From Asticcacaulis solisilvae (GTDB lineage: Bacteria > Pseudomonadota > Alphaproteobacteria > Caulobacterales > Caulobacteraceae), in NCBI RefSeq assembly GCF_017875235.1, contig NZ_JAGGMI010000003.1:372001-436000 (forward strand): a DNA stretch of 64,000 bases. Reading direction: 5' to 3'. The notes beneath the pieces were generated by a model. That model did no database searches. It saw nothing but the letters and a program-made list of their open reading frames with translations, and had not been told where the DNA came from. This document shows positions 1 through 64,000 of the stretch, piece after piece; positions within the stretch are counted from its first letter, which is position 1, and each line of letters begins with the position of its first letter. The position numbers and the translations under genes were made by a program.

Positions 1-33
1 CTTTGAAATGATAAGTAATGCGTTGAGATTGCG

Positions 34-72
34 CCAGTTTTTGAAACTGGTAGCGCTGCCGAATTTCGGCAG
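34..72. repeat. Two adjacent palindromes
   Basis: Positions 34-50 form a 7-bp inverted repeat (CCAGTTT / AAACTGG, 3-nt spacer). Positions 56-72 form a palindrome with 8-bp arms (CTGCCGAA / TTCGGCAG) around one T. They lie just before the start of the first ORF, so an operator or transcript-end role is possible. No T-run follows, so a simple intrinsic terminator is not supported. Confidence 0.4.
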
Positions 73-85
73 GTCGGGGGTGTAG

Positions 86-493
86 ATGTACAGGTCAGAG
101 CCGATAGTCGCACCCGAGGACGTGTGCCTGGATTTCATTATCGAGAGCCCCTGCCTGATCAGGATCAACTATCCGGCGATCAACATCGGCTTCAGGCTTT
201 TCGAGCACGTGCGTTGGGAATTCGAAAAGGTCGACCAACCCTGGAAATACGACTGCATGTTTAACATGCTGCCGTTCCAGGGTCATATCCTGTTCGACGA
301 ACTCGATGCCTTCCGGGAGAGCTGGTATCGGATGGTTGGGGATCGCGACATTGGACGGAAGGTGGCGTCGGTTAGCCTCGACCCACTGACGGCCGAGCGT
401 TTCGAGACCTACAAGGTACTCTTTCCAACCCGGGTGTTCCGGCTTTTCCACACCGTGACCGATGCTTATGCTTGGCTCAATGGCGATATGTGA
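86..493 (+). CDS. Hypothetical protein, 135 aa
   Basis: This is an open frame of 135 codons with no family I recognise. The ATG at 86 follows a G-rich stretch (AGGTCGGGGG) that could act as ribosome binding site. The C-terminus (positions about 115-132) reads VFRLFHTVTDAYAWL, which recalls the end of SpoIIAA/STAS-like small proteins, but this is a weak resemblance only. There is no signal peptide or membrane segment. It lies upstream of the iteron origin and is transcribed towards it. A long antisense ORF in the same place looks like its shadow. Confidence 0.55.
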   Translation: MYRSEPIVAPEDVCLDFIIESPCLIRINYPAINIGFRLFEHVRWEFEKVDQPWKYDCMFNMLPFQGHILFDELDAFRESWYRMVGDRDIGRKVASVSLDPLTAERFETYKVLFPTRVFRLFHTVTDAYAWLNGDM

Positions 494-553
494 TTTTTAA
501 ATATTCGACCTCGGAGCGGAGATTTGAGCCACGTCACTAGCTTGTCGAATCGA

Positions 554-848
554 CCGTGTGAAATCACGAAAATCTAATGACAGATCGTATACTTTCCGTC
601 GGACGCGTGTCACCGTGAGGAAGGCTGAAATGGCTTGGACAATCTTCCGTGTGATATCACGAACGGGCGAGGGTTATGAAAGGCGGGAACGTTCGGCTAG
701 GCTTGGGTTTGAACTATTGCGCCTCAGTAGGAATCAGCCCGTGTGAAATCACGAAGAGCTAAGAGTGGGCGGGTCGTAATTTTTGCTGCTCCGGTGCGAA
801 ATTTTCAGGGGTCTCCGCGAGGTGCTATTGGCCGTGTGAAATCACGAA
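554..848 (+). repeat. Distal iterons, four copies at ~93-bp spacing
   Basis: Copies start at 554, 647, 739 and 832, so the steps are 93, 92 and 93 bp. Three are exact matches to the 17-bp consensus and the second carries ATATC in place of AAATC. Sequence between copies is not repeated, so only the spacing is kept, at about nine helical turns. All four are in the same orientation and on the same face of the helix. Confidence 0.85.
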
Positions 849-1131
849 TGGAATGTCCTCTTTTCGGCGAGGCGAATCGTTTTACGCGTATTGTTGGGGC
901 GGCCCCTACCCCCAGGTGAGTGTGTAAGTCGGTTACAGGGCCGGAGCGTTCTTGGATCGTTTTGTTGTGGTGCGTCTGGAGCGAATTTGGCCGATTTTGC
1001 GTTGGCTCTGTAGGCGAGCGCCTTCTCCGGCTGGCAACCCGGAGGAAGTTAAATGTAGTTAGAGTATGAGTTACGCGATTCTGGCGTTCAGGTAAGACGC
1101 TGATCTATCGAAGAAATATTGAGGCGCGGCT

Positions 1132-1140
1132 TGTGGATAA
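1132..1140 (-). promoter_or_regulatory. DnaA box
   Basis: TGTGGATAA on the plus strand is the complement of the DnaA consensus TTATCCACA, nine of nine. A second near match, CTATCCACA (eight of nine), lies at 1214-1222 on the plus strand inside the proximal iteron cluster. DnaA recruitment next to iterons is usual in theta plasmid origins. Confidence 0.7.
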
Positions 1141-1467
1141 CCGTTTGAAATCACGAAGCAGGCAGTGTGAAATCACGAATTCCACCGTGTGAAAACACGA
1201 ATCGGTTGTCAAACTATCCACAGTGCGCTTACAGTGTGAAATCACGAACCCTACTGACGGGTTCGTCCGGTCGGGACCGTGTGAAATCACGAAGATGGGT
1301 AGGTCCCTTACAAGGGGAACAAGGCTGTATTCGTTTTCGACTGCCTCCGACAGTGTGAAATCACGAATCGCACTGTGATGTCACGAACCAAACCGTGTGA
1401 AAACACGAAAGAAACATTCGGCTGTCTACCGTGTGAAGTCACGAAGATGGCCGTGTGAAATCACGAA
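1141..1467 (+). repeat. Proximal iteron cluster, ten copies
   Basis: Copies start at 1141, 1163, 1185, 1232, 1277, 1351, 1371, 1393, 1429 and 1451. Several neighbours are 22 bp apart (two helical turns). Variants include CCGTTTG, CAGTGTG, AAACACGAA, GAAGTCACGAA and GATGTCACGAA. The last copy ends 9 bp before the initiator ATG, so initiator bound here should also block its own ribosome binding site or promoter, giving autoregulation (inference). Confidence 0.88.
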
Positions 1468-1476
1468 GAGGCCGGC

Positions 1477-2517
1477 ATGTCCGAACTACCGAACCCAACG
1501 CGATCGCCCCTCCTCCCGGACCGGCATTCCCAGCCGGACTTCTTCATCGCGGATATCTTCGACGCCACGCCGAAAGGCGACCAAGCGTCAATGGAACACC
1601 CGATGTTCACGCTCTCGACCAAGCCTGACATGGAGAGCATGAACTACCGGCATGGGGATATCTTCATCAAGATTGGCCCCTCCCCTATCGGCCGCGCGAC
1701 GGTGCACGATCGGGACATCCTGATCTACTGCATATCCCAGTGCATGGCCCGCTTGAACGAAGGCCTGCCCGTGAAGAAGTCGATGCGCTTCAACCCGCAC
1801 GACATGATGATCGTGACGAACCGCGACACGTCGGGGCGCGGATATGAAGGCTTCCGCAACGCGTTGAGAAGGCTCCAGGGGACGCAGATCGAAACCAATA
1901 TCAAGATGGGCGGCAAGGACCAGTGGAATGTATTTTCGTTGATCGATAAGGCCGAAATCATAAAGGAAGACCGGGAAAGCCGGATGCTGGAGGTGGAGAT
2001 CACGCTTTCGGATTGGCTTTTCGACGCCATCGAGGCCAAAGGCCGGGACCTGCTTACGCTGGACCGCGGCTATTTCCGCCTCCGCAAGCCGCTCGAACGC
2101 CGGCTCTACGAGATCGCCCGCAAGCATTGTGGTAGTCAAAAGTCGTTTCGGATCGGATTGCAGCGTCTCCAAGAGAAGACGGGTAGCACGAGCGAGGCTT
2201 GGGAATTCCGGCGCATGCTGAACCGGATCATCGTGGACAACGAGACCCACGGGCACATTCCGGAATACGATTTCGTTCTCGAAGGCGACATGGTCACCAT
2301 AGTTCGCCGCGAAGTCGCCGCCCTGCCCTCCTCCGCTCGCCGACTGATGATCAGCGAGGAGGCACGGGAAAAAGGCCGCAAAGCGGCGAAAGGATGGGAC
2401 ATCTACGCGCTGGAGTCCGACTGGCGCGAGTGGGTGGACTCAAAGTCGATCGAAGTCGCGTCGTCGGACGCTCACTTTGTCTCGTTCTGCAAAAAACGCG
2501 GACCGATTAAACGCTAG
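1477..2517 (+). CDS. repA: Plasmid replication initiator, RPA/RepA family
   Basis: A 346-aa replication initiator of the RPA family (Replication initiator protein A), common on alphaproteobacterial plasmids. The signature region near residues 190-215 reads LDRGYFRLRKPLERRLYEIA, typical of this family, and the basic C-terminal third is consistent with DNA binding. It binds the iterons just upstream and opens the origin. The ATG at 1477 follows GAAGAGG at about 7 nt. The last codons and stop overlap a 38-bp repeat that recurs after the partition genes. No truncation is visible and the length is normal for the family. Confidence 0.9.
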   Translation: MSELPNPTRSPLLPDRHSQPDFFIADIFDATPKGDQASMEHPMFTLSTKPDMESMNYRHGDIFIKIGPSPIGRATVHDRDILIYCISQCMARLNEGLPVKKSMRFNPHDMMIVTNRDTSGRGYEGFRNALRRLQGTQIETNIKMGGKDQWNVFSLIDKAEIIKEDRESRMLEVEITLSDWLFDAIEAKGRDLLTLDRGYFRLRKPLERRLYEIARKHCGSQKSFRIGLQRLQEKTGSTSEAWEFRRMLNRIIVDNETHGHIPEYDFVLEGDMVTIVRREVAALPSSARRLMISEEAREKGRKAAKGWDIYALESDWREWVDSKSIEVASSDAHFVSFCKKRGPIKR

Positions 2518-2543
2518 CGAAAAATGCGGTTAATGCACATGCT
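2506..2543 (+). repeat. Direct repeat bracketing the par genes, copy 1
   Basis: A 38-nt sequence overlapping the 3' end of the replication gene. It matches 4141-4178 at 30 of 38 positions, including a shared CGCTAGCG palindrome (one mismatch on each side) and an AAAATGCGG core. The two copies flank parA and its partner, so they are candidate centromere (parS-like) sites or par-operon operators. This role is an inference. Confidence 0.55.
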
Positions 2544-2645
2544 GGCAAGGACATCGAGAAATGCGTGTGCATGCCCCTAATGTTTCCGATGCTTGTGAAT
2601 TTTATCGAACTATAAACATTCGAAACAGGCGTAGTATGACAAAGC

Positions 2646-2688
2646 TAGTTTCCTTGTAAGAAACTATTTCATCGCCCGGAAACTATTT
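2646..2688. promoter_or_regulatory. Repeats upstream of parA (candidate operator/parS)
   Basis: GAAACTATTT occurs at 2660-2669 and again at 2679-2688 (19-bp step). The first copy is also the right arm of an inverted repeat with TAGTTTC at 2646-2652. This AT-richer block lies in the 220-bp gap between the replication and partition genes. It is a good place for the par promoter and an operator bound by the ribbon-helix-helix partner. No clear -35/-10 pair can be called. Confidence 0.4.
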
Positions 2689-2808
2689 AGCGAGGCAAAC
2701 ACCACAATTTAATGCGTTCGCAAGCAAACGAAGTGAGTGCTGGTTAATGCTCTCTTAACTATATTCGAGCAGATTCGCGGGAAGTTCCAACGGCAATCGA
2801 GTCCTACC

Positions 2809-3648
2809 ATGGTCAAGGCACCCGTCATCAGTTTCGCCACGTCCAAGGGAGGGTCTGGCAAAAGCACGGCCCTGATTATCCTGGCGTCGGTCTTCGCGCA
2901 CGAGGGCGGAAAGGTCGCCGTCATCGACACCGATCCCAATGAGACCGTGTGGCGCTGGTCACAGAAGCCCGGGCGGCCGGACAACATCAGCGCCTACAAG
3001 ACCCGCAACGAAGACGAATTGCTGGACGCTATCGATGCGGCCCGTGCGTCCGGACACCAGCTGATTCTGGTGGATGTGGAAGGTCGCGCCTCGGCGCTTG
3101 GCAACGTCGCAATCTCCGCAGCCATGCTGACCGTAATACCCGTCCGGCCATCTGAACCTGATGGGGTCGAGGCCTCGAAAACGATCAAGGCGATCAGGGC
3201 GATCGAGCGTTCGACGGGTCTCGAAAAGCGCTATTGCATCGTCATCAATGGCCTCAACGGCGCTATCCGGACGCGTACCTTTTACGACGTAAAAGCCACC
3301 TTCGAACAGGCCAATATCCCGATGGCCGCGCACCTGGTCGACCGGGAAATCTATCGGCGTGTGCTGATGGAAGGGGGTACGATCTACGACATGGCCGACC
3401 TGACGGAGAAGCAACTGAAGACGGCCCACGACGAAGCCTACCTGTTCGCGGACAACGTCGCGGCACTCGTCGGACTTCGTCCCGAAGATGCCGGCCACGC
3501 CACACCCGAAGCGGAAGCCGCCGTCAAGACCGCTGTTAATCGCGCGGCCGCGGCGACGAAGGACCAGACGCAGAATGAAGCAGACAGCGTAGCAGGCGAG
3601 GCCACCCGAGTTGTCGAAGGGGCGAGCCTGAGCGGGGAGGCGGCCTGA
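2809..3648 (+). CDS. parA: ParA-type partition ATPase
   Basis: A Walker-type ATPase of the ParA/MinD/VirC1 group that segregates the plasmid with a DNA-binding partner. The deviant Walker A KGGSGKST lies at about residues 12-19. A second motif, LILVDVEGRASALG, and VIPVRPSEPDGVEA follow at about 85 and 110. The frame is open upstream to a GTG at 2737, but MVKAPVISFATSKGG is the usual family N-terminus, so the ATG at 2809 is preferred; neither has a strong ribosome binding site. The alanine-rich tail after residue 230 is low-complexity. Its TGA overlaps the ATG of the next gene by one base, so the two are translationally coupled. Confidence 0.85.
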   Translation: MVKAPVISFATSKGGSGKSTALIILASVFAHEGGKVAVIDTDPNETVWRWSQKPGRPDNISAYKTRNEDELLDAIDAARASGHQLILVDVEGRASALGNVAISAAMLTVIPVRPSEPDGVEASKTIKAIRAIERSTGLEKRYCIVINGLNGAIRTRTFYDVKATFEQANIPMAAHLVDREIYRRVLMEGGTIYDMADLTEKQLKTAHDEAYLFADNVAALVGLRPEDAGHATPEAEAAVKTAVNRAAAATKDQTQNEADSVAGEATRVVEGASLSGEAA

Positions 3649-4133
3649 TGTCCGGACAAACTAAGTCGCGCTACCAATTTGGCAACGCTCAGAACTGGCT
3701 CGACGACGAAGCTGCACCGGAAGAAGCGGCCGTCGAGACCGGCGCGGATCGGGAGGCCTTGAAGCAGAAGGTGCAGGAGGCCGCCGCGTCCGTCGGATAC
3801 GTCGCCCCGTCTGAACAGCCTAAGCCGGAAAAGATCGTACCAATTGCGCCGCGCGCCAAGAAGCCGGCTTCGACCAAGGCCAAGGCCGAACTCGACAAAG
3901 GCAAGGGGCGTCCTAAGGGCGACCGCTCGATCCAGATGTCGGTACGAATCCGCCAGGAACACGACGACCTGATCAAAGCAATCGCCCAGGACGACTTTTC
4001 AGTCGCCAGCATCGTTGAAGCGGCCATGGTCGCCTTTGCCAAGACGCTCGTTCAGGACAAGAAGTACAAGCGCATGCCCCTCGACGGCGACACCCTGGCG
4101 CTTGCGAAGTCCATCGCCGAAGGCGCGCGATAG
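3648..4133 (+). CDS. Ribbon-helix-helix partner of ParA
   Basis: A 161-aa protein with a charged, probably disordered N-terminal half and a C-terminal ribbon-helix-helix-like segment (about residues 95-130: RSIQMSVRIRQEHDDLIKAI then VASIVEAAMVAFA). This layout, and its one-base overlap with parA, point to the centromere-binding component of the partition system (ParB/ParG role). It probably also represses the par promoter. It has no ParB-family HTH. The function is inferred from context and fold, not from a specific family match. Confidence 0.7.
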   Translation: MSGQTKSRYQFGNAQNWLDDEAAPEEAAVETGADREALKQKVQEAAASVGYVAPSEQPKPEKIVPIAPRAKKPASTKAKAELDKGKGRPKGDRSIQMSVRIRQEHDDLIKAIAQDDFSVASIVEAAMVAFAKTLVQDKKYKRMPLDGDTLALAKSIAEGAR

Positions 4134-4140
4134 CAAGCGC

Positions 4141-4178
4141 ATTAAGCGCTAGCGGAAAATGCGGATTATGCGTGCGCT
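4141..4178 (+). repeat. Direct repeat bracketing the par genes, copy 2
   Basis: This is the second copy of the 38-nt repeat described at 2506, beginning 7 nt after the stop of the ParA partner gene. It shares CGCTAGCG and AAAATGCGG with the first copy. Confidence 0.55.
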
Positions 4179-4212
4179 CGTAAAAAGCGGTTTGAGGAGA
4201 AGGGGAGGGCTC

Positions 4213-4240
4213 GTCCTTACGGTTCAATGTACCGGAGGAC
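4213..4240 (+). promoter_or_regulatory. Hairpin covering the ribosome binding site of the primase-like gene
   Basis: GTCCT (4213-4217) pairs with AGGAC (4236-4240), and inside it CGGT (4220-4223) pairs with ACCG (4231-4234). The 3' arm contains the GGAGGA ribosome binding site of the gene starting at 4244. A purine-rich AGGAGAAGGGGAGGG precedes it, as in the leaders of parB-like, sno and ardC. This suggests translational control by RNA folding (inference). Confidence 0.55.
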
Positions 4241-4243
4241 AAA

Positions 4244-5155
4244 ATGTCACTTTCCGAAATCGTCCGGGTGTGCGGCGGAGATCTGTACAGTTCGGGCCGC
4301 CGCGCATCCATTCCCGCACCTGGCCATAGCCGGGCAGACAGATCCGCATCGCTCGTTATCGGTAAGACCGGCCGGGTCGTCGCCTATAGTTTCGGCGGCT
4401 CGACCATCAGGGACATCCTTGATGACTTGAGGTCTCAAGGCCTGATCGATCGGGCCGGTTATCCGATCGGGTCATCACCTCGACCCAATGCGGGCGCGGT
4501 GCTAAGCGATGGTCAAAAACGGGCCACGGCCATGAAGCTCTGGTCGCATGGTGTGCCGCTGGCAGGCACCCTAAGCGAACGCCATCTCGTTCGGCGTGCC
4601 TTAGATCCGGCCTTCGTCTCGCAGGCCCGTCTTCTGCATCACCCCGCCTGTCCGCTGTCCGTCTATGGGAACGGCGGCAGAGCGGGTCCAGCCCTGATGG
4701 CCCTCATCCTGGCGCCCGACGGCACACCTTGCGCGGTCGAACTCACCTACCTCAACGCCACCGGGCGCAGAGACCGAAGCCTACGATTGTCGAGGAAGAC
4801 CGTTGGGATAGTACCGCCTGGCGCCTTCGTCCCGCTATCCCATCTCGCGCCGCACATGGTGGTGGGGGAGGGCGTGGTGACGACCCTGTCGGCCATGACA
4901 ATTCTTGGGTTGCCGGGTCGAGCCCTCCTTGGGGCGCGCAATTTGCCCAGCTTGATCCTACCGAGCGGCGTAGCGGAGATTACGATCGCCGCCGACCGTG
5001 GCGGACCAGGTGAGGGTGCAGCGCATCGGCTCGAAGAAAAGCTGACCCCGCAAGGCGTGCGCGTTCACATCCGGCTGCCGGACGAGCCGTTCGAGGATTT
5101 CAACCTGATGCTTGAAGCCCGTGTCCAAGGAAGAGGGGAGGGAGGGAAGGGGTGA
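4244..5155 (+). CDS. Toprim-domain primase-like protein
   Basis: A 303-aa protein of the plasmid/phage primase-like group (DUF7146 plus Toprim). The Toprim region has the acidic motif VVGEGVVTTLSAM (about residues 205-217), corresponding to the EGIETALS motif, and TIAADRGG (about 248) for the second acidic motif. It lacks the N-terminal zinc finger expected in full DnaG-type primases. It would act in plasmid DNA priming or processing. The ATG at 4244 has a good GGAGGA site. Its last 27 nt are shared with the leader of the next gene, and its TGA lies inside that leader. Confidence 0.75.
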   Translation: MSLSEIVRVCGGDLYSSGRRASIPAPGHSRADRSASLVIGKTGRVVAYSFGGSTIRDILDDLRSQGLIDRAGYPIGSSPRPNAGAVLSDGQKRATAMKLWSHGVPLAGTLSERHLVRRALDPAFVSQARLLHHPACPLSVYGNGGRAGPALMALILAPDGTPCAVELTYLNATGRRDRSLRLSRKTVGIVPPGAFVPLSHLAPHMVVGEGVVTTLSAMTILGLPGRALLGARNLPSLILPSGVAEITIAADRGGPGEGAAHRLEEKLTPQGVRVHIRLPDEPFEDFNLMLEARVQGRGEGGKG

Positions 5156-5199
5156 CTGGATGTTGAGGATGGGCCTCACCCAGTCTGGAGACTACCACC
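5129..5199 (+). promoter_or_regulatory. Hairpin leader of the ParB-like gene (leader family, copy A)
   Basis: A 71-nt segment starting GGAAGAGGGGAGGGAGG and ending at the ATG. It folds into a hairpin: GACTGG pairs with CCAGTC, and inside it TGAGG pairs with CCTCA around an ATGGG loop. GGAG follows as ribosome binding site. The leader before sno (7268-7338) has exactly the same length and layout, with an A-to-G change in one arm matched by T-to-C in the other. Its first 27 nt overlap the coding end of the primase-like gene. Confidence 0.7.
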
Positions 5200-7221
5200 A
5201 TGACCGCATCGGCGACCCAGCTGAAATCCATTTCCGTCCGCCTCAAGGACCTCGACATCGCTCCGGAGAATCCCCGCTTCCTGGAAGGCCCGGACGACCA
5301 GATCCCTGACCTGGCGACAAGCCTCGCGCCTGATGCCGCGGGCCTTCTCGTGCCCTTGCTGGTGCGGGCAGGTGGCAAGAAGGAAAAGCCGTTCATGGCC
5401 CTGGATGGTCGCCGCCGGCTGTTCGGTTTTCGCCACCTGCTGGAGCAGGGCCTCATCAACGAGGACATCGAGATCGCTGCCTACCTGTGCGAATCGAAGG
5501 AATCGATCGCCGCAGCCGCCATTACCGCGAACCAGGCCCGCGTTCCGCTGAAGCCGGCCGAGATCATCCTGGCAATCCGAGCACTGGCTGCCAAGAAGAT
5601 TACAATCGAGGCCATGTCCCGCGCCCTGTGCGTCGATATCGCCGAAGCCCGGCGCTATCACGCCGTCAGCCAGGTCCATATGGATGTCCTGATGGCCTAC
5701 AAGGACAAGCTGTTCGATTTCGACGCCATGAAGCTGATTGCCCGCATTCCGTCCATGCCGGAACAGAAGGCACTGGCGAAGCTCGCGCGCGAACAGGGGA
5801 CGCTGCGCGCCTATCAGATCCGCGACTACATGGACAATGACGGCCTCTCAGCCCTCTCGTCGCTGATGCAATTCGTCGGTATGGACGATTACCTGGCCGC
5901 TGGCGGCCGCAAGTCCTGCGACCTGCTGGAAGAGATGCCCGATACCTGTCTGGATGCCGACCTTGCCATGCGTTTGTGGTCAGAGAAGGTGACGCCGATT
6001 CAGGCGGCGTTTGGGGCCCAGGGCATGGACGTCTTCATCTCGGCTGACGAAGACTGCTATGCGCCCGAGGGGTTCACTGAGGCGCCGTACCGCTATAACC
6101 GGTCGGTAGACGAGAAGACGGCGATCAGCACGGCGGAGGCGAGCCTTAACGAGGTCCGTGAGACAGTTAACGCCACGGCCCACGCAGATGGCGTCACTCC
6201 GGCGATCTTCCTGCCCCTCGTGGAACCGCAGCACGCGCTGGCCGTCGCCAAGTTCGCGCCAATGCCCGTCCGTGCGGTGCAGATCCGTCCCGGCCAGCGA
6301 ACCGTCCTGGAATTCCGCTTCTTTACGACGGCCGATGACATCCGTGCGTGGGAACAGGCCAAGATCGCGGCAAAGCCGGCAGAGGAACTTAAGGAGGAAA
6401 CACCCGCCCGGGTCGCCGACGTCATCCCGGAGCGCCGGATTGCCGTCGAGACCGACCACGGCGGCGCCTTCCACCAGCTCGCGTCGGAACTGGCGGTCCG
6501 CGGCTTCCAACGGTCCTTGGCCGACAGCTTCTCGGCCTCTTTCAAATTCCTCCTGGCCACCATGTTCGAGCAGGTCGTGCTGCACAAGGCCGGGGGCACG
6601 GTTGAAGATCGGGCGCTGAAGATGACCTTCGGCCGCAATATCGGTGCCTATTACCAGGAGCCAGTGCAGGGCCTGGACGCCGACCTGTTCACCCGGCTGG
6701 AGGTCTACCGCGACGCCTTTACGGAATCGGGCCTGCGCACCTATCCCTGGATTTCAAGCCTCGCCTTCCAGCAACTCCAGGACCTGCTGGCCCTGATGAC
6801 GGCGGTCTCGGTTTGGCTCAACGAACCCGACGCGAAGTTCATCCGCCGGACGGCGCGGGCGCAGATCCAGGAAGTCTCGGAAGAGATCGACCACGACATC
6901 CGCACACACTTCTTGCCGGATGCCGACTTCTACGCACGTTGCAGCAAGAAGCAACTGCTGGGCTACGCCGAGCGCATGGGGTGCGAGATGGATACGCTCG
7001 GGACGATGAAGAAAGCCCCGCTCGCCGAATATGTCGCCGAACAGGCGCAGGCGCGGCAATGGGTGCCGACGGTGCTGACCTTCGACAACGCCGCGGCGAT
7101 CGAGCCGGAGATCGACGACGAAAGTGAAGCCCCGACCGAAACCGATGACGGGGATCTTACGGCGGTTGAAGCCGCTCCGGCCGCCTTGGTCGTGGACGAC
7201 GACGAGGCGCTTGCCGCCTGA
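5200..7221 (+). CDS. ParB/RepB-fold plasmid protein
   Basis: A 673-aa protein with an N-terminal ParB/sulfiredoxin-like domain. About residues 60-75 read FMALDGRRRLFGF, the arginine patch of the ParB N-terminal domain, followed by an HTH-like helical region (about 120-210). The 400-residue C-terminal part is not one I recognise and ends in a very acidic tail. Proteins of this type are common on alphaproteobacterial conjugative plasmids beside sno-type helicases. True partition is probably handled by parA and its RHH partner, so the role here may be in DNA uptake or early gene control. It is followed by a terminator. Confidence 0.8.
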   Translation: MTASATQLKSISVRLKDLDIAPENPRFLEGPDDQIPDLATSLAPDAAGLLVPLLVRAGGKKEKPFMALDGRRRLFGFRHLLEQGLINEDIEIAAYLCESKESIAAAAITANQARVPLKPAEIILAIRALAAKKITIEAMSRALCVDIAEARRYHAVSQVHMDVLMAYKDKLFDFDAMKLIARIPSMPEQKALAKLAREQGTLRAYQIRDYMDNDGLSALSSLMQFVGMDDYLAAGGRKSCDLLEEMPDTCLDADLAMRLWSEKVTPIQAAFGAQGMDVFISADEDCYAPEGFTEAPYRYNRSVDEKTAISTAEASLNEVRETVNATAHADGVTPAIFLPLVEPQHALAVAKFAPMPVRAVQIRPGQRTVLEFRFFTTADDIRAWEQAKIAAKPAEELKEETPARVADVIPERRIAVETDHGGAFHQLASELAVRGFQRSLADSFSASFKFLLATMFEQVVLHKAGGTVEDRALKMTFGRNIGAYYQEPVQGLDADLFTRLEVYRDAFTESGLRTYPWISSLAFQQLQDLLALMTAVSVWLNEPDAKFIRRTARAQIQEVSEEIDHDIRTHFLPDADFYARCSKKQLLGYAERMGCEMDTLGTMKKAPLAEYVAEQAQARQWVPTVLTFDNAAAIEPEIDDESEAPTETDDGDLTAVEAAPAALVVDDDEALAA

Positions 7222-7227
7222 CACTCC

Positions 7228-7258
7228 GGGCCTCCGTCGCACGACGGGGGCCTTTGTT
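7228..7258 (+). terminator. Intrinsic terminator after the ParB-like gene
   Basis: CCGTCG (7234-7239) and CGACGG (7242-7247) form a stem that is extended by GGCC pairing outside it. TTTGTTCT follows. It begins 7 nt after the stop codon. Because it precedes the sno leader, sno should need its own promoter. Confidence 0.7.
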
Positions 7259-7267
7259 CTGCCGGCA

Positions 7268-7338
7268 GGAAGAGGGGAGGGAGGTCAAGGGCGACTGGAC
7301 TGTGGGGATGGGCCCCGCGCCAGCTCAGGAGCCTAACC
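7268..7338 (+). promoter_or_regulatory. Hairpin leader of sno (leader family, copy B)
   Basis: A 71-nt segment with the same start (GGAAGAGGGGAGGGAGG), length and fold as the leader at 5129. CTGG pairs with CCAG, and inside it GGGG pairs with CCCC around the conserved ATGG loop. AGGAG lies before the ATG. The base changes relative to copy A keep the stem. No standard -35/-10 pair is seen between the preceding terminator and this leader. Confidence 0.7.
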
Positions 7339-10300
7339 ATGTCTGCCAATCTTTCCCTGTTCGCCGCCTCCACCGTCAGCCGCTCGGCTGGCATTCTCAG
7401 CGCGGCGCGCGCCCTGCTTCCCGCCCTGACCAAGGCGAAGACCCTCGACCGCAATGCGGTCCGGGATGCGATGACCTTCGCCTTCATGGGCACCGACAGC
7501 GAAGGCCTGTGGACATGGAAAGACGCCTACGATGCCATCGAGGTTGCCCAGGTGCTTCATCTTCGCAAGATCGCTTACCAGGTCGCCCGCCTGGAAGATG
7601 CGCCACTCGAAACGATCATGGCCTTGCAGGCGCTCAATCGCCTGGGACTGACTCACACCCGCCGCAGCGAAGAACAGGTCGCTCTTGACCAGTTTTCGAC
7701 CCCGCCCGAGCTGGCCGCCCTGGCGGTGCTCGCCGCGCAGGTTCGCGACGGCGATCAGGTCCTGGAACCGTCTGCCGGTACCGGCATGCTCGCCATCCTG
7801 TCCGAACTGGCGGGCGCGAAACTGCATCTGAACGAGCTGGCGCCGACCCGCTCGGAGATCCTCGACGCCCTCTTTCCGGCAAGCGACCGCACGCGCCTCG
7901 ACGCCGCCATGCTCCACGACCGGGTGGTCGCCTCTGGCAGTTTCGACGCGGTCATCCTCAACCCGCCGTTCCAGCAACTCGAGGCCCATCTGCTCAGCGC
8001 AGGCAAATGTCTTGCCAACGGCGGCCGGGTCAGCGCCATCGTCCCGGCACGCTTCTTCGACTCGCCGGAGGCTCAGCGCCTCGCGCGGGCATTCGCGGTG
8101 CGAGCAGCGATCGTCCTGCCCGACGAGGCCTATACTAAGCATGGAACGAGCGTCGAGACCGGTCTTCTGGTGTTCGACCGGGTCGCGCCGGGGGAGGGGA
8201 TGGCGCAGCTTATGGCCTGCGAGACGCTGGAACAGGCCGTACAGGCGGTTCTTGCCGTTGCGCCTCGCCCAACAGCGCGAGCCAGAATATTCCGCTCCAC
8301 GGGCCTGCAATCGGCATTCGGCGGCGCGGGGACGGTCCGCCCAGCCATTTCGACCCGCCTAGCCTTTTTGCAGACGACCGCGATGGTGCAGTATGCGCCC
8401 AAGCCCTGGGCGGGTCTGGGCGCCGATGTCGGTCTGTACAGCGCCTACAGAGTCGCCCGGATGGCCTTCGAGCCAACCAACGATCATCCGTCCCATCTTG
8501 TCGAATCCGCGGCCATGGGTACGGTGTCGCCGCCCCTAGCGACCTACCAGCCCCTCCTTCCGCCCGGCGTGATCGGCGGCGGTCTGTCGGACGCCCAGAT
8601 GGAGACCGTCGTCTACGCAGGGCAAGCGCACGAGGACATACTTCCCGGGTGGTGGGCGCTGTCGGAAGGCCAGACGAGCTATGGTGCCGTCAAGGAAGGC
8701 CATCCCGGATCGTTCGCGCTGCGCAAGGGTTTCTTCCTCGGCGACGGTACCGGGGTCGGCAAAGGCCGTCAGATCTCGGCCATCATCGCGGACAATATCG
8801 CGCGCGGTCGCACCAAGGCCATGTGGATCTCGAAGAACGAGGAATTGCTGGAGGACGCGCGCCGTGACTGGACGGCCATCGGCGGAGCCCCCTCCGACCT
8901 GATTAGCCAGAATGCCTACAAGCTCGGTCAGGCCATCCGTGCCGACAAGGGCATCCTCTTCACCACCTATGCCACCCTGCGCGTCGCCGCCCGCCAGGAC
9001 AAGAAATCCCGTCTCGATCAACTGGTCGACTGGCTGGGTGCCGATTTCGACGGCACCCTGATCTTCGACGAGGCCCACGAGATGGCCAACGCCGCAGGCG
9101 GCAAGGGAAATCGCGGCATCAAAAAGCCGTCGCAACAGGGTCTTGCTGGGTTGATGCTGCAGTACCGCCTGCCGAAGGCACGGGTCGTCTACGTATCTGC
9201 GACTGGCGCCACGACGCCCGAAAATCTCGGCTACGCGTGCCGTCTGGGACTGTGGGGATCGGCCGAAGCGCCCTTCATGACCCGGGAGGACTTCCTGAAA
9301 GCCGCTGACGACGGCGGTGTCGCCGTCATGGAACTGATCGCGCGCGAACTGAAGGCCCAGGGCCTCTACACCGCCCGCATGTTGTCTTTCGACGGGCTGA
9401 CGATCGATCCGCTGATGCACGAGCTGACGGCAACGAACGTCGAGATCTGGGACGCCTGGGCCGATGCGTTCGAGATCATCCATCGCCATGTCGACAAGGC
9501 CCTTGAGGCAATAGGCGTCACATCCGACGGAAAAACCAATTCCGGCCAGGCCAAGGCCGCGGCCAAATCCGCTTTTGCTTCCACGGCCCAGCGCTTCTTC
9601 AACGCCCTGTTGTGCGGGTTCAAGGCCCCGACCCTGATCCGGGCGATAGAGGACGATGTCGCGGCCGGTTTCGCCTGCGTCGTTCAACTGGTGAGCACCA
9701 ACCAGGCGGTCATGGACCGGCGTCTCGACGCCGTGTCCCCGGCCGAGTGGAACGACCTGCACATCGACCTAACGCCGCGTGATACGGTCACCGAGTATCT
9801 GGAGCATTCGTTCCCGACGACCTGCATGGTCATGGAGACCGACGACAACGGCAACGAGATCGCCGTGCCTCTAAAAGATGCCGACGGCAATGCCGTCCAT
9901 TCCCAGGAGGCATTGGCCATGCGCGACGAGCTTATTCTCAGCCTGGCCACCCTTCCGGGCGTACCGGGGGTGCTGGACAGTCTGATCCATCACTTCGGAC
10001 CCGATCGCATTGCTGAAATCACCGGCCGCAGCCGGCGTGTCGTCATTAGGGAGGGGCGCATGATCCTGGAACGCCGGTCCTCTTCCTCGGCCAAGACCGA
10101 AACCGACGACTTCATGGGTGGCCGGAAGGACATTCTGGTTTTCAGCCAGGCGGGTGGAACCGGCCGCAGCTACCATGCCGACCGAGCGTGCGCGAACCAC
10201 AAGCAGCGCCGGCATTACCTGGTCGAGGCGGGTTGGCGTGCCGACAATGCCATCCAGGGCATCGGGCGAACCCACCGCTCGAACCAGGTGTCCGTGCCCT

Positions 10301-11580
10301 GCTTCCGACCCGTGACCACCAACATCAAGGGCGAGAAGCGCTTCCTGTCGACCATCGCACGCCGTCTCGACAGCCTGGGCGCCCTGACCAAGGGCGAGCG
10401 CCGCAGCGCCGGCAACGGTCTGTTCAAGGCCGAGGACAATCTGGAGAACGAATACGCCCGCCGCGCGCTTCAGGCCTTTTACGCCTCGATGTACCAAGGA
10501 AAGATCGTCCGCATGGACATCGAACAGTTCGAACGCAAGACCGCGCTGAAACTGCGCGACGGCGACGGCTGTCTGGCCCCGGCCGAAAACCTGCCGCCGC
10601 TGCATACGTTCCTCAATCGCCTGTTGGCCTTGCGTATTGCGGACCAGAGTGCACTTTTCGACGAGTTCGAGACCCGTCTGAAAGCCATCCTCGAAAGGGC
10701 GGAATCGTCGGGCCAGCTTGACAAAGGCGTCGAGGACTTGGTTCCGGCCGAGGTCGAGCTGATCAGTGACACTGTGATCCGCACCGACAAGACCGGAGCT
10801 GAGACGCGCCTGCTGAAGTTCTCGGTCCGCGAACGCCGGGAGATCAAGCAGATCGAGGACTTCCAGTTCATTTTCGACAACTGGCCGCGAACCGCCTACG
10901 GCTTTGTCTACAATGCCAAGAGCCAGCGTACCGCGCTCCTGGAGCGAGGCGTGACGGCCTCGGGTGACGACGACAGTCTGGTGAAGGCTGTGCGTCTCCA
11001 TCGTCCCACGAAAACCGATGTCGTTTTCGAGAGCCAGTATGAGGAAAGCCACTGGAACGAGGTGCCCGAGGCGGATTGGCGTCGGCTCTGGAAAGTGGAG
11101 GTCGACGGTCTCGATCCGTTTGTCCGGTCGGAATTGAATCTTGTCACCGGCCTCCTGTTGCCGATCTGGAAAAGTCTGCCCAATCGCGCCTGCCGCGTGA
11201 AACGCCTGCGTGCTCCGGACGGCCAGACCTGGCTCGGGCGCGTGCTGACCGAGACGGATGCGCTGAAACTGCTTCAACAGCTGGGGGTCGCCGATATTGC
11301 CAGGGACATCGCCAATCCTCTGTCGGCGCAGGACTTGGTCATGAAGAACGTGGGCAGCCTGCGATTGGCAAGTGGCTTACGCATGACGCGGTCGCGAGTC
11401 ATGGACCGCTACCGCCTGGAAATCGCCAGTCCTGGAGGCGAGACGCGTCGTCTGCGGGACCTGGGCTGCTTTGTCGAGATCATCAATCACTCAGCGAGGG
11501 TCTTTCTACCCGTCGGCGACCTGAGCGTCATGGGCGCTGTGCTACAGGCCTATCCAGCTCAGGAGCTGCTCCTGAATTGA
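7339..11580 (+). CDS. Strawberry-notch helicase with methyltransferase-like N-terminus
   Basis: A 1413-aa plasmid protein of the strawberry-notch (SNO) superfamily 2 helicase type. An N-terminal methyltransferase-like domain carries VLEPSAGTGM (about residue 141) for SAM binding and NPPF (about 211) for amino-adenine methylation. The helicase core follows, with GDGTGVGKG (Walker A, about 468), DEAH (about 577) and QGIGRTHRSN (motif VI, about 973). These proteins are frequent in the leading or maintenance regions of alphaproteobacterial plasmids and may protect or remodel incoming DNA. Whether the methyltransferase part is active cannot be read from sequence. Long antisense ORFs across this gene are shadows. 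Confidence 0.88.
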   Translation: MSANLSLFAASTVSRSAGILSAARALLPALTKAKTLDRNAVRDAMTFAFMGTDSEGLWTWKDAYDAIEVAQVLHLRKIAYQVARLEDAPLETIMALQALNRLGLTHTRRSEEQVALDQFSTPPELAALAVLAAQVRDGDQVLEPSAGTGMLAILSELAGAKLHLNELAPTRSEILDALFPASDRTRLDAAMLHDRVVASGSFDAVILNPPFQQLEAHLLSAGKCLANGGRVSAIVPARFFDSPEAQRLARAFAVRAAIVLPDEAYTKHGTSVETGLLVFDRVAPGEGMAQLMACETLEQAVQAVLAVAPRPTARARIFRSTGLQSAFGGAGTVRPAISTRLAFLQTTAMVQYAPKPWAGLGADVGLYSAYRVARMAFEPTNDHPSHLVESAAMGTVSPPLATYQPLLPPGVIGGGLSDAQMETVVYAGQAHEDILPGWWALSEGQTSYGAVKEGHPGSFALRKGFFLGDGTGVGKGRQISAIIADNIARGRTKAMWISKNEELLEDARRDWTAIGGAPSDLISQNAYKLGQAIRADKGILFTTYATLRVAARQDKKSRLDQLVDWLGADFDGTLIFDEAHEMANAAGGKGNRGIKKPSQQGLAGLMLQYRLPKARVVYVSATGATTPENLGYACRLGLWGSAEAPFMTREDFLKAADDGGVAVMELIARELKAQGLYTARMLSFDGLTIDPLMHELTATNVEIWDAWADAFEIIHRHVDKALEAIGVTSDGKTNSGQAKAAAKSAFASTAQRFFNALLCGFKAPTLIRAIEDDVAAGFACVVQLVSTNQAVMDRRLDAVSPAEWNDLHIDLTPRDTVTEYLEHSFPTTCMVMETDDNGNEIAVPLKDADGNAVHSQEALAMRDELILSLATLPGVPGVLDSLIHHFGPDRIAEITGRSRRVVIREGRMILERRSSSSAKTETDDFMGGRKDILVFSQAGGTGRSYHADRACANHKQRRHYLVEAGWRADNAIQGIGRTHRSNQVSVPCFRPVTTNIKGEKRFLSTIARRLDSLGALTKGERRSAGNGLFKAEDNLENEYARRALQAFYASMYQGKIVRMDIEQFERKTALKLRDGDGCLAPAENLPPLHTFLNRLLALRIADQSALFDEFETRLKAILERAESSGQLDKGVEDLVPAEVELISDTVIRTDKTGAETRLLKFSVRERREIKQIEDFQFIFDNWPRTAYGFVYNAKSQRTALLERGVTASGDDDSLVKAVRLHRPTKTDVVFESQYEESHWNEVPEADWRRLWKVEVDGLDPFVRSELNLVTGLLLPIWKSLPNRACRVKRLRAPDGQTWLGRVLTETDALKLLQQLGVADIARDIANPLSAQDLVMKNVGSLRLASGLRMTRSRVMDRYRLEIASPGGETRRLRDLGCFVEIINHSARVFLPVGDLSVMGAVLQAYPAQELLLN

Positions 11581-11590
11581 GCCTTCCGTC

Positions 11591-11619
11591 GCGGCGACCG
11601 CAACCGATGCGGTCGCCGC
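11591..11619 (+). terminator. Strong hairpin after sno
   Basis: A perfect 12-bp stem (GCGGCGACCGCA / TGCGGTCGCCGC, ACCGA loop) starts 10 nt after the sno stop codon. There is no T-run after it, so it may stabilise the 3' end rather than terminate. A second stem (GCCGCAC 11636-11642 with GTGCGGC 11652-11658) follows. Confidence 0.5.
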
Positions 11620-11689
11620 ACCAATGTTCGCCCATGCCGCACAAAAACCGCGTGCGGCGTCTTCGATTCTGTCCTATAGCTGCTTCGAG

Positions 11690-11930
11690 GGCCGTACGCG
11701 CGGCCCCGGGGTCTTAGAAAACCTCAAGAGTTACTGGTTGATACCGGCCATTCCGGTACGATCCTCCTTTGACATATGGTCGGGGAGCCTGTGGCGTATG
11801 CAACAGGCTTTCGGGCTAAAGGTCACAGGGACCGAGTAACTCCGGTTTTCTAACTCCCCGATCACCAAGGATCAGAGGCAGGCTATAGGCGGGGGCGCAC
11901 CGCTTGGCCCCCTCCGTGGAGTTTCACTTT
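11690..11930 (+). ncRNA. Conserved pseudoknotted RNA, copy 1
   Basis: This shares long identical blocks with 32202-32435 and folds the same way. Stem A is TTAGAAAACC (11714-11723) with GGTTTTCTAA (11844-11853). Inside it, GAGTTACT (11728-11735) pairs with AGTAACTC (11835-11842). A hairpin TACCGG-CCATT-CCGGTA lies at 11742-11758. CCTGT (11788) pairs with ACAGG (11803), and GGTC pairs with GACC at 11821-11833. Stem B, GGTCGGGGAG (11778-11787) with CTCCCCGATC (11854-11863), crosses stem A, giving a pseudoknot. The two copies differ by compensatory changes in two stems. It precedes a small membrane protein and an XRE regulator. It could be a cis-acting leader or a stand-alone RNA. Confidence 0.75.
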
Positions 11931-11963
11931 CCAGTGTCTTGATGAAAATCCGGTCGACATTTC

Positions 11964-12278
11964 ATGGCTTTATCGTTTGAACCCTTGATGTTCGGCTTTC
12001 TGGGCATCGTGATCATCGTCCTGGCGGGATGCGTGTTCGTCACCTGGCGCGTGGAAGTCCGGGTGTGGCTGATCCCGCGGTCGGTCGTCCGCGGATTGGC
12101 CGAAGACATGATGGTCCGATACGGCCAGGCCGCGCGCCGCGAATCCGCTAAGCGCGAGTTGGACGCTTTCACTAAGGGCAACACGTTTGAAGCCGGCAAG
12201 TGGGCGCGAGTTACCGCCTACCTGCGCGACCAGGACCGCAAGGCTGCCAAGGCAGTGGGTGATGCGTCCAAGCATTAG
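11964..12278 (+). CDS. Small single-pass membrane protein
   Basis: A 104-aa protein with one hydrophobic segment at about residues 8-28 (FGFLGIVIIVLAGCVFVTW) and a basic, helical cytoplasmic tail of about 70 residues. No family recognised. It lies between the pseudoknotted RNA and the XRE regulator gene, 6 nt before the latter, so the two are probably co-transcribed. A weak ribosome binding site makes the start less sure. Confidence 0.6.
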   Translation: MALSFEPLMFGFLGIVIIVLAGCVFVTWRVEVRVWLIPRSVVRGLAEDMMVRYGQAARRESAKRELDAFTKGNTFEAGKWARVTAYLRDQDRKAAKAVGDASKH

Positions 12279-12284
12279 GAGCAC

Positions 12285-12710
12285 ATGAGTATGGTAACAA
12301 AGCGCGTGACGGCCGCAGGCCGGGAGGAACCTCATCCGGTCGATGTCGCGGTTGGGCTCGCGATCCGGGTCCGTCGCAAGGCGATGGGTCTCAGCCAGGA
12401 GGCGCTGGCCGAAGCCTTGGACATCTCCTTCCAGCAGGTCCAGAAATACGAGAAGGGCTCGAACCGCATCAGTGCTTCGAAGCTGTTCGACACCGCGAAA
12501 TTCCTGAAGGCGCCGATCGAGCTGTTTTTTCGGAGCATCGACAGCGCAGACGTCGGCGGCGGGTTTCAAGTCAGTGAAGGCGAGCAGGCCGTGCAGCAGT
12601 TCCTGATGACACCCGAAGGCGTGGCGCTCGCCCAGTCATTCCCCAGGATTACCAAGGCGTCCGTGCGCCGACGCGTGCTCGATCTGGCGAAGACGCTGGC
12701 GGAAGACTGA
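12285..12710 (+). CDS. XRE-family helix-turn-helix regulator
   Basis: A 141-aa regulator with a Cro/XRE-type HTH at about residues 25-80 (IRVRRKAMGLSQEALAEALD, then FQQVQKYEKGSNRISASKLF). The C-terminal half is helical and ends in RRRVLDLAKTLAED. This form, with QQVQKYEKG in the recognition helix, is abundant in alphaproteobacteria. A shorter relative lies at 32436 with a similar RNA in front of it. It probably represses local plasmid genes; the targets are unknown. Confidence 0.85.
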   Translation: MSMVTKRVTAAGREEPHPVDVAVGLAIRVRRKAMGLSQEALAEALDISFQQVQKYEKGSNRISASKLFDTAKFLKAPIELFFRSIDSADVGGGFQVSEGEQAVQQFLMTPEGVALAQSFPRITKASVRRRVLDLAKTLAED

Positions 12711-12730
12711 GACGCGTTCGAGGCTTTAGG

Positions 12731-12792
12731 GGAAGAGGGCAGGGAGATCGAAGGCGAGCCTCGAATAGTCGAGGTGAATTCCGGAGATTTCC
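12731..12792 (+). promoter_or_regulatory. Hairpin leader of ardC (leader family, copy C)
   Basis: It begins GGAAGAGGGCAGGGAGA, has a perfect stem CCTCGA-ATAG-TCGAGG, then CCGGAG as ribosome binding site before the ATG at 12793. The layout is the same as at 5129 and 7268 although the stem sequence is unrelated, so the shape is kept rather than the bases. Confidence 0.65.
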
Positions 12793-13695
12793 ATGTCACC
12801 CCTTCTCGAAGAAACACTTGCGTCCGTCATATCCGCGCTGGAGTGCGGCGTTGCGCCTTGGCGCAAGTCCTGGTCCGCAGGCAAGATATCGTCGATGCCC
12901 CTGCGTAGCACCGGCGATACCTTCAGCGGCATGAACGCCATCCTGCTGTCGAGTCTGCAGGCCGTGCGCGGTTACGACAGTCCCTTCTGGTTGACCTTCA
13001 ACCAGGCGCAGGACGCCGGCGGACATGTCCGCAAGGGCGAACGGGCGGCACCGGCAATTCTCTACAAGACCCGGTGTGTCGATGGCGATACGGGTGACGG
13101 CAGCGACGACAAGGTGCTGCGCTTCCTCAAGTCCTACGCCGTATTCAATGCCTGTCAGATCGAGGGCCTGCCCGACACCTTTCATCCTGTGGCGCCGCCG
13201 GAGCTTGGGGTCATTGAGCCGCTGAACACCGACGTCGTCGCCATCATGGAGAATTTTCCGGTCGCTGTCTCCCATGGCGGCGACGTGGCCTGCTACCACA
13301 TGCTGTCTGACCGGGTCAGCATGCCGCCGCGCAGCGCGTTCGAGAGCGACGAGGATTATGTCGCGGTCCTGCTCCACGAATACGGCCACGCCACCGGAGC
13401 CAAACATCGTCTCGACCGCTTCGAACCGAACGAGACCCGCACCGACTACGCCCGCGAGGAACTGGTTGCCGAACTGACCTCGCATCTGACCTCGATGCAC
13501 CTCGGCATCAATCCAAGCCGTTCGGTATTCGAAAACCACGTGGCCTATCTCGGCCATTGGGCCGGATTTCTGAAGGAAAAGCCTTCGGAACTACTAAAGG
13601 CAGCCGGTAAAGCCCAGGCAGCCGCCGATATGATCCTGTCCTATCGGACAGCCGGATCGAAAGGTGTGGATGCGGACCTAGCGGAGGCGGCATGA
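12793..13695 (+). CDS. ardC: ArdC-type antirestriction protein
   Basis: A 300-aa ArdC family protein: an N-terminal ssDNA-binding domain (about 1-130; PWRKSW near residue 22 and FWLTFNQAQDAGGHVRKGE near 60-80) and a C-terminal zincin metallopeptidase-like domain with HEYGHATG (HExxH, about residues 195-199) and an acidic helix REELVAEL downstream. ArdC proteins protect incoming plasmid DNA from host restriction during conjugation and bind single-stranded DNA. The hairpin leader in front of it is shared with other plasmid maintenance genes. The length is normal for the family. Confidence 0.92.
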   Translation: MSPLLEETLASVISALECGVAPWRKSWSAGKISSMPLRSTGDTFSGMNAILLSSLQAVRGYDSPFWLTFNQAQDAGGHVRKGERAAPAILYKTRCVDGDTGDGSDDKVLRFLKSYAVFNACQIEGLPDTFHPVAPPELGVIEPLNTDVVAIMENFPVAVSHGGDVACYHMLSDRVSMPPRSAFESDEDYVAVLLHEYGHATGAKHRLDRFEPNETRTDYAREELVAELTSHLTSMHLGINPSRSVFENHVAYLGHWAGFLKEKPSELLKAAGKAQAAADMILSYRTAGSKGVDADLAEAA

Positions 13696-13768
13696 TGTTC
13701 CGTACCAGTTGCTTTCTGATAGGTTATACCGCATCCGGGGTGCGTTCGATTGATTCCCGACGGGCCCT

Positions 13769-14188
13769 ATGGGAAAACACGCCCAAGGTATCGCTAGAAA
13801 ACGCACGCAGGTTCCGACACTTTCGACCATGACGCTCGCAGAATTGAAAAAATTCGTCGTCGATACGCGTCATCATGAAGGCGTCAGCTGGTACCTGCGG
13901 GATGACTCCCCGCTGAACCAGCTCGGCCTGATGTACACCATGCTCGTATTCGATGCCGAAGGGGCCTTGGTTGAGCGTATCCCTTACATTGAAGAGCGTC
14001 TGGGGCGCCGGGTGCCTGCCGAGCAACTCACCCGCATCGCGGCGGCGAGGGTCAAGGCCGGCATCAACCCGGGCTTCGTCCGCAACTACAAGCCAATCCA
14101 TGGCGAGGATGCGCAAGGCTGGTTCGAGGTTTGTCGCTCCAAATGGCTGGCCCGGCCTGATCCCATGTCCTTCCAGAGAGCGCTCTGA
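13769..14188 (+). CDS. Hypothetical protein, 139 aa
   Basis: A 139-aa soluble protein that I do not recognise. It has a basic N-terminus, a mixed alpha/beta middle (MYTMLVFDAEGALVERIPY) and a conserved-looking C-terminus with tryptophans (GWFEVCRSKWLARPDP). It lies in the same direction between ardC and the DUF2493 gene. The first in-frame ATG at 13769 lacks a clear ribosome binding site; an internal ATG at 13829 (MTLAELKKF) is possible. Confidence 0.5.
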   Translation: MGKHAQGIARKRTQVPTLSTMTLAELKKFVVDTRHHEGVSWYLRDDSPLNQLGLMYTMLVFDAEGALVERIPYIEERLGRRVPAEQLTRIAAARVKAGINPGFVRNYKPIHGEDAQGWFEVCRSKWLARPDPMSFQRAL

Positions 14189-14328
14189 GGTGTCGGTCTG
14201 CCGGCTTCGCCGTAGGCGGTCGGCTAAGGCCGGTCTTCGGAGCGTTCATCGGGAGCAACCTTCCGATCATCCTGACATCGGGTGAGGCCGCATGGCCTTG
14301 CCTTGAAGCCTGCAATCCCTGCCACGGT

Positions 14329-14391
14329 CGAATTTCTATTCGGGCAAGGGTCGAGACGAGCGCGCACGCGCGCCCTTGCCCGCGAAATTCG
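14329..14391 (+). promoter_or_regulatory. Long two-step hairpin upstream of the DUF2493 gene
   Basis: CGAATTTC (14329-14336) pairs with GAAATTCG (14384-14391), and inside it CGGGCAAGGG (14341-14350) pairs with CCCTTGCCCG (14373-14382). The central loop is itself a GCGC repeat. It lies in a 280-nt gap without a gene (14189-14469). A further small CCGG stem follows near 14433 before the start codon. The structure is likely part of the 5' untranslated region or of a single-strand promoter. Confidence 0.55.
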
Positions 14392-14469
14392 CCGCAGCGG
14401 GAGGAATGCAGAGGCAAGCCCACGGCAGCCTCTCCGGAAATCCGGTTTCTCTTTTGCAAGGTTGCTCCG

Positions 14470-15390
14470 ATGAACGCTCTGTCCACTTCTCTGTCCCTGT
14501 CCCGCTACGACGCCGCCTGCGCCGATGCCCATCACGACCTGCCACACCCGCCTCAGGGCGAGATCGAGGCGCTTGGCCACAACATCGCCAACGAAATGCT
14601 CGATGCCCTGCTAGGCTCTGCCCTGGAAGAGCACGTACCGGTCCTCATGGAAGGCCTGATCGGTGGGGTGCACAGCGCGATCCTGCGCCTGCAACGCCAG
14701 GCGGATAGGTCGGCGGATGACATGCGGCGACTGCAGCGCGACTTCGACGGCAGCGAGATCAAGGATGTCGAGCTTCAGGACGCGACCCTTGCCTTCAACC
14801 GCGCGGAGGCGGTTATCATGATCGCCGAAGTCTTACGTGACGCAGCGTCGGAAACCTACACCCAGGCCACCGGCGAGGTTTGGACCCCCTGGCGGGGTTC
14901 GGCGCGCAATCAGGCGACGACGTTAGCGCTGACCGAGGCGCGCGATGCCCTGAAAGCTCGTGACCGGCGCAATCAGGCCATGAGCGATCCCGGTGACCAG
15001 GTCGTTGTGTTCCGGGGCGCCCGGCAAGCCAACACCCCGACCGATGCCATGCGGATCTACGATGCGTTGAATTGGGCCCATTCGCAGTTCCCGAACATGC
15101 GCTTGGCGACGACAGGCAACCACGGCGCCGAGCAGATCGCACTGAAGTGGGCCAGAGACAAACGCATCAATCCCATCCTCGCCAAGGCCAATTTCGACAA
15201 GTTCAAGGCGGCCGCGCCGTTCCGTGCCAACGACGAATTGCTGGCACTTGAGCCGGTCCTGGTCCTGCATCTGGACGTATCGCTCGATGTGAGCATTCGT
15301 CAGGACGGGGTCTTTGGCCCTTCCGAAAAGATCGCCGCCGCCGCCCGTGGTCAGGGTGTTAGAACGGTGGCGGTGACCCAGCGAAAGTAG
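14470..15390 (+). CDS. DUF2493 (SLOG-like) domain protein
   Basis: A 306-aa protein with an alpha-helical N-terminal region (about 20-150) and a C-terminal DUF2493 domain of the YspA/SLOG nucleotide-binding type (about 175-290: VVVFRGARQANTP, LATTGNHGAEQIALKWARDK, then KAAPFRANDELLAL). Such proteins are common on alphaproteobacterial plasmids beside ArdC and SSB genes. SLOG folds bind nucleotide-derived ligands, but the role of this family is not established. The ribosome binding site is weak. Confidence 0.75.
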   Translation: MNALSTSLSLSRYDAACADAHHDLPHPPQGEIEALGHNIANEMLDALLGSALEEHVPVLMEGLIGGVHSAILRLQRQADRSADDMRRLQRDFDGSEIKDVELQDATLAFNRAEAVIMIAEVLRDAASETYTQATGEVWTPWRGSARNQATTLALTEARDALKARDRRNQAMSDPGDQVVVFRGARQANTPTDAMRIYDALNWAHSQFPNMRLATTGNHGAEQIALKWARDKRINPILAKANFDKFKAAAPFRANDELLALEPVLVLHLDVSLDVSIRQDGVFGPSEKIAAAARGQGVRTVAVTQRK

Positions 15391-15483
15391 GGTTCATAAT
15401 TGGGCTCGGGGCATTTCCCGCGCCCTTTCGCCGTTTACGGCATTGATTTTGCAGGGTATGGCGGCGAAACGAGGGGGATTCCC

Positions 15484-15924
15484 ATGACCGATATCCTGTT
15501 CAGCCACACCGACAAGGTCCGCGACTCCGAAGTCGATATGCACCAGGGCGTCAACAATTCCATCTATCTTCAGTACCTGCAGCACGCCCGGCACGAGTTC
15601 CTACGGTCGGCCGGCGTCGATATCGACGTCTATGTGCCCGTTGTGATGGAGGCCCATATCAAGTACCAGGCCTTCATGACGGCGAACGATAACTATCGCG
15701 TCGATATCCGCGTGACCCGCGAGAGGCTGACTTGGCATTTCCTGTCGGATATCGTCAATGTCGGCACCGGGAAGGTGGCGGTTTCGAGCGATCTGCATGT
15801 CGTGTTCTTCAAGGATCGGCGGCCGTCGCGCGAGGAGGTGCTGAAGCTCAAAGCGTTAGAAACACAACCACTTGATCCAATCGTCCAGGAAGGCGCGAAA
15901 GTCTTCGCGGGAAATCCTGAATAA
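15484..15924 (+). CDS. Hotdog-fold acyl-CoA thioesterase
   Basis: A 146-aa protein of the 4-hydroxybenzoyl-CoA thioesterase/YbgC type. The N-terminal motif reads SEVDMHQGVNNSIYLQYLQH, matching the catalytic Asp-to-helix region of hotdog thioesterases (usually D-x-G-H-V-N-N). The Gly-His of the usual motif is Gln-Gly here. The ATG at 15484 is preferred over an upstream in-frame start because GAGGGGG lies 7 nt before it. Its last 69 nt overlap the convergent HEPN-like gene on the other strand. Confidence 0.75.
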   Translation: MTDILFSHTDKVRDSEVDMHQGVNNSIYLQYLQHARHEFLRSAGVDIDVYVPVVMEAHIKYQAFMTANDNYRVDIRVTRERLTWHFLSDIVNVGTGKVAVSSDLHVVFFKDRRPSREEVLKLKALETQPLDPIVQEGAKVFAGNPE

Positions 15925-16485
15925 ACGGAAGCCGACGACCAAGTTGTCCTTTAGGCGCTCCGAGACGAACACGATCTCCTCGGTCGGATCTTTGGCGATT
16001 TGGCGGCCGGCGCCGTTCAGATAGGCGACGGTGGAGTGGGCCAAGGCGTTGCGCATACACGCAACCCACATTTCCACTGGCGCGTCCTCTGCGCGTTGGA
16101 AGGCTGCATCCTCGGAAAGAGCCGCCAGTGCGGCCTCGGGCAACGCCACCACACTCAGGTCAGGATCGCCAACATAAAGGTATCGCCAGACGCCCCCCTT
16201 GAAGAATGGGGCCGATTTGAAAGGTCCGTACTTCAGAGTCTGGACAATTTCGTCCGCTTGCTTTTGAGCGAGATGCCGCTCGTCCTTCCCGGGCTTCGGA
16301 TTTTTGATGCGTTCGTAGGGATAGTTAAACATCGGGCCAGCCATCGTCACCACGAATGTTGTAGCGAGCGGCCCGCCGAAATCCGGTTCGTCCTTTGCTT
16401 TAACCGAAGCCCAGTGCTCCTTCAGAAGCGTGTGAGCGCGAAGCGGCACTTCCACCGCGAACACTGAAGGTATCCCCACCGTCAA
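15856..16485 (-). CDS. HEPN-like protein, 209 aa
   Basis: A 209-aa protein on the minus strand, convergent with the thioesterase. Around residue 147 it has VACMRNALAHSTVAYLN, an R-x4-H motif in a helix, which is the catalytic signature of HEPN ribonucleases. The C-terminus (GFRLFRISREDFRAFLDDWIKWL) is a clear amphipathic helix region. A specific family was not recognised. HEPN proteins often serve as RNA-cutting toxins in defence. The overlap with the thioesterase end suggests one of the two is a later insertion. Confidence 0.6.
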   Translation of the reverse strand: MTVGIPSVFAVEVPLRAHTLLKEHWASVKAKDEPDFGGPLATTFVVTMAGPMFNYPYERIKNPKPGKDERHLAQKQADEIVQTLKYGPFKSAPFFKGGVWRYLYVGDPDLSVVALPEAALAALSEDAAFQRAEDAPVEMWVACMRNALAHSTVAYLNGAGRQIAKDPTEEIVFVSERLKDNLVVGFRLFRISREDFRAFLDDWIKWLCF

Positions 16486-16643
16486 GCCTCTCGAATTTCG
16501 GCCTCTGCCGCCACGGCCGAACTAGCGTTCGCCCTGGAGGGGAATATTGCGCCCCGCCGGGCGAATTCATAGGCTAAATATCAGAAATTTGGTCCCTTTC
16601 GCTGAGGGGAGCTTTTGGCGACAATGGCGCGGGGAGGGCGCCA

Positions 16644-17492
16644 ATGTCCGGATCGTTCAACAAGGTCGTCGATTTCGCAAAGCTGCTGAGCCGGGTGCCG
16701 CCATGGTTCACGTTGCCGATGGCCGTCGCAGCCTATTTCATCTGTCACCATTTCGCGGTGAAACCGGTCGAGACGCTCGTGGTTGGTGCCGAGGCGGCAG
16801 GAGACGCGGCTGCTTTCGCCATCATCCGCGCTTTGGCCGTCGTATTCCAGTTCCTGGTTACGCTGTGCCTTATGATGTCGGCGGCCATGTGGTTGAAGAG
16901 CTTCATTGAGCGCCAGCGGCTGAAACGGCTTGCGGATCGGGCGGCGGACTCGGGTGTCCTGGCGGGTCTCAGTTGGGAAGCCTTCGAGCAGGTGGTTGCG
17001 CAAGGGTTCGCGTCTCTGGGTTTCGAGGCTCAGTTGACGGCCGAGGGCGCTGACGGCGGGTACGACATCGTTTTGAATTCGACGGCCGGGAGATTCCTTG
17101 TTCAGGCCAAGCATTGGCGCGAGGCAAGCGTGGGCGTCGACGTCGTACGGGCGCTCTATGGCGTCGCTCAGGCCGAGAACGCTACTGGCGCCTATATCGT
17201 CACGTCGGGGTCATTTACCCTGGCTGCGTCAGAGTTTGCGGCCGGCAAGCCGATCTGGCTCTACACAGGCAAGCGGCTGCGCGACCTCTTGGCAGCCGGG
17301 AAAGGCGCTGCGCCGGCCGGCAGTGTTTCTTCCGAGAGGTTGAAGCTGCCCTTGCCCGCGGATGCTGTCACCTGTCCCTTGTGTGACGGGCGCATGGTGC
17401 TGCGGGAGGCCAGGCGTGGCTCCCATAGTGGCAAAAGGTTTTATGGGTGCTTGCAATTCCCCGCGTGTTCCGGCTTGAGGTTGGTGGATTGA
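16644..17492 (+). CDS. Membrane-anchored Mrr-type nuclease with zinc finger
   Basis: A 282-aa protein. Two membrane segments lie at about residues 20-40 and 62-86. A restriction-endonuclease-like (Mrr_cat) domain lies at about 110-200, with GADGGYDIVL followed by FLVQAKHW, the D and Q-A-K catalytic residues of this family. A C-terminal four-cysteine topoisomerase-type zinc finger lies at about 245-278 (CPLCDGRMVLRE then GCLQFPACSG). Such proteins are thought to cut foreign or modified DNA near the membrane. The ATG at 16644 has GGGAGGG upstream. The preceding 158 nt hold nothing I can identify. Confidence 0.8.
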   Translation: MSGSFNKVVDFAKLLSRVPPWFTLPMAVAAYFICHHFAVKPVETLVVGAEAAGDAAAFAIIRALAVVFQFLVTLCLMMSAAMWLKSFIERQRLKRLADRAADSGVLAGLSWEAFEQVVAQGFASLGFEAQLTAEGADGGYDIVLNSTAGRFLVQAKHWREASVGVDVVRALYGVAQAENATGAYIVTSGSFTLAASEFAAGKPIWLYTGKRLRDLLAAGKGAAPAGSVSSERLKLPLPADAVTCPLCDGRMVLREARRGSHSGKRFYGCLQFPACSGLRLVD

Positions 17493-17537
17493 CCTATCGA
17501 TAGTTCGCCGATGACGTGAAGTTGTGCACCCATCGTA

Positions 17538-17566
17538 TTGTGAAAAAATCGAGCTCATAATAGAAT
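17538..17566 (+). promoter_or_regulatory. Sigma-70-like promoter of the response regulator gene
   Basis: TTGTGA (17538-17543), a 17-nt spacer, and TAGAAT (17561-17566) in an unusually AT-rich stretch about 60 nt before the response regulator start. The match is good by eye. Confidence 0.5.
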
Positions 17567-17627
17567 TATCGTCCGAAGGTTATTCTTTTCGGCCTCCAGC
17601 TTTTCAGCTTAATGTCTCCGGGGCCAA

Positions 17628-18026
17628 GTGATGACTTCCGCATCTCCAACAGGCTTGACCGTTATAATTGTGGACGATGACCGCGACACGACGCAGACCC
17701 TGCATTGGCTGCTTGAACTCGACGGCCACAATGTGCACAGCGCCAACACAGCCGATGCGGCCATGGATCTGATCAACCATGTGCATCCCGATGTCGTGCT
17801 ACTCGATCTCATGATGCCATATATCAGCGGTTTCGATCTCCACCGGCGCATGCAGGCCCATCCCAACTGCCAGGTCACGCGCTTTATCGCGCACTCTGGC
17901 ATGGGCGAGGCAAAGACTGTCAACCGAATCGTGGCGGAAGGCTTCGACGCCCATATATTGAAGCCGCCCGACCACGCCGAGCTGTTGGAACTGATAGAAA
18001 CGGTCATCACCAAGCCTGCTGAGTAG
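17628..18026 (+). CDS. Single-domain response regulator
   Basis: A 132-aa receiver-only protein. The acidic pocket VDDDRD lies at about residues 16-21, the phospho-acceptor aspartate in VVLLDLMMP at about 57, a Ser in AHSG at about 88 and the conserved lysine in ILKPPD at about 111. With no output domain it probably acts in a phosphorelay or by protein contact. No kinase gene is adjacent; the hybrid kinase at 20.7-24.0 kb on the other strand is the nearest. GTG at 17628 and ATG at 17631 are both possible starts. Confidence 0.88.
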   Translation: MMTSASPTGLTVIIVDDDRDTTQTLHWLLELDGHNVHSANTADAAMDLINHVHPDVVLLDLMMPYISGFDLHRRMQAHPNCQVTRFIAHSGMGEAKTVNRIVAEGFDAHILKPPDHAELLELIETVITKPAE

Positions 18027-18071
18027 GTTTCTGCGCAGGATTGATTTATTAAACAGGGTTGACCTACTTTT

Positions 18072-18126
18072 TTGGTGTTGTTGACACCAAATACGGGCCG
18101 TGCGACATTGGTGTTGACAACACCAA
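18072..18126. promoter_or_regulatory. Twin palindromic operators
   Basis: Two related palindromes. The first, at 18072-18090, has arms TTGGTGT / ACACCAA with a 5-bp spacer. The second, at 18108-18126, has arms TTGGTGTTG / CAACACCAA around a single A. Centres are 36 bp apart. TTGACA hexamers lie inside both (18081 and 18115). The second ends 14 nt before the start of the MerR-like gene. They almost certainly bind the product of that gene for autoregulation (inference). Confidence 0.7.
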
Positions 18127-18139
18127 AGGTGATTCATCC

Positions 18140-18658
18140 ATGATGAGCGAACTTCCCCGTATTTCCGCAGGCGGCGCGGCTGACGTCGTAGGCATAGGCT
18201 ATCAAGGGTTTCGGAGCTATCTGAAGCGGGGTTTGCTGGGGCGTGTGGGAATGTTGCCCGGGTTTCATCGGGCAGGCGCCCATACCAGTGACGATCCGAC
18301 ACCGCGCAGCGGCTGGATGATGTTCGGGTTCGCGGATCTGTGCCTGATGCGGATCGCCAAGCTACTGATGGACAATGGTTTCACCTTCGAAAGCGCCAGT
18401 TCGGTCGTGAGCAACCATAAGCTCTGGCATCGCATGGCGCACGACGATGAGCCCGTGGACCGCTTTCTCCTGATCTGGCCTCCCTATGGTGACCACATCA
18501 TCTTCGACCCCGAGGATATGCAGCACTTTCCGGCGCGCATCGCCGAGGCTCAGGCCCAAGGCGTTTTTACCCTGCTGAACCTGGGGGACATCCAGAGGTA
18601 TGTGCTTGAGGCGATGGCGACAAAATCCGGAGCCGAGGCTGCGCTGGCAACGAAGTGA
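18140..18658 (+). CDS. MerR-like regulator
   Basis: About 172 aa. The N-terminal segment (SAGGAADVVGIGYQGFRSYL, then KRGLLG) resembles the winged HTH of MerR-family proteins, followed by FADLCLMRIAKLLMDNGFTF, the second helical pair. The C-terminal half (VDRFLLIWPPYGDHIIFDPE) is not a known sensor and has no conserved metal-binding cysteines. Two strong palindromes directly upstream suggest autoregulation. Start is ATG 18140 or 18143. It is followed after 13 nt by a HEPN-like gene, so the pair could form a regulator/toxin module. Confidence 0.6.
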   Translation: MMSELPRISAGGAADVVGIGYQGFRSYLKRGLLGRVGMLPGFHRAGAHTSDDPTPRSGWMMFGFADLCLMRIAKLLMDNGFTFESASSVVSNHKLWHRMAHDDEPVDRFLLIWPPYGDHIIFDPEDMQHFPARIAEAQAQGVFTLLNLGDIQRYVLEAMATKSGAEAALATK

Positions 18659-18671
18659 GGACCGGGACATC

Positions 18672-19226
18672 ATGGCAGAACTACACGCACAGCTTTCTAA
18701 CGACGATATCCGAATCGTCCAGGCGATCGCCGATTTCCAGATGGCCCTTAGCGCCATGATCTTTCTGGACGAAGCCGATGCGAACGCGAAGATTTCGAGG
18801 GTGGAGCGACGTCGGCTACGGTGTTTCGAGGACGCTGCGGTCGTTGCCTACAATCGGCCGTTCACCAGTTCGAAAGGTCTGCCAAAGCTCAGTTTCGAAA
18901 TGATCGGTATCGACCCGGAACCGAGCGAAAGCGAGCTGCATCAGCGGTTGCGTGTACGGCGCGACAAGGTCGTCGGGCATACGGATATTTCCGAGATGCG
19001 CCTGGCTCTGTCCACCTTCCGGGCCTTCGATGACCGCGAAGTCATGATGCCGTTGATGGATTTCGACGACGCCCTTGCCTTCTTCGTAGACCGGGCCCCG
19101 GTGATCGCGTGGGTACGCAAGCTGCGTTCCGCTGCTTCCGAGATGGTTTTTAGCCGGGTTCAGGGCGTGCCCGATATCAAATTCGTCAAGGACCACACCT
19201 TGCCGGAAGAGACCGACGCAACCTGA
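18672..19226 (+). CDS. HEPN/AbiU2-like protein
   Basis: 184 aa. Around residue 98-105 it has LRVRRDKVVGHTD, the RDK-x3-H pattern (R-x5-H) seen in AbiU2-like and other HEPN domains, in an otherwise helical protein. It lies 13 nt after the MerR-like gene in the same direction, with AGGACCGGGA as ribosome binding site before ATG 18672. HEPN proteins are usually RNA-targeting toxins or defence effectors. The exact family is not certain. Confidence 0.6.
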   Translation: MAELHAQLSNDDIRIVQAIADFQMALSAMIFLDEADANAKISRVERRRLRCFEDAAVVAYNRPFTSSKGLPKLSFEMIGIDPEPSESELHQRLRVRRDKVVGHTDISEMRLALSTFRAFDDREVMMPLMDFDDALAFFVDRAPVIAWVRKLRSAASEMVFSRVQGVPDIKFVKDHTLPEETDAT

Positions 19227-19407
19227 ATCGCTCAAGGGTGTCCTTGCGGACCGGATCGCGCGTGAAGGGGTTATAGGCCTGCCGCCGGGCTCTACGTCTG
19301 CGATGGAGCGCCCTGCTGGGTTTCCACCCTTCGGGCTCGATCCCTAACGCGGCTCTGCGCCACGCTTCCGTATTGACAGCCGGGCGGCTCGGTTCAAAAC
19401 TCGCCGC

Positions 19408-19893
19408 ATGGGCCATCCGCACGAACGATTTGGACTGGAGACCTTGGTCGAGCTGATCTCGGCCGAGCAGGCCCAGTCGCCTGCCGGCACACCTGTCGGC
19501 CGCGTTGAAGAGCGGCTGAAAGCCTCGATCGCCATCGCGCGAGGCGCTGGGCTCGATAATCTCCAGATCCACCTCGACCGCTTTGACTTCGCCTGGCTGT
19601 GCAATGCGCGCGGGATAGACCGGCTGACCTCGGCGGCGAATGCGATGAAAATCGACGTCGTTCCGGTCAGGCGCGCCAAGCCCGGTATGGACAGCCACAT
19701 GACCGGCGCCTTTGTCGATGCCCGCGAAGCGGGCATGCTCCCGTTTCCCTTGATTGGTGACCCGTCGATGATCCCCAATTTCGTGCAGCATATAGCCACC
19801 GCCGCGGACAAGGCCGCGATCCTTGAGCGGCTGCAAAAGGCCGGCAGAAACGTCATACTGGCCGAAATGCCAGAGGATGGGACCGTGCACTAG
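19408..19893 (+). CDS. Hypothetical protein, 161 aa
   Basis: A 161-aa soluble protein without a recognised family. It has an LxIHLDRFDFAWL segment and a Pro/Gly-rich centre, with a helical C-terminus (AADKAAILERLQKAGRNVIL). No clear ribosome binding site precedes ATG 19408. The 180 nt before it (19227-19407) hold no gene that I can support. Codon usage fits a real gene better than the long antisense ORF here. Confidence 0.5.
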   Translation: MGHPHERFGLETLVELISAEQAQSPAGTPVGRVEERLKASIAIARGAGLDNLQIHLDRFDFAWLCNARGIDRLTSAANAMKIDVVPVRRAKPGMDSHMTGAFVDAREAGMLPFPLIGDPSMIPNFVQHIATAADKAAILERLQKAGRNVILAEMPEDGTVH

Positions 19894-19922
19894 GCTTGAC
19901 GCGGCCGCTCCGGGTTCCGCGT

Positions 19923-19960
19923 GAAGAGGCGGGGAGGGACACGAGAGGGTGGCTCTCCCC
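19923..19960 (+). promoter_or_regulatory. Orphan copy of the hairpin leader
   Basis: GAAGAGGCGGGGAGGGA at 19923-19939 matches the purine-rich start of the leaders at 5129, 7268, 12731 and 24341. It is followed by a stem GAGAG-GGTGG-CTCTC. No start codon or ribosome binding site follows; instead the 3' end of a minus-strand gene begins at 19966. It looks like the remains of a leader whose gene has been replaced. Confidence 0.4.
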
Positions 19961-19965
19961 AAGCC

Positions 19966-20424
19966 CTACTCGATCTGGATCGCGCCCACGTCGCGCCGGC
20001 GCTGTGGAATGGGGCCAAGGCCGTCGAGATAACGGCTGTGATCTTCAGCCAAAATCCAGCCTATGGCCTCGTGGTAGTCGCTGAAATAGCAAATCGTCTC
20101 GTTCGGGAACCGCTCGGAGATTTCCGGCAGACGCAATTTTTCGTAGGCGTCGCGCACGACCATGGCCACAGATAGGCGGTAATCTATACCAGCGCTTATT
20201 TCCTCCCATGCCGCCGCAGCGTTATCCAGGTCGGCCGTTGTGATATGCCCGTCGTAGCGACGCAGATCGACGATACGATTGTACGTCCAGGGCGCCTTCA
20301 GACTCCGGTAAAGCTGCATGACGCGCTCTACAAGTTCCGCCCCGAACATGGCTCCGATGGGTCGTATGACAAGGAAGCGATGCGCCTCATCGATGAAGGT
20401 GTTGAATTTGGGACCGCTGGTCAT
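19966..20424 (-). CDS. Hypothetical protein, about 152 aa
   Basis: A minus-strand protein with no family that I can name. It reads MTSGPKFNTFIDEAHRFLVI then a helical and beta pattern with ITTADLDNAAAAWEEI and DYRLSVAMVVRD. The overall pattern recalls small STAS/SpoIIAA-like or GGDEF-associated proteins of alphaproteobacteria, but only weakly. The frame is open upstream to 20535; I prefer the ATG at 20424 because the upstream extension is arginine/serine-rich and looks non-coding. Confidence 0.5.
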   Translation of the reverse strand: MTSGPKFNTFIDEAHRFLVIRPIGAMFGAELVERVMQLYRSLKAPWTYNRIVDLRRYDGHITTADLDNAAAAWEEISAGIDYRLSVAMVVRDAYEKLRLPEISERFPNETICYFSDYHEAIGWILAEDHSRYLDGLGPIPQRRRDVGAIQIE

Positions 20425-20644
20425 GACACGTCTCGAACAATCGATTCCAGTATCGCATCGAATCGTTGACGGGGCCTTTCGATTGGAGAACGGCGTTCGT
20501 TTTGTATAGACGCGCCTAAACGAAAGCGTAGTCATGACAGGCTCTGCACAAAAATGTTCGCCGCTGTGGCATTGCGCTTCAAATGTGCGAACCCTAAATT
20601 GGTCCTGTCGCCGTATTCATCCCCCCCTCGAAAGCGGCGGTCCG

Positions 20645-20674
20645 ATGGGCACCCATATCCCTATGGGTGCCCAT
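20645..20674. repeat. Perfect 13-bp inverted repeat
   Basis: ATGGGCACCCATA and TATGGGTGCCCAT around a TCCC loop. It lies in a 190-300 nt gap between two minus-strand genes, 54 nt past the stop of the histidine kinase gene. It could stop or protect the kinase transcript, though no T-run follows on that strand. Confidence 0.5.
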
Positions 20675-20727
20675 TAATCTATCTCGCACCGAAATCCGGC
20701 AGATCGACCCCTAAGCAGACAATACCC

Positions 20728-23700
20728 TCAGCTCACTGACGCCTTTCGGGCAAGCGTTGCCTTGTCCAGCACAGCGCGTATGCGGGTCGCCAGTTCCTCG
20801 AGCGTGAAGGGCTTGCCAATCAGCTCCACACCGGTATCGAGCACGCCGTTATGCACGATCGCGTTTCGGGTATAACCCGTGGTATACATGACCGGGAGAT
20901 CGGGGCGCCGTTCCCGGGCAATGTCAACGAGCTGGCGGCCATTCATCTCCGGCATGACAATGTCGGTGAACAGCAGATCGATATCCGGACGCTCGATGAG
21001 CAGGGCAAGTGCCGTCTTCGCATTGCTCGCTTCGAGAACGCGGTAGTCGAGGTCTCTGAGCGCAGCCACCGAAAACTGCCGCACAAGGTCCTCATCGTCG
21101 ACCACCAGAATAAGCTCGCGATCTTCCGCCGTCGGCAGTCCTTCATGTGCCTCTGAGTCGGCGGTCTCCTCCAGGTTACCAGCATACCGCGGGAGATAGA
21201 TCTTGACCGTCGTGCCCTGGCTCGGTTCGGAATAGATCTTGATATGGCCGCCGGATTGCTTGACGAAACCGTATACCTGACTGAGGCCCAGGCCTGTGCC
21301 CTTGCCGACTTCCTTGGTCGTGAAAAAGGGATCGAAGGCCTTCGCGATGACGTCTGCCGGCATACCTGAACCGGTATCCGTGACGGCAATCATGACATAT
21401 TGCCCAGCTGTGACCCCGGCCTCCGTTGCCACGTATCGCTGATCGAGAGACGCGTTCAAGGTCTCGATGGTCAGGCGGCCGCCGCCGGGCATGGCGTCTC
21501 GGGAGTTGACCGCGAGATTAAGAAGAACGCTCTCCAACTGGTTAGCGTCGGCGAAGATCCGCCAGATGCCTCCGGCCAGTATCGTCTCCAGCCTAATGTC
21601 CGTGCCCAGCGAGTGGCGGAACAGTTCCGACATGCCGAGAACGAGCTTGTTAGGGTCAATGATCTCGGGTCGCAAGGGCTGACGACGTGAAAACGCAAGG
21701 AGACGCTGCGTCAGATTGCCGGCCCGCCGAGAGGCTTCGAGCGCCGCCGATATCAGCGTCTTCGATCTTTGCTCGTCGGGGCGGGTCCGGCGGTCGAGGA
21801 GTTCCAGCGATCCCGAGACGACGGCTAGCATATTATTGAAATCATGGGCGATCCCGCCGGTGAGCTGACCGACCGCCTCCATTTTCTGTGCCTGGCGCAG
21901 TTGCTCTTCCGCCTCGGCCAGCCGGGCTTCGTCCCGCAGGCGCGCGGTAACGTCGTAGACGAACTGATAGGCGCCGATCAGTCGGCCTTCCGTGTCCCTG
22001 AGAGCGTTGAACTTCATCTCGTAGTAGCGGCGATCAAGGTTCGGGTCGCCGAAGTCATCGATGGCCGTGAACTGTTCTCCCGCCAGGGCGCGGCTCCAGA
22101 TGGCTTTGACGTCGGCCTGATGCTCCGGCATGCCGTCAAGAAGTGCCAGCATGTTGTCACCGGCCTTGGGACGAATGCCGAAGATTCGCTCGAACTCATC
22201 GGCGCTCGCTTTGTTGATGGCGAGCCAGTTGAAATCGAGATCGGCGACCTGAACGAAGGCGTCTGTACTCTCGACGATATCGGCGAATAGCTTGCGTTCG
22301 GCTAGGGCATCCGCGACGCGTTGCTCCAGGTTGGCATTGAGTTCTGCATAGGCCTGGACCGCTGCCTTCTGATCGTCGATATCCGTGTTGGTCCCGATCC
22401 ATCGCACAATACGGCCATCGCTGCCGTGAATGGGGACAGCGCGGACGAGGTGCCAGCGATAGACGCCGTCGGCGCGCCGGATACGCATCTCGACCTTGTA
22501 AATCCCCGCGGCTTCGACCGCCGCAAGCCAGGCACTGCGGATATTGTCCCAATCGTCGGGATGCACCAGTTGAATCCAGGATTCGCTCGTCAGCGCGCCC
22601 CGATTCATTCCTGTATAGTTGTGCGCCTCGTCGTTGTACCAGTCGGATACGCCCTGCGCATTGGCCATCCAGACATGGTTCGGCATGGCCTCCGCAAGGG
22701 TCCGGAACTGGACCTCACTGGCCGCTAGAGCCGCTTCTGACCGCTGACGCTCGGCCAGTTGGCGCAGGCGATCGGCAAAAGTCTGCATGAAGGTCACGTC
22801 GTCCGGCTTCCAGCGTCGGGGCAGGCGCGCGTTCAGATAGACAATCGATCGCAGCCGGTTGGCTTGGAGGAACGGCACGACCAGAATGGCGCGTGTATCG
22901 ACCTCCTTGGCCGTCTCGATGGTCGTCTCCTCCGCACTAAGTGGGTCATCGAACAGATCGCCGATGACAACGGTCTTGCCGGCGCTCAAGCGTTCGACGA
23001 TCTTGACGCCAAATATATGCGCGGGGAACTCGCCGAGCAGGGGCGGAACCGTCCCGTCCGTCCAGCAGATCGTGTAGTTGAATACGTCTTCATGTTTGTG
23101 CAGGTCACCGATGCCGACGCGGGCCGCCTCGAAATGCTGGCCCATGAGAGCGCAGGCGTCGTGAAGCACGGTCTCCGAGTCCATGCTCTGGACCAGTTCG
23201 GTCAGCTTCGACATGACGTCCCGGCGCCGCTCGGATTCCTTGCGGGTAGTGATATCGAGGGTAGTTCCAACCGTGCGGATGCAACGACCATTGTGATCGA
23301 AGATGCCGCGGCCCTTGGCTGCGATCCAACGGACGACACCGTCCTCTCGGCCGATCGTGCGGTATTCGACATCGTAGAGCGCACGCAAGTCGGGGTCCTG
23401 GCTTGCCAGATAGGCGCGGGTCGTCGTCTCGATATCGTCTGGATGCAGGCCGGTATAGAAGTCAGCGAGTGTGACCGGGACGTCAGGCGAAATGCCGAAC
23501 ATGGCCTTGCATCGGGCATCCCAGAACAGGGTATCACCGACAATATCGACGTCCCAGAGCCCGACCTCCGCTGCCTCTGACGCCAGGCGAAGCAGTTCCT
23601 CGGTGCGCTTGTGATGCGTTACGTCGCGCGCGATCTTCGATGCGCCCACGATCGTACCGCCGGCATCCTTGATCGGCGAGACCGTGATTGAGACGGTGAG

Positions 23701-23988
23701 CAGTTCGCCCGACTTGCGCCGTCGAACCGTCTCGAAATGGTCAACCCGTTCGCCTGCCTTGATGCGGCTGATAATCGCCTCTTCTTCCGCGTAGCGGTCG
23801 TCCGGTATGATCAGCAGAATACTCTGGCCGATTGCTTCCTCGCGGCTATATCCAAAGATGCGCTCCGCGCCCTCGTTCCAGGAGAGGATGACGCTGTCGA
23901 GACCCTTGCTTATGATAGCGTCGTCGGATGACGCAACAATAGCCGCCAGATGCGCAGCGGTCGAAATGCCGGACTCGTTGGTGTTCAT
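20728..23988 (-). CDS. PAS/GAF hybrid histidine kinase
   Basis: About 1086 aa, no membrane segments, so a cytosolic sensor. Order: PAS (about 15-120), PAS (135-250), GAF (265-420), PAS (430-550), PAS (580-690), HisKA with GGIAHDFNN (His near 712), HATPase with NxxxNSRDAMP, DTGSGM and GKGTGLGLS, then a C-terminal receiver with LLFTDIVMP (Asp near 1010) and IGKPF. It would sense a soluble signal and pass phosphate to the internal receiver or to a partner. ATG 23988 (MNTNESGI) is preferred to an in-frame TTG at 24066. No transmitter partner is adjacent. Confidence 0.9.
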
Positions 23989-24340
23989 CGTGGTCCACTG
24001 GAGAATTTTGGCCGTTCGGGTCGAGGCTACCGGTCCGAGGGTGCGCCGCGCGATCCCTTTTTTCAAGTCGTTAGCACAGCCGATCAGAGTCAGCCTTTAT
24101 GAGTTTCTTATAGGTTCGAAGGCGCCTGCATGCGCTTCATCGCCGGGCTGTGAGCGAGACCATCGTTGGGGGCCGGTCCATGCATCCCTCATGGGGAAAA
24201 ACGGCGTCTCCGGCAGCTGTTCTTCGGTGGCTCAAGCCCGTTTCGAGTGTAGCCGCGAGAGTCGGACGCGGAGCGTTTATGGTCGTCGACCTTCTTGCAC
24301 AGGTTTCGGAGGACATACGTCCAAGAGATGTCCTGCAAAG
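23989..24340. other. Intergenic region between kinase and ardB
   Basis: About 350 nt between divergent genes with no ORF I can support. The stretch next to the kinase start is AT-richer and could hold its promoter. An inverted repeat (AGGACAT near 24310, ATGTCCT near 24328) lies just upstream of the ardB leader. I see nothing else. Confidence 0.4.
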
Positions 24341-24389
24341 GGAAGAGGGCAGGGCGGGGCAGGACGGACTTCAATCGAAGGAGAACGTC
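24341..24389 (+). promoter_or_regulatory. Leader of ardB (leader family, copy D)
   Basis: It begins GGAAGAGGGCAGGG like copies A-C, is shorter (49 nt), has a small CTTC-AATC-GAAG stem and then AAGGAG as ribosome binding site before ATG 24390. The stem is weaker than in the other copies. Confidence 0.5.
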
Positions 24390-24806
24390 ATGTCCACCCA
24401 AACCAATACTGCGCTTGCGACCGTAGTCCCCGAAGACCGCCGTATTAACTTCCTGCCTGAACTTCTCAGCCGGACCTGGCTGTTGCGCGGCGAGAACGCC
24501 ATCTACGACTTCATGAACCAGCTCTGCGCCGATTATAGCGGCGGCCTGTGGGTCTTCATGGAATACAACGGCCAGCCGCTCTACATGGCGCCGGACACCG
24601 ACAAGCGCTTCCAGATCAGCTGGTGGGGCAATGGCTACGAGGGGGAGGTGTCGGCCGACGCTGCCGGCATCATCGCCTGCCTGTTCACGTTCTCGCACTT
24701 GTCGATGCGTTTCGGGTCCGAGCACCTTGCCCTGGCGTTCGAGCGGCTGCACGACTATGTCGCCGAGCACCCGGAAGCGTCGGCCATCTATGGCGCCATC
24801 GACTGA
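24390..24806 (+). CDS. ardB: ArdB-type antirestriction protein
   Basis: A 138-aa protein of the ArdB/KlcA antirestriction family. Family landmarks are NFLPELLSRTWLLRGENAIY, NQLCADYSGGLWVFMEY, YMAPD, the GNGYEGEVSADAAGI block (about residues 75-90) and the C-terminal EHPEASAIYGAID. ArdB proteins protect plasmids from type I restriction without mimicking DNA. The true start is ATG 24390 with GGAG at 9 nt, not the longer upstream frame. It shares its leader type with ardC, the parB-like gene and sno. Confidence 0.9.
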   Translation: MSTQTNTALATVVPEDRRINFLPELLSRTWLLRGENAIYDFMNQLCADYSGGLWVFMEYNGQPLYMAPDTDKRFQISWWGNGYEGEVSADAAGIIACLFTFSHLSMRFGSEHLALAFERLHDYVAEHPEASAIYGAID

Positions 24807-24814
24807 CACAGCTT

Positions 24815-24843
24815 GCTTTGTACGCCGGTTTGGCGTACAAAGC
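24815..24843. promoter_or_regulatory. Operator of the toxin-antitoxin pair
   Basis: A perfect 12-bp inverted repeat (GCTTTGTACGCC / GGCGTACAAAGC, GGTTT spacer) 20 nt before the antitoxin start. Ribbon-helix-helix antitoxins repress their own operon through such repeats. Confidence 0.75.
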
Positions 24844-24863
24844 TTTTTGCCATGGAGGGCACG

Positions 24864-25175
24864 ATGCACGCATTCCACAATCCAGCCGATGCGATCGACG
24901 AGCCGAACGAGGCGCGGATGCAGTTTCGTACAAAGCCGCGCGTCAAGGACGCCATCCAGCGTGCCGCGGCCTTGTCGGGCGTGGACGATTCCGCCTTCAT
25001 GATCAGCGCCGCCTATTCCTCGGCCCTGGCGACGATCGCGGCCCACGAAGAGACGCGCTTGCGCGCAGAGGACCATCAGGCCTTCTTCTCCGCCCTCGAC
25101 AACCCGCCGGAGCCGACAGAGGCGCTGAAGGCCGCGTTCGATCGATACGGTCAGCGGACGCGTTCCGACGCATGA
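24864..25175 (+). CDS. DUF1778 antitoxin (TacA-like)
   Basis: A 103-aa antitoxin of the DUF1778 family. The N-terminal ribbon-helix-helix (about 12-50: EARMQFRTKPRVKDAIQRAA, then GVDDSAFMISAA) binds the operator just upstream, and the C-terminal tail (EDHQAFFSALDNPPEPTEAL) is the part that wraps and blocks the acetyltransferase toxin. The start at 24864 follows GGAGGG; an in-frame ATG at 24852 is also possible. It overlaps the toxin gene by 4 nt (ATGA). Confidence 0.9.
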   Translation: MHAFHNPADAIDEPNEARMQFRTKPRVKDAIQRAAALSGVDDSAFMISAAYSSALATIAAHEETRLRAEDHQAFFSALDNPPEPTEALKAAFDRYGQRTRSDA

Positions 25176-25711
25176 CCGAGGCGACAGGTTACGTCATTGC
25201 GCCGCTCGATCCGGATAAACACGATCGGGCGGCGTTTTCGTGTGGCGTCGAGGCGGTCGACAACTTCTTCAAACGCACCGCCAACAAGCTGTCGAAGGCC
25301 GACAATCTCCGTGTCTTCGTAATGACGGACGCTACCGGGACCGTCGCTGGCTTCTATGCCATCAACGCGCACTCCATCGCGTTCGAAGATCTGCCGCCCC
25401 AGTTCGCGCGGACGCGGCCCGGACACGGACGCATCCCGGCAGCCTACATCTCGATGATAGGCGGAGACCAGCGTTTCGCCGGGTCAGGCTTAGGCGCCGA
25501 TCTCCTGGTGGATTGCCTGACGCGCATCTATCGCATCTCTCGGGACCTGGGCCTGGCCGTGGCCATCCTCGACGTCCTGGACGACGGGGACGATAAGGCC
25601 GTTGCCAAGCGCAAGACGCTCTACGAAGGCTTCGGCTTCACCCCGATGCCGAGCCAGCCTTTGCGCCTCTTTATGCCGGTCGCCACGATCGCCAAGCTGT
25701 TCGGCACCTGA
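25172..25711 (+). CDS. GNAT acetyltransferase toxin (TacT-like)
   Basis: A 179-aa GNAT-fold protein paired with a DUF1778 antitoxin. The N-terminal PLDPDKHDRAAFSCGVEAVDNFFK is typical of TacT/AtaT-type toxins, which acetylate aminoacyl-tRNA and halt translation. The acetyl-CoA site is near residues 105-120 (GGDQRFAGSGLGADLLVDCL) and a conserved tyrosine lies in RKTLYEGFGF (about 152). The four-base overlap with the antitoxin gene supports a type II toxin-antitoxin pair that stabilises the plasmid. Confidence 0.9.
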   Translation: MTEATGYVIAPLDPDKHDRAAFSCGVEAVDNFFKRTANKLSKADNLRVFVMTDATGTVAGFYAINAHSIAFEDLPPQFARTRPGHGRIPAAYISMIGGDQRFAGSGLGADLLVDCLTRIYRISRDLGLAVAILDVLDDGDDKAVAKRKTLYEGFGFTPMPSQPLRLFMPVATIAKLFGT

Positions 25712-25727
25712 TTTGGATGCCGCCGGT

Positions 25728-26057
25728 CTATTTCAAGGCGAGGCGGCCGAACATGATGATCACGGCCCCGGCAAGGCAGATCGCCGCGCCTGTGAGGTCC
25801 GCCCAGTCGGGAACCTGCTTCTCGACCAGCCACAGCCAGGCGATCGAGGCAGCAATATAGATCGCACCGTAGGCGGCGTAGGCCCGGCCGGCGTTGGAGG
25901 CTTCGACCAACGTCAGCAGATAGGCGAAAAGAACCAGGCTGATCGTCCCGGCTATGATCCACATCGCCGACCGGCCGAGTTTCAGCCACGACCAGAAGGC
26001 GTAGCAGCCGGCGATTTCCGCGGCGGCGGCCAGCGTGTAGATCAGATAGGTCTTCAT
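25728..26057 (-). CDS. YnfA/UPF0060 family membrane protein
   Basis: A 109-aa protein with four hydrophobic segments (about 3-22, 30-50, 60-80, 86-106), the typical length and layout of the UPF0060/YnfA family of small drug-transporter-like inner membrane proteins. The signature [12 protein letters not shown] near the N-terminus fits. It follows the cysteine-rich small membrane protein on the minus strand after 24 nt, so both may be driven by the MerR-type promoter near 26410. Confidence 0.85.
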
Positions 26058-26081
26058 GCAACCAGCCTCGCGGGGCGCGGC

Positions 26082-26348
26082 CTATTTGCAACCGCACTGT
26101 CCAGATGCCGCGCATGCCTGCGACTTGCAACCGCTTCCGCCCGAACGTTGGGACCTCATCTTGAGGCGCCAGGCGACGATCACGACCACGATCACAGCCA
26201 CTCCGAGGCTGCAAGCGATGCGATCGATGCCCAGGGGGCCGTGGAACAGCTGCAGCCCGAACACCGAAAGGCCTGCTGCGGCGGGGATCAACAAGGGAAT
26301 GCAGCACAGCCCGCACGCGGCGATCGCCCCCAGAATCCATTTGGTCAT
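26082..26348 (-). CDS. Small cysteine-rich membrane protein (metal transport candidate)
   Basis: An 88-aa protein with two membrane segments (about 5-33 and 45-60). Cys-Cys lies in the first one (CGLCCIPLLIPAAAG), and further cysteines lie in the tail (GCKSQACAASGQCGCK). Paired cysteines in a membrane helix plus a cysteine tail resemble MerF/MerT-type mercury carriers, but this is a resemblance in layout, not a firm family call. A divergent MerR-type gene and a MerR-type operator precede it. Confidence 0.65.
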   Translation of the reverse strand: MTKWILGAIAACGLCCIPLLIPAAAGLSVFGLQLFHGPLGIDRIACSLGVAVIVVVIVAWRLKMRSQRSGGSGCKSQACAASGQCGCK

Positions 26349-26401
26349 TGTCGTCTCTCCTATGCGCAGGCCCGATTGGCTTGCGTTCCCCGCTTGTGCT
26401 T

Positions 26402-26424
26402 CCTAAAGTAGCTTTAGGTTCAAG
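26402..26424 (-). promoter_or_regulatory. MerR-type operator/promoter
   Basis: On the minus strand TTGAA is followed by the dyad CCTAAAG-CTA-CTTTAGG (26402-26418 on the plus strand), the arrangement seen in MerR-activated promoters where the dyad fills a long spacer after a -35 of TTGA type. It lies between the regulator gene (plus) and the small membrane proteins (minus), consistent with metal-induced expression of the latter. Confidence 0.6.
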
Positions 26425-26450
26425 CCTGTTTTTTGAGAAAGGCGCCTTAG

Positions 26451-26846
26451 ATGATTTCCATTGGAGAACTGGCGAGGCGGGCACAATGCACAGTCCCGAC
26501 CGTACGCTATTACGAGTCGATCGGTCTCCTGCCGAAGGCTCAGCGCCGCGAAGGCGGACATCGCGCCTACGACCGGGCCGACCTCGCACGCCTGAATCTG
26601 ATACGCCGCTGCCGGGACTGCGACATTCCGATCGAGCGGATACGTGAGCTGGTCTCGCTCAGCGAAGGACAACGTCTGTGCGGAGAAACGGTCGCCTTCT
26701 TCGAAGAGCAGCGCCGCGTCATACAGGCCCGTATCGACGCTTTGAAAGAGCTGGACCTGACCTTGTCGCTGCACCTGCAATCGTGTCGGAGCAATTGCTT
26801 GCCAAATGGAGACCCATGCGAAATCTTCGACCAGCTGCAGGCGTGA
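26451..26846 (+). CDS. MerR-family heavy-metal regulator
   Basis: A 131-aa MerR protein. The N-terminal HTH reads ISIGELARRAQCTVPTVRYY then ESIGLLP. A long dimer helix starts with a cysteine (GQRLCGETVAFFEEQ, about residue 79) and the tail holds CRSNCLPNGDPC (about 113-124). Cysteines at about 79, 113/117 and 124 match the pattern of regulators of divalent metals such as mercury, lead, cadmium or zinc. The exact metal cannot be read. It is divergent from the small membrane proteins that it probably controls. Confidence 0.85.
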   Translation: MISIGELARRAQCTVPTVRYYESIGLLPKAQRREGGHRAYDRADLARLNLIRRCRDCDIPIERIRELVSLSEGQRLCGETVAFFEEQRRVIQARIDALKELDLTLSLHLQSCRSNCLPNGDPCEIFDQLQA

Positions 26847-26882
26847 TCGGCGGGGCTCGGAGGCAGTGTGAGTTCCCCCGTG

Positions 26883-26897
26883 TTAACCTTTCGTTAA
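26883..26897. promoter_or_regulatory. CtrA-type binding site
   Basis: TTAA-N7-TTAA followed by CC is a perfect match to the alphaproteobacterial CtrA box. It lies in a 190-nt gap between the end of the MerR gene and the end of the RES gene. The only coding candidate downstream is a 21-codon ORF starting 3 nt after it. Confidence 0.45.
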
Positions 26898-26899
26898 CC

Positions 26900-26965
26900 A
26901 TGTGTAATCGCGCTGCGCGCAAGGCCCTGACTCCATTCGGAATCATTTCTGGGGACGATTTATGA
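26900..26965 (+). CDS. Possible 21-aa micro-ORF
   Basis: ATG at 26900 opens a 21-codon frame (MCNRAARKALTPFGIISG and three more) ending in TGA at 26965. It starts right after the CtrA-type site. There is no good ribosome binding site and no family. It may be the remnant of a larger gene or a leaderless peptide. Confidence 0.2.
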   Translation: MCNRAARKALTPFGIISGDDL

Positions 26966-27038
26966 TGCCCTATTGTCTTGTACCGACTCGGGTTTTTGTC
27001 CGGCGCCTTGGTGTGTGAAACCCCGACGCGGGAGGAGG

Positions 27039-27662
27039 TCAGCTCGGATCGGGCTCGGCAATAACGACCTGCAAGTCATCCAGAACGGCAGCCAGACCAG
27101 GCGCGGCGATCAGTTTGCGCACGCGGCCAGCCTTCAGCTTCGAAATCGCGCGGTCATAAATCGCAAGGTTCGTGTGACCGTTGAGGCGGGACGGATAGAT
27201 GATCCCGTCGGGCCTTGAACTATGCTGATGGAAGGCCACGGACCACTTACGGCCGAGAGTTTGCCGCGATGCCTTTGCGACGTCGGTCGGCACGCCCATG
27301 ACAATGGCTGCGTCGTCGCGCAGGTCAACAAGCGTCAGCGGCGCGGTCGTCTCGATCTCCGCATAGTGACGATCGTAGAAGTCCGACATCGGAATGGTCA
27401 GCTCTCCGATAAGGCCGTCACGTCGGTCACGAAGATAGGCTTCCAGGAAGCAAACCTTCACTGTCTCGCCGAGATAGAGGACGCCAAAACGGTTGACCGG
27501 AGTGAGACGACGCGGATCGCTGAAGCGGCTGGGCGTCTTGCCGTAGCCGAGCGGATCCGGAAAACGGGCAAGATAGATCCGGCCGAACGTTTGCCCGGCC
27601 GGTATCGTATGAAGTCTCAGCTGTGCCCGGCCGAAGTCTGCGGGCGGCGTGACGGGCGACAT
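27039..27662 (-). CDS. RES-domain toxin
   Basis: A 207-aa protein of the RES family, whose members degrade NAD+ or ADP-ribosylate targets. The conserved Arg-Glu-Ser-type residues are visible in context: RLTPVNRFGVLYLGETVKVC, FLEAYLRD (about 55-80) and a Ser/Arg-containing HQHSSRPDGIIYPSR (about 145-160). It directly follows the Xre-type antitoxin gene on the same strand (adjacent codons), forming a RES-Xre toxin-antitoxin pair for plasmid maintenance. Confidence 0.88.
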   Translation of the reverse strand: MSPVTPPADFGRAQLRLHTIPAGQTFGRIYLARFPDPLGYGKTPSRFSDPRRLTPVNRFGVLYLGETVKVCFLEAYLRDRRDGLIGELTIPMSDFYDRHYAEIETTAPLTLVDLRDDAAIVMGVPTDVAKASRQTLGRKWSVAFHQHSSRPDGIIYPSRLNGHTNLAIYDRAISKLKAGRVRKLIAAPGLAAVLDDLQVVIAEPDPS

Positions 27663-28439
27663 TTATGAGAAATCTCGTCCGTCGCCATCCGCTGCCGCGA
27701 GAACCTTTTCCGTCAGGCCGCGTTGCAACGCTTCGCGTCCCGTCAAACCATCGAGAGCGCCATGCACCTGGACCATGAAGCGATAGACTCCCCACGGCCC
27801 CCCCAGAAGGTCGTGGAGCTGGGGCAGGACCGCGTAGGGTTTACCGTCGGCGCCAACCTGCCACTCCGGGAACCGGAAGCCGCGCTTCGCGCCATCGAGC
27901 CCGAGCACCTTGTTCTCCTGGCGCCAGGTGTTGACGGTCACGCGTGTCGTGCCAAGCATCTCTGAGAAGGCTTCGGCGTTCAGCATTTCGGCGCCGGCGA
28001 GAATCTCCGCGACCCGCACGCGTCCCCGTTCGCGCGCCGCTGACAGTGCCTGCTGAAGCTCCGGACTTAGCTCCCCCACTTCCTCGACTGCAGGCGCATT
28101 TACGTGGACCGGCTCGGGGATGAGCGACGTCATTCCGGCCGCGTCGATATCCAGGACGATGCGCGTCGGCTGTCCAGCCTCGGCGGCGAGTTTCACGGCA
28201 TCTGCGATCTTCTTGGCGATGGCCAGGCTATAACGCTTCCGGGTGAAGCCACGGAGGGGTTGACCCTTCAGCGCCTCGACCTTTTCCTTTATCTTGGCGG
28301 CACGGCTCTTACCCTTGAGCGACGGGACGCCTTTTGTGGCGGCATTGTCGAGGAGGGCGGTCGCCGGCGATGCCCTCCTACCGGACTTCGTGGTCTCACG
28401 CGCTGGACCTTGACTTATCTTCTGGCTTGACGTCGGCAT
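27663..28439 (-). CDS. Xre/MbcA/ParS-type antitoxin
   Basis: 258 aa from ATG 28439, chosen because AGGAG lies 8 nt upstream; the frame is open to 28487. The basic N-terminal half is unusual for this family. The C-terminal half has an HTH region (LNAEAFSEMLGTTRVTVNTW) and the MbcA/ParS antitoxin-like end (PQLHDLLGGPWGVYRFMVQV, then TGREALQRGLTEKV). It neutralises the RES toxin encoded immediately after it and probably represses the operon. It is about 100 residues longer than the common form, through its N-terminal extension. Confidence 0.8.
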   Translation of the reverse strand: MPTSSQKISQGPARETTKSGRRASPATALLDNAATKGVPSLKGKSRAAKIKEKVEALKGQPLRGFTRKRYSLAIAKKIADAVKLAAEAGQPTRIVLDIDAAGMTSLIPEPVHVNAPAVEEVGELSPELQQALSAARERGRVRVAEILAGAEMLNAEAFSEMLGTTRVTVNTWRQENKVLGLDGAKRGFRFPEWQVGADGKPYAVLPQLHDLLGGPWGVYRFMVQVHGALDGLTGREALQRGLTEKVLAAADGDGRDFS

Positions 28440-28458
28440 GGTCTGAACTCCTGTCGTC

Positions 28459-28487
28459 ACTATGACAAAGTTGGATAAATCCGTCAA
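28459..28487 (-). promoter_or_regulatory. Promoter of the RES/Xre operon
   Basis: On the minus strand TTGACG (28487-28482), a 17-nt spacer and CATAGT (28464-28459), 20 nt before the antitoxin start codon. The spacer contains AT-rich sequence suited to an operator. Confidence 0.5.
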
Positions 28488-28672
28488 GTTCGTTAAGTCG
28501 TGTGCTTAGGACACCATCGCGGCATAGCAAGGCCTGCATTCGTACCCAGTCCATCCTTGGCAAGCGGTTCGATGACCTCAATCACATGCGAAATCTCGCC
28601 CCGCCGGTCCGGTCCGCAAGGGCAAGCCTCCTCCACTGCGTTACGGCCGCTACGCGGTGCGGGCCGGTCCCT

Positions 28673-28758
28673 GAGGCGGGGACAGGGATACGCATGATTG
28701 CGGTCGAGACCGCAAGCCCAAGGGGATGAGCCCCAAGGGTTCGAATGGAGACCATGCC
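28673..28758 (+). promoter_or_regulatory. Two-hairpin leader of ssb
   Basis: A GGCGGGGACAGGG purine-rich start is followed by a perfect stem TTGCGGTC-GA-GACCGCAA (28698-28715), then GGGG-ATGAG-CCCC (28722-28734), then TGGAG before ATG 28759. The second stem is nearly the same as the inner stem of the sno leader (GGGGATGGGCCCC). The rest of the gap (28488-28672) shows no gene. Confidence 0.6.
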
Positions 28759-29136
28759 ATGTCCACTGCAGCTTTCACCACCCTCGTCGCCAATGTCGGC
28801 CGTATCAACGCCACCCGCACCTTCAACGATGATCGCCAACTCGCCTCCTTCTCGGTCGCCGTCAGCCGCCGCTTCAAGTCGAAAGGCGAGCAGGTCGAGG
28901 AAACCGACTGGTACGAAATCAAGGCCAACGCCCCGCACCTGATCACGATGATCGAGCAGCACATCAAGAAAGGCGACCAGCTGATCATCACCGGTGCCCA
29001 GTCGCATCGTAGCTTTGAGAAGAACGACGGCTCGAACGGTTTCTCGGTGGAGATTTTCGCCCACGATATCCGCTTCAACATCTCGAAGAAAGCCGACAAC
29101 ACCGCGGACGCGGCCGAGGAAGAACCCGCCTTCTGA
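28759..29136 (+). CDS. ssb: Single-stranded DNA-binding protein
   Basis: A 125-aa SSB with an OB fold (FTTLVANVGRINATRTFNDD, then ASFSVAVSRRFKSKGEQVEE, then TDWYEIKA) and a short acidic tail ending EEEPAF, the counterpart of the DDDIPF tip that contacts partner proteins. It is shorter than chromosomal SSBs, as usual for plasmid forms. On conjugative plasmids such an SSB coats the strand after entry and helps avoid SOS induction. The start at 28759 is set by the OB-fold N-terminus and TGGAG upstream. Confidence 0.9.
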   Translation: MSTAAFTTLVANVGRINATRTFNDDRQLASFSVAVSRRFKSKGEQVEETDWYEIKANAPHLITMIEQHIKKGDQLIITGAQSHRSFEKNDGSNGFSVEIFAHDIRFNISKKADNTADAAEEEPAF

Positions 29137-29144
29137 TAATCGAG

Positions 29145-29175
29145 GCCCCCGGCTTCGGTCGGGGGTTTTGCTTTT
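29145..29175 (+). terminator. Intrinsic terminator after ssb
   Basis: CCCCCG (29146-29151) pairs with CGGGGG (29160-29165), followed by TTTTGCTTTT. It lies 9 nt after the ssb stop codon. Confidence 0.85.
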
Positions 29176-29188
29176 ATGGGAGCTGCCA

Positions 29189-29407
29189 ATGTCAACCGAT
29201 CCAGGACCGGACAACGATGCCATTTTCGACGATGAGGCCTATGCCCGGGACATGCGGGGCTACTGGTCGTGGCTAGAGCGCCAGCCGGACACCGTCGAGT
29301 ATCTTGCAAATCTGGCCGAGGGGCGAAATCTGGACCGGATGGAGGACGAAGGCGTCGCTTTGGCCAAACGAAAAGGCGGAGGCGGCCAGTTGCAAGATCC
29401 ACGGTGA
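29189..29407 (+). CDS. Small acidic protein, 72 aa
   Basis: A 72-aa protein starting MSTDPGPDNDAIFDDEAYAR with GGGAG upstream. It is strongly acidic in the first half with a basic glycine-rich end (KRKGGGGQLQD). No family recognised. It starts 14 nt after the ssb terminator in the same direction. Confidence 0.55.
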   Translation: MSTDPGPDNDAIFDDEAYARDMRGYWSWLERQPDTVEYLANLAEGRNLDRMEDEGVALAKRKGGGGQLQDPR

Positions 29408-29525
29408 GCGGGTAAATACCGGCCATCCAGGGTCGCTGCCTCATATCTGCAGCTCAATAAGTACCGCTCGGTCCATGTGATCGAGAGCCGAACGATCCGA
29501 ACCAACGGATTGCCGCTGTTCAGTT

Positions 29526-29615
29526 CCACGCAACGCGTGCGTGGGGCGGGATATTCGGCATGTCGGTCCCCTGAAGCTCCCGTCTCCTTTCTTTTCCTGC
29601 GGACCAGAAAAGGAG
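29526..29615 (+). promoter_or_regulatory. Hairpins before the 101-aa gene
   Basis: CCACGC-AACGCGT-GCGTGG at 29526-29544, then CTCCTTT (29584-29590) that can pair with AAAGGAG (29609-29615), the ribosome binding site of the next gene. This could hide the site until another factor or RNA opens it (inference). Nothing else is visible in the 214-nt gap. Confidence 0.4.
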
Positions 29616-29621
29616 TGTCAA

Positions 29622-29927
29622 ATGAAGAAACTGAACATCACCCGTCGCGTTCGCCGCACCTTCCACAAAGTGCTGGTGCGCGTTCGCATCCTGAAGCCAA
29701 GGCGCGCGGAAGTGCTCAACGGCGGCATGCGCACAATTGCGTCGCGTGCGGCGGGCTTTCAGGCGACCAGGGGCATGACCGACGCAAAAGCCAAGCTCGG
29801 ACGGGCCCACTGCTTTGAGATCGGCAAGCCGCATCTACTGGCGCGTTTCCTGGCCGACGTCAGGCAATTGATCCGGCGCGGCGATGTCAGGATCAGCCTG
29901 AATGGTCGCGTATATAGCCCGGTCTGA
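29622..29927 (+). CDS. Small basic protein, 101 aa
   Basis: A 101-aa very basic protein (MKKLNITRRVRRTFHKVLVR at the start) with no family I recognise. The AGGAG ribosome binding site is 6 nt before ATG 29622, so the start is well supported. The high Arg/Lys content suggests nucleic-acid binding. It lies between small plasmid genes near ssb, all in one direction. Confidence 0.6.
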   Translation: MKKLNITRRVRRTFHKVLVRVRILKPRRAEVLNGGMRTIASRAAGFQATRGMTDAKAKLGRAHCFEIGKPHLLARFLADVRQLIRRGDVRISLNGRVYSPV

Positions 29928-30013
29928 CGAGGTGTTGCCGATGCGTCGCGTAACGCCCAATTGATCCCGCCCTGCCTCGGCTTGGTGTAGCCTCATTTGG
30001 CACGGGGCAGGGA

Positions 30014-31960
30014 ATGGCGTCTGACGGCGATAAACGGCAACCTCTCATAGCGGTCCATGAGCGCGGCGGTCTGGTGTTCGGACTGCGCGAGGGTAAGCTC
30101 GTGTCTATCAACGACGTCGAGAGCGGCCTGGCCTGCAACTGCGTCTGTCCGAACCCGTTATGCGGCGACCGTCTGGTGGCGCACAAAGGCCAGAAGCTCG
30201 CCTACCATTTCAAGCATCACAACCGGACGGACTGCAAGACCGGCTTCGAGACCGGCCTGCACATGCTTGCGAAAGACGCCTTGGCAGAGGCACTGGAATT
30301 TCGTCTCCCGCCCTATACCCGTGGGATCGGCCTGAAGCGCGAGGAGATCATCGGCGAGCGGATGATGAAATTCGACCGGGCGGAGCTGGAGAAGCGGACA
30401 GGGCGCCTGGTCCCCGACGTCATACTCTATGTCGACGGGCGGCCTCTGCTGGTCGAACTGGTAGTGACCCATTGGTGCGACCAGACGAAGATCGACATGA
30501 TGAAGGTCGGTGACCTGAGCTGCGTCGAGGTCAATCTTGGTCCCTACCGCGACATCTGGGACATGGAGAGCCTGCGCGAGATCGTCGTCACAAAGGCCCG
30601 GCGAAGCTGGCTCAACAACAGGTATGCCGAGGACAAGGCCGACCGGATTGCAGCTGAGCGGAAGGCAAAGCACGACCAGCGGGTGGCACTTCACGTTGAC
30701 AGGCTGAAGCGTTTCTACGCGTCCGTTGAAGACCGGGCCGACATCGAGGTCAGGTTCACCGATACCAGCTCTCTGAAGGCCCTTGAACTTGGCAGGGGTA
30801 TCGGCCTTGAGGTGCCAGGCGATACCTGCTTTCCGGACCGGGTCGGCTGGCAGAAGCGCATTGTCGAGGGTCTGGTGCGCGAAGGTGCCGGCGCCTTTGG
30901 TGGCGGCATTCAGTTCAAGACCATCTTCGGCTGGGTGAAGGCCCTGGTCGATCGAAACTTCCCGGAATGGCCGCCCAAGGAGATCCGCGACGAGGTGTTC
31001 GCACAGGTGCCGGAGTTCAAATCGTCCTGGGATGTGGTCCGCGCTTACATGGAGAGGCTCGTCGACCTCCGGTTCGCAACGACCTTCCAAAATCGATGGG
31101 CCTTGAGTGAGCGGCTCCGGCAACGGATCGGCCAGGAACGAAAGCAAATCAGTCTGCGCGAGGGGCGTCAGGCCAAAATCTCGGGACTGGTTCACGATAT
31201 TCTTGACCTGGTGCCCGAGGGCGAGAAGCGCGGCTTCGATTATGAAGCCTGGCTCGACGTTCCGTGCGAGTTGGGCCTGACACCGCGAGAGGTTATCGAC
31301 GAAGACTGCATCATCGAGGCGCATGGGTTTCCCCAGGTCCAGGACAACGAATCCTATTGCGACCTGAAGACGGGCATCGAACGCGTCCACAAGATGCTGA
31401 CACGTCGCGGCCGTATCGTCGATGACCTGTTCAACCTGCCCGTTGAGAGGCGCATCCCGGACATCCTGGCGGCCGAGGCATTCAAAGCGGAACAGGCGGA
31501 GCAGGCGCGTATCCAAAGGGAAATTGAAGTCGGCCTCGCCAGGCAACAGCGATTGATGGATACGCTGAAGACCCGTCATCCCGGCTACGATATCGCGGCC
31601 CTGATCGGAGACCGGCGCATCAACGGGTTGCCCGCCCTGGAGGCCGTTCGCGCTGACGAAGGTGTCTACCAGCGGGTGCTGAATGCTTTGGACCAGGAGC
31701 TGGAGACACTGGAGGACGAGGCGCGACGACGCTTCGAGGAGGCGGAGCGGAAACGCAAGGTCGAGGTCCTGAAGGCCCAGCTTCTGCAACGCTGCGACGG
31801 ATTGATGGAGCCACAGCAAGCGCGGCTTTTCCTCACCAGCACCCATCCAGGCTATGGCGGCCGTCCGATCGAGAATTGCGTGGATCAGGCCAGTTTCGAC
31901 GAGTTGTGGCGGACGGTCTCGAAGCTGTCGAGCCTGGGAAAGTCAGCGCGGCGACGATAG
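30014..31960 (+). CDS. CoiA-like nuclease-domain protein
   Basis: A 648-aa protein. The first 200 residues resemble competence protein CoiA: a cysteine cluster (CNCVCPNPLCGDRLVAHKG, about 40-58), then KLAYHFKHH, then a nuclease-like core GFETGLHMLAKDALAEAL and PDVILYVDGRPLLVELVVTH (about 130-150), with D and E-x-V as likely catalytic residues. The long C-terminal part (about 450-640) is charged and coiled-coil-like. CoiA-like proteins are seen on mobile elements and their role is not settled; processing of incoming DNA is plausible. The start ATG follows GGGGCAGGGA. Confidence 0.7.
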   Translation: MASDGDKRQPLIAVHERGGLVFGLREGKLVSINDVESGLACNCVCPNPLCGDRLVAHKGQKLAYHFKHHNRTDCKTGFETGLHMLAKDALAEALEFRLPPYTRGIGLKREEIIGERMMKFDRAELEKRTGRLVPDVILYVDGRPLLVELVVTHWCDQTKIDMMKVGDLSCVEVNLGPYRDIWDMESLREIVVTKARRSWLNNRYAEDKADRIAAERKAKHDQRVALHVDRLKRFYASVEDRADIEVRFTDTSSLKALELGRGIGLEVPGDTCFPDRVGWQKRIVEGLVREGAGAFGGGIQFKTIFGWVKALVDRNFPEWPPKEIRDEVFAQVPEFKSSWDVVRAYMERLVDLRFATTFQNRWALSERLRQRIGQERKQISLREGRQAKISGLVHDILDLVPEGEKRGFDYEAWLDVPCELGLTPREVIDEDCIIEAHGFPQVQDNESYCDLKTGIERVHKMLTRRGRIVDDLFNLPVERRIPDILAAEAFKAEQAEQARIQREIEVGLARQQRLMDTLKTRHPGYDIAALIGDRRINGLPALEAVRADEGVYQRVLNALDQELETLEDEARRRFEEAERKRKVEVLKAQLLQRCDGLMEPQQARLFLTSTHPGYGGRPIENCVDQASFDELWRTVSKLSSLGKSARRR

Positions 31961-32201
31961 GTTTTTTGGCGTGACCGGGCACCGTCGCAGAGGGAAGGCG
32001 AGGGCGATCCCCTTCGGGGCCGGGCTCTTCGCAAGTCAGCCCCGCTTCGCAGGTCTTCGCGCTGCGCGCCTCGATCCCTATCGCGCTGGGGCACCTCCTT
32101 TGCCCGAACGACGGCCGGCCGGGACGCGTGTAGGCTTGAGGTCCTCTCGCCGGGCGAAATGTCGTGCATCGATATTGCCTTTCCATTATGACTTGTCGCA
32201 A
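31961..32201. other. Gene-free stretch before RNA copy 2
   Basis: About 240 nt with no supportable gene. It has a CCCC-TTCG-GGG stem near 32009 and a purine-rich GAGGGAAGGCGAGGGCGA near 31992, reminiscent of the leader family but without a start codon after it. Confidence 0.3.
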
Positions 32202-32435
32202 GCCGTACGCGCGGCCCGGGTCGTAGAAAACCCAAGTAGTGCTGGTTGATGTCGGCCATTCCGACACGATCCTCCTTTGACTATGCGGTCGGGGAGCCTG
32301 TGGCGTATGCAACAGGCCTCGGCTAAAGGTCACAGGGACCGTGCACTGCCGGTTTTCTAACTCCCCGATCACCAGGATCAGAGGAGGCTCAATGCGGGGG
32401 CGTACCGCAGACCGGCCTCTCCGGGGATCACGGCT
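32202..32435 (+). ncRNA. Conserved pseudoknotted RNA, copy 2
   Basis: The same sequence blocks and fold as 11690-11930. Stem A is TAGAAAACC (32224-32232) with GGTTTTCTA (32351-32359). The inner stem is GTAGTGC (32236-32242) with GCACTGC (32343-32349), which replaces GAGTTACT/AGTAACTC of copy 1. The hairpin is TGTCGG-CCATT-CCGACA (32250-32266), replacing TACCGG/CCGGTA. CCTGT pairs with ACAGG at 32297-32316 and GGTC with GACC at 32328-32340. Crossing stem B is 32287-32296 with 32361-32370. It ends directly before the XRE gene, so a cis-acting role on that gene is likely. Confidence 0.75.
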
Positions 32436-32744
32436 ATGCCTTTCGGGGACTCACCCATCAAGCGCGAGGCGGGCGACGTGGACCGGCATATCGGCGCGCG
32501 CCTGCGTGGCCGCCGGACGATGCTGGGCATGTCGATCGAGTCCGTCGCGGTGGCGCTGGGTCTCGCTGCGGACGTTTACGAAAGATACGAGTCGGGCAGC
32601 GAACGCATTCCGGCTTCGGTCCTTTTCGAGGTGTCCAAGGTGTTGCGCGTCGCCGTTCGGTTCGTGTTCGATCGCTACGTCCCGGCGGCGGACGCGGCCA
32701 AGCTTTGGGCGGATCATCCCCTCGTACCCAGGACGGTGCCTTGA
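32436..32744 (+). CDS. Small XRE-family regulator
   Basis: A 102-aa HTH protein (about residues 20-75: IGARLRGRRTMLGMSIESVA, then YERYESGSERIPASVLFEVS), a shorter relative of the regulator at 12285, with which it shares the dimer-helix pattern and the upstream RNA. It starts at the 3' edge of the RNA. Probably a repressor of plasmid genes. Its targets are unknown. Confidence 0.8.
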   Translation: MPFGDSPIKREAGDVDRHIGARLRGRRTMLGMSIESVAVALGLAADVYERYESGSERIPASVLFEVSKVLRVAVRFVFDRYVPAADAAKLWADHPLVPRTVP

Positions 32745-32763
32745 TCAAAGGCAGACCAGGTTG

Positions 32764-34059
32764 TCAGGCCGGCTTCGACTCGTGGGCCGCCTTCATTTGG
32801 TAAAGTCGCTCGGGCGGATAGGTATCAACATCCGAATCGACGAGGCCGTGATGGTTGCGGCAGAGCAGAATGAGGTTCTCATAGGCGCGGCATTCCTCGT
32901 CGGTCTGGTTGGGGTCGAACCTCGGGCCGCGCGCGGTGGGGGAGCGGATGTGGCAGATATTGGCCATGGCGGTCTTGCCCTCATAAATGTCCTGGCCGCA
33001 GCCGTCGAACGCGCATTTATTCCTCGAATGGCTGTGAAGACGATTGGATACCGAGCGCAGAATAGGCTTGCGGTGCCGCGCCACTGACGAGGAAGCACCA
33101 GACTTCTTCCCGGTCTGCGCATCGCGGTCGCCATCGTCTGGGTCGCCAAAGGTGCCCTCGCGAACATAGTCGAGAGTCGGATCGGCGGAGAGATACATGG
33201 GAAAGTTCGTGGTCCTGAACACGGGTCTGGCGATGTGCTGGACCTTGCGGTCGTACATCACGATCACTTCTGGGTCGACTAGATCCGCCATCGGAACCGT
33301 GGCGACGAGCCGCAGCTTATTTCCATCGGATCGCAGATCAAGTTCCGAATTTGGTATCGTGACGGCAGGCCGTGGCCTCCCATGCCCCTTCTCCGAGACG
33401 GCGAGGGTGACGAGGGAATGGTCGTAGCCAGGCCTGACGCAAACCTCGATCGTCGCCACGCTCAGATGGTCGCGGAAGCGGACCAGCTGGGCCTTGGGCA
33501 GGGCGTAAAACCAAAATCCTGCTGAACCGAACTCCGATCGTAACCCATATCGCGTGACGAGATCCTCCAGCGAGCTGTGGAAGTCGGGCAACCCCTTCAA
33601 GTCGAGTTGAGCCGCGGAGTAGTCCCAGATGTCGTTATTCTGCTGCCCGAAAAACTGGAGTCGGTTCACGACGGGCCTATTCATCTCGCCCTGGTAAACG
33701 TCGCGCGTTAGGTCCGGTACATGCTGCGGCCCGCCGCCTTTTAGAAACCGGTAGGCGTGACCTTCGAGCGCGATTTCGCCGCTGTGGAGTTGTTCGATCA
33801 GGTCTGCAGGCGTCGTCTTCGTCTTGCCGAGATTGAAACGTCCTGCACGCACAGAGTCGAGATCGACCATCGGTAACGGCGCGCGGGCTGGAAGCGGATT
33901 GAAGTCCAGCCGGGCACGCAGAAGATTCCATATGCCGTCGCGCTTGACGCCTATGTAGCTTAGCCAGGCGTGCTCCATATTCCGGTCTTCGGTCGGCAGC
34001 TCACCGAAGAATTGCTCGACGCGGAGATCGCAGTCCGGATGCCTGTCGAAAGTGTCCAT
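32764..34059 (-). CDS. HNH endonuclease with unknown N-terminal domain
   Basis: 431 aa from ATG 34059, chosen because AGGGGAAC precedes it; the open frame extends further upstream to 34221. The C-terminal 90 residues form an HNH nuclease: KCAFDGCGQDIYEG, then ANICHI and ENLILLCRNHHGLVD, with zinc-binding cysteines and the catalytic His pair. The 330-residue N-terminal region (with VVNRLQFFGQQNNDIWDYSA) is not one I recognise and could be a sensor or DNA-recognition part. It is convergent with the XRE gene. A defence or restriction role is plausible but not shown. Confidence 0.75.
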   Translation of the reverse strand: MDTFDRHPDCDLRVEQFFGELPTEDRNMEHAWLSYIGVKRDGIWNLLRARLDFNPLPARAPLPMVDLDSVRAGRFNLGKTKTTPADLIEQLHSGEIALEGHAYRFLKGGGPQHVPDLTRDVYQGEMNRPVVNRLQFFGQQNNDIWDYSAAQLDLKGLPDFHSSLEDLVTRYGLRSEFGSAGFWFYALPKAQLVRFRDHLSVATIEVCVRPGYDHSLVTLAVSEKGHGRPRPAVTIPNSELDLRSDGNKLRLVATVPMADLVDPEVIVMYDRKVQHIARPVFRTTNFPMYLSADPTLDYVREGTFGDPDDGDRDAQTGKKSGASSSVARHRKPILRSVSNRLHSHSRNKCAFDGCGQDIYEGKTAMANICHIRSPTARGPRFDPNQTDEECRAYENLILLCRNHHGLVDSDVDTYPPERLYQMKAAHESKPA

Positions 34060-34334
34060 GTTCCCCTGGTCGGCTGTAGAGCGGCTTTCGCGATGGTCTA
34101 CCCGGCTGACATCACAGTCAACCGACAATACCAGTCCAAGATGGAGTGGCGAGCTGGTCGCTCGCCACAGTCTCTTCAGCCTCATTGACCGCCGAGCGTA
34201 CCAGATCACCCTGCGTGTCAACGGGCAAGCCGTTTCCCTCGCCTTCGGGCCAAAGGCCCTTCATCTCGGTGACACGCCGGGGCCCGATCTGATCCGCGGC
34301 GCGCGTCAATGACGCATCCGAGGAGATCATCATC

Positions 34335-34460
34335 ATGTATACGGAACATCACACAGTCGCTCTGCCCTACGAACTCGATCCGAGGTTCGAGGAACTCTTC
34401 GACCTGGTCGAGGCCTTGGAAGCCAAGTGGGCAGCCGAGCGAGAGCAAGACCAGGACTGA
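34335..34460 (+). CDS. Small acidic helical protein, 41 aa
   Basis: A 41-codon ORF (MYTEHHTVALPYELDPRFEE then LFDLVEALEAKWAAEREQDQ) that is likely a single amphipathic helix. GAGGAG lies 11 nt before the ATG and a strong terminator follows 11 nt after the stop, which supports it being real. No family known. A GGGCC-AAA-GGCCC stem lies upstream at 34247-34259. Confidence 0.55.
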   Translation: MYTEHHTVALPYELDPRFEELFDLVEALEAKWAAEREQDQD

Positions 34461-34471
34461 ATATCATTGTC

Positions 34472-34508
34472 GGCGCTGCCCGGTTCAAACGGGCGGCGCC
34501 TTTTTACT
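34472..34508 (+). terminator. Strong intrinsic terminator
   Basis: GGCGC (34472-34476) and GCCCG (34478-34482) pair with CGGGC (34490-34494) and GCGCC (34496-34500), followed by TTTTTACTTT. It ends the transcript of the 41-aa gene. Confidence 0.88.
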
Positions 34509-34509
34509 T

Positions 34510-34662
34510 TGCCTCGCTCCCGATCTGGTAACCTGTAGGCCGGCGCCTAGAGGTGCGATCGGGCTCTGCACAATGGCTGGAGCCAGGGTGATGGAACGGC
34601 GCCGGCCCGAGGGGAGACGCCCCAACAGGGGAGCCCTTTCGGACCCGAAAGGGCGCGAGGCA
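34510..34662 (+). ncRNA. Candidate multi-branched structured RNA
   Basis: A 153-nt stretch without an ORF that closes on itself. The outer stem is TGCCTCGC (34510-34517) with GCGAGGCA (34655-34662). Branch 1 is CCCGATC (34519-34525) with GATCGGG (34557-34563), enclosing ACCT-g-TAGGC / GCCTA-g-AGGT. Further stems are TGGCT-GG-AGCCA, GGGG-AGAC-GCCCC and GCCCTTTCGG-AC-CCGAAAGGGC. This is more pairing than expected from chance. It lies between a terminator and the probable oriT. It is not a tRNA, tmRNA or RNase P by eye. Confidence 0.55.
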
Positions 34663-34971
34663 CAGACCTAGATTTGCCCGGTCAAACTGGATGGCGGCAG
34701 GACCATTGCGGCAGGCCAGGACATTCCCGGGACCGACGATGGACAACAACCGATCGATCAGAAATGACCGTGTTTTTATGCACACCTTACGCCCAGCCGG
34801 CGGCGCAGATAGGTAATTGAATTAATTAGGAAAATGCACCCCAAACTATAGGCGTCAAAATAGACGCCTAGAAAGTGCCTGCCGTGCGCCGATTTTGCTT
34901 TTCTCAGCGATAACAATGACCTAAAGATTGTAACTAGGCGTCACATCTGACGCCTATAGGAGACGCCGGCC
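34663..34971. other. Probable oriT region with relaxosome operators
   Basis: A gene-free, AT-richer 310 nt directly upstream of the relaxosome, coupling-protein and relaxase genes. It holds two related palindromes: 34849-34870 (TAGGCGTC / GACGCCTA, 6-nt spacer) and 34935-34956 (TAGGCGTCA / TGACGCCTA, CATC spacer), 86 bp apart. They suit binding by the RHH protein encoded next. CTATAGG beside each palindrome resembles the CTATAG at the nic site of R388-type MobF plasmids, but the nick position is a guess. Confidence 0.55.
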
Positions 34972-35391
34972 ATGCCGAACAAGGACTACAATCGCAATGC
35001 CCGGTTCCAGCTGCGCATCGATCCGCGCACCCTGGAGAGCATCCGCCGTAAAGCGGACGCGCGCGGTCTGCCGCTCAACCAGTACATCGCGGAGATACTG
35101 GAGCGTGAAGCGGACGACACCAGCGCGTATCATCTTCAGATGGCGGCGAAGCAAAGCTTCATGGCCAATGCCATGCTCAACATGATCGCGTCGCGTCTCC
35201 TGCCAGGTGACACCCGCAAGGACGTCACGCGCGCAATCGGTGAACAGGCGAACCGACTCTTCGGCGCCAATCCCGACATTCCCGACGCGATCCTCGCGCG
35301 CACAAATGGTGACGACGACGCATTCGTTTCTGACCTTTTTTCGGTCTTCGAACGATATGCTCAGAGCCGCTGGAAAATCAAGGCTGAATAG
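34972..35391 (+). CDS. Ribbon-helix-helix relaxosome protein
   Basis: A 139-aa protein with an N-terminal ribbon-helix-helix (about 8-50: RNARFQLRIDPRTLESIRRK, then ARGLPLNQYIAEILERE). Its position before the coupling protein and relaxase matches TraY/TrwA-type accessory proteins, which bind oriT, help the relaxase nick and repress their own operon. Palindromes overlap its promoter region. The C-terminal part is helical and unassigned. AGGAGACG lies before the ATG. Confidence 0.75.
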   Translation: MPNKDYNRNARFQLRIDPRTLESIRRKADARGLPLNQYIAEILEREADDTSAYHLQMAAKQSFMANAMLNMIASRLLPGDTRKDVTRAIGEQANRLFGANPDIPDAILARTNGDDDAFVSDLFSVFERYAQSRWKIKAE

Positions 35392-35449
35392 GTGCTAAGT
35401 CATTGATTTTATGTTATACTTTTAGCCTCTCAACAGGTTGAAATTATAG

Positions 35450-37957
35450 GTGAAATCGGTGATGGACATTGGCGTGACGGCGCAGAAGAAGCGCCCTGAA
35501 AACAGCGCGGGCAGCGCGTGGCTTCGCGGCGGTCAAACGCTCGCACATACCTACGACATGATCATGGAGCTGTGGGGGAAGCTGCGGTGGATGCTGCTGT
35601 TGTGGGCCGCGTTGTGCTGGGGCATCGCAAGCAACGCGGCGCCAGACGACGATCAGATATATGCCGGCCTACACGTCGTCGCGTGGATCTACCGTACCTT
35701 CGGATCGCCCTTTCCGCAGACCTTGAGCGTTCCAGACGGTGAAGGCATCAGGCACGTCGTCACAGCGGCGACGTACGACACGATCCCTTTCATCAAGCTC
35801 TCGGTCGATCGCTACTTCGCCTACATGTGGAAAGGCGTCTGGCTGTGGCTCTTCGGTTCGGTCTGCATGGTGGCCTGGCTGTCCTATGCCTTCATCCGGT
35901 CCGGCATCCAGAAGCTCGAAAGCCACGACATTCGGGGACAGCAGATCGTCCCGCTCCATGTTCTTGTCGCGCTCATCCGGCGATACAATCTGGCAAAGGC
36001 GCGTGAGGTCAATCATGACACCTTGACGGCGCTCGGTCTGCCCAGGGCGGCGACCCGTGCGGACAGCCTCCACGGCGCCTACATGAAGCTCCGGCGTTTT
36101 TTAGACGGTGTCGCCCGCATGATCACCGGCGCCCGGATGGCGACGACGACACAGCGCGGCGGCGTCCCGGACGCGGAGAGCCGCGTCGCCGATGGAGACC
36201 GCTACGGGCGCCTGCTGACGGAGCTGCGCGCGAACTCGGACGCGCCGCATGTCCTCATCGACGACGAGCGTTGGGAAGAGGAGCGGCTGACGGATCACGA
36301 GACCGACCTGTTGGCCGTCGTGAAACAGGAGGCGGCCGGCAAGGGACTGCCGTTCTGCACCACCCCGCGCGGCTTTGTTCGACCCGCGCTCGCTCGCATA
36401 CCGTACCCCGTAAAGGCGGAGTATGAGCACACCCTGATCGTCGGCGGCACGGGCTCAGGCAAGTCCGTCGCAATCCACGGGCTGATCGACACGATCAAGG
36501 CGCGCGGCGACAGTGCGATCATCTACGATCCCGAGGGCGAGTTCATCCGCGCGCATTATCGCGAAGGCATCGACCTCATCTTCAACCCGTTCGATGCGCG
36601 CAGCGTGGACTGGTCGCCCTATATGGACCTGAGCGACCTGACGCACTGGCAGTCGAGCGCGGCTGATCTGTATCCTGACCCAAAGACGGGCGATCCCTAT
36701 TGGACCATCGCGACCCGCTCGATCTATTCCTACGCGGGCTGGTTGCTCGGCACGACGATGCGGGCACGTCACGGCCGTAACCCAACCATCAACGAATTGC
36801 TGAACCTCCTGGTGGGGCCGCATGATCGCCTCTATGCGCACCTGAAGGATACGCCGGCGGCGAACACCCTGGGCGAAAAGGCGGGGCCACGGTCGGACAG
36901 CTTGCGCAGCGTTCTGATCACCGGCGCGGAACGTCTGAGCCATCTGCTCGGCACCAAAGAGAACTTCTCCATACGCCAGTGGATCAACGATCCGAACCAG
37001 AAGGGATTCCTCTTTCTGAGCGCGCCCGAAGACCTGGCCACAACGATCAAGCCGATCCTCGCGCACCTCTCGTCGCTTACCATCACCGCGCTCCTGTCGC
37101 GCGACCCTGACCAATCGAAGAAGACGACCTGGATCGTGCTCGACGAGTTCACCTCGCTCGGCAAGATGGACAGCCTGGCGGACAGCCCGGCGCGCCTGCG
37201 CAAGTTCGGAGGGTGCATGGTGATCGGCATGCAGCAGGTCAGCCAGATCGAGGAGATCTATGGCGAGCCGAAGGCGCGATCCATCGTCGGGCAGCTGCGC
37301 AACAAGCTCATCCTGGCGTGCAACGATCCGCGCACCGGCGAGTTCATGAGCGACCTCATCGGCAAGCGCGAGGTGCGCCGGATCGAGGAGACGACTTCGT
37401 ACGGCGCGAACAACATCCGCGACGGCGTCGGCCTGTCGCCGAAAGATACGGTCGAGCCGATCGCCATGCCGGAACAGATTCAGCGCCTCGCGACCCGTAC
37501 GGGCTATGTCATGTTCAGCCCTGGACAGCAGGGCACGTCCTTCCCCGTGTCGCTGGTCACCTATCCCTATGTGATGCGCCCGTCGCTCGCACCGTCGTTC
37601 GTTTCGCACAACCGGCGCAATCCCATCGAGATCCATTATCTTCAATCGGTCGCCGCGCGCGATGAAGCGCTTGGCGGCTTGATGGCGCCTGGTGCGCAAC
37701 CCTTGTCGGCGACCGGCGACGGTCAGCACGCCCTGGACAAAGAGGCGACGCATCACGACCTGGCGGACCTAGCGCCGTTGGAAACCGATGCGGTGCGCTC
37801 GGCACCCCACCAGGCGCTGGTAGAAGAGGGCAGCGTAACCGCCTTGACACCGCAGGATGCCAAGGACGCGGCCGCCATACTGAAGCCGGCCGATCCAGGC
37901 GACATCCTCGACGCGCTCAACGACCTCGTCAACGGTCCGGGCCTCGGTGAGATCTGA
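35450..37957 (+). CDS. traD: Type IV coupling protein
   Basis: An 835-aa TraD/TrwB/VirD4-type ATPase that links the relaxosome to the secretion channel. Two membrane segments lie at about residues 44-62 and 125-148. Walker A is IVGGTGSGKSVA (about 328-340) and Walker B WIVLDEFTSLGKM (about 561-573). The stretch QQVSQIEEIYGEPKARSIVG matches the family. The C-terminus is acidic, as in proteins that dock relaxases. The first start is GTG 35450; ATG 35462 with AGGTG upstream may be the true start. It ends 2 nt before the relaxase ATG. Confidence 0.92.
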   Translation: MKSVMDIGVTAQKKRPENSAGSAWLRGGQTLAHTYDMIMELWGKLRWMLLLWAALCWGIASNAAPDDDQIYAGLHVVAWIYRTFGSPFPQTLSVPDGEGIRHVVTAATYDTIPFIKLSVDRYFAYMWKGVWLWLFGSVCMVAWLSYAFIRSGIQKLESHDIRGQQIVPLHVLVALIRRYNLAKAREVNHDTLTALGLPRAATRADSLHGAYMKLRRFLDGVARMITGARMATTTQRGGVPDAESRVADGDRYGRLLTELRANSDAPHVLIDDERWEEERLTDHETDLLAVVKQEAAGKGLPFCTTPRGFVRPALARIPYPVKAEYEHTLIVGGTGSGKSVAIHGLIDTIKARGDSAIIYDPEGEFIRAHYREGIDLIFNPFDARSVDWSPYMDLSDLTHWQSSAADLYPDPKTGDPYWTIATRSIYSYAGWLLGTTMRARHGRNPTINELLNLLVGPHDRLYAHLKDTPAANTLGEKAGPRSDSLRSVLITGAERLSHLLGTKENFSIRQWINDPNQKGFLFLSAPEDLATTIKPILAHLSSLTITALLSRDPDQSKKTTWIVLDEFTSLGKMDSLADSPARLRKFGGCMVIGMQQVSQIEEIYGEPKARSIVGQLRNKLILACNDPRTGEFMSDLIGKREVRRIEETTSYGANNIRDGVGLSPKDTVEPIAMPEQIQRLATRTGYVMFSPGQQGTSFPVSLVTYPYVMRPSLAPSFVSHNRRNPIEIHYLQSVAARDEALGGLMAPGAQPLSATGDGQHALDKEATHHDLADLAPLETDAVRSAPHQALVEEGSVTALTPQDAKDAAAILKPADPGDILDALNDLVNGPGLGEI

Positions 37958-37959
37958 CG

Positions 37960-40900
37960 ATGCTGAGCGTGTCTCGTATAGGCTCTCCGGGCGCTGCCGC
38001 CGCGTACTACACGCGCGAAGACCATCTGTCGCTGGGCCCTGGCGAGCCCGGCGCTGTCGACACGATCACGATTGTCGACCCCGATGGCGTCCTCATCGAC
38101 TATTACATGCTCCCAGAAGACGACGGCCAGACCAGGCTCTATTGGGCAGGTGAGGGTGCAGAATATCTTGGCCTTGAGGGCGAGGTGGATGAAAGCGAGC
38201 TGCGCGCGGTTCTTTACGGCATCAATCCCGACGCAGACGGCGAAGCGATCAGCAAACGCGAAGGCGCGCTCCGAAAGGCGGCCGACGAGAAAGGTGCCGA
38301 AGCGTCCGGTACTCCAGAGATCGAAGCTGGGACCGGTAGCGATCCGGCCAACGAAGAAGCCCAGGCGCGCGACGCGGAAGGCAAAGGCGGGTGGAGTACG
38401 CTGTCGCTCGACGAACGTATCGCGCTGGCGGTGCAAAGCAGCGACAAGCATGTGGCGGGATGGGACCTGACATTCAGCGCGCCGAAGTCCGTATCAATCG
38501 TCGCGCTGGACGTTGAAGGCGACGAACGCCTTCAAGATGCGCATCGTCAGGCGGTCGACGTGGCGCTCGGCTATGTCGAAAAGCACTTTTCGGTCTATCG
38601 GATACGGGAGGGACATGGCGAACGCCGCGAAGAGATCGCCGGCAATCTGTTGATGGCGCGCACCACCCACATGACGTCGCGCGCCGGCGATCCGAACCTT
38701 CACGACCACGTCCTCGTGATGAACGCTGTTCGAGACGAGGACGGAACCTGGCGTGCGCTGGAAAGCGAACACATCTTCAAGCATATGAAGCTGGCCGGCG
38801 GGGTATACCAGGCCGAGCTTCGCAACCTCGCGCGCGAACTCGGCCATGACGTCCGCGACGGCGACACGCTCAATACATTCGAGCTGTCAGAGGTTCCTGC
38901 CGACGCGATCCTGGCGCATTCCAGGCGCCACGCGCAGATCGAGGCCAATCGCAACGAAATGGAAGCGGCGAAGGGGCGCTCGCTCTCCAAGGCCGAAGAC
39001 GAGGCCGCCGTCCTGAAGGACAGGCCCGCCAAATCAGACAGGTCGCTCGAGGAACTGCGCGCCGGGTGGAGCGCGATCAACGACGACGCGGCATTCAGCG
39101 CCGGCGATGTCGCGCGCGGAGCCCTGGCGCGCGAGACGGGCAGGGACAGGTCATTTGCCAGCCCGCCGCCGTTTCTGGACATGATCGATGCGGTGAAGGA
39201 TTTCTTCCGCGGCACGTCGGCCGCCTTCGCAAAGCCGCTCGACGCGCTCAATTACGGCAAGGAGGCTGCCTTCCACACCACGACCGTGGCGACGCAGCAC
39301 GATATGCTCTATCGCGCTCTGGTCGCCAACGGCAATCGACTGCGCCTGGATGAATATATCGACACCGGCTTCTTCGACCGGGATGACTTCCAACGCGCCG
39401 ATAAGACGGTGCTCGCCGGCGTGACGACCGACGACATTGTTGATCGGGAGCGCGGGATCAACCGCCATATAGAAAACCGCCAAGGCAGGGCGCATGGCCT
39501 GGCGCCGGACCTCGTAGCCGAAGCCTTGCGCCCGGACGCGCTGCGGGCCCGCGGCATGACGGTCGCGCTCACGCCGGATCAGCTCGGCGCGGTGCAGACA
39601 TCGCTCTCCTCCAACGACGGTGTGGTGGCGATCCAGGGCTTTGCTGGCACCGGCAAGACGACGGCCTTCGAGACGATGGAAGCAACGCTCGCCGCCGTGC
39701 AGGCCATGACCAGCGCGCAGTCCTGGCTCGGCGCTGGAGCCAAGGTGACCATGCTCTTCCAGGACCAGGCAAGGGCGGATGCGTTTGGCGAGGCGAGGGC
39801 GCAGGGGCTGAAGGGCGCGGCGCCAACCCATGCCGCCGTAAAAGAACTTGCCGACAAGAACATCGAGTCCGACACGCTTTCGGCCATGCTGTCGCGCTAT
39901 GCGTTCGCGCGCGACGAGGCGCCCGGCTACATGCGCACCCTTCGCCAGGATCTGAAGGGCTCGACCCTTATCGTCGACGAGGCGTCGATGCTTGGAAACC
40001 GTCAATTGGAAACGCTCTTCCAGATGCAGTCCGACCTGAAGATCGACAAGGTTATCCTGTCGGGCGACGTCCGCCAGATCGCGGCCCTGCAGGCAGGCGC
40101 ACCCTTCAAGATGGGCATGGACCACAATCCGGCCATGGCCCGGGCCGACCTGACGACGATCATGCGGCAGAACGAAAACCCGACCCTGAAGGAAGCCGTC
40201 ATCGCCTTCGCCGAGGGCAAGTCCGCCGAAGCCATGCGACGGCTGGAACCGTTCATCCACGAAACCGGGCGCGGCGCCGGCGATGACGCGCTGGCGGCCA
40301 AGGCGCACGAACTGTGGCGCGACAGTGAGGGGCAGGCCAAGGTCGTCGTTGACACAAACGCCATGCGCGGCCGGATGAACGGGCTCATTCGTGCGGACCT
40401 GGTCGCCGCCAGTGTTGTCGCGCGCGACGCCTTCACCCAACCCACCTTTCGAGACGCCGGCCTTTCCAATCACGAGAAGATGGTCAGCCGCCTCTACGAA
40501 AAGGGTGAGGTCCTGTTCTTCTTCGGCGACGTGGGACGGTTCAAGGCGGGCGAATCCCTGGAGATCGACGCGCTGAACCATAAGCGCAATCTGATCCTCG
40601 GCACGACCCGCGACGGAAATGGGGCTAAGCTGGACCTCGCCCAGCATCAAAAGGGGCGCGACCTGCCGTTCGGCGTCTATTGGCGGACCGAAACCGAGTT
40701 CGCCACCGGCGACAAAGTCTTGTTCAACCGGACGGACAAGGAGCGGGGCATCCGGACGAACGACGAGTTCGTCATCAGGGGTTGGGACAAGGACCAGGTC
40801 CGCCTGCGCAACAAGGATGGCGGTGAAGATCTGTCAGTGCCGCGAAACGATCCGCAGCTCGAATTCATGACATATGCTTACGCGGTGACGGCCGACAAGG

Positions 40901-41250
40901 CGCAGGGCAAGTCGTTCGACCGCGTCATAGCGGTCTTGAAATCCATAGGGCAGGGCGATTTCGTCAACCATGCCCGCGCCTACATAATGGCGTCCCGCGC
41001 CAAATCCGATTTCGACCTTGTGACCGACAGCTTCCGCGACCTTATGCGGAAGGTCACCGAGCACGATGGCATCAACCTTATCGGTCTCGACAACCTGTTC
41101 GGAGGCCGGCCGAAGGCCGGCAAGGCCCTGGATCTCCCCATCGGTGCCGCGAAGGACGAGCCGGGCAACCGCTACAGCACCGACGGCAGCAAGGACATTG
41201 GCGACAAGGTCAAGGCCATGGAGCGGCCGCAACCCGAACGCGGCATGTAA
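37960..41250 (+). CDS. traA: MobF conjugative relaxase-helicase (TraA/TrwC type)
   Basis: A 1096-aa bifunctional relaxase. The N-terminal TrwC domain has the catalytic tyrosine pair in AYYTRED (about residues 16-17) and the metal-binding histidines in PNLHDHVLVMN (about 248 and 250). The C-terminal superfamily 1 helicase has GFAGTGKTTA (about 562), LIVDEASMLGNRQ (about 670) and TADKAQGKSFDRVI (about 977). It nicks oriT, stays bound to the 5' end and unwinds the transferred strand. Symbol by analogy; TrwC and TraI are the other names for this role. Long antisense ORFs are shadows. Confidence 0.92.
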   Translation: MLSVSRIGSPGAAAAYYTREDHLSLGPGEPGAVDTITIVDPDGVLIDYYMLPEDDGQTRLYWAGEGAEYLGLEGEVDESELRAVLYGINPDADGEAISKREGALRKAADEKGAEASGTPEIEAGTGSDPANEEAQARDAEGKGGWSTLSLDERIALAVQSSDKHVAGWDLTFSAPKSVSIVALDVEGDERLQDAHRQAVDVALGYVEKHFSVYRIREGHGERREEIAGNLLMARTTHMTSRAGDPNLHDHVLVMNAVRDEDGTWRALESEHIFKHMKLAGGVYQAELRNLARELGHDVRDGDTLNTFELSEVPADAILAHSRRHAQIEANRNEMEAAKGRSLSKAEDEAAVLKDRPAKSDRSLEELRAGWSAINDDAAFSAGDVARGALARETGRDRSFASPPPFLDMIDAVKDFFRGTSAAFAKPLDALNYGKEAAFHTTTVATQHDMLYRALVANGNRLRLDEYIDTGFFDRDDFQRADKTVLAGVTTDDIVDRERGINRHIENRQGRAHGLAPDLVAEALRPDALRARGMTVALTPDQLGAVQTSLSSNDGVVAIQGFAGTGKTTAFETMEATLAAVQAMTSAQSWLGAGAKVTMLFQDQARADAFGEARAQGLKGAAPTHAAVKELADKNIESDTLSAMLSRYAFARDEAPGYMRTLRQDLKGSTLIVDEASMLGNRQLETLFQMQSDLKIDKVILSGDVRQIAALQAGAPFKMGMDHNPAMARADLTTIMRQNENPTLKEAVIAFAEGKSAEAMRRLEPFIHETGRGAGDDALAAKAHELWRDSEGQAKVVVDTNAMRGRMNGLIRADLVAASVVARDAFTQPTFRDAGLSNHEKMVSRLYEKGEVLFFFGDVGRFKAGESLEIDALNHKRNLILGTTRDGNGAKLDLAQHQKGRDLPFGVYWRTETEFATGDKVLFNRTDKERGIRTNDEFVIRGWDKDQVRLRNKDGGEDLSVPRNDPQLEFMTYAYAVTADKAQGKSFDRVIAVLKSIGQGDFVNHARAYIMASRAKSDFDLVTDSFRDLMRKVTEHDGINLIGLDNLFGGRPKAGKALDLPIGAAKDEPGNRYSTDGSKDIGDKVKAMERPQPERGM

Positions 41251-41286
41251 CCCCCATATCAAACTCAGAACGGAAAGAGAGGCAAA

Positions 41287-41577
41287 ATGCCTGGATATAT
41301 GATTTGCGGCGAATGTCAGCCGCCGAACTTGGATGAGGCGGCGATGCAGGACCTGCTTCGCCGACACTACACTGACTTCAAGGGCCAGCCTGCGCTCTGC
41401 CTATGCACAGACGTCCGCTCGCGCATGTATATTGCGCGCCTGGCCGACCAGTTCGTGCTCAAGCGGTGGCCGGGGAGCGGCCATGAGCATGCCGTCGATT
41501 GCGACCGTTACGAGCCGCCGCTCGAAGCTTCCGGTCTCGGGCGGTTGATGGGCTCAGCCATCCGGGAAGAGCGTTGA
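41287..41577 (+). CDS. DUF1173 protein, N-terminal part (split gene)
   Basis: 96 aa. RRHYTDFKGQPALCLC, FVLKRWPGSGHEHAVDC and YEPPLEASGLGRLMGSAIRE are the N-terminal landmarks of DUF1173, a protein of alphaproteobacterial mobile elements that is normally about 400 aa in one frame. Here the frame ends at TGA 41575-41577 and the rest continues in another frame. AAAGAGAGG precedes the ATG. It follows the relaxase gene by 36 nt, probably in the same transcript. Confidence 0.7.
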   Translation: MPGYMICGECQPPNLDEAAMQDLLRRHYTDFKGQPALCLCTDVRSRMYIARLADQFVLKRWPGSGHEHAVDCDRYEPPLEASGLGRLMGSAIREER

Positions 41578-42554
41578 CCGGCGACGTCGAGTTGCGGCTG
41601 GGCTTCCCTCTGAAGAAACAACCAAGGAATAGCGCGGCGCCGGCCGAGGCTCACCCTGAAGACACGACCGAGGACGTCCAGGATGGGAAGGTTTCGTCTT
41701 CCCGCGCCGGCTTCCGCGCCATTCTTCATTATCTATGGGACCAGGCCGAGTTGACGCACTGGAAGCCCGGGATGAAAGGTAAGCGTAACTGGTGGGTCAT
41801 CCGTAGCCGGCTGCTGGGCGCGGCGGCGCGCATGACCGCCAAGGGAATGCGGCTGAACCGGCGACTCTTCATTCCCGAACCGTTCAAAGTAGAGGCCAAG
41901 GACGAAATCCGCTTGCGCCGCCGGGCCTTGCTGCAAACCGTCGCCAGCCACAAGGCCGCCCGGGAATTGATGATGTTCCTGGTTGAGGTCAAGGAAATCG
42001 CGCCGTCGACCTACGGCTACAAGGTGATTGCGAAAAACGTTCCCGACGATCCGCTCTACATGTCCGAGGAGCTTTACGGCACGATCCGCCGCCGCTTCGA
42101 GACGGAGCTTGAGATGTTCTCCAGGACCGAAGGGCACGGCCACCTACTTGCTTTCGGCACCCTATCGGTCAAACCCAGCGGAATCGTAACGATCGAAGAC
42201 CTGACGCTCATGGCGACGACGGCCGAATGGATTCCGGTCTGCGACGAAACCGAGGCCGTGATCGTCGACTATTCGGTCGCGACCGGCCGCGCCTTCGTCA
42301 AGCCCCTGAAATACAACATGGGGCCGGGCAGGGCGCTCGCGGCCGTTCTCTTTACCGACAGCCCCGAAAAGCCGACCGCCTTCTACGTGGTCCGGCCGGA
42401 CGAGACCGAAACGCTGATCAAAGCGCGAGAAGAATTGCTGCAGAGCGCGGCCACCCTTCCAGTCCTGTGGCGCCTGGCTGACGATCCGATACCCAGCTCA
42501 GTGATCGACGGAATTCCGACCGTCGGTCGACGGACGGTAGCCGCCGCCTCTTAA
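41574..42554 (+). CDS. DUF1173 protein, C-terminal part (split gene)
   Basis: The C-terminal 326 residues of DUF1173: VELRLGFPL, FRAILHYLWDQAELTHWKPG, KRNWWVIRSRLLGAA, LMMFLVEVKEIAPSTYGYKV and MATTAEWIPV. The frame is open from 41499, but conserved sequence begins after TTG 41574, whose TTGA overlaps the stop of the first part. That gives either coupled re-initiation of a naturally split protein or a single frameshift. No slippery heptamer is visible at the junction. Confidence 0.65.
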   Translation: MTGDVELRLGFPLKKQPRNSAAPAEAHPEDTTEDVQDGKVSSSRAGFRAILHYLWDQAELTHWKPGMKGKRNWWVIRSRLLGAAARMTAKGMRLNRRLFIPEPFKVEAKDEIRLRRRALLQTVASHKAARELMMFLVEVKEIAPSTYGYKVIAKNVPDDPLYMSEELYGTIRRRFETELEMFSRTEGHGHLLAFGTLSVKPSGIVTIEDLTLMATTAEWIPVCDETEAVIVDYSVATGRAFVKPLKYNMGPGRALAAVLFTDSPEKPTAFYVVRPDETETLIKAREELLQSAATLPVLWRLADDPIPSSVIDGIPTVGRRTVAAAS

Positions 42555-42588
42555 GCGAAAGGTCCGTATTGACTCCTGCGGTAATCGA

Positions 42589-42603
42589 GAACACATATAG
42601 AAC
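42589..42603. promoter_or_regulatory. SOS (LexA) box
   Basis: GAAC-ACATATA-GAAC, a perfect direct-repeat LexA box of the alphaproteobacterial type (GAAC-N7-GAAC), 21 nt before the next start codon. TTGACT lies at 42569-42574. It puts the downstream gene, and perhaps the SRAP gene after it, under SOS control. Confidence 0.75.
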
Positions 42604-42623
42604 GTGTTTCCGTGGAGAGTATC

Positions 42624-43433
42624 ATGCAGCCACTTCGGTTCAGGGTGAAAAGCGTCGACGGCGATATCCGCGCCGAAATCGAGCGCGAAGTCTGTCCGTC
42701 CGTCGGGCAGTCCCTGCTTGTCTTCGACTACCCATACGTGGCCAGGTTTGTCGTTGAGCAGCTGGAGCCGAGGAAAGACGTTCTGCCGTTCGATCTGCTG
42801 GAACCGGCAACGATCGTCCTGCGCAGGGCGGAAGTCATCGAGCAGTCGAACCGTGCCAAGCGCGGTATCGGTATCGACCTGGCGAATGACCTTGTGGCGC
42901 GGGTCGAAAAGATTGGCGAACTTGCCCGAACCTACATCACTGAAAAGCTGGCCCTCGAAATCTGCCATGCGGATCTTGTTGAGCTGTGCGCCGGCAGCGG
43001 TCTGACGTCAGACATAGCGTCCATCGACCTGTTCCTTTTCCGGGGCATTCCCATGACGGTGGGCGAGCGGGATTGCGACTGGAATGCGTATACGGCCTTC
43101 TGTGGCTTCAACGACGATATGTGCGTGCTCTACGTCACCCTGCCGGGTGGCCAGCCATTCGTCATGGAACCGCGCTACCTTGAGCTGATGCGCAAGATCG
43201 GCCGCGGCGAAGTCATGGAAGACGAAGCGGTCGAGGATGTCTGCCTCGGCCTGGTCGAGAAGGGGCTCCCGATCACCGACACGGTTCTGCAACGGATCAA
43301 GAATGCGGTATCCCTGGCGGTCGAAGGGATTATGCCGCCCTACGATGCAGCCCAGGAGCTGGTGCGCGTAACACAGCCAGCGCATTGTTCAGAGGCGTTG
43401 GCCGATACGACAGTGCAATGCGGTTCTAGATAA
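42624..43433 (+). CDS. Hypothetical SOS-controlled protein, 269 aa
   Basis: A 269-aa protein starting MQPLRFRVKSVDGDIRAEIE, with GGAGAG before ATG 42624 (a GTG at 42612 is less likely). I do not recognise a family. It is a mixed alpha/beta protein without membrane segments; the centre reads DFLFR-like IDLFLFRGIPMTVGERDCDW and MCVLYVTLPGGQPFVM. It has a perfect SOS box directly upstream and is followed 34 nt later by a SRAP gene, so a DNA-damage role is a fair inference. Confidence 0.65.
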   Translation: MQPLRFRVKSVDGDIRAEIEREVCPSVGQSLLVFDYPYVARFVVEQLEPRKDVLPFDLLEPATIVLRRAEVIEQSNRAKRGIGIDLANDLVARVEKIGELARTYITEKLALEICHADLVELCAGSGLTSDIASIDLFLFRGIPMTVGERDCDWNAYTAFCGFNDDMCVLYVTLPGGQPFVMEPRYLELMRKIGRGEVMEDEAVEDVCLGLVEKGLPITDTVLQRIKNAVSLAVEGIMPPYDAAQELVRVTQPAHCSEALADTTVQCGSR

Positions 43434-43467
43434 AGCAGTTGTTCCAGTAGCTGAGTAGAGTGAGCGT

Positions 43468-44100
43468 ATGTGTGGACGTTATGGCGGCCCCAAAGAACAT
43501 GAGGTCTTTTCCGGCTATCTGGCGGTTCCGCCGCCGTTTCGAAATCTGAAATTACAAGAGACGGAGATGTTGGCGGCGAGAACCGTCCAAGTGTATGCCC
43601 GAAATCAGGCCGGCGAACACGTATTGAAGGAGATGCGGTGGGGATTGATCCCGCCTAGCCATGTCTTGGCGCCGGAACTTTACGACGGCAACACCTTCCA
43701 CGCCCGGCTTGAAACCGTACATGAAAAGCCTGCCTACCGGGAGGCGTGGCTCAAGAAACGGCGCTGCCTGTTTCCGATGGCGCACTTCCAACAAAAGGTC
43801 AAAGCGGGTTCCGACTTATTTGGCCGGACGGACAAGACGGTGAAGCTGAACATCACCCGCGCCGATGACAGGCCGATGGGCGTGGCAGGCATCTACAGCG
43901 CCATCAAAACGCCGGCGGGCCTTGTCCTGTCGGTCGCCATGCTGACGCGGGCGCCCGGGCCGCGCATGTTAAAGATACATGACCGCGAACCGGTCGTGAT
44001 CGAGCCCGAGCAGTTTTCCGCCTGGCTCGACGGGGAGGACGATATCGGTCTGGCCGAGCCTTGGGCGGACAATGCCTTCGACTACAAACTGGTTGCTTAG
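43468..44100 (+). CDS. Divergent SRAP (YedK/HMCES-like) protein
   Basis: A 210-aa SRAP protein. SRAP proteins crosslink their Cys2 to abasic sites in single-stranded DNA and shield them. Cys2 is present (MCGRY) and so are RWGLIPP and ETVHEKPAYREAW. The usual Asn-Ala-Arg motif reads FHARLET here, and the catalytic-Glu segment (normally F-Y-E-W after RCL-P) reads RCLFPMAHFQQK with no Glu. The His region is IHDREPVVI. So DNA binding and crosslinking may remain while crosslink reversal is altered (inference). It shares the SOS-controlled region with the gene before it. Confidence 0.8.
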   Translation: MCGRYGGPKEHEVFSGYLAVPPPFRNLKLQETEMLAARTVQVYARNQAGEHVLKEMRWGLIPPSHVLAPELYDGNTFHARLETVHEKPAYREAWLKKRRCLFPMAHFQQKVKAGSDLFGRTDKTVKLNITRADDRPMGVAGIYSAIKTPAGLVLSVAMLTRAPGPRMLKIHDREPVVIEPEQFSAWLDGEDDIGLAEPWADNAFDYKLVA

Positions 44101-44816
44101 AACAGATCGAGCTGGGGTTTTGGCGTAGGCGCAAAGGCCGGATGGCGCGGTTCAGCCCATGGAGGGTCGAATTTCTGGCCTCGTGCGACCACCTGTAAAG
44201 TGCCATTCGCCAAAGGTCTCTGCAGGTCGAGTGCGTCATCGACATCGGCGGAGAGCCAGTAGTCTATGGACGCCGGCGTGCGCAGGATCACCGGCATGGC
44301 CTTTGGATGGAAGGTACCGACATCCTTATTCGCCTCCGTTGTCAGAAAGGCATAGAGATCGTCGGTCGATTCACCTTCGGACACTTTCCGCACGCTCGTC
44401 CAACTGGGAAGCCATATGCCGGCAAAGAAAAAGAGTGGCCGGTCTTCGGTCAAGGCGAACCATATATTTTCCTTCGATCCGCTGGCCTGATCAGGCTCGC
44501 AAAACGAAGTTACCGGTACGACGCAGCGGTTTTCGACGTCCAGCCATTGCCGCCAATGCCAAGAATCCGTTTCCCGGACATTCGTGACCCCATTGTCGTA
44601 GTTTTTCCCTTCGAGCGCCTTCGCACTCTTCGGCATCCCCCATCGCGACAGGGCGAGTTCGCGGCCATCGAGGGTATTGCGGACGATTGGTGCATATTCG
44701 TTTGGAAATACGTCAGGATGACTGCCGAGATTGTCCGCGTTGACGGCGACGCGCAAATACCTGGCAAACTCACGGATCGCTTCTTTGTTCGACGTCATGG
44801 AATAGAGATTGCACAT
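44097..44816 (-). CDS. SRAP (YedK/HMCES-like) protein
   Basis: A 239-aa SRAP protein on the minus strand with canonical features: MCNLYSM (Cys2), TNVRET (Asn/Arg), RCVVPVTSFCEP (catalytic Glu) and FHPKAMPVIL (His). It would protect abasic sites in single-stranded DNA by a covalent Cys2 bond. It is convergent with the divergent SRAP gene, overlapping it by 4 bp, and lies downstream of the Ku-LigD-XthA-DUF4385 run on the same strand after a 107-nt gap. Confidence 0.88.
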   Translation of the reverse strand: MCNLYSMTSNKEAIREFARYLRVAVNADNLGSHPDVFPNEYAPIVRNTLDGRELALSRWGMPKSAKALEGKNYDNGVTNVRETDSWHWRQWLDVENRCVVPVTSFCEPDQASGSKENIWFALTEDRPLFFFAGIWLPSWTSVRKVSEGESTDDLYAFLTTEANKDVGTFHPKAMPVILRTPASIDYWLSADVDDALDLQRPLANGTLQVVARGQKFDPPWAEPRHPAFAPTPKPQLDLF

Positions 44817-44923
44817 GGCGTCGCCTGTAAGCGTGGTCTGAAGCGCCTATCATCAAGTAATTCAAGGGTCGGGTCAAATGAACCGTGCATTTGGCGCTCA
44901 AGGGTGCCGCACGTTCCCAAACC

Positions 44924-45415
44924 TTAGCCAAAGCGCTTCTTCCACGCCTTCTTTTGATCGGCATAGCCGGAATTGGCTTCGGCGGCTCGCCACTTGTCGT
45001 AAAAAATTCTGGCGCTCTCCGCTTTCACGGGATCGCCCGTACCGCGATCAAGGGCGGCATGGCCGTGCTCGGCATCATACTTCTTTCCGCCCTTGTAATT
45101 GGCGTAGCGCCGGGCACGCGTATATCCCATCTGCAGAAACTTTCGCGCCATGTCGGCGCCCACGAAGTCCCCATCTTTCAGATAGGTCTCGAAGCGTTCG
45201 AAGATCGCAGTACTGGAGGCTTCAGCTATATCCGGCGTCTTGAAACGCCAGAGTGGCACCAGCTCGCTCTTATAAGGCTCGACAATCAAGACGCCCTGTT
45301 CCCCTTTGCCGACCTGATAAGCCTCGGGATGCTTACGATAGTCAATGTCCGGCTTCCAGGCATAGCTGGCCTTGTCGAAGTCCAGATAGGAGGGCTTCTG
45401 CGTCGAGTCAGGCAT
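44924..45415 (-). CDS. DUF4385 family protein
   Basis: 163 aa from ATG 45415 (MPDSTQKPSYLDFDKASYAW). Landmarks are YAWKPDIDYRKHPEAYQVGK, EQGVLIVEPYKSEL, PLWRFKTPDIA and MARKFLQMGYTRARRYANY, all typical of DUF4385, whose function is unknown. Its start overlaps the stop of the exonuclease gene by 8 nt, so the two are coupled. A frame open further upstream inside the exonuclease gene is a shadow. Genomic company with Ku, LigD and XthA suggests a DNA-repair role. Confidence 0.8.
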   Translation of the reverse strand: MPDSTQKPSYLDFDKASYAWKPDIDYRKHPEAYQVGKGEQGVLIVEPYKSELVPLWRFKTPDIAEASSTAIFERFETYLKDGDFVGADMARKFLQMGYTRARRYANYKGGKKYDAEHGHAALDRGTGDPVKAESARIFYDKWRAAEANSGYADQKKAWKKRFG

Positions 45416-46184
45416 CGCTGATCTCGATCCAGGTTGGCGCATGGTCCGATGTCTTCTCCCAGCCGCGGACCTCCCGATCCACGCCCGCCTGGCGCAGTCG
45501 CGGAGCCAGCACCGGGCTGCACAAAAGGTGGTCGATCCGCAGGCCGGAATTGCGTTCCCAGCGATTCCGGAAATAGTCCCAGTAGGTGAAAATCTGCGCG
45601 TCGGGATGCAGGTGACGCAGGCTATCTGTCCAGCCTTGCGCAACCAGGTTCGCATAGGCTGCCTTGCTTTCTGGCTGGAAAAGAGCGTCGCGAACCCAGC
45701 TCTTGGGGTTCAAGGCGTCCAGGTCGGTTGGAATGACGTTGTAGTCGCCGGCCAAAACGACCGGTATATCCGCTGCAAGCAGCTCTTCAGCATGCGCCTG
45801 CAACCGCGCAAACCAGGCCAGCTTGTAGTCAAATTTCGGGCCGGGTATCGGATTTCCGTTGGGCAGGTAAAGACATCCGACGAGAACCCCGTTGACGGCA
45901 GCCTCGATATAACGGCTCTGACTGTCGTTCTCATCACCCGGCAAACCTCGGCGGGTTTCGTGCGGTTCACCGTCGCGGCTTAGGATCGCAACGCCGTTCC
46001 AGCTTTTTTGACCAAGCCAGATGGCGCCATAGCCAGCCTTCTCCAATTCCTTCCGGGGAAATTTGTCGTCGGTCGCCTTAAGCTCTTGCAGGCACACCAC
46101 GTCAGGCTGCGTCTCTTCGAGCCAGCGAAGGAGGACGGCAAAATGCGAATGGATCCCGTTGATGTTGTAGGTGGCGATTTTCAT
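45408..46184 (-). CDS. xthA: Exonuclease III family protein
   Basis: A 258-aa XthA-type AP endonuclease/3' exonuclease with all motifs of the fold: ATYNINGI, CLQELKA (metal-binding Glu near 34), GDYNVIPTD (Asp/Asn near 147), RIDHLLCS and SDHAPTWIE (catalytic Asp-His near the end). It would cut at abasic sites and clean blocked 3' ends. In this operon it may supply the 3'-end processing that the adjacent LigD lacks (inference). Confidence 0.92.
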   Translation of the reverse strand: MKIATYNINGIHSHFAVLLRWLEETQPDVVCLQELKATDDKFPRKELEKAGYGAIWLGQKSWNGVAILSRDGEPHETRRGLPGDENDSQSRYIEAAVNGVLVGCLYLPNGNPIPGPKFDYKLAWFARLQAHAEELLAADIPVVLAGDYNVIPTDLDALNPKSWVRDALFQPESKAAYANLVAQGWTDSLRHLHPDAQIFTYWDYFRNRWERNSGLRIDHLLCSPVLAPRLRQAGVDREVRGWEKTSDHAPTWIEISDA

Positions 46185-46221
46185 TGGAATCCAAGCGTGA
46201 AGCTAAGGGAAGTACGTTCGT

Positions 46222-48219
46222 TCACTTCGGATCGATCTTTAGCGCTTTGAGGATTTCGGGTCTGATCTGCTGCCTGACTTCAAAATAGTCCGCCCAAGGA
46301 TCGGCTTTCTGTTTGTCCAGCCTCTTGACGATCGTCTCGATATTATAGTCGCTCGGCCTCAGCTTCGGGCTGAGTTCTTTCCAGAAGAGGGGAGTAGAAA
46401 CGCCGGCGCCGGAACGGGCTCGCACAGAAAACGCCGACGCAGCGGTCGACGTCAGATCGTTACGCAGATAGTCCACGAAGATCCGGCCCTTGCGCTTGGC
46501 CTTGCTCATATTGGCGATGAAGCGCATTGGGCTGTCCTGCGCCATCGACTCCGCGATCGCCTTGGTAAAGGCCTTGATTGCCGGCCAACCATATTTGCGC
46601 TCAATCGGCACCACGACGTGAAGACCTTTTCCGCCGGTCGTTTTCAGAAAGCTTTCCAGGCCAAGCTCCGTCATACGATCGCGGATTTCCGCCGCACCGT
46701 CGGTGACGCTTTCCCACGGCGCTTCCGGATCGGGATCGAGATCAAAGATCATGCGGTCGGGGAGAGTAGGCCGGTCAGCCCGACTGCCCCAGGGATGGAA
46801 TTCGATACCGCCCCATTGGACCAGAGACAGAAGGCCAAGTCGGTCCTCGATCTGCATATATTCTTCGGTCCGGTCCTTCACAGGCACGTCGACGGCCTTG
46901 ACGTTGTGCAGGCCGCCGCGTTCCGGCAGGTGGCGCTGGAAGAATTGCTGGCCGTCGACATTCTCCGGCACGCGCACGAGCGACAATGGCCGGTGGGCGA
47001 CATGCGGCAGGATGCGCTCGGCGACGCTCGCGTAATAGCGGGCCAGTTCGAGTTTGGTGACACCGAGTGCTGGGAACACGACGCGGTTCGGATGCGATAT
47101 GCCGATGCCTGAAACATCGATCCGATCGGAACTTTTGAGCGGTGCAGCCGGGTGCCGAGCTTTTGCAGGTTTTGCGGGCTCGGTAGTTACCTCGGCCGCT
47201 GCGGCCCTGACGGCTGTCGCGACGGGCAACGCCGTGTCGCGGGCTATCGCCTTCGCCGGCTTGTCTTCACGAAGACCTTGGAACGACGGATGACGCAGCC
47301 GCCCTTCCGGCGTCCACTCGGTAAATTCGACTTCGCAGACGAGCTTCGGCTCGATCCACGTACCTTTACCGACATCGGGCGGCAGCTTGCTGAAGGGCTT
47401 CGGGATCACCTTAATCTGGTCAAGCTTCTTACGAATTTCCCGGAGGGTGTCGTCATTGAAGCCTGTGCCGACCTTGCCGGCAAACTTTAACGTCGGGCCG
47501 TCGTAATAGCCCAACAGCAAAGATCGAAAACCTCGACCAACGTGGCTGGACTCGGTAAATCCAACGACGACAAATTCCTGGCGCTTATGGCATTTGACCT
47601 TCAGCCAGGCCTTACCGCGTTTGCCGGAATAGGGTGAGTCCACGCGCTTCGAGATGATGCCTTCCATGTCGAGGCTGCACAGGTGCGGCAGGAAGTTGGC
47701 GTTTTCTTGGAAGTGTTCGCTGTAGATGACGTGGTTGCCGAAATCGACGCCTGAGAAGAGAGCCTCCAGCTTGGCTTTACGCTGCAGCAGGGTTTGCCGG
47801 GAAACGTCCTCGCCGTTCAGAACGAGGAGATCGAAGACGTAATATTGCAGTTCGTCGCTACGGCCGGCCGTCAGTTCAGCCTTGAGCCGTGAAAAGCTCG
47901 ACGCGCCGTGTTCATTGAGAGCGACGATCTCACCGTCGAGAATGGCATTGTCGACCTTGAACGCTTTCAGGCGCCGGGCGATATCGCGATACTTCGACGT
48001 CCAGTCGAGGCCGGACCTTGAATACATGGTGACCTGCCCGCCATCGATGACGGTTAGGGTGCGGTAGCCATCGAACTTGACCTCGTGCACCCAGTCCGGC
48101 CCTTCAGGCACGGCATCGGCCAGTGTAGCCAGTTCAAGATCTCGGAACTGCAGGTTTGCCTTGGCGGTCTTCGCCGGCGAGGGTTTTGCCGAACGAGGCC
48201 GGTAGGTGAGGTCGTCCAT
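46222..48219 (-). CDS. ligD: LigD-type DNA ligase-polymerase without phosphoesterase domain
   Basis: 665 aa. The ATP-dependent ligase domain comes first, with the nucleotidyl-lysine motif VKFDGYR (Lys near 48), DGEIV and EGIISKR, then the OB part (WIEPKLVCEVEFTEWTPEGR). The C-terminal polymerase/primase domain starts near 370 (GIGISHPNRVVFP) with catalytic FDLDPDPE (near 489). Common LigD proteins of 800-900 aa also carry a phosphoesterase domain, which is absent here. It joins double-strand breaks with Ku. Its gene starts 2 nt after the Ku stop, so the two are co-translated. Confidence 0.92.
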   Translation of the reverse strand: MDDLTYRPRSAKPSPAKTAKANLQFRDLELATLADAVPEGPDWVHEVKFDGYRTLTVIDGGQVTMYSRSGLDWTSKYRDIARRLKAFKVDNAILDGEIVALNEHGASSFSRLKAELTAGRSDELQYYVFDLLVLNGEDVSRQTLLQRKAKLEALFSGVDFGNHVIYSEHFQENANFLPHLCSLDMEGIISKRVDSPYSGKRGKAWLKVKCHKRQEFVVVGFTESSHVGRGFRSLLLGYYDGPTLKFAGKVGTGFNDDTLREIRKKLDQIKVIPKPFSKLPPDVGKGTWIEPKLVCEVEFTEWTPEGRLRHPSFQGLREDKPAKAIARDTALPVATAVRAAAAEVTTEPAKPAKARHPAAPLKSSDRIDVSGIGISHPNRVVFPALGVTKLELARYYASVAERILPHVAHRPLSLVRVPENVDGQQFFQRHLPERGGLHNVKAVDVPVKDRTEEYMQIEDRLGLLSLVQWGGIEFHPWGSRADRPTLPDRMIFDLDPDPEAPWESVTDGAAEIRDRMTELGLESFLKTTGGKGLHVVVPIERKYGWPAIKAFTKAIAESMAQDSPMRFIANMSKAKRKGRIFVDYLRNDLTSTAASAFSVRARSGAGVSTPLFWKELSPKLRPSDYNIETIVKRLDKQKADPWADYFEVRQQIRPEILKALKIDPK

Positions 48220-48221
48220 GG

Positions 48222-49079
48222 TCAGCCGGCCTTTCTTGCAGTCGCGGCTTTTGGCTTTGCTTTAGCGGTTGACTTAGGCTTGGACTTATCCGGGCTGTCA
48301 TTGGCGGCGGCCGGTTCCTTCAAGCTGGCGCGTAGCGCGTCCATCAAGTTGACGACCTTGGCTGTCGGGCGCTCCTCAGGAATGACGGGTTCGCGGTTTT
48401 CGATACGGGAATCGACCAATTCCTTCAGCGCGTCGGTATAGCGGTCGTGGAACTCTTCCGGGACGAACTCGCCAATTTTGCGCTTGATCAACTGGGTCGC
48501 CAGATCTTTTTCGTCGGCATCGACCTTCGCTTCCTTGATGTCACCGAAAACGTAGCCGCTTTTCTTGATCTCGTCGGCATAGTGCAGGGTCTCAAGAAGC
48601 AGGCCAGGCCCACACGGTTTCACGGCGCACAAGCGCTCGCTGCCGGAGATAACGATCTGGCCCAGCCCCATCACCTTGGCCTCACGCATGGCATCGCGGA
48701 TAACCGCGAATGTGGCCAGGTCGCCCTTGCCTGATGGTGCTAGATAGTAGGGGGTGTCGAAATATACGGCGTCGACCGCGTCGTAAGGGACGAAGCGCAC
48801 GAGTTCCATTGTCTTGCTGGACGGGATCTTCAAGTCCTTGATCTCGTCGGGATCGAACAGGACGTATTCGCCCTTGTCGACCTCATAGCCTTTCACGATA
48901 TCGGCGCGGTCAACTTCGACGTCGCCGGCTACGAGCTTTTGTCGGACCCGCTCGCCGGTGGGCTTGTAAATCTGGTGGAAGGCGATCTTGCCCTTGGCGT
49001 CGATCGCCGTGAACATGTCGACGGTCAATGAAACGAGCGACACGCGAATGGTGCCGCTCCAATAAGGACGTACTGCCAT
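48222..49079 (-). CDS. ku: Ku protein (non-homologous end joining)
   Basis: A 285-aa bacterial Ku. It starts MAVRPYWSGTIRVSLVSLTV, contains YKPTGERVRQKLV, GYEVDKGEYVLFDPDEI and VRFVPYDAVDAVYFDTPYYL, all hallmarks of the Ku core, and has a lysine/alanine-rich C-terminal tail that binds DNA ends and recruits LigD. It heads the minus-strand repair operon. The 178-nt gap upstream (49080-49257) should hold the promoter; the only structure I see there is AGTCC-GGAAA-GGACT at 49146-49160, and no SOS box. Confidence 0.93.
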   Translation of the reverse strand: MAVRPYWSGTIRVSLVSLTVDMFTAIDAKGKIAFHQIYKPTGERVRQKLVAGDVEVDRADIVKGYEVDKGEYVLFDPDEIKDLKIPSSKTMELVRFVPYDAVDAVYFDTPYYLAPSGKGDLATFAVIRDAMREAKVMGLGQIVISGSERLCAVKPCGPGLLLETLHYADEIKKSGYVFGDIKEAKVDADEKDLATQLIKRKIGEFVPEEFHDRYTDALKELVDSRIENREPVIPEERPTAKVVNLMDALRASLKEPAAANDSPDKSKPKSTAKAKPKAATARKAG

Positions 49080-49257
49080 AACTAGCCTCGAATTTTGCGA
49101 GGTGAATACCGACTCAAACGGCTAGCAAACCGGCAGTAAGTTTTCAGTCCGGAAAGGACTAAACCTGCGCGGAAACCTGCGAAATCAAATTCCCGCCCTT
49201 ATGTTGTATAGCTTCATTGGGCTTTATGGGCCGCACGAGCCGATCACCCCAACACGA

Positions 49258-51597
49258 TCAAACGCCTAGTCGAGTATATCTGCTGCGGAGTTTGTTCTGA
49301 ATCTCCTCAAAATACCCAAGGTCGCCGGGGCTCGCCGAAAGTACAACATCACATTGTTGTCGTTGGTTGCTGGCGACCGGGGCCAACAGGGCCTGCAACC
49401 GGCCGGCTTCCTGGTTGCCGTTGACCGCGACGAGCGCCGCTTTCGCGGCCCAGTCGGCCGTGGCCAGGCATTCAATGACACGCCGCTGCTCCGACTCGAC
49501 GGGTTCGACGTGCAAATTGCGGACGACATTCAGCCTCGACAAAGCGGCAATAGTCCGTCCCAGCAAGCGTGGCCAATCATGGCCTTCGCGAATATATGCC
49601 GGAAGGACCTCTCGTTCCCGAGCGGCGCCGCCGATGGGTTGCGCGTGGTCGAGGATGACTTGAAGCAGTAGCCTGGCGCGAACGGTCTCAGACGTCGAGA
49701 TTGTCTCGACCGTACGTGAACGGCACCGCTTTTCGAAGGCCGTCACGGCGTCCTGGATTTTCTTTGCCGTCAAAAGACCCTGATTTTTCCGGGCCTCTTG
49801 TTTCGGCGTTCGTGGAACGTCCGGCGGCTGGTCAGGGAGGACCTCGGCATCTTGGTCAGTGGGTTCCGTGGTCTCGATGTTGGCCAGGGTTTGACGCGCA
49901 AGCTCTGCTTCCTCGGCCGCGTCCAGATCCTCGCCGACCAGATTGATCAATTGGTTCAAGCAGTCGGCAAGGTACGACCCTGCGCGTCCCAGCGATCCCA
50001 AGTAAGGGCTCTCGATCACGCCGGCGAGGCGAGCCTCCGTCCTGGCGCGCACAAATTCGTCGTAAGGCAGCACCCGTGATTGCGGACCGGCCGCCTGGTC
50101 GCCTGAGACAACTCGGAGCCGGGTTAGATCCGCTGCTTCTTCCGCTTGGTCCGATAGGTCGAGTTGCTCCAGCTCATTCAGGATTTCGAGAAGACTGAGG
50201 TCGGCATCTTCAGCGGTCTGCAAGGCGTCTATCAGTTTACCCTTGCGACCGCCTTGGGACGGCAATGTCGAGGCCTCCAGCGTATCCAGATCGATCACCG
50301 AAACCGGTGCTGAAACGGCACCGTTGGGAAATTGGACGAGGCCGTACCGAGGGCGGGCGCTCTCCGGTTCAACCACCCAGGGACCGGTTGATGCAGAGGG
50401 CTGATCCTCCTGCCGAAACAAGAGCGCGTCGTCACGGTCGTACAACGCGATCTTTGCTTCGAGATAGTCCGGCCCGACCGGCGGTCTCCATGTCAGGACG
50501 CGGTCGAGAATGACCAATCGCCCACCATCGAGAGCGGTCGAAGACGATATATCGATGGACAGAGCATTCGAGAGGGGGGCCATGTCAGCCGGCACCAGTG
50601 GGAAGTCTTCGTAACCCGCGAGGCCGAGGATCTCAAACGCCGTACCCGCCGGAAGCCGCCGGTAAATTCCGGCCTCAGCATTTCCACTGGCGGCCCTTCG
50701 CCCAAGGAGAGCGGCAAACGTACAGTTCATGCTGCCCGAAATCACATGATCCCATGATTTGCCTTGGGCGATGATCAGCTTGGCATGCAGGAAGCGCGTG
50801 CCGAGAAATTTCCCGCCCTTGAAGGCTTTCAGATCGAAGAGTTTTGTTCCTGCGACACGGTCCAAGGCCTCGATCGGAAAAGGTTGGCCGGCGGTGGAGA
50901 GAATATGGATAGGCGGGTTAGCCATGGCGCCGCGAAGCCGGACTAGCCCTTCCAGTCCTGCGTCCCAGTAGGGCGACACGACGGTCAGTCGCTCGATCTC
51001 GTCGGATGCAATCAGGGTTTCAATTTGGTCGACGATTGTCCTGTCGGGCTCATCCATAAGCAGGCTCAGCTCGGCGCTCTCATGGCGCTCTGACGAAATC
51101 ACCGCTTGCCGCAGCCAAGGCGTGTTTTTTAACAGCCTGTCGATGGCCATTTCAAAGCCGGGGAAATTCGCGGGGGCATAGCTGCGAATATAGTCCAAGG
51201 CGGCGGCGAACAGCCCCGCGGTCTCCGGCTCGTCCTCACCCCATTCGATTGTGGTGACCAGCTCCTTGTTACCTGCCAGGCCGAGAGCCGTCAGGTTGGC
51301 GGAGCCGACCATTAATCGGCCTTTGCTTTTGCCGACCAGCATCGCGATTTTGGGATGGAATGCCTGGGGCGCGTCGACCGGAATGAGGTGATAGGAGCTG
51401 CCAGCAAAGCGAGGGGGGCCGAATTCCGAAGAGGCTTGATTGGCCATGACGCGATCGGCAAGGACGAGGATATTCCGGCATCCGGCGCCCCTCAAGCGCG
51501 GCAACGGAATGTCCTCGAACGCCAATGATCCGAAAGCGAATGTGGTTAGAAATGCAGAATGGAATCCGCTCTGGCCGAAGGCGTCATAATATTTCAC
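49258..51597 (-). CDS. Phospholipase D-fold nuclease-like protein, 779 aa
   Basis: The N-terminal 320 residues hold two HKD-type motifs: FHPKIAMLVG with MVGSANLT (about 80-100) and FLHAKLIIAQ with ISGSMNCTF (about 269-292). Two HKD motifs in one chain make a complete PLD active site, as in DNA-cutting or DNA-binding PLD proteins of defence systems. The remaining 450 residues are not recognised. It is the last gene of a three-gene minus-strand operon and overlaps the gene before it by 4 nt. It could be a defence effector; no helicase of the DISARM type is present. Confidence 0.75.
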   Translation of the reverse strand: MKYYDAFGQSGFHSAFLTTFAFGSLAFEDIPLPRLRGAGCRNILVLADRVMANQASSEFGPPRFAGSSYHLIPVDAPQAFHPKIAMLVGKSKGRLMVGSANLTALGLAGNKELVTTIEWGEDEPETAGLFAAALDYIRSYAPANFPGFEMAIDRLLKNTPWLRQAVISSERHESAELSLLMDEPDRTIVDQIETLIASDEIERLTVVSPYWDAGLEGLVRLRGAMANPPIHILSTAGQPFPIEALDRVAGTKLFDLKAFKGGKFLGTRFLHAKLIIAQGKSWDHVISGSMNCTFAALLGRRAASGNAEAGIYRRLPAGTAFEILGLAGYEDFPLVPADMAPLSNALSIDISSSTALDGGRLVILDRVLTWRPPVGPDYLEAKIALYDRDDALLFRQEDQPSASTGPWVVEPESARPRYGLVQFPNGAVSAPVSVIDLDTLEASTLPSQGGRKGKLIDALQTAEDADLSLLEILNELEQLDLSDQAEEAADLTRLRVVSGDQAAGPQSRVLPYDEFVRARTEARLAGVIESPYLGSLGRAGSYLADCLNQLINLVGEDLDAAEEAELARQTLANIETTEPTDQDAEVLPDQPPDVPRTPKQEARKNQGLLTAKKIQDAVTAFEKRCRSRTVETISTSETVRARLLLQVILDHAQPIGGAAREREVLPAYIREGHDWPRLLGRTIAALSRLNVVRNLHVEPVESEQRRVIECLATADWAAKAALVAVNGNQEAGRLQALLAPVASNQRQQCDVVLSASPGDLGYFEEIQNKLRSRYTRLGV

Positions 51598-53117
51598 GAC
51601 GGCGCCAACTCCCTCTGTCCAAAGGCGGTGAGCCCTCGTTCGTCGATGAGCTTTGCATCCGACAGGAAATTTAAGGCCTGGTCCAATCGCGGGCTGCTGG
51701 GAGAGAGGGTGATGTCGTCCCGGTATCGAAGGAGCCCGTCAGCCGGTTCCATCAGGTAGGTATAGGCTCTTTGGTTCCTGAATTTCCGCGAGGCGACCCA
51801 GAGGTGTCGTTTGATAACCCGGTCGCGGATGATGAGGGTCCCCACGGCTTCGGCCGATGCTTGCGAATGTGCAGCGAGGAATTTCAGTTCGCTACGCAGG
51901 GATTGAAAGTAATCCGCCGCCGGCAGCACGTCGTCGATCAAGGTTTGGAGATCTGTGGCTCGCCTGACGAGCTTCGCTATCAGCGCAAAAGCGGATGAGA
52001 CCTGGTCGCCCAAATTGCCATCCGCTTTCGCCTGGACCATGCCGGCATAGAGTTGGCGTACAGGCTTCTCCGCACTTCCATCCATGCAGAATTGAGACCA
52101 GCTTAGGTCGTTCGGCAAAGACGCGGACTGGACGAGTTGTGTGACAAGGGCTCCCAGCGACAAATGCCTGGACGGTTCTATTGCCAGGAGCTTGAGCCCT
52201 GCATCCATTATGTACTCGTACGCCAACCTCAGGAGATCGGATAGCTGATACAGGGTCCAGAGGCTCTGGACGCGACCCTCGTTTCCGGGTTCGGCTTCCG
52301 CTTCGAGCCATGTCCATTTCGCGTCGTCGGCTCGCGGCTTCGCGCCTCTGCTTGCGGTCAGCTGCAGCAGCATTTTCATTGTGTCGCGGCGGCGCAAGTC
52401 GGCGCCTGAACCGTCTGGAGAGAGACCTAGCAAAAGCTGGATCAGCAGCCGGCATTCCGCGCCCTCTGGATTTAAGGCGCCGGGCTTGAGGCGCCCCAAC
52501 GCATCTAGTGTCGCCATGGACACCTTGCCGCTGGCGACCGCATCGAGAATGGTCTCTGAGGCGTCTCCCAGGATTTCCGCGAAGGCCTTGGCTAAAGCGA
52601 GACCACGCTCCGTGCAAACCGGCACAGGGTTTTCAGTTGTGCCCAATAGGACAAGTCCGATGTCTTGCATTTGGGTCGAATAAATTGCCCCAAAGGCTCC
52701 GGCCTTGTTTTTCAGGTAACGGTCGCCGCTGGTGTCTGGGTGTGCCCCATCCGCAAAGGCAATCTCAACATTCGGATCGCCGGCCCCTTGGATTTTTGCA
52801 ACCTGCTTTTGTGCCCATTCAATACCCGTAACCCCAGTCTCATAGGGCCCGCGAGCAGCTATCAATGCGTAGAGAAGTTCGCAGCGCCGATGGAATATCC
52901 GGAATTCCTGCGGATCGGTGTTCCCAATTTTTGACGCGTAGGCTTCGAGCATCCAGCAAAAAAAGGAGTAGTACCTGAGGCGCAGCGTGATGGTGCTGAT
53001 TCCAGGAATTAAGGCCTGATAGATCACTTCGATCGGGCGCTGCATGCCGAGCGGGTCAAGTCCACCTTCTTGTCCAAGTTCCGTCCATTCAGGTACGGCG
53101 GCCACGCCTCCATCCAT
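51594..53117 (-). CDS. Hypothetical protein of the PLD operon, 507 aa
   Basis: A 507-aa, mainly helical, soluble protein that I do not recognise. The conserved-looking N-terminus reads WTELGQEGGLDPLGMQRPIE then VIYQALIPGISTITLRLRYY. The C-terminal part ends in a winged-helix-like LDQALNFLSDAKLIDERGLTA. Coupling to the PLD gene by a 4-nt overlap says the two act together, for example as sensor and effector (inference). The small 82-aa gene lies 21 nt upstream. Confidence 0.7.
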   Translation of the reverse strand: MDGGVAAVPEWTELGQEGGLDPLGMQRPIEVIYQALIPGISTITLRLRYYSFFCWMLEAYASKIGNTDPQEFRIFHRRCELLYALIAARGPYETGVTGIEWAQKQVAKIQGAGDPNVEIAFADGAHPDTSGDRYLKNKAGAFGAIYSTQMQDIGLVLLGTTENPVPVCTERGLALAKAFAEILGDASETILDAVASGKVSMATLDALGRLKPGALNPEGAECRLLIQLLLGLSPDGSGADLRRRDTMKMLLQLTASRGAKPRADDAKWTWLEAEAEPGNEGRVQSLWTLYQLSDLLRLAYEYIMDAGLKLLAIEPSRHLSLGALVTQLVQSASLPNDLSWSQFCMDGSAEKPVRQLYAGMVQAKADGNLGDQVSSAFALIAKLVRRATDLQTLIDDVLPAADYFQSLRSELKFLAAHSQASAEAVGTLIIRDRVIKRHLWVASRKFRNQRAYTYLMEPADGLLRYRDDITLSPSSPRLDQALNFLSDAKLIDERGLTAFGQRELAPS

Positions 53118-53138
53118 TTAGCTCCCCCCGGCAACAAT

Positions 53139-53387
53139 TTAGGCGTGGTTCTCGTTGGCGGTCGAATGAAATTCGGCAGCACATTGGTAACCTGCGGCAT
53201 AGGCTTCAGCTATCGTCCGAATGCCTCTGGCTTCAATATCAATGAGATATTCTAGGCCGGCGGTCGACAGCGTGACAACACCGCGCTCGTCCTCAAACAG
53301 AAAGCCCAGCCGCTTGCATTCCTCTTCGCCGAGGATGTCTGTCAGCCTTTGAATCTGCTGCATGTTTTGAAAGTCGAGGACGGGCAT
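53139..53387 (-). CDS. Small protein at the head of the PLD operon, 82 aa
   Basis: An 82-aa protein starting MPVLDFQNMQQIQRLTDILG, with a winged-helix-like middle (GFLFEDERGVVTLSTAGLEY). It is the first gene of the operon by position. No family recognised. It could be the operon's regulator or a small adaptor. The 178-nt gap before it (53388-53565) shows no gene. Confidence 0.55.
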   Translation of the reverse strand: MPVLDFQNMQQIQRLTDILGEEECKRLGFLFEDERGVVTLSTAGLEYLIDIEARGIRTIAEAYAAGYQCAAEFHSTANENHA

Positions 53388-53565
53388 GGCGCCAACATAT
53401 CACGGATATTCGGACCGCCAAGTCTTGGCTTTGGCTACGTTCCTCGCGATTATCGTTGCTTGGGAAAGAGCGCAGTGGACGTTCCCGGTCGGTTGAGCAA
53501 AATTACGGTCCACCGGGCGTCGACGTCGAGAATGCCGACCTAGTCTTTAGGTCTGCGGGGGGGCA

Positions 53566-54639
53566 TTATTCGTACGGCAGCTCTCCAAATAGTCCAATCA
53601 TCAAGTCTCCGCTGTACATTGAAAATGGGATTTCGACGTAGTGGTCCGGATGTCTTGGAAAGGCCTTGCCGTCACCCGGAGCATTTTTTGTATGGCCTCG
53701 AACACGCTCTCCGTTCTCCTTTATGAAAGGCAGAATAACGAGACGGCCGTGATTAGTGGAAAGGATCGTTCCCTCCCGCCATATGCTCTCACCGTCTTTG
53801 CCGTCCGAACTCGCAACCTCCTTTACCTGCCAACCGATGCTACCATCCGGTTCATACCAGAAGACGATGCCGTTTGAGACAAGCACGCGTTCTCCGCGCG
53901 CAAAAGCTTCGGCCAGCAAGCGCTGAACACTGGCCAGTTGCAGGAGTTGGTTTGCGCGAGGTAACAAGATTTTTCGTATTCGGCCTTTGGTCGTCGCCCA
54001 ATTTGCGCCGCCGTCCAGCTCAAAACCGTTGGCAATCTTGGCACGCTCGCTCATGACGGCAGCTCGTTTGTTTGCGTAATACGGTTCCGACCAGGTGTTT
54101 TTTGCGGAGCGAAAAAGTAGCTTGTGTTCCCGCCAACGCCCGTCTTTCCAACCTACCTGGGCGACCCTTAGATAGGGCATTGCGGCTAGCTGTGTGGCCA
54201 GATCGTCTCTGTACTGCTCGGCTTTGGGGTCGAGCTGAAGGGAGGCTGCATCCGGCCTTGGCATCGTGCTGTGACGGCGCAGCGCTTCCGCAAGCATCAA
54301 GGTCTCCTCGTCTTGCAGGCGTTGCTTCGACTGCAACGCTTTGTCTCGCTTGAGTTCGAGCGCACGTCGAGATTCGGGGTCCATGGGCTGCTGGAGTAGA
54401 ACGTTCCGCAAAATCGGATTCAAGGCCGTGGCGGCGGCGACAGCTGCGTCCCGATCTGGATAATGATCGATGAGGACCGTGTCGTCGTCTCCGCCAATAA
54501 GACGGTCGCGCCAAGCCGGGGCCTCGTCTCCCTTAGAGATTAGCTCGCGCATAAACCATCGACCGAAAAGAGGTCTATACTCCGGCCAGACCGCCAGAGG
54601 CGTGTCAGACGAACGCTTCATTTCGGACCATCGGAGCAT
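53566..54639 (-). CDS. Hypothetical protein, 357 aa
   Basis: A 357-aa soluble protein with AGGAAG before ATG 54639. No family recognised. It has a basic, arginine-rich helical centre (ESRRALELKRDKALQSKQRL) and a beta-rich C-terminus (SNGIVFWYEPDGSIGWQVKE and GRLVILPFIKENGERVRGHT). It lies between the PLD operon and the divergent SOS-controlled imuA, so it could belong to the defence-like operon or be independent. Confidence 0.6.
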   Translation of the reverse strand: MLRWSEMKRSSDTPLAVWPEYRPLFGRWFMRELISKGDEAPAWRDRLIGGDDDTVLIDHYPDRDAAVAAATALNPILRNVLLQQPMDPESRRALELKRDKALQSKQRLQDEETLMLAEALRRHSTMPRPDAASLQLDPKAEQYRDDLATQLAAMPYLRVAQVGWKDGRWREHKLLFRSAKNTWSEPYYANKRAAVMSERAKIANGFELDGGANWATTKGRIRKILLPRANQLLQLASVQRLLAEAFARGERVLVSNGIVFWYEPDGSIGWQVKEVASSDGKDGESIWREGTILSTNHGRLVILPFIKENGERVRGHTKNAPGDGKAFPRHPDHYVEIPFSMYSGDLMIGLFGELPYE

Positions 54640-54836
54640 CTTGATCTTCCTGTTCGACTGTAAGTGGAGTGGTCAGCATACGGCACGTTTTCCCCAAGAA
54701 AATCCAAAATTATTTTGATCGATCGGAACGAGGTAAGGCGTTGCGTCCATTGGACAATCGACCAGGCGCAAACCGGGCGATACGTGCGGGACACAAGAGC
54801 TTCATGTTCATGACGCTTGACGGGCTTCGCAAAAAA

Positions 54837-54851
54837 GAACAAATATAGAAC
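54837..54851. promoter_or_regulatory. SOS (LexA) box of imuA-imuB-dnaE2
   Basis: GAAC-AAATATA-GAAC, a perfect alphaproteobacterial LexA box, 65 nt before the imuA start in an AT-rich promoter region. This cassette is LexA-controlled in other alphaproteobacteria. Confidence 0.85.
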
Positions 54852-54915
54852 AAATATATTAATTACTGCCATTTGGTGTCAGCAATAGCGCGCTCCAGAA
54901 AGGAACATTCATGCT

Positions 54916-55671
54916 ATGTCACGACGAGATGCCGTCCGCATTGCCGAGCTGCGTGACCAGATCGAACGGATCAGCTGTATTGCCTCGCGTACCCGCTCTG
55001 TCCTTCCGTTTGGTATTTCCGAGATCGACCGCCGTCTTCCGAAAGGTGGGCTTGCCCTGGGCGCTCTTCATGAGATCGCCGGCGGCGCCAATGGAGCGGT
55101 AGACGGCGCAGCGGCAATTGCATTCGCAGCCGGCATTGTTGCGCGGACGGGGGGACAGGTGCTTTGGTGCTTCAGCCAAGCAGACCTTTTCAGCCCCGCA
55201 CTCGCGCAATCGGGTTTGACCGAGGATCGCGTCGTATTCTTCGAGGCCCCGGATGACGAGACCATTCTGGGATGCTGCGAAGAGGCGCTGCGCCATGGAG
55301 GCCTGACGGCCGTCGTTGGCGAGGTCGCAAAGCTTTCCCGCACCTCTTCACAGCGCCTGCAAATGGCTGCCGAAACAACCGGCACCATGGCAATCGCCGT
55401 GCGCCGCTGGAAACGCCAGGTGGACGCGCGGGATTTCGGCAATCCAACGGCGGCCTATACGCGTTGGCGGGTAACGGAAACACAATCTGCCTCTCTACCG
55501 GTCCGCGGCGTCGGCCGGTCACGATGGTTATTGGAGTTGATGCGGTGCAGGGGAGGGGATTGCGCCGATTTTGAAGTCGAGGCGTGTGATGCCAAGGGTC
55601 TTATCGCTTTTCCTTCCAACGTGGCCGACCGATCGGCTTCGGCGGGCGAACAGCGACGCGCCGCCTCGTGA
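54916..55671 (+). CDS. imuA: ImuA, SOS mutagenesis cassette protein
   Basis: A 251-aa RecA-like ImuA (SulA-related). The N-terminal region RTRSVLPFGISEIDRRLPKG then GLALGALHEIAGGANGAVDG is typical, replacing a classical Walker A. It acts with ImuB and DnaE2 in error-prone translesion synthesis after DNA damage. An upstream SOS box and the order imuA-imuB-dnaE2 confirm the call. Its end overlaps the start of imuB by about 83 nt. Confidence 0.92.
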   Translation: MSRRDAVRIAELRDQIERISCIASRTRSVLPFGISEIDRRLPKGGLALGALHEIAGGANGAVDGAAAIAFAAGIVARTGGQVLWCFSQADLFSPALAQSGLTEDRVVFFEAPDDETILGCCEEALRHGGLTAVVGEVAKLSRTSSQRLQMAAETTGTMAIAVRRWKRQVDARDFGNPTAAYTRWRVTETQSASLPVRGVGRSRWLLELMRCRGGDCADFEVEACDAKGLIAFPSNVADRSASAGEQRRAAS

Positions 55672-57106
55672 TGTGCCGCTCGCTCTAAAATCGAAGGTCG
55701 GCTCGAAGCGGATCATATCCGCCGTCGATGATCTTGCGCGTCAGGCGGGGCTGTATCGTGGCATGCCTGTTGCCAAAGCGCAGGTACTGGTGTCCGGGCT
55801 ACAGATCCTCGATGCCGATCCAGAGGCAGATGCACTTGCCCTTGAAAAGTTGGCCCGCTGGGCTTTGCGGCATTATTCGCCAATAGTCGCGGCCGACCCG
55901 CGCGATGGGCTGGTTTTGGACATCGCCGGCTGCGAACATTTACATGGCGACGAAGCCGGTCTCGTGGCGGACATGCGTCGCAGGCTGGACGAGGTCGGCG
56001 TGGCCACATATGCCGCCCTTGCCGATACTTGGGGCGCCGCGCATGGTTTGGCGCGGTATGGCGGAAAAACGGTCTGTATCGTCGCGCCTGGCGAGACATC
56101 GAAGACAATCGCAGCCCTGCCCATCGGCGCCTTGCGGCTAGATCCTGAACTGGTCCAGGAGCTGTTGCTTCTCGGGATCGACACCGTCGGCGAACTGGCG
56201 GCAAAACCGCGGGCGCCGCTGGCGCGGCGATATGGTCCAAGCATGTTCCGGCGGGTCGACCAGGCATTCGGCCGAACGGCCGAGCCGATTATTCCGGTGG
56301 AGTGTCCTGAGCTGATATCCGTTTCGAAGGTATTCGCCGAGCCCATCGGTGCGCCTGAAACCCTGGAAAAGTACACACGTCGTCTGGTCGCCCAGATTTG
56401 CCAACGACTTGAAGAGGCCAGCCGGGGCGCCCGGCGCCTGGACCTGCAGTTTATCCGGGTGGACAATCGCATTGAGGTCGTAAGCGTGGCCACGGCAAAG
56501 CCGGTACGCGATCAGCGGCGCCTAGCCAAATTATTATGCGATAAGATTGAGACTGTCGATCCTGGCTTCGGCATAGAAAAAATGGTGATGACCGCCATTC
56601 ACGCAGAACCTTTGGCGTATAGCCAGATTGCAAGCAGTTTTGCAGAGGCCTCCCGAACCGAAGTCGAGGATCTATGGGATACGCTGGCCAACCGCTACGG
56701 CGAGGGACGTCTATTCCGTGCCGTGTCCGTTGCGACAGACATACCCGAGCGGGCGGTGAGACGCTTGCCGCCGACGGCAACGGATCTCGGATCGGTTCGG
56801 AACGCAAAGTTCCGGCGTCCGTTGCGGCTTTACAGGCCCGAGTCCATCCAAGCGCTGTCGGTCTTGCCGGACCACCCACCCAAGGCTTTTACCTGGCGCG
56901 GCCAGCGCTACGCGGTCGCACGTGCCGACGGGCCTGAACGTGTGAAGGGCGAATGGTGGCGGACAGACGGCGAAGCCGGCAAGGTCCGCGATTACTTCGT
57001 CCTGGAAGTGGAGAGCGGTGAGCGGTTTTGGGTTTTCCGGGCAGGCGACGGACAGCATAGCGATACCGGTTCACTGCACTGGTACCTTCACGGCAAGTTC
57101 GGTTAG
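55589..57106 (+). CDS. imuB: ImuB, Y-family polymerase-like hub
   Basis: 505 aa from ATG 55589 ([20 protein letters not shown]); an in-frame ATG at 55571 is also open. It is a Y-family polymerase fold that has lost the catalytic carboxylates: the N-terminal strand reads LSLFLPTWP where active enzymes have an Asp-containing motif. ImuB recruits DnaE2 and the beta clamp. The palm-like [20 protein letters not shown] and finger regions are intact and the length is normal. The overlap with imuA and the 5-nt gap to dnaE2 indicate one operon. Confidence 0.92.
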
Positions 57107-57111
57107 CGAAT

Positions 57112-60100
57112 ATGGCTTATGTCGAACTGCAATGCGCCTCGCACTTCTCATTCCTGCAGGGCTGTAGCTCACCTGATGAGCTGTTTTTTCAGGCGCAGGC
57201 GCTGGGCATGGACGCCCTGGCGATCGCCGACCGCAATACTCTTGCTGGCCTGGTGCGAGCGCACGTGGCTTCGCAAGCCACTGGGGTCCGGCTGATCATT
57301 GGCTGTTGGCTGGACCTCAACGATGGCATGTCGCTTCTTGTCTATCCGACCGATCGCGCGGCCTACGGTAGGCTTTGCCGTATATTGTCGGTTGGCAAAG
57401 GCCGAGCCGGGAAGGGGAAGTGCGATCTTAGCTGGGCGGATGTCGAGGATTTTCATGAGGGCCTGATCGCGGTTCTGGTTTCGGACGAAGCCGACGAGCT
57501 TTGCGCGCAACGCCTGCGCAAACTCAAGGCGCTATTTGCTGATCGCGCCTACATGTCGTTAAGTCTGCGCCGCCGGCAGGGTGATCATTTGCGTTTGCAC
57601 GCTTTATCACAGCTGGCCTTCCGACACCGGGTGCCGACCGTGGTGACCAATGACGTTCTCTACCATGTCCATGACCGCGACATGCTCCATGACGTCGTCA
57701 CCTGCATCCGGCATAACTGTACGATCGACACCATGGGGAACCTCCGCCACCTCTATGCTGACCGATATCTGAAGGACGGTGCCGAGATGGCGCGGCTATT
57801 CGCCGACTACCGCGAGGCCTTAGCGCGCACCCAGGAAATAGTCGACCGATGCCGGTTTTCGCTCGACGAGCTCAGGTACCAATATCCAGAAGAAAGACTG
57901 ATGCCCGGTCTGTCGGCCGACGAGGCCTTGCGCCGCCTGACATGGCAGGGCGCGAAATGGCGCTACCCCGAGGGTGTGCCCGACAAGGTCATCAGCCTTT
58001 TGAAACACGAGCTCGACCTGATCCGGCGCCTTGAATACGCGCCCTATTTTCTGACCGTGAATTCCATCGTCCAGTTCGCCCGGTCGAAGGACATCCTGTG
58101 CCAAGGACGCGGCTCAGCTGCCAATAGCTGCGTATGTTTCGTGCTTGGAATCACTTCGATCGATCCGGATCGCAATGATTTGCTGTTCGAGCGGTTCATT
58201 TCCGAAGAGCGGCGCGAACCGCCAGACATCGACGTCGACTTTGAACACCAGAGGCGGGAAGAAGTCCTGCAGTGGGTTTATGAGACCTATGGTCGAAACC
58301 ACGCCGCCCTGACGGCCGTGGTCACTCGTTTCCGCACGCGCGGAGCCATCCGCGCGGTGCTGAAGGTGATGGGATATCCCGAAGACACGATCAAGACCTT
58401 ATCGAGTCAAATCCATCATTGGCACCGCGGTGGCTTCAGCGAAGCCGACGCCGAGGGCCTAAGCATCAATCTGAAGGACCGGCGCCTGCAATTGGCCATC
58501 GCCCTGCATCGCGATCTGCTCAATGTGCCGCGCCATCTGTCACAGCACCCTGGCGGCTTCGTCCTGACGCACGACCGGCTCGACGAACTGGTGCCGATTG
58601 AACCAGCCGCAATGAAGGACCGCCAGGTCATCGAATGGGACAAGGATGACATCGACGCTCTGAAGTTCATGAAGGTGGATTGTTTGGCGTTGGGCATGAT
58701 GAGTTGCATGAAACGCTCGTTCGATATGCTGGCGGACCACAAGGGCGTTCAGCTCGATATTGCCACCATGCCGGCTGAAGACCCGAAAACCTACGCCATG
58801 ATCCGCAGGGCTGACACGCTCGGCACCTTCCAGATCGAGAGCCGCGCCCAGATGGCCATGTTACCGCGGATCAAACCCCGGACGTTCTACGACTTGGTCA
58901 TTGAGGTCGCCATCGTCCGGCCAGGTCCGATCCAGGGCGACATGGTCCATCCCTACCTACGGCGCCGGGAGGGCAAGGAACCGGTCTCATTTCCGAAGCC
59001 CGAACTCGAAGCGATCCTCGGCAAGACGTTGGGTGTGCCACTTTTTCAGGAGCAGGCGATGCGTGTCGTCGTCGAATGTGCCGGCTTTAGCCCAGGCAAG
59101 GCCGATCTGGTCCGGCGGGCCATGGCGACGTTCAAGCACACCGGCGGCGTCTCGAAATTCCACGACGAGATCATCGAGGGGATGATGGCCAATGGCTATT
59201 CTGAGGATTACGCCAAGCAGCTGTTCGCCCAACTCGAGGGGTTCGGATCGTATGGCTTCCCTGAGAGCCACGCCGCGAGCTTCGCCTTGATCGCCTATGC
59301 GTCCGCCTGGATGAAATGCCATCATCCCGAGGTATTCTGCGCCAGCCTGCTCAACAGCCAGCCCATGGGCTTTTATGCGCCGGCGCAAATTGTCAGGAAC
59401 GCTATCGAGCACGGTGTCGAAGTACGGCCGATCTGCGTCAACCGTTCGCGTTGGGACTGCACCTTGGAGCCAACGGACAGGGAAGGGCGCTTCGCCGTTC
59501 GCCTGGGTTTCCGCATGGTCAGCGGCGTCCGCAGCCACGACATCGCCGAAATGGTTCTTCATCGCGACGACATGCCGTTCAAATCGATACCAGAACTTTG
59601 GCGGCGAGCGCGAACATCGACCGCGACATTGCAGCGCCTGGCCAAGGCCGACGCTTTTAAACCGGCTTTCAGTTTGGCGCGACGCGACGCCCTGTTCGCG
59701 ATCCGCGCGCTGGGGGACGGTGAACTGCCTTTGTTCGACCGTCTAATTGTTGGCGCCGGCCACAGTGCGCCAGGCGTGACAGAGCCCCCCATGGACCTAA
59801 AGCCAATGACGGCCGGCGCCGAGGTTGTAGAAGACTATAATCATGTCGGCCTGACCCTGGGCCCGCATCCTCTCAGCTTCTTGCGCGATGATCTAACGAA
59901 GCGCGGTATCATCACCTGCAAGGACGCCATGCGCTCAAAGGACAAGCGCTACGTCCAAGTCGCCGGGATGGTCCTTGTCCGTCAGCGACCGGGCTCGGCC
60001 AATGGCGTCATCTTCATGACAATCGAGGATGAAAGCGGTGACGCCAATATCGTAGTCTGGGAAAAGACCGGCGATGAATACAAGTCGGTGCTCTACGGCT

Positions 60101-60339
60101 CCAGCATGTTGCTCGTCAGCGGCTACATCCAGAGGGAAGGGGAAGTGGTGCATCTGATCACACGGTCGATGGCCGATCTATCGCCGATGCTTGCTAGCGT
60201 CGGTCGGAGGGATGTAACGCTCAAAGCGCCGCGCCAGCCCGGCGACGAATTCCGCAACGGTGGGCCGAACTGGGATCACCGAGTGCCGGGCTTCGTGCAG
60301 GATGGCAGCCTGAGACATTCGAGCCGGGATTTCAGGTAG
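57112..60339 (+). CDS. dnaE2: DnaE2 (ImuC) error-prone DNA polymerase
   Basis: A 1075-aa C-family polymerase of the DnaE2/ImuC type. The N-terminal PHP domain reads [20 protein letters not shown] then [14 protein letters not shown]; the polymerase core has [16 protein letters not shown] (about 330) and [15 protein letters not shown] (about 372-386). A C-terminal OB fold ([20 protein letters not shown]) is present. It carries out mutagenic translesion synthesis with ImuA and ImuB. Compared with the replicative DnaE1 it is shorter and lacks the C-terminal tau-binding part, as usual for DnaE2. Confidence 0.95.
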
Positions 60340-60405
60340 CTCGTTGGTCCCCCTGTGCTGCTTCCTCTATAAACAGTAAACTGAAGTGCGCGGGAGCAGA
60401 AACCA

Positions 60406-61728
60406 ATGACTGATGAAAACAGATTTCGCTCTGCTCTATCGGAGCTCTGGCGAGCGGGTCCACTTCACTGGGACAAACTCTACGCGATGCCAGAATTCGA
60501 AGCGCTACGTCATATATGTCTTCAGCGCTTCGGCCTTCGCGATGATCGCATTGGTACCCAGTCTGCATTGGGTGACGCACTCCAGTCAGCCGGGGCACCG
60601 TTCTGGATTTCACGCGACGCCGGTGTCTGGAACAGCGACATTGAGGCAGCCACTGAAATAATAGACACGGCTTTCACGCAAACTAGGGTCCAACTCCAAT
60701 ATCTTTGTCCTCTTAACTTAGCTGACGAGCTTCCCGCTCTCTCCTTTGGCAGTGCTACAATCCGTACCTTTGACGCCGCGGAGCTCAAAGACCTCTTCCA
60801 AGAAGCACGACTTCGGCACTACCCATGGATTAATTCGGTCGATTGGGCCAAGTATTCTGAATTCCAGTGGCTTGTTGTCTCCGACGAGCACGCCCTTCCA
60901 ATGGAACCTGGCGAACGATCGGTCCCAATCCTGTATCAGCGCTTCGATAAAGACTTCGGTGAAATAGATCCTCATACACCGCAATTCCCAAATGCTTTAA
61001 ACGAAGCAATATTTTTCCTCGCCTCGGCGCCTTGGCAGGACTGGGTGTCTTGGAAAGACTTCGACTGGCATCCGTTCAAAATTCCTTGGTACTATACCGC
61101 GTCCAACGACCTTCTGTCCCGGCCTTTGCAGCCTCAATCGCACGATACCCTTTCGTGGGAGCCATTCGTTTTTGAAGATCGCTATGGTGAGCAAGTTGAG
61201 ATCGAGCGCCCTATCGTGCACCCTTTGGAAAACACCAGCACGATTGCCTCGACAATTTCAGAAGCCGCTTGGAATAACTGCGAACTGGCTAGACGTTCTC
61301 CCGTGTTCGCTCCACCGGTCACACATTTCCTGATCAAAGGCTTTACGGGGGAAGGAATAGAGGAATTTCTTGCTCACATTACGACTATTGAAGCCGGGCT
61401 AGGCGCAGCGCTGGACCATGTTATGAGCGGGCGAAAGGGCCAACGTCACAAGGACCTTCGAGCGACAGCTCGAGTCGCGGCCCGAGTTAGCGGATTGTTG
61501 GGTTCGGCCGCCGCGGGAGATGCCTACAAGACCCTGTTCAAAATTCGAAGTGAGTACCTCCACGGGTCCTGGACAGGTCCGATTCCGAGCGAAAAACGGG
61601 TACTGGCGAGGCGGATAGCACAGCAAGTTGTATGGAAACTGATTGAGCATGGAGCGTCATCAAATGGCGCAGTACCAAGGGATCAATTTCTGTCCGACGT
61701 CCTGGACCAGGGCAGCCCCAATACCTGA
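60406..61728 (+). CDS. HEPN (Apea-type) protein, candidate defence gene
   Basis: A 440-aa protein with lower GC and different codon use from the repair genes before it. The C-terminal region (about 325-430) has LFKIRSEYLHGSWTGPI, the R-x4-H core of HEPN domains of the Apea type, preceded by ARVAARVSGLLG. The N-terminal 300 residues are not recognised and may be a sensor. ApeA-like proteins abort phage infection by cutting RNA. It begins 66 nt after dnaE2 and is followed by an AbiJ-like gene, so this may be a small defence island. Confidence 0.65.
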   Translation: MTDENRFRSALSELWRAGPLHWDKLYAMPEFEALRHICLQRFGLRDDRIGTQSALGDALQSAGAPFWISRDAGVWNSDIEAATEIIDTAFTQTRVQLQYLCPLNLADELPALSFGSATIRTFDAAELKDLFQEARLRHYPWINSVDWAKYSEFQWLVVSDEHALPMEPGERSVPILYQRFDKDFGEIDPHTPQFPNALNEAIFFLASAPWQDWVSWKDFDWHPFKIPWYYTASNDLLSRPLQPQSHDTLSWEPFVFEDRYGEQVEIERPIVHPLENTSTIASTISEAAWNNCELARRSPVFAPPVTHFLIKGFTGEGIEEFLAHITTIEAGLGAALDHVMSGRKGQRHKDLRATARVAARVSGLLGSAAAGDAYKTLFKIRSEYLHGSWTGPIPSEKRVLARRIAQQVVWKLIEHGASSNGAVPRDQFLSDVLDQGSPNT

Positions 61729-61803
61729 GTTCTTTAGACTTCTTGCCGCCGGAACTCGGATGACTACATACACGTTTTCGACGCAAAATTGGCAGGGGGC
61801 AGG

Positions 61804-63132
61804 GTGACACAAACCGGCATTCTCATTTCAGGCATCGTTAGCACTCTATCCACGCGCTGGACCCACGAAGTCCTCAGCCGGGACGCGCTATTAGAATTCG
61901 GCTTCGAAGTGCCGAATGGAGAGGGCATGTCCAAAGCTGAGCGCGTTCGGGCCGCAGTCGGCGAGATGACAAATGATCAGATCGCCGCTACCGCAATTGC
62001 AGTCGGCCAACGCTTCAATAACTTCGAACTCGAGGAGCTTGGCCAAAAGGAGGTTGAAGCCGCAGACCGCCAAATTAGCGCGATCACTCGTCGCGAAATT
62101 GGCAAATGTTTCGGCGACGATTTAATGGGGCAGGGAGACTTAATTAAAATATTGGCAGATTTGTTCCCGGATCGAATTATCGTCGAGGGCTTTGGCTACA
62201 CGAACTTGGTCGATGAAATTGAGCGCCACATGCTGACGTTCCGCGGAGACTGGGAGGTCGACTATCTATTCAATGTCGTAGGGGCCGACCAATGTTCAAC
62301 TAAGCGATTTTGCAGATTGCTTGAGGCCGCCCTGCATCCAATCGCTCGCGCCGGTCCAGAGCAAAAAGCATTGGCGGAGGAAATCAATATCCACCTTCGT
62401 CGTGACGGGTTCACGCTTACTCCATCTCAAGAAGTTTCCGGATATCCGATCTACAGCGTCGAACCAATAGGAAGGGGCGTCAAGGGCGCTGCCAAAAACC
62501 TAATTTTCGCTAGCGCAGGGCCCAAGCCTGAAATTGGCTTTGCAGACGCAATTAATAACGACATCATCGTGCTGTCGCATTGCGAAAGCTGCCTGGTGTA
62601 CGACCAGCCTCTAAAAGTCGAGGGACTGCTGTGGGCGGACTTAGTTTCCTGGTGGACAGTAGTAAACCTGGATTCTGCGCCTGATCCCGCAAAAACCCTG
62701 GGCGAAAGGCTTCGATTGTCACTTCAGTCTGACGCGGAACGGAATCTGTTTGGCCAATATTTTAAGACATACAAAGCACGTTTTGGCTCCAGACTCCCCG
62801 CATTGATTCCGCAAGTCTACCTGCACTACGACCCAGCAATTGTCCGACGATTAACACACCGCGAAGGCCTTTTCCGTCAGCGCATGGACTTTCTAATGCT
62901 TTTGCCAAACGCCCAACGCGTTGTGATCGAAGTCGATGGATCACACCATTTTGCCGAGGGCGACCGGCCCTCCCTTCCTGCTTACGCAAATATGGTGCGG
63001 GCTGACCGAGAGCTGCGACTCCTTGGGTACGAAGTCTATCGCTTTGGCGCCAACGAGTTGGTGGGCAGAGGTTCGGAACAGGTTATTACAGCTTTCTTCG
63101 ATGGGCTATGGAAGGCACATCGGCTCAGCTAG
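61804..63132 (+). CDS. AbiJ N-terminal-domain protein with nuclease end
   Basis: 442 aa from GTG 61804 (GGGGGCAGG upstream; TTG 61789 also possible). The N-terminal TRWTHEVLSRDALLEFGFEV then GMSKAERVRAAVGEM resembles the AbiJ N-terminal domain found in abortive-infection proteins. The C-terminus has a PD-(D/E)xK-type nuclease of DUF559 style: RQRMDFLMLLPNAQRVVIEV, DGSHHF and RELRLLGYEVYRFGANEL (about 355-430). So it is a likely sensor-nuclease phage defence protein. Codon use is AT-richer than the plasmid backbone, suggesting recent gain. Confidence 0.65.
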   Translation: MTQTGILISGIVSTLSTRWTHEVLSRDALLEFGFEVPNGEGMSKAERVRAAVGEMTNDQIAATAIAVGQRFNNFELEELGQKEVEAADRQISAITRREIGKCFGDDLMGQGDLIKILADLFPDRIIVEGFGYTNLVDEIERHMLTFRGDWEVDYLFNVVGADQCSTKRFCRLLEAALHPIARAGPEQKALAEEINIHLRRDGFTLTPSQEVSGYPIYSVEPIGRGVKGAAKNLIFASAGPKPEIGFADAINNDIIVLSHCESCLVYDQPLKVEGLLWADLVSWWTVVNLDSAPDPAKTLGERLRLSLQSDAERNLFGQYFKTYKARFGSRLPALIPQVYLHYDPAIVRRLTHREGLFRQRMDFLMLLPNAQRVVIEVDGSHHFAEGDRPSLPAYANMVRADRELRLLGYEVYRFGANELVGRGSEQVITAFFDGLWKAHRLS

Positions 63133-63137
63133 GCCCG

Positions 63138-63153
63138 CCACAGTCGGCTGTGG
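63138..63153 (+). terminator. Possible terminator after the AbiJ-like gene
   Basis: A perfect CCACAG-TCGG-CTGTGG stem 6 nt after the stop codon, followed by AAATTTCC. The T-run is short, so this is a weak call. Confidence 0.4.
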
Positions 63154-63241
63154 AAATTTCCTAATTGTGATCTAGCCCATTGACCCAGCCCCCTGAATTC
63201 CGGCCAGCAATTTGCAGAGTCGTCGATGAAGAGGATGGCCA

Positions 63242-63508
63242 ATGCGCAAGAGCCGCTTTACGGAACAGCAGATCATATCGATGATCAGGGAACACGACGC
63301 CGGAGTTTCGGCGGCGGATTTGTGCCGCCGGCATGGTTTGTCGGAGGCGACATTTTACAAATACAAAGCCAAATTCGGCGGCATGACGGTGTCCGATGCG
63401 CAGAAGCTTCGAACCCTGGAGCAGGAAAACGGTCGGCTGAAGCGCTTGCTCGCCGAGGCGATGCTGGACAATGCTGCGCTGAAGGACCTGGCGACAAAAA
63501 ACTACTGA
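63242..63508 (+). CDS. IS3-family transposase OrfA
   Basis: An 88-aa OrfA: HTH (SRFTEQQIISMIREHDAGVS then CRRHGLSEATFYKYKAKFGG) followed by a leucine-zipper-like segment (LRTLEQENGRLKRLLAEAML). A slippery A-AAA-AAC at 63496-63502 lies just before its stop, so ribosomes can shift -1 and make the OrfAB transposase, as is usual in this family. Confidence 0.92.
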   Translation: MRKSRFTEQQIISMIREHDAGVSAADLCRRHGLSEATFYKYKAKFGGMTVSDAQKLRTLEQENGRLKRLLAEAMLDNAALKDLATKNY

Positions 63509-64000
63509 CGCCCGATGTGAAGCGACGGGCCGTACAGTCGATCATGACTGAGCATGGCTTGAGCGAACGTCGGGCGTGTCGCCTGGCTGAACTGGACCGG
63601 TCAACGTTTCAGTACGAGAAGCAAGTTGGCGGTGACGACACCCTGCGCACGCGCTTGCGTGAACTGGCCGGTGAACGCCGTCGGTTTGGCTATCGGCGCC
63701 TTGGCATCCTGTTGGCCCGCGAGGGCTTGGGCGCCAACCACAAGAAACTCTACCGGATCTATGCGGAGGAGAAGCTTGCCGTCCGCCGCCGTAGGGGCCG
63801 CAAGCGTGCGCTGGGAACGCGCCGTCCTATGACGTTACCGACAAGGCCGAATGAGCGCTGGAGCCTCGACTTCGTCTCTGACGCCTTGACCAACGGCCGA
63901 CGGTTCCGCGTCTTGTGCGTGGTCGACGACTACAGCCGCGAGGCCTTGGCTACGCTGCCGGAGTTCTCGATCTCGGGCCTGCGGCTGGCTCGTGAACTCG
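63502..64000 (+). CDS. IS3-family transposase OrfB (partial, cut by window end)
   Basis: The -1 frame after the slippery site reads LLTPDVKRRAVQSIMTEHGL then ERRACRLAELDRSTFQYE, the HTH region of OrfB, and reaches NERWSLDFVSDALTNGRRFR, which carries the first Asp of the DDE catalytic triad. The frame is still open at the window end. ATG 63544 could serve as an independent start. The second Asp and the Glu are outside the window. Confidence 0.9.

Follow-up and report, generated by a model that had tools for sequence, protein, structure and literature searches.

A Putative SOS-Controlled Lineage of SRAP Proteins With Repeated Loss of Catalytic Residues, Encoded Beside a Canonical SRAP and an Orphan Partner Gene

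Results

Gene Content of the Locus

The window, meaning the whole 64,000-nucleotide stretch of DNA that was analysed, corresponds to bases 372001–436000 of contig C3 (439,449 bases), which is part of a 5.0-Mb genome (5,007,880 bases) labelled G000. A VirC1/ParA-type ATPase, a coupling protein and a TrwC relaxase are all encoded in the window, and contig C3 is therefore probably a conjugative plasmid or chromid. The genes under study follow the order relaxase, DUF1173, SOS box, 269-aa orphan ORF, variant SRAP and convergent canonical SRAP. Farther along the window lie a DUF4385 gene, an exonuclease-III-type nuclease, LigD and Ku, and imuA-imuB-dnaE2 follows a second box. The features to which the text refers are listed below.

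42569–42574, + strand: TTGACT, resembling a −35 element and separated from the SOS box by 14 nt, found by eye
42589–42603, + strand: LexA-type SOS box GAACACATATAGAAC, a perfect GAAC-N7-GAAC
42624–43433, + strand: orphan partner gene, 269 aa, of no known family
43468–44100, + strand: variant SRAP, 210 aa (Pfam SRAP), with Cys2 kept, Asn replaced by His78, Glu replaced by Gln109 and His171 kept
43471–43473, + strand: codon of Cys2, the retained nucleophile (sequence, alignment)
43699–43701, + strand: codon of His78, at the position of YedK Asn75 (sequence, alignment)
43792–43794, + strand: codon of Gln109, at the position of YedK Glu105 (sequence, alignment)
43978–43980, + strand: codon of His171, at the position of YedK His160, retained (sequence, alignment)
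44097–44816, − strand: canonical SRAP (MCNLYS type), convergent with the variant, with Cys2, Asn, Glu and His kept; the two 3' ends overlap by 4 nt
54837–54851, + strand: sister SOS box GAACAAATATAGAAC before imuA, found by motif search
54916–60339, + strand: imuA-imuB-dnaE2 (54916–55671, 55571–57106 and 57112–60339), with Pfam IMS and DNA polymerase III alpha domains

The 269-aa ORF and the variant SRAP are separated by a gap of 34 nt. The ORF that we take to be imuA, from its position in the usual gene order, gave no match in the Pfam search. The DUF1173 gene of the window (41287–42554) is read as two overlapping ORFs covering profile positions 13–88 and 91–384, and its counterpart in genome G149 is a single ORF of 422 aa; the split is a frameshift or a sequencing error. 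Within the repair island and adjoining Ku-LigD, two genes at 49258–53117 match PADLOC profiles in part, one ZacB (E 6.1e-13) and the other ZacA (E 6.1e-8), and this pair is a possible candidate for a defence operon.

In G000 as a whole there are twelve SRAP matches, representing around 11 genes, on contigs C1, C3, C4, C5, C8, C9 and C11, with the C4 copy broken across two frames and the C8 copy a fragment. A second repair island in the same genome (L050, C5:170000–184000) encodes imuA, imuB, a canonical SRAP, an intact member of the subfamily described below and a shorter LigD-like gene.

The Variant SRAP of the Window

The variant protein matches Pfam SRAP (PF02586) at E 1.4e-29, with 103.6 bits against a curated cut-off of 27.1, and its AF2 model (7 rows, pLDDT 74.7) adopts the SRAP fold, with Z scores of 18.8 to 1zn6, 17.0 to HMCES and 16.5 to YedK, and a range of 14.6–18.8 across 15 SRAP entries. 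Its motifs read FHARLET, where NAR is found elsewhere, and AHFQQK, where Glu is found elsewhere, with the His of IHDREP kept. The sequence-only reading had already described AHFQQ in place of Glu and HAR in place of Asn-Ala-Arg, and both replacements, Gln109 and His78, were confirmed against the background SRAPs of the family (n = 25), which carry Cys2 in 25/25, Asn in 25/25, Glu in 25/25 and His in 24/25. A better alignment, which might have restored the catalytic residues, leaves them lost: in the HMMER alignment to the solved SRAP 1zn6, Gln stands opposite Glu and His opposite Asn, at two columns that are invariant in the 25 background SRAPs. With regard to the features of an abasic-site-crosslinking SRAP, the window copy has Cys2 and His171, and the equivalents of Glu105 and Asn75 are replaced.

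Distribution and Phylogeny of the Subfamily

A subfamily profile, built from nine members and searched in 25 genomes of an Asticcacaulis-like genus, returned ten sequences at 217–299 bits, nine of which had built the profile and so match by construction, and the next SRAP scored 144. The ten come from six of the 25 genomes, with three in G000, two in G145, two in G029 and the remainder in G014, G114 and G149. No subfamily member was found outside the genus in samples of 376 genomes of the class (E 1e-36) and 299 genomes of the order (E 1e-42), both searched with strict cut-offs, and the other genera among 199 family genomes gave matches of 74 bits at most. All 443 SRAP records in a plasmid collection had less than 60% identity to the variant SRAP, the best among the matches listed having 33%, and five SRAP loci in viral contigs had 28–31%.

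The ten members were separated from three outgroup SRAPs with support of 100/99 (95/93 when only well-filled columns were used), and a clade of eight members, without the two G029 copies, received 100/98 and 100/99. The Cys2-less copies G145C32 and G149 fall within one clade (100/98) with the copies of the window and G014, and G000C9 and G114 form a sister pair (88/90 and 88/93). The branch leading to the G149 SRAP is long (0.93 and 0.88 in the two trees).

Loss of Active-Site Residues

Three of the ten members (G000C5, G029a and G029b) are intact and the other seven are degenerate, with Glu lost in 6/7, Asn in 6/7, Cys2 in 5/7 and His in 1/7. Their residues at the active-site positions are given below, where "truncated" means that around the first 33 residues, Cys2 included, are missing.

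Window and G014: Cys2 kept, His for Asn, Gln for Glu (the same residue set)
G145C32: truncated, His for Asn, Gln for Glu
G145C13: truncated, Asn retained, Gln for Glu
G000C9: truncated, His for Asn, Glu retained
G114: truncated, His for Asn, Gly for Glu
G149: truncated, His for Asn, Gln for Glu, Asn replacing the later His

Ahead of the five truncated copies, the 402 nt searched contain no MCG start in any sense frame; the two upstream MC dipeptides of G145C13 are in another frame, neither of them before Gly nor in the SRAP frame, and the start of G145C32 is uncertain, with several GTG/TTG candidates. In four of the five truncated copies an SOS box lies 21–48 nt before the start codon, and in G149 the start overlaps the end of the partner gene. 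At least three changes are needed to account for truncation on the tree, and a single clade of truncated copies was rejected (p-AU 0.00027) in an AU test that was run after the first tree had already been viewed.

The replacements recur, with His at the Asn position in 6/7 degenerate copies, Gln at the Glu position in 5/7 and Lys at residue 110 (window 43795–43797) in 6/7, the last a position held by Trp in 24/25 background SRAPs. Losses also extend beyond the active site: Pro36 is kept in 1/7 degenerate copies (background 25/25), Arg57 in 2/7 (24/25), Arg98 in 5/7 (25/25) and Phe156 in 0/7 (25/25), a pattern equally expected under relaxed selection. By contrast, 7/7 leave unchanged a set of thirteen background-conserved columns, including Arg80, Thr160, Arg173, Pro175 and Trp186, and none of the seven degenerate ORFs is interrupted. 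In nearly all pairs conservation is far stronger at codon positions 1 and 2 than at position 3, with identities of 0.74, 0.74 and 0.35 over 174 codons in the truncated sister pair G000C9/G114. Synonymous sites are saturated, so that recent relaxation could escape notice and omega values are not given. If truncation was ancestral to this pair, as their common layout suggests, then constraint would have acted on a protein that already had no Cys2.

Placement of the SOS Box

GAACN7GAAC is the LexA operator motif of alphaproteobacteria, and in the window a perfect copy precedes the 269-aa gene and then the SRAP gene, as had been read from the sequence, with 20 nt between the end of the box and the ATG at 42624. 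The motif is thus found where an operator of the LexA regulon would be expected, just upstream of the gene. The number of such boxes in the window, three where 2.06 were expected (mean of shuffles), is by itself no evidence, and it is the position that carries weight.

The pattern GAACANANATAGAAC occurs four times in the 5,007,880 bases of G000 (reversed control 0; 0.044 expected from window base composition), the sites preceding the window partner gene, imuA and the other two subfamily copies (C5 and C9), a count that is circular as a test, the pattern having been drawn after all four sites were viewed, and that shows only the absence of further sites. For this reason a control on other ORFs was run. 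In 9/10 subfamily loci, the exception being G029b, a perfect box lies 15–62 nt upstream of the gene that opens the unit, and a box that close was found before 0/167 other ORFs of at least 90 aa in the window and nine related stretches, with starts picked mechanically and imuAB units excluded. A GAACN7GAAC box (GAACATATTGCGAAC) is also present 90 nt upstream of recA in G000. Because boxes are found at nine of ten loci as against none of 167 ORFs, and recA of the same genome carries one, the predicted SOS control of the variant SRAP units is well supported by comparison. The earlier interpretation as a damage-induced pair is partly supported.

As judged by eye, TTGAC stands 18–20 nt (start to start) before 6/9 of the SRAP-unit boxes and 19–21 nt before 4/4 of the imuA boxes shown; a consensus promoter scan reported nothing at the SOS box or for TTGACT.

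The Canonical SRAP Neighbour

The canonical SRAP that had been noticed on the opposite strand beside the variant is indeed present with its catalytic residues intact, and such neighbours are common in the subfamily. In 8/10 loci, comprising all seven degenerate loci and that of G000C5, the variant has a canonical-type SRAP no more than 1 kb away, and the stretches surrounding the two intact G029 copies yielded no such gene. These neighbours retain Asn, Glu and His in 8/8 and start with ATG-Cys in 6/8, both exceptions being in G145: in the canonical neighbour of G145C32 (canonical-type SRAP at L059, around 6760–7500, − strand) the codon before Cys is ATC rather than ATG, which makes its start and N-terminal Cys uncertain, and in that of G145C13 the N-terminal part is replaced. 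Five of the seven degenerate loci have a canonical neighbour with a normal start.

Pairwise distances of the variant and canonical SRAPs are correlated with r 0.41, a value reached in 1762 of 40320 exact permutations, and with r 0.55 (107 of 5040) when the fragmentary G145C13 is left out. The correlation is weak, and co-divergence of the two SRAPs is borderline.

The 269-aa Partner

In keeping with the description of the 269-aa gene as belonging to no known family, it had no Pfam or NCBIfam match over the cut-off and only sub-threshold noise in PHROGs; more broadly, nothing over the cut-off or with a low E-value was returned from Pfam, NCBIfam, PADLOC, PHROGs or a PDB sequence profile. Matches to SseB_C, enolase and a phage polymerase (E 0.058, 0.085 and 0.25) all fall in one stretch, residues 67–134, and were rejected, SseB_C being unrepeated in the Pfam scan of the relatives. 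Structure prediction, which had been put forward as a check, delivered a probable helical C-terminal part and no fold assignment: the AF2 model (2 rows, pLDDT 41.9) is confident only at around residues 181–252, and this low-confidence model had no PDB match with E < 0.001.

Among named relatives, the closest to the partner comes from an uncultured Asticcacaulis MAG, at 79% identity. The partner occurs in 5/199 family genomes (6/199 per search before chance matches were dropped). The matches discarded were in G070 (E 5.4e-5), inside a cyclic-nucleotide-binding/reductase protein, and in G109 (E 0.0043), restricted to positions 75–150. The partner profile found its own genome only among 385 genomes of the class, and the partner was found in neither the plasmid collection nor the viral contigs.

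In all five loci the partner adjoins a subfamily SRAP, in an order shared by the window, G149 and G014, with the SRAP first in G114 and with divergent genes in G029; the G114 partner is broken by frameshifts. Between the window and G149 the codon positions 1, 2 and 3 of the partner are 0.85, 0.92 and 0.56 identical (250 codons), and the DNA of the two is 79.8% identical over 2380 bases running through the partner gene and ending near 43378, past which no likeness was found within the 5 kb compared. This end of the likeness after the partner implies a joint exchange, or a joint divergence, of the two SRAPs.

Discussion

The variant protein clearly falls in the SRAP family (YedK, HMCES; PF02586), as evidenced through its Pfam match, its fold and the Cys2 and His of the window copy. 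Its genomic setting near imuAB-dnaE2, Ku and LigD is also familiar, SRAPs being placed with ImuA-ImuB-DnaE2 and with Ku and ligase in the gene contexts that PMC3765255 sets out. Unlike other members of the family, its Glu and Asn are replaced, and five of the nine relatives of the window protein have neither Cys2 nor around the first 33 residues; it differs further in having an SOS box directly upstream, a second, canonical SRAP beside it and an orphan gene. The SRAP family is known. Among the titles and abstract starts searched in the open-access literature, none dealt with a natural SRAP clade without Cys2 or Glu, with the repeated loss of catalytic residues in this clade or with the orphan partner.

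The reading that we put forward, tentatively and at close to even odds, is that the SOS box, orphan gene, variant SRAP and facing canonical SRAP make up a LexA-controlled DNA-damage cassette, in which the variant would be a non-covalent helper or competitor and the 269-aa protein its accessory. LexA would leave the box upon DNA damage, and the variant SRAP would then be made and bind single-stranded or abasic-site DNA without efficient crosslinking, serving or competing with the adjoining canonical SRAP much as ImuB, described as an apparently inactive paralogue, serves together with DnaE2, with the 269-aa protein as the accessory of the variant. This reading takes the box position, the residue losses, the adjacency and the constraint from the sequence, and would add to them LexA repression, DNA binding, the helper role and any interaction. 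The five relatives without the N-terminus have no Cys2 and therefore could not form the thiazolidine made by that residue; since they nonetheless appear to be constrained, the simplest function common to all seven degenerate copies would be a non-covalent one, which may be binding of single-stranded or abasic DNA or of the canonical SRAP itself. The subfamily is probably a genus-limited SRAP clade that is giving up covalent chemistry and keeping the fold and thirteen conserved columns. It is possible, at somewhat less than even odds, that it amounts to a natural SRAP pseudoenzyme lineage under SOS control, repeatedly stripped of Cys2, Glu and Asn and kept as partners that bind single-stranded or abasic DNA and tune the adjacent active SRAP, together with an undescribed accessory family. 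Against the term pseudoenzyme, the window copy keeps Cys2 and His, G000C9 keeps Glu and G145C13 keeps Asn. The window copy, with Cys2 still present, looks like an intermediate in the loss of chemistry. A sensor role for the variant SRAP is also possible.

Other explanations have to be weighed, beginning with the suggestion that the variant may form lasting crosslinks. With Cys2 and His171 kept, and the same residue set found in G014, the window protein may still crosslink, and a close precedent exists in the laboratory mutant YedK E105Q, which has the identical change at the identical position. In the passages of PMC9436759 on active-site mutants, E105Q is biphasic, its fast phase being slowed at least 2.5-fold and its slow phase 1000-fold relative to wild type, and no exchange of its crosslink was seen over 24 h; the effect of N75A was very modest, and H160A and H160Q were around 10-fold slower. 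From these kinetics the window protein would be expected to form crosslinks poorly and scarcely to release them, and such very slow, irreversible crosslinking of abasic sites could provide lasting protection or a damage mark. E105Q is, however, a mutant made in the laboratory, and the natural variant also has Asn changed to His and relatives that have no Cys2. Four of those five Cys2-less relatives have a like box directly before the gene and all five have a canonical-type neighbour, and two of them (G145C32 and G149) share a clade with the window and G014 copies. The suggestion thus keeps the E105Q precedent in its favour and loses ground with the lineage, which points to a non-covalent role, and we consider a slow crosslinker unlikely. 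Decay is also unlikely, with slightly more weight given that the losses reach conserved residues beyond the active site: redundant SRAPs on islands and plasmids would be losing function under selection relaxed by the neighbouring SRAP. The losses are piecemeal and repeated, as decay would have it, and a canonical-type neighbour accompanies every degenerate copy (five with a normal start) and is absent for two of the three intact ones; the long branch of the G149 copy and the frameshifted G114 partner fit as well. Decay does not readily account for seven open reading frames out of seven, the thirteen unchanged columns, the retained boxes or the weaker conservation of the third codon position, the last with the reservation on saturated synonymous sites and recent relaxation given above.

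A role in plasmid transfer, with the pair guarding or handling single-stranded plasmid DNA as it enters, is suggested by its position just behind the TrwC relaxase operon, directly after traD-traI-DUF1173 in both the window and G149. The G014, G114 and G029 loci had no match to the traD, traI or DUF1173 of the window in the 14 kb read, these being the only genes sought, and the G014 and G114 contigs exceed 1.4 Mb, which makes this role improbable. The recurrence of His (6/7), Gln (5/7) and Lys (6/7, against Trp in 24/25 of the background) could instead mean that His78 and Lys110 together form a different activity, such as a lyase that works without Cys2; on the predicted strand 106–111, however, Lys110 is next to Gln109, and as side chains alternate along a strand it probably faces away, so that new chemistry seems very improbable indeed.

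The non-covalent helper or competitor that we favour has parallels among other inactive paralogues. ImuA is described as an inactive RecA paralogue and ImuB as an apparently inactive UmuC paralogue (PMC3765255), giving a case of SOS-controlled inactive paralogues that go with an active repair enzyme, and in G000 they have a similar box. They are unrelated to SRAP, and the account in PMC3765255 describes a joint repair complex, whereas a helper role is what we infer for the variant SRAP. Prozyme, the dead AdoMet decarboxylase paralogue of trypanosomes, provides a model, in the terms of PMC5201418, of a dead paralogue regulating its live relative, although the enzyme and the organisms are different and a complex of the variant with the canonical SRAP is only putative.

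SRAP proteins such as YedK and human HMCES owe their interest to a single reaction, in which they bond covalently to abasic DNA. If the reading is true, a clade that has shed this reaction while keeping the fold and the SOS switch, beside a canonical-type copy, would represent a second, non-covalent use of SRAP. The subfamily would also offer ready natural mutants, some with Glu changed to Gln and Cys2 in place and others without Cys2, for separating binding from crosslinking, along with an unnamed, SOS-linked protein family as a test subject.
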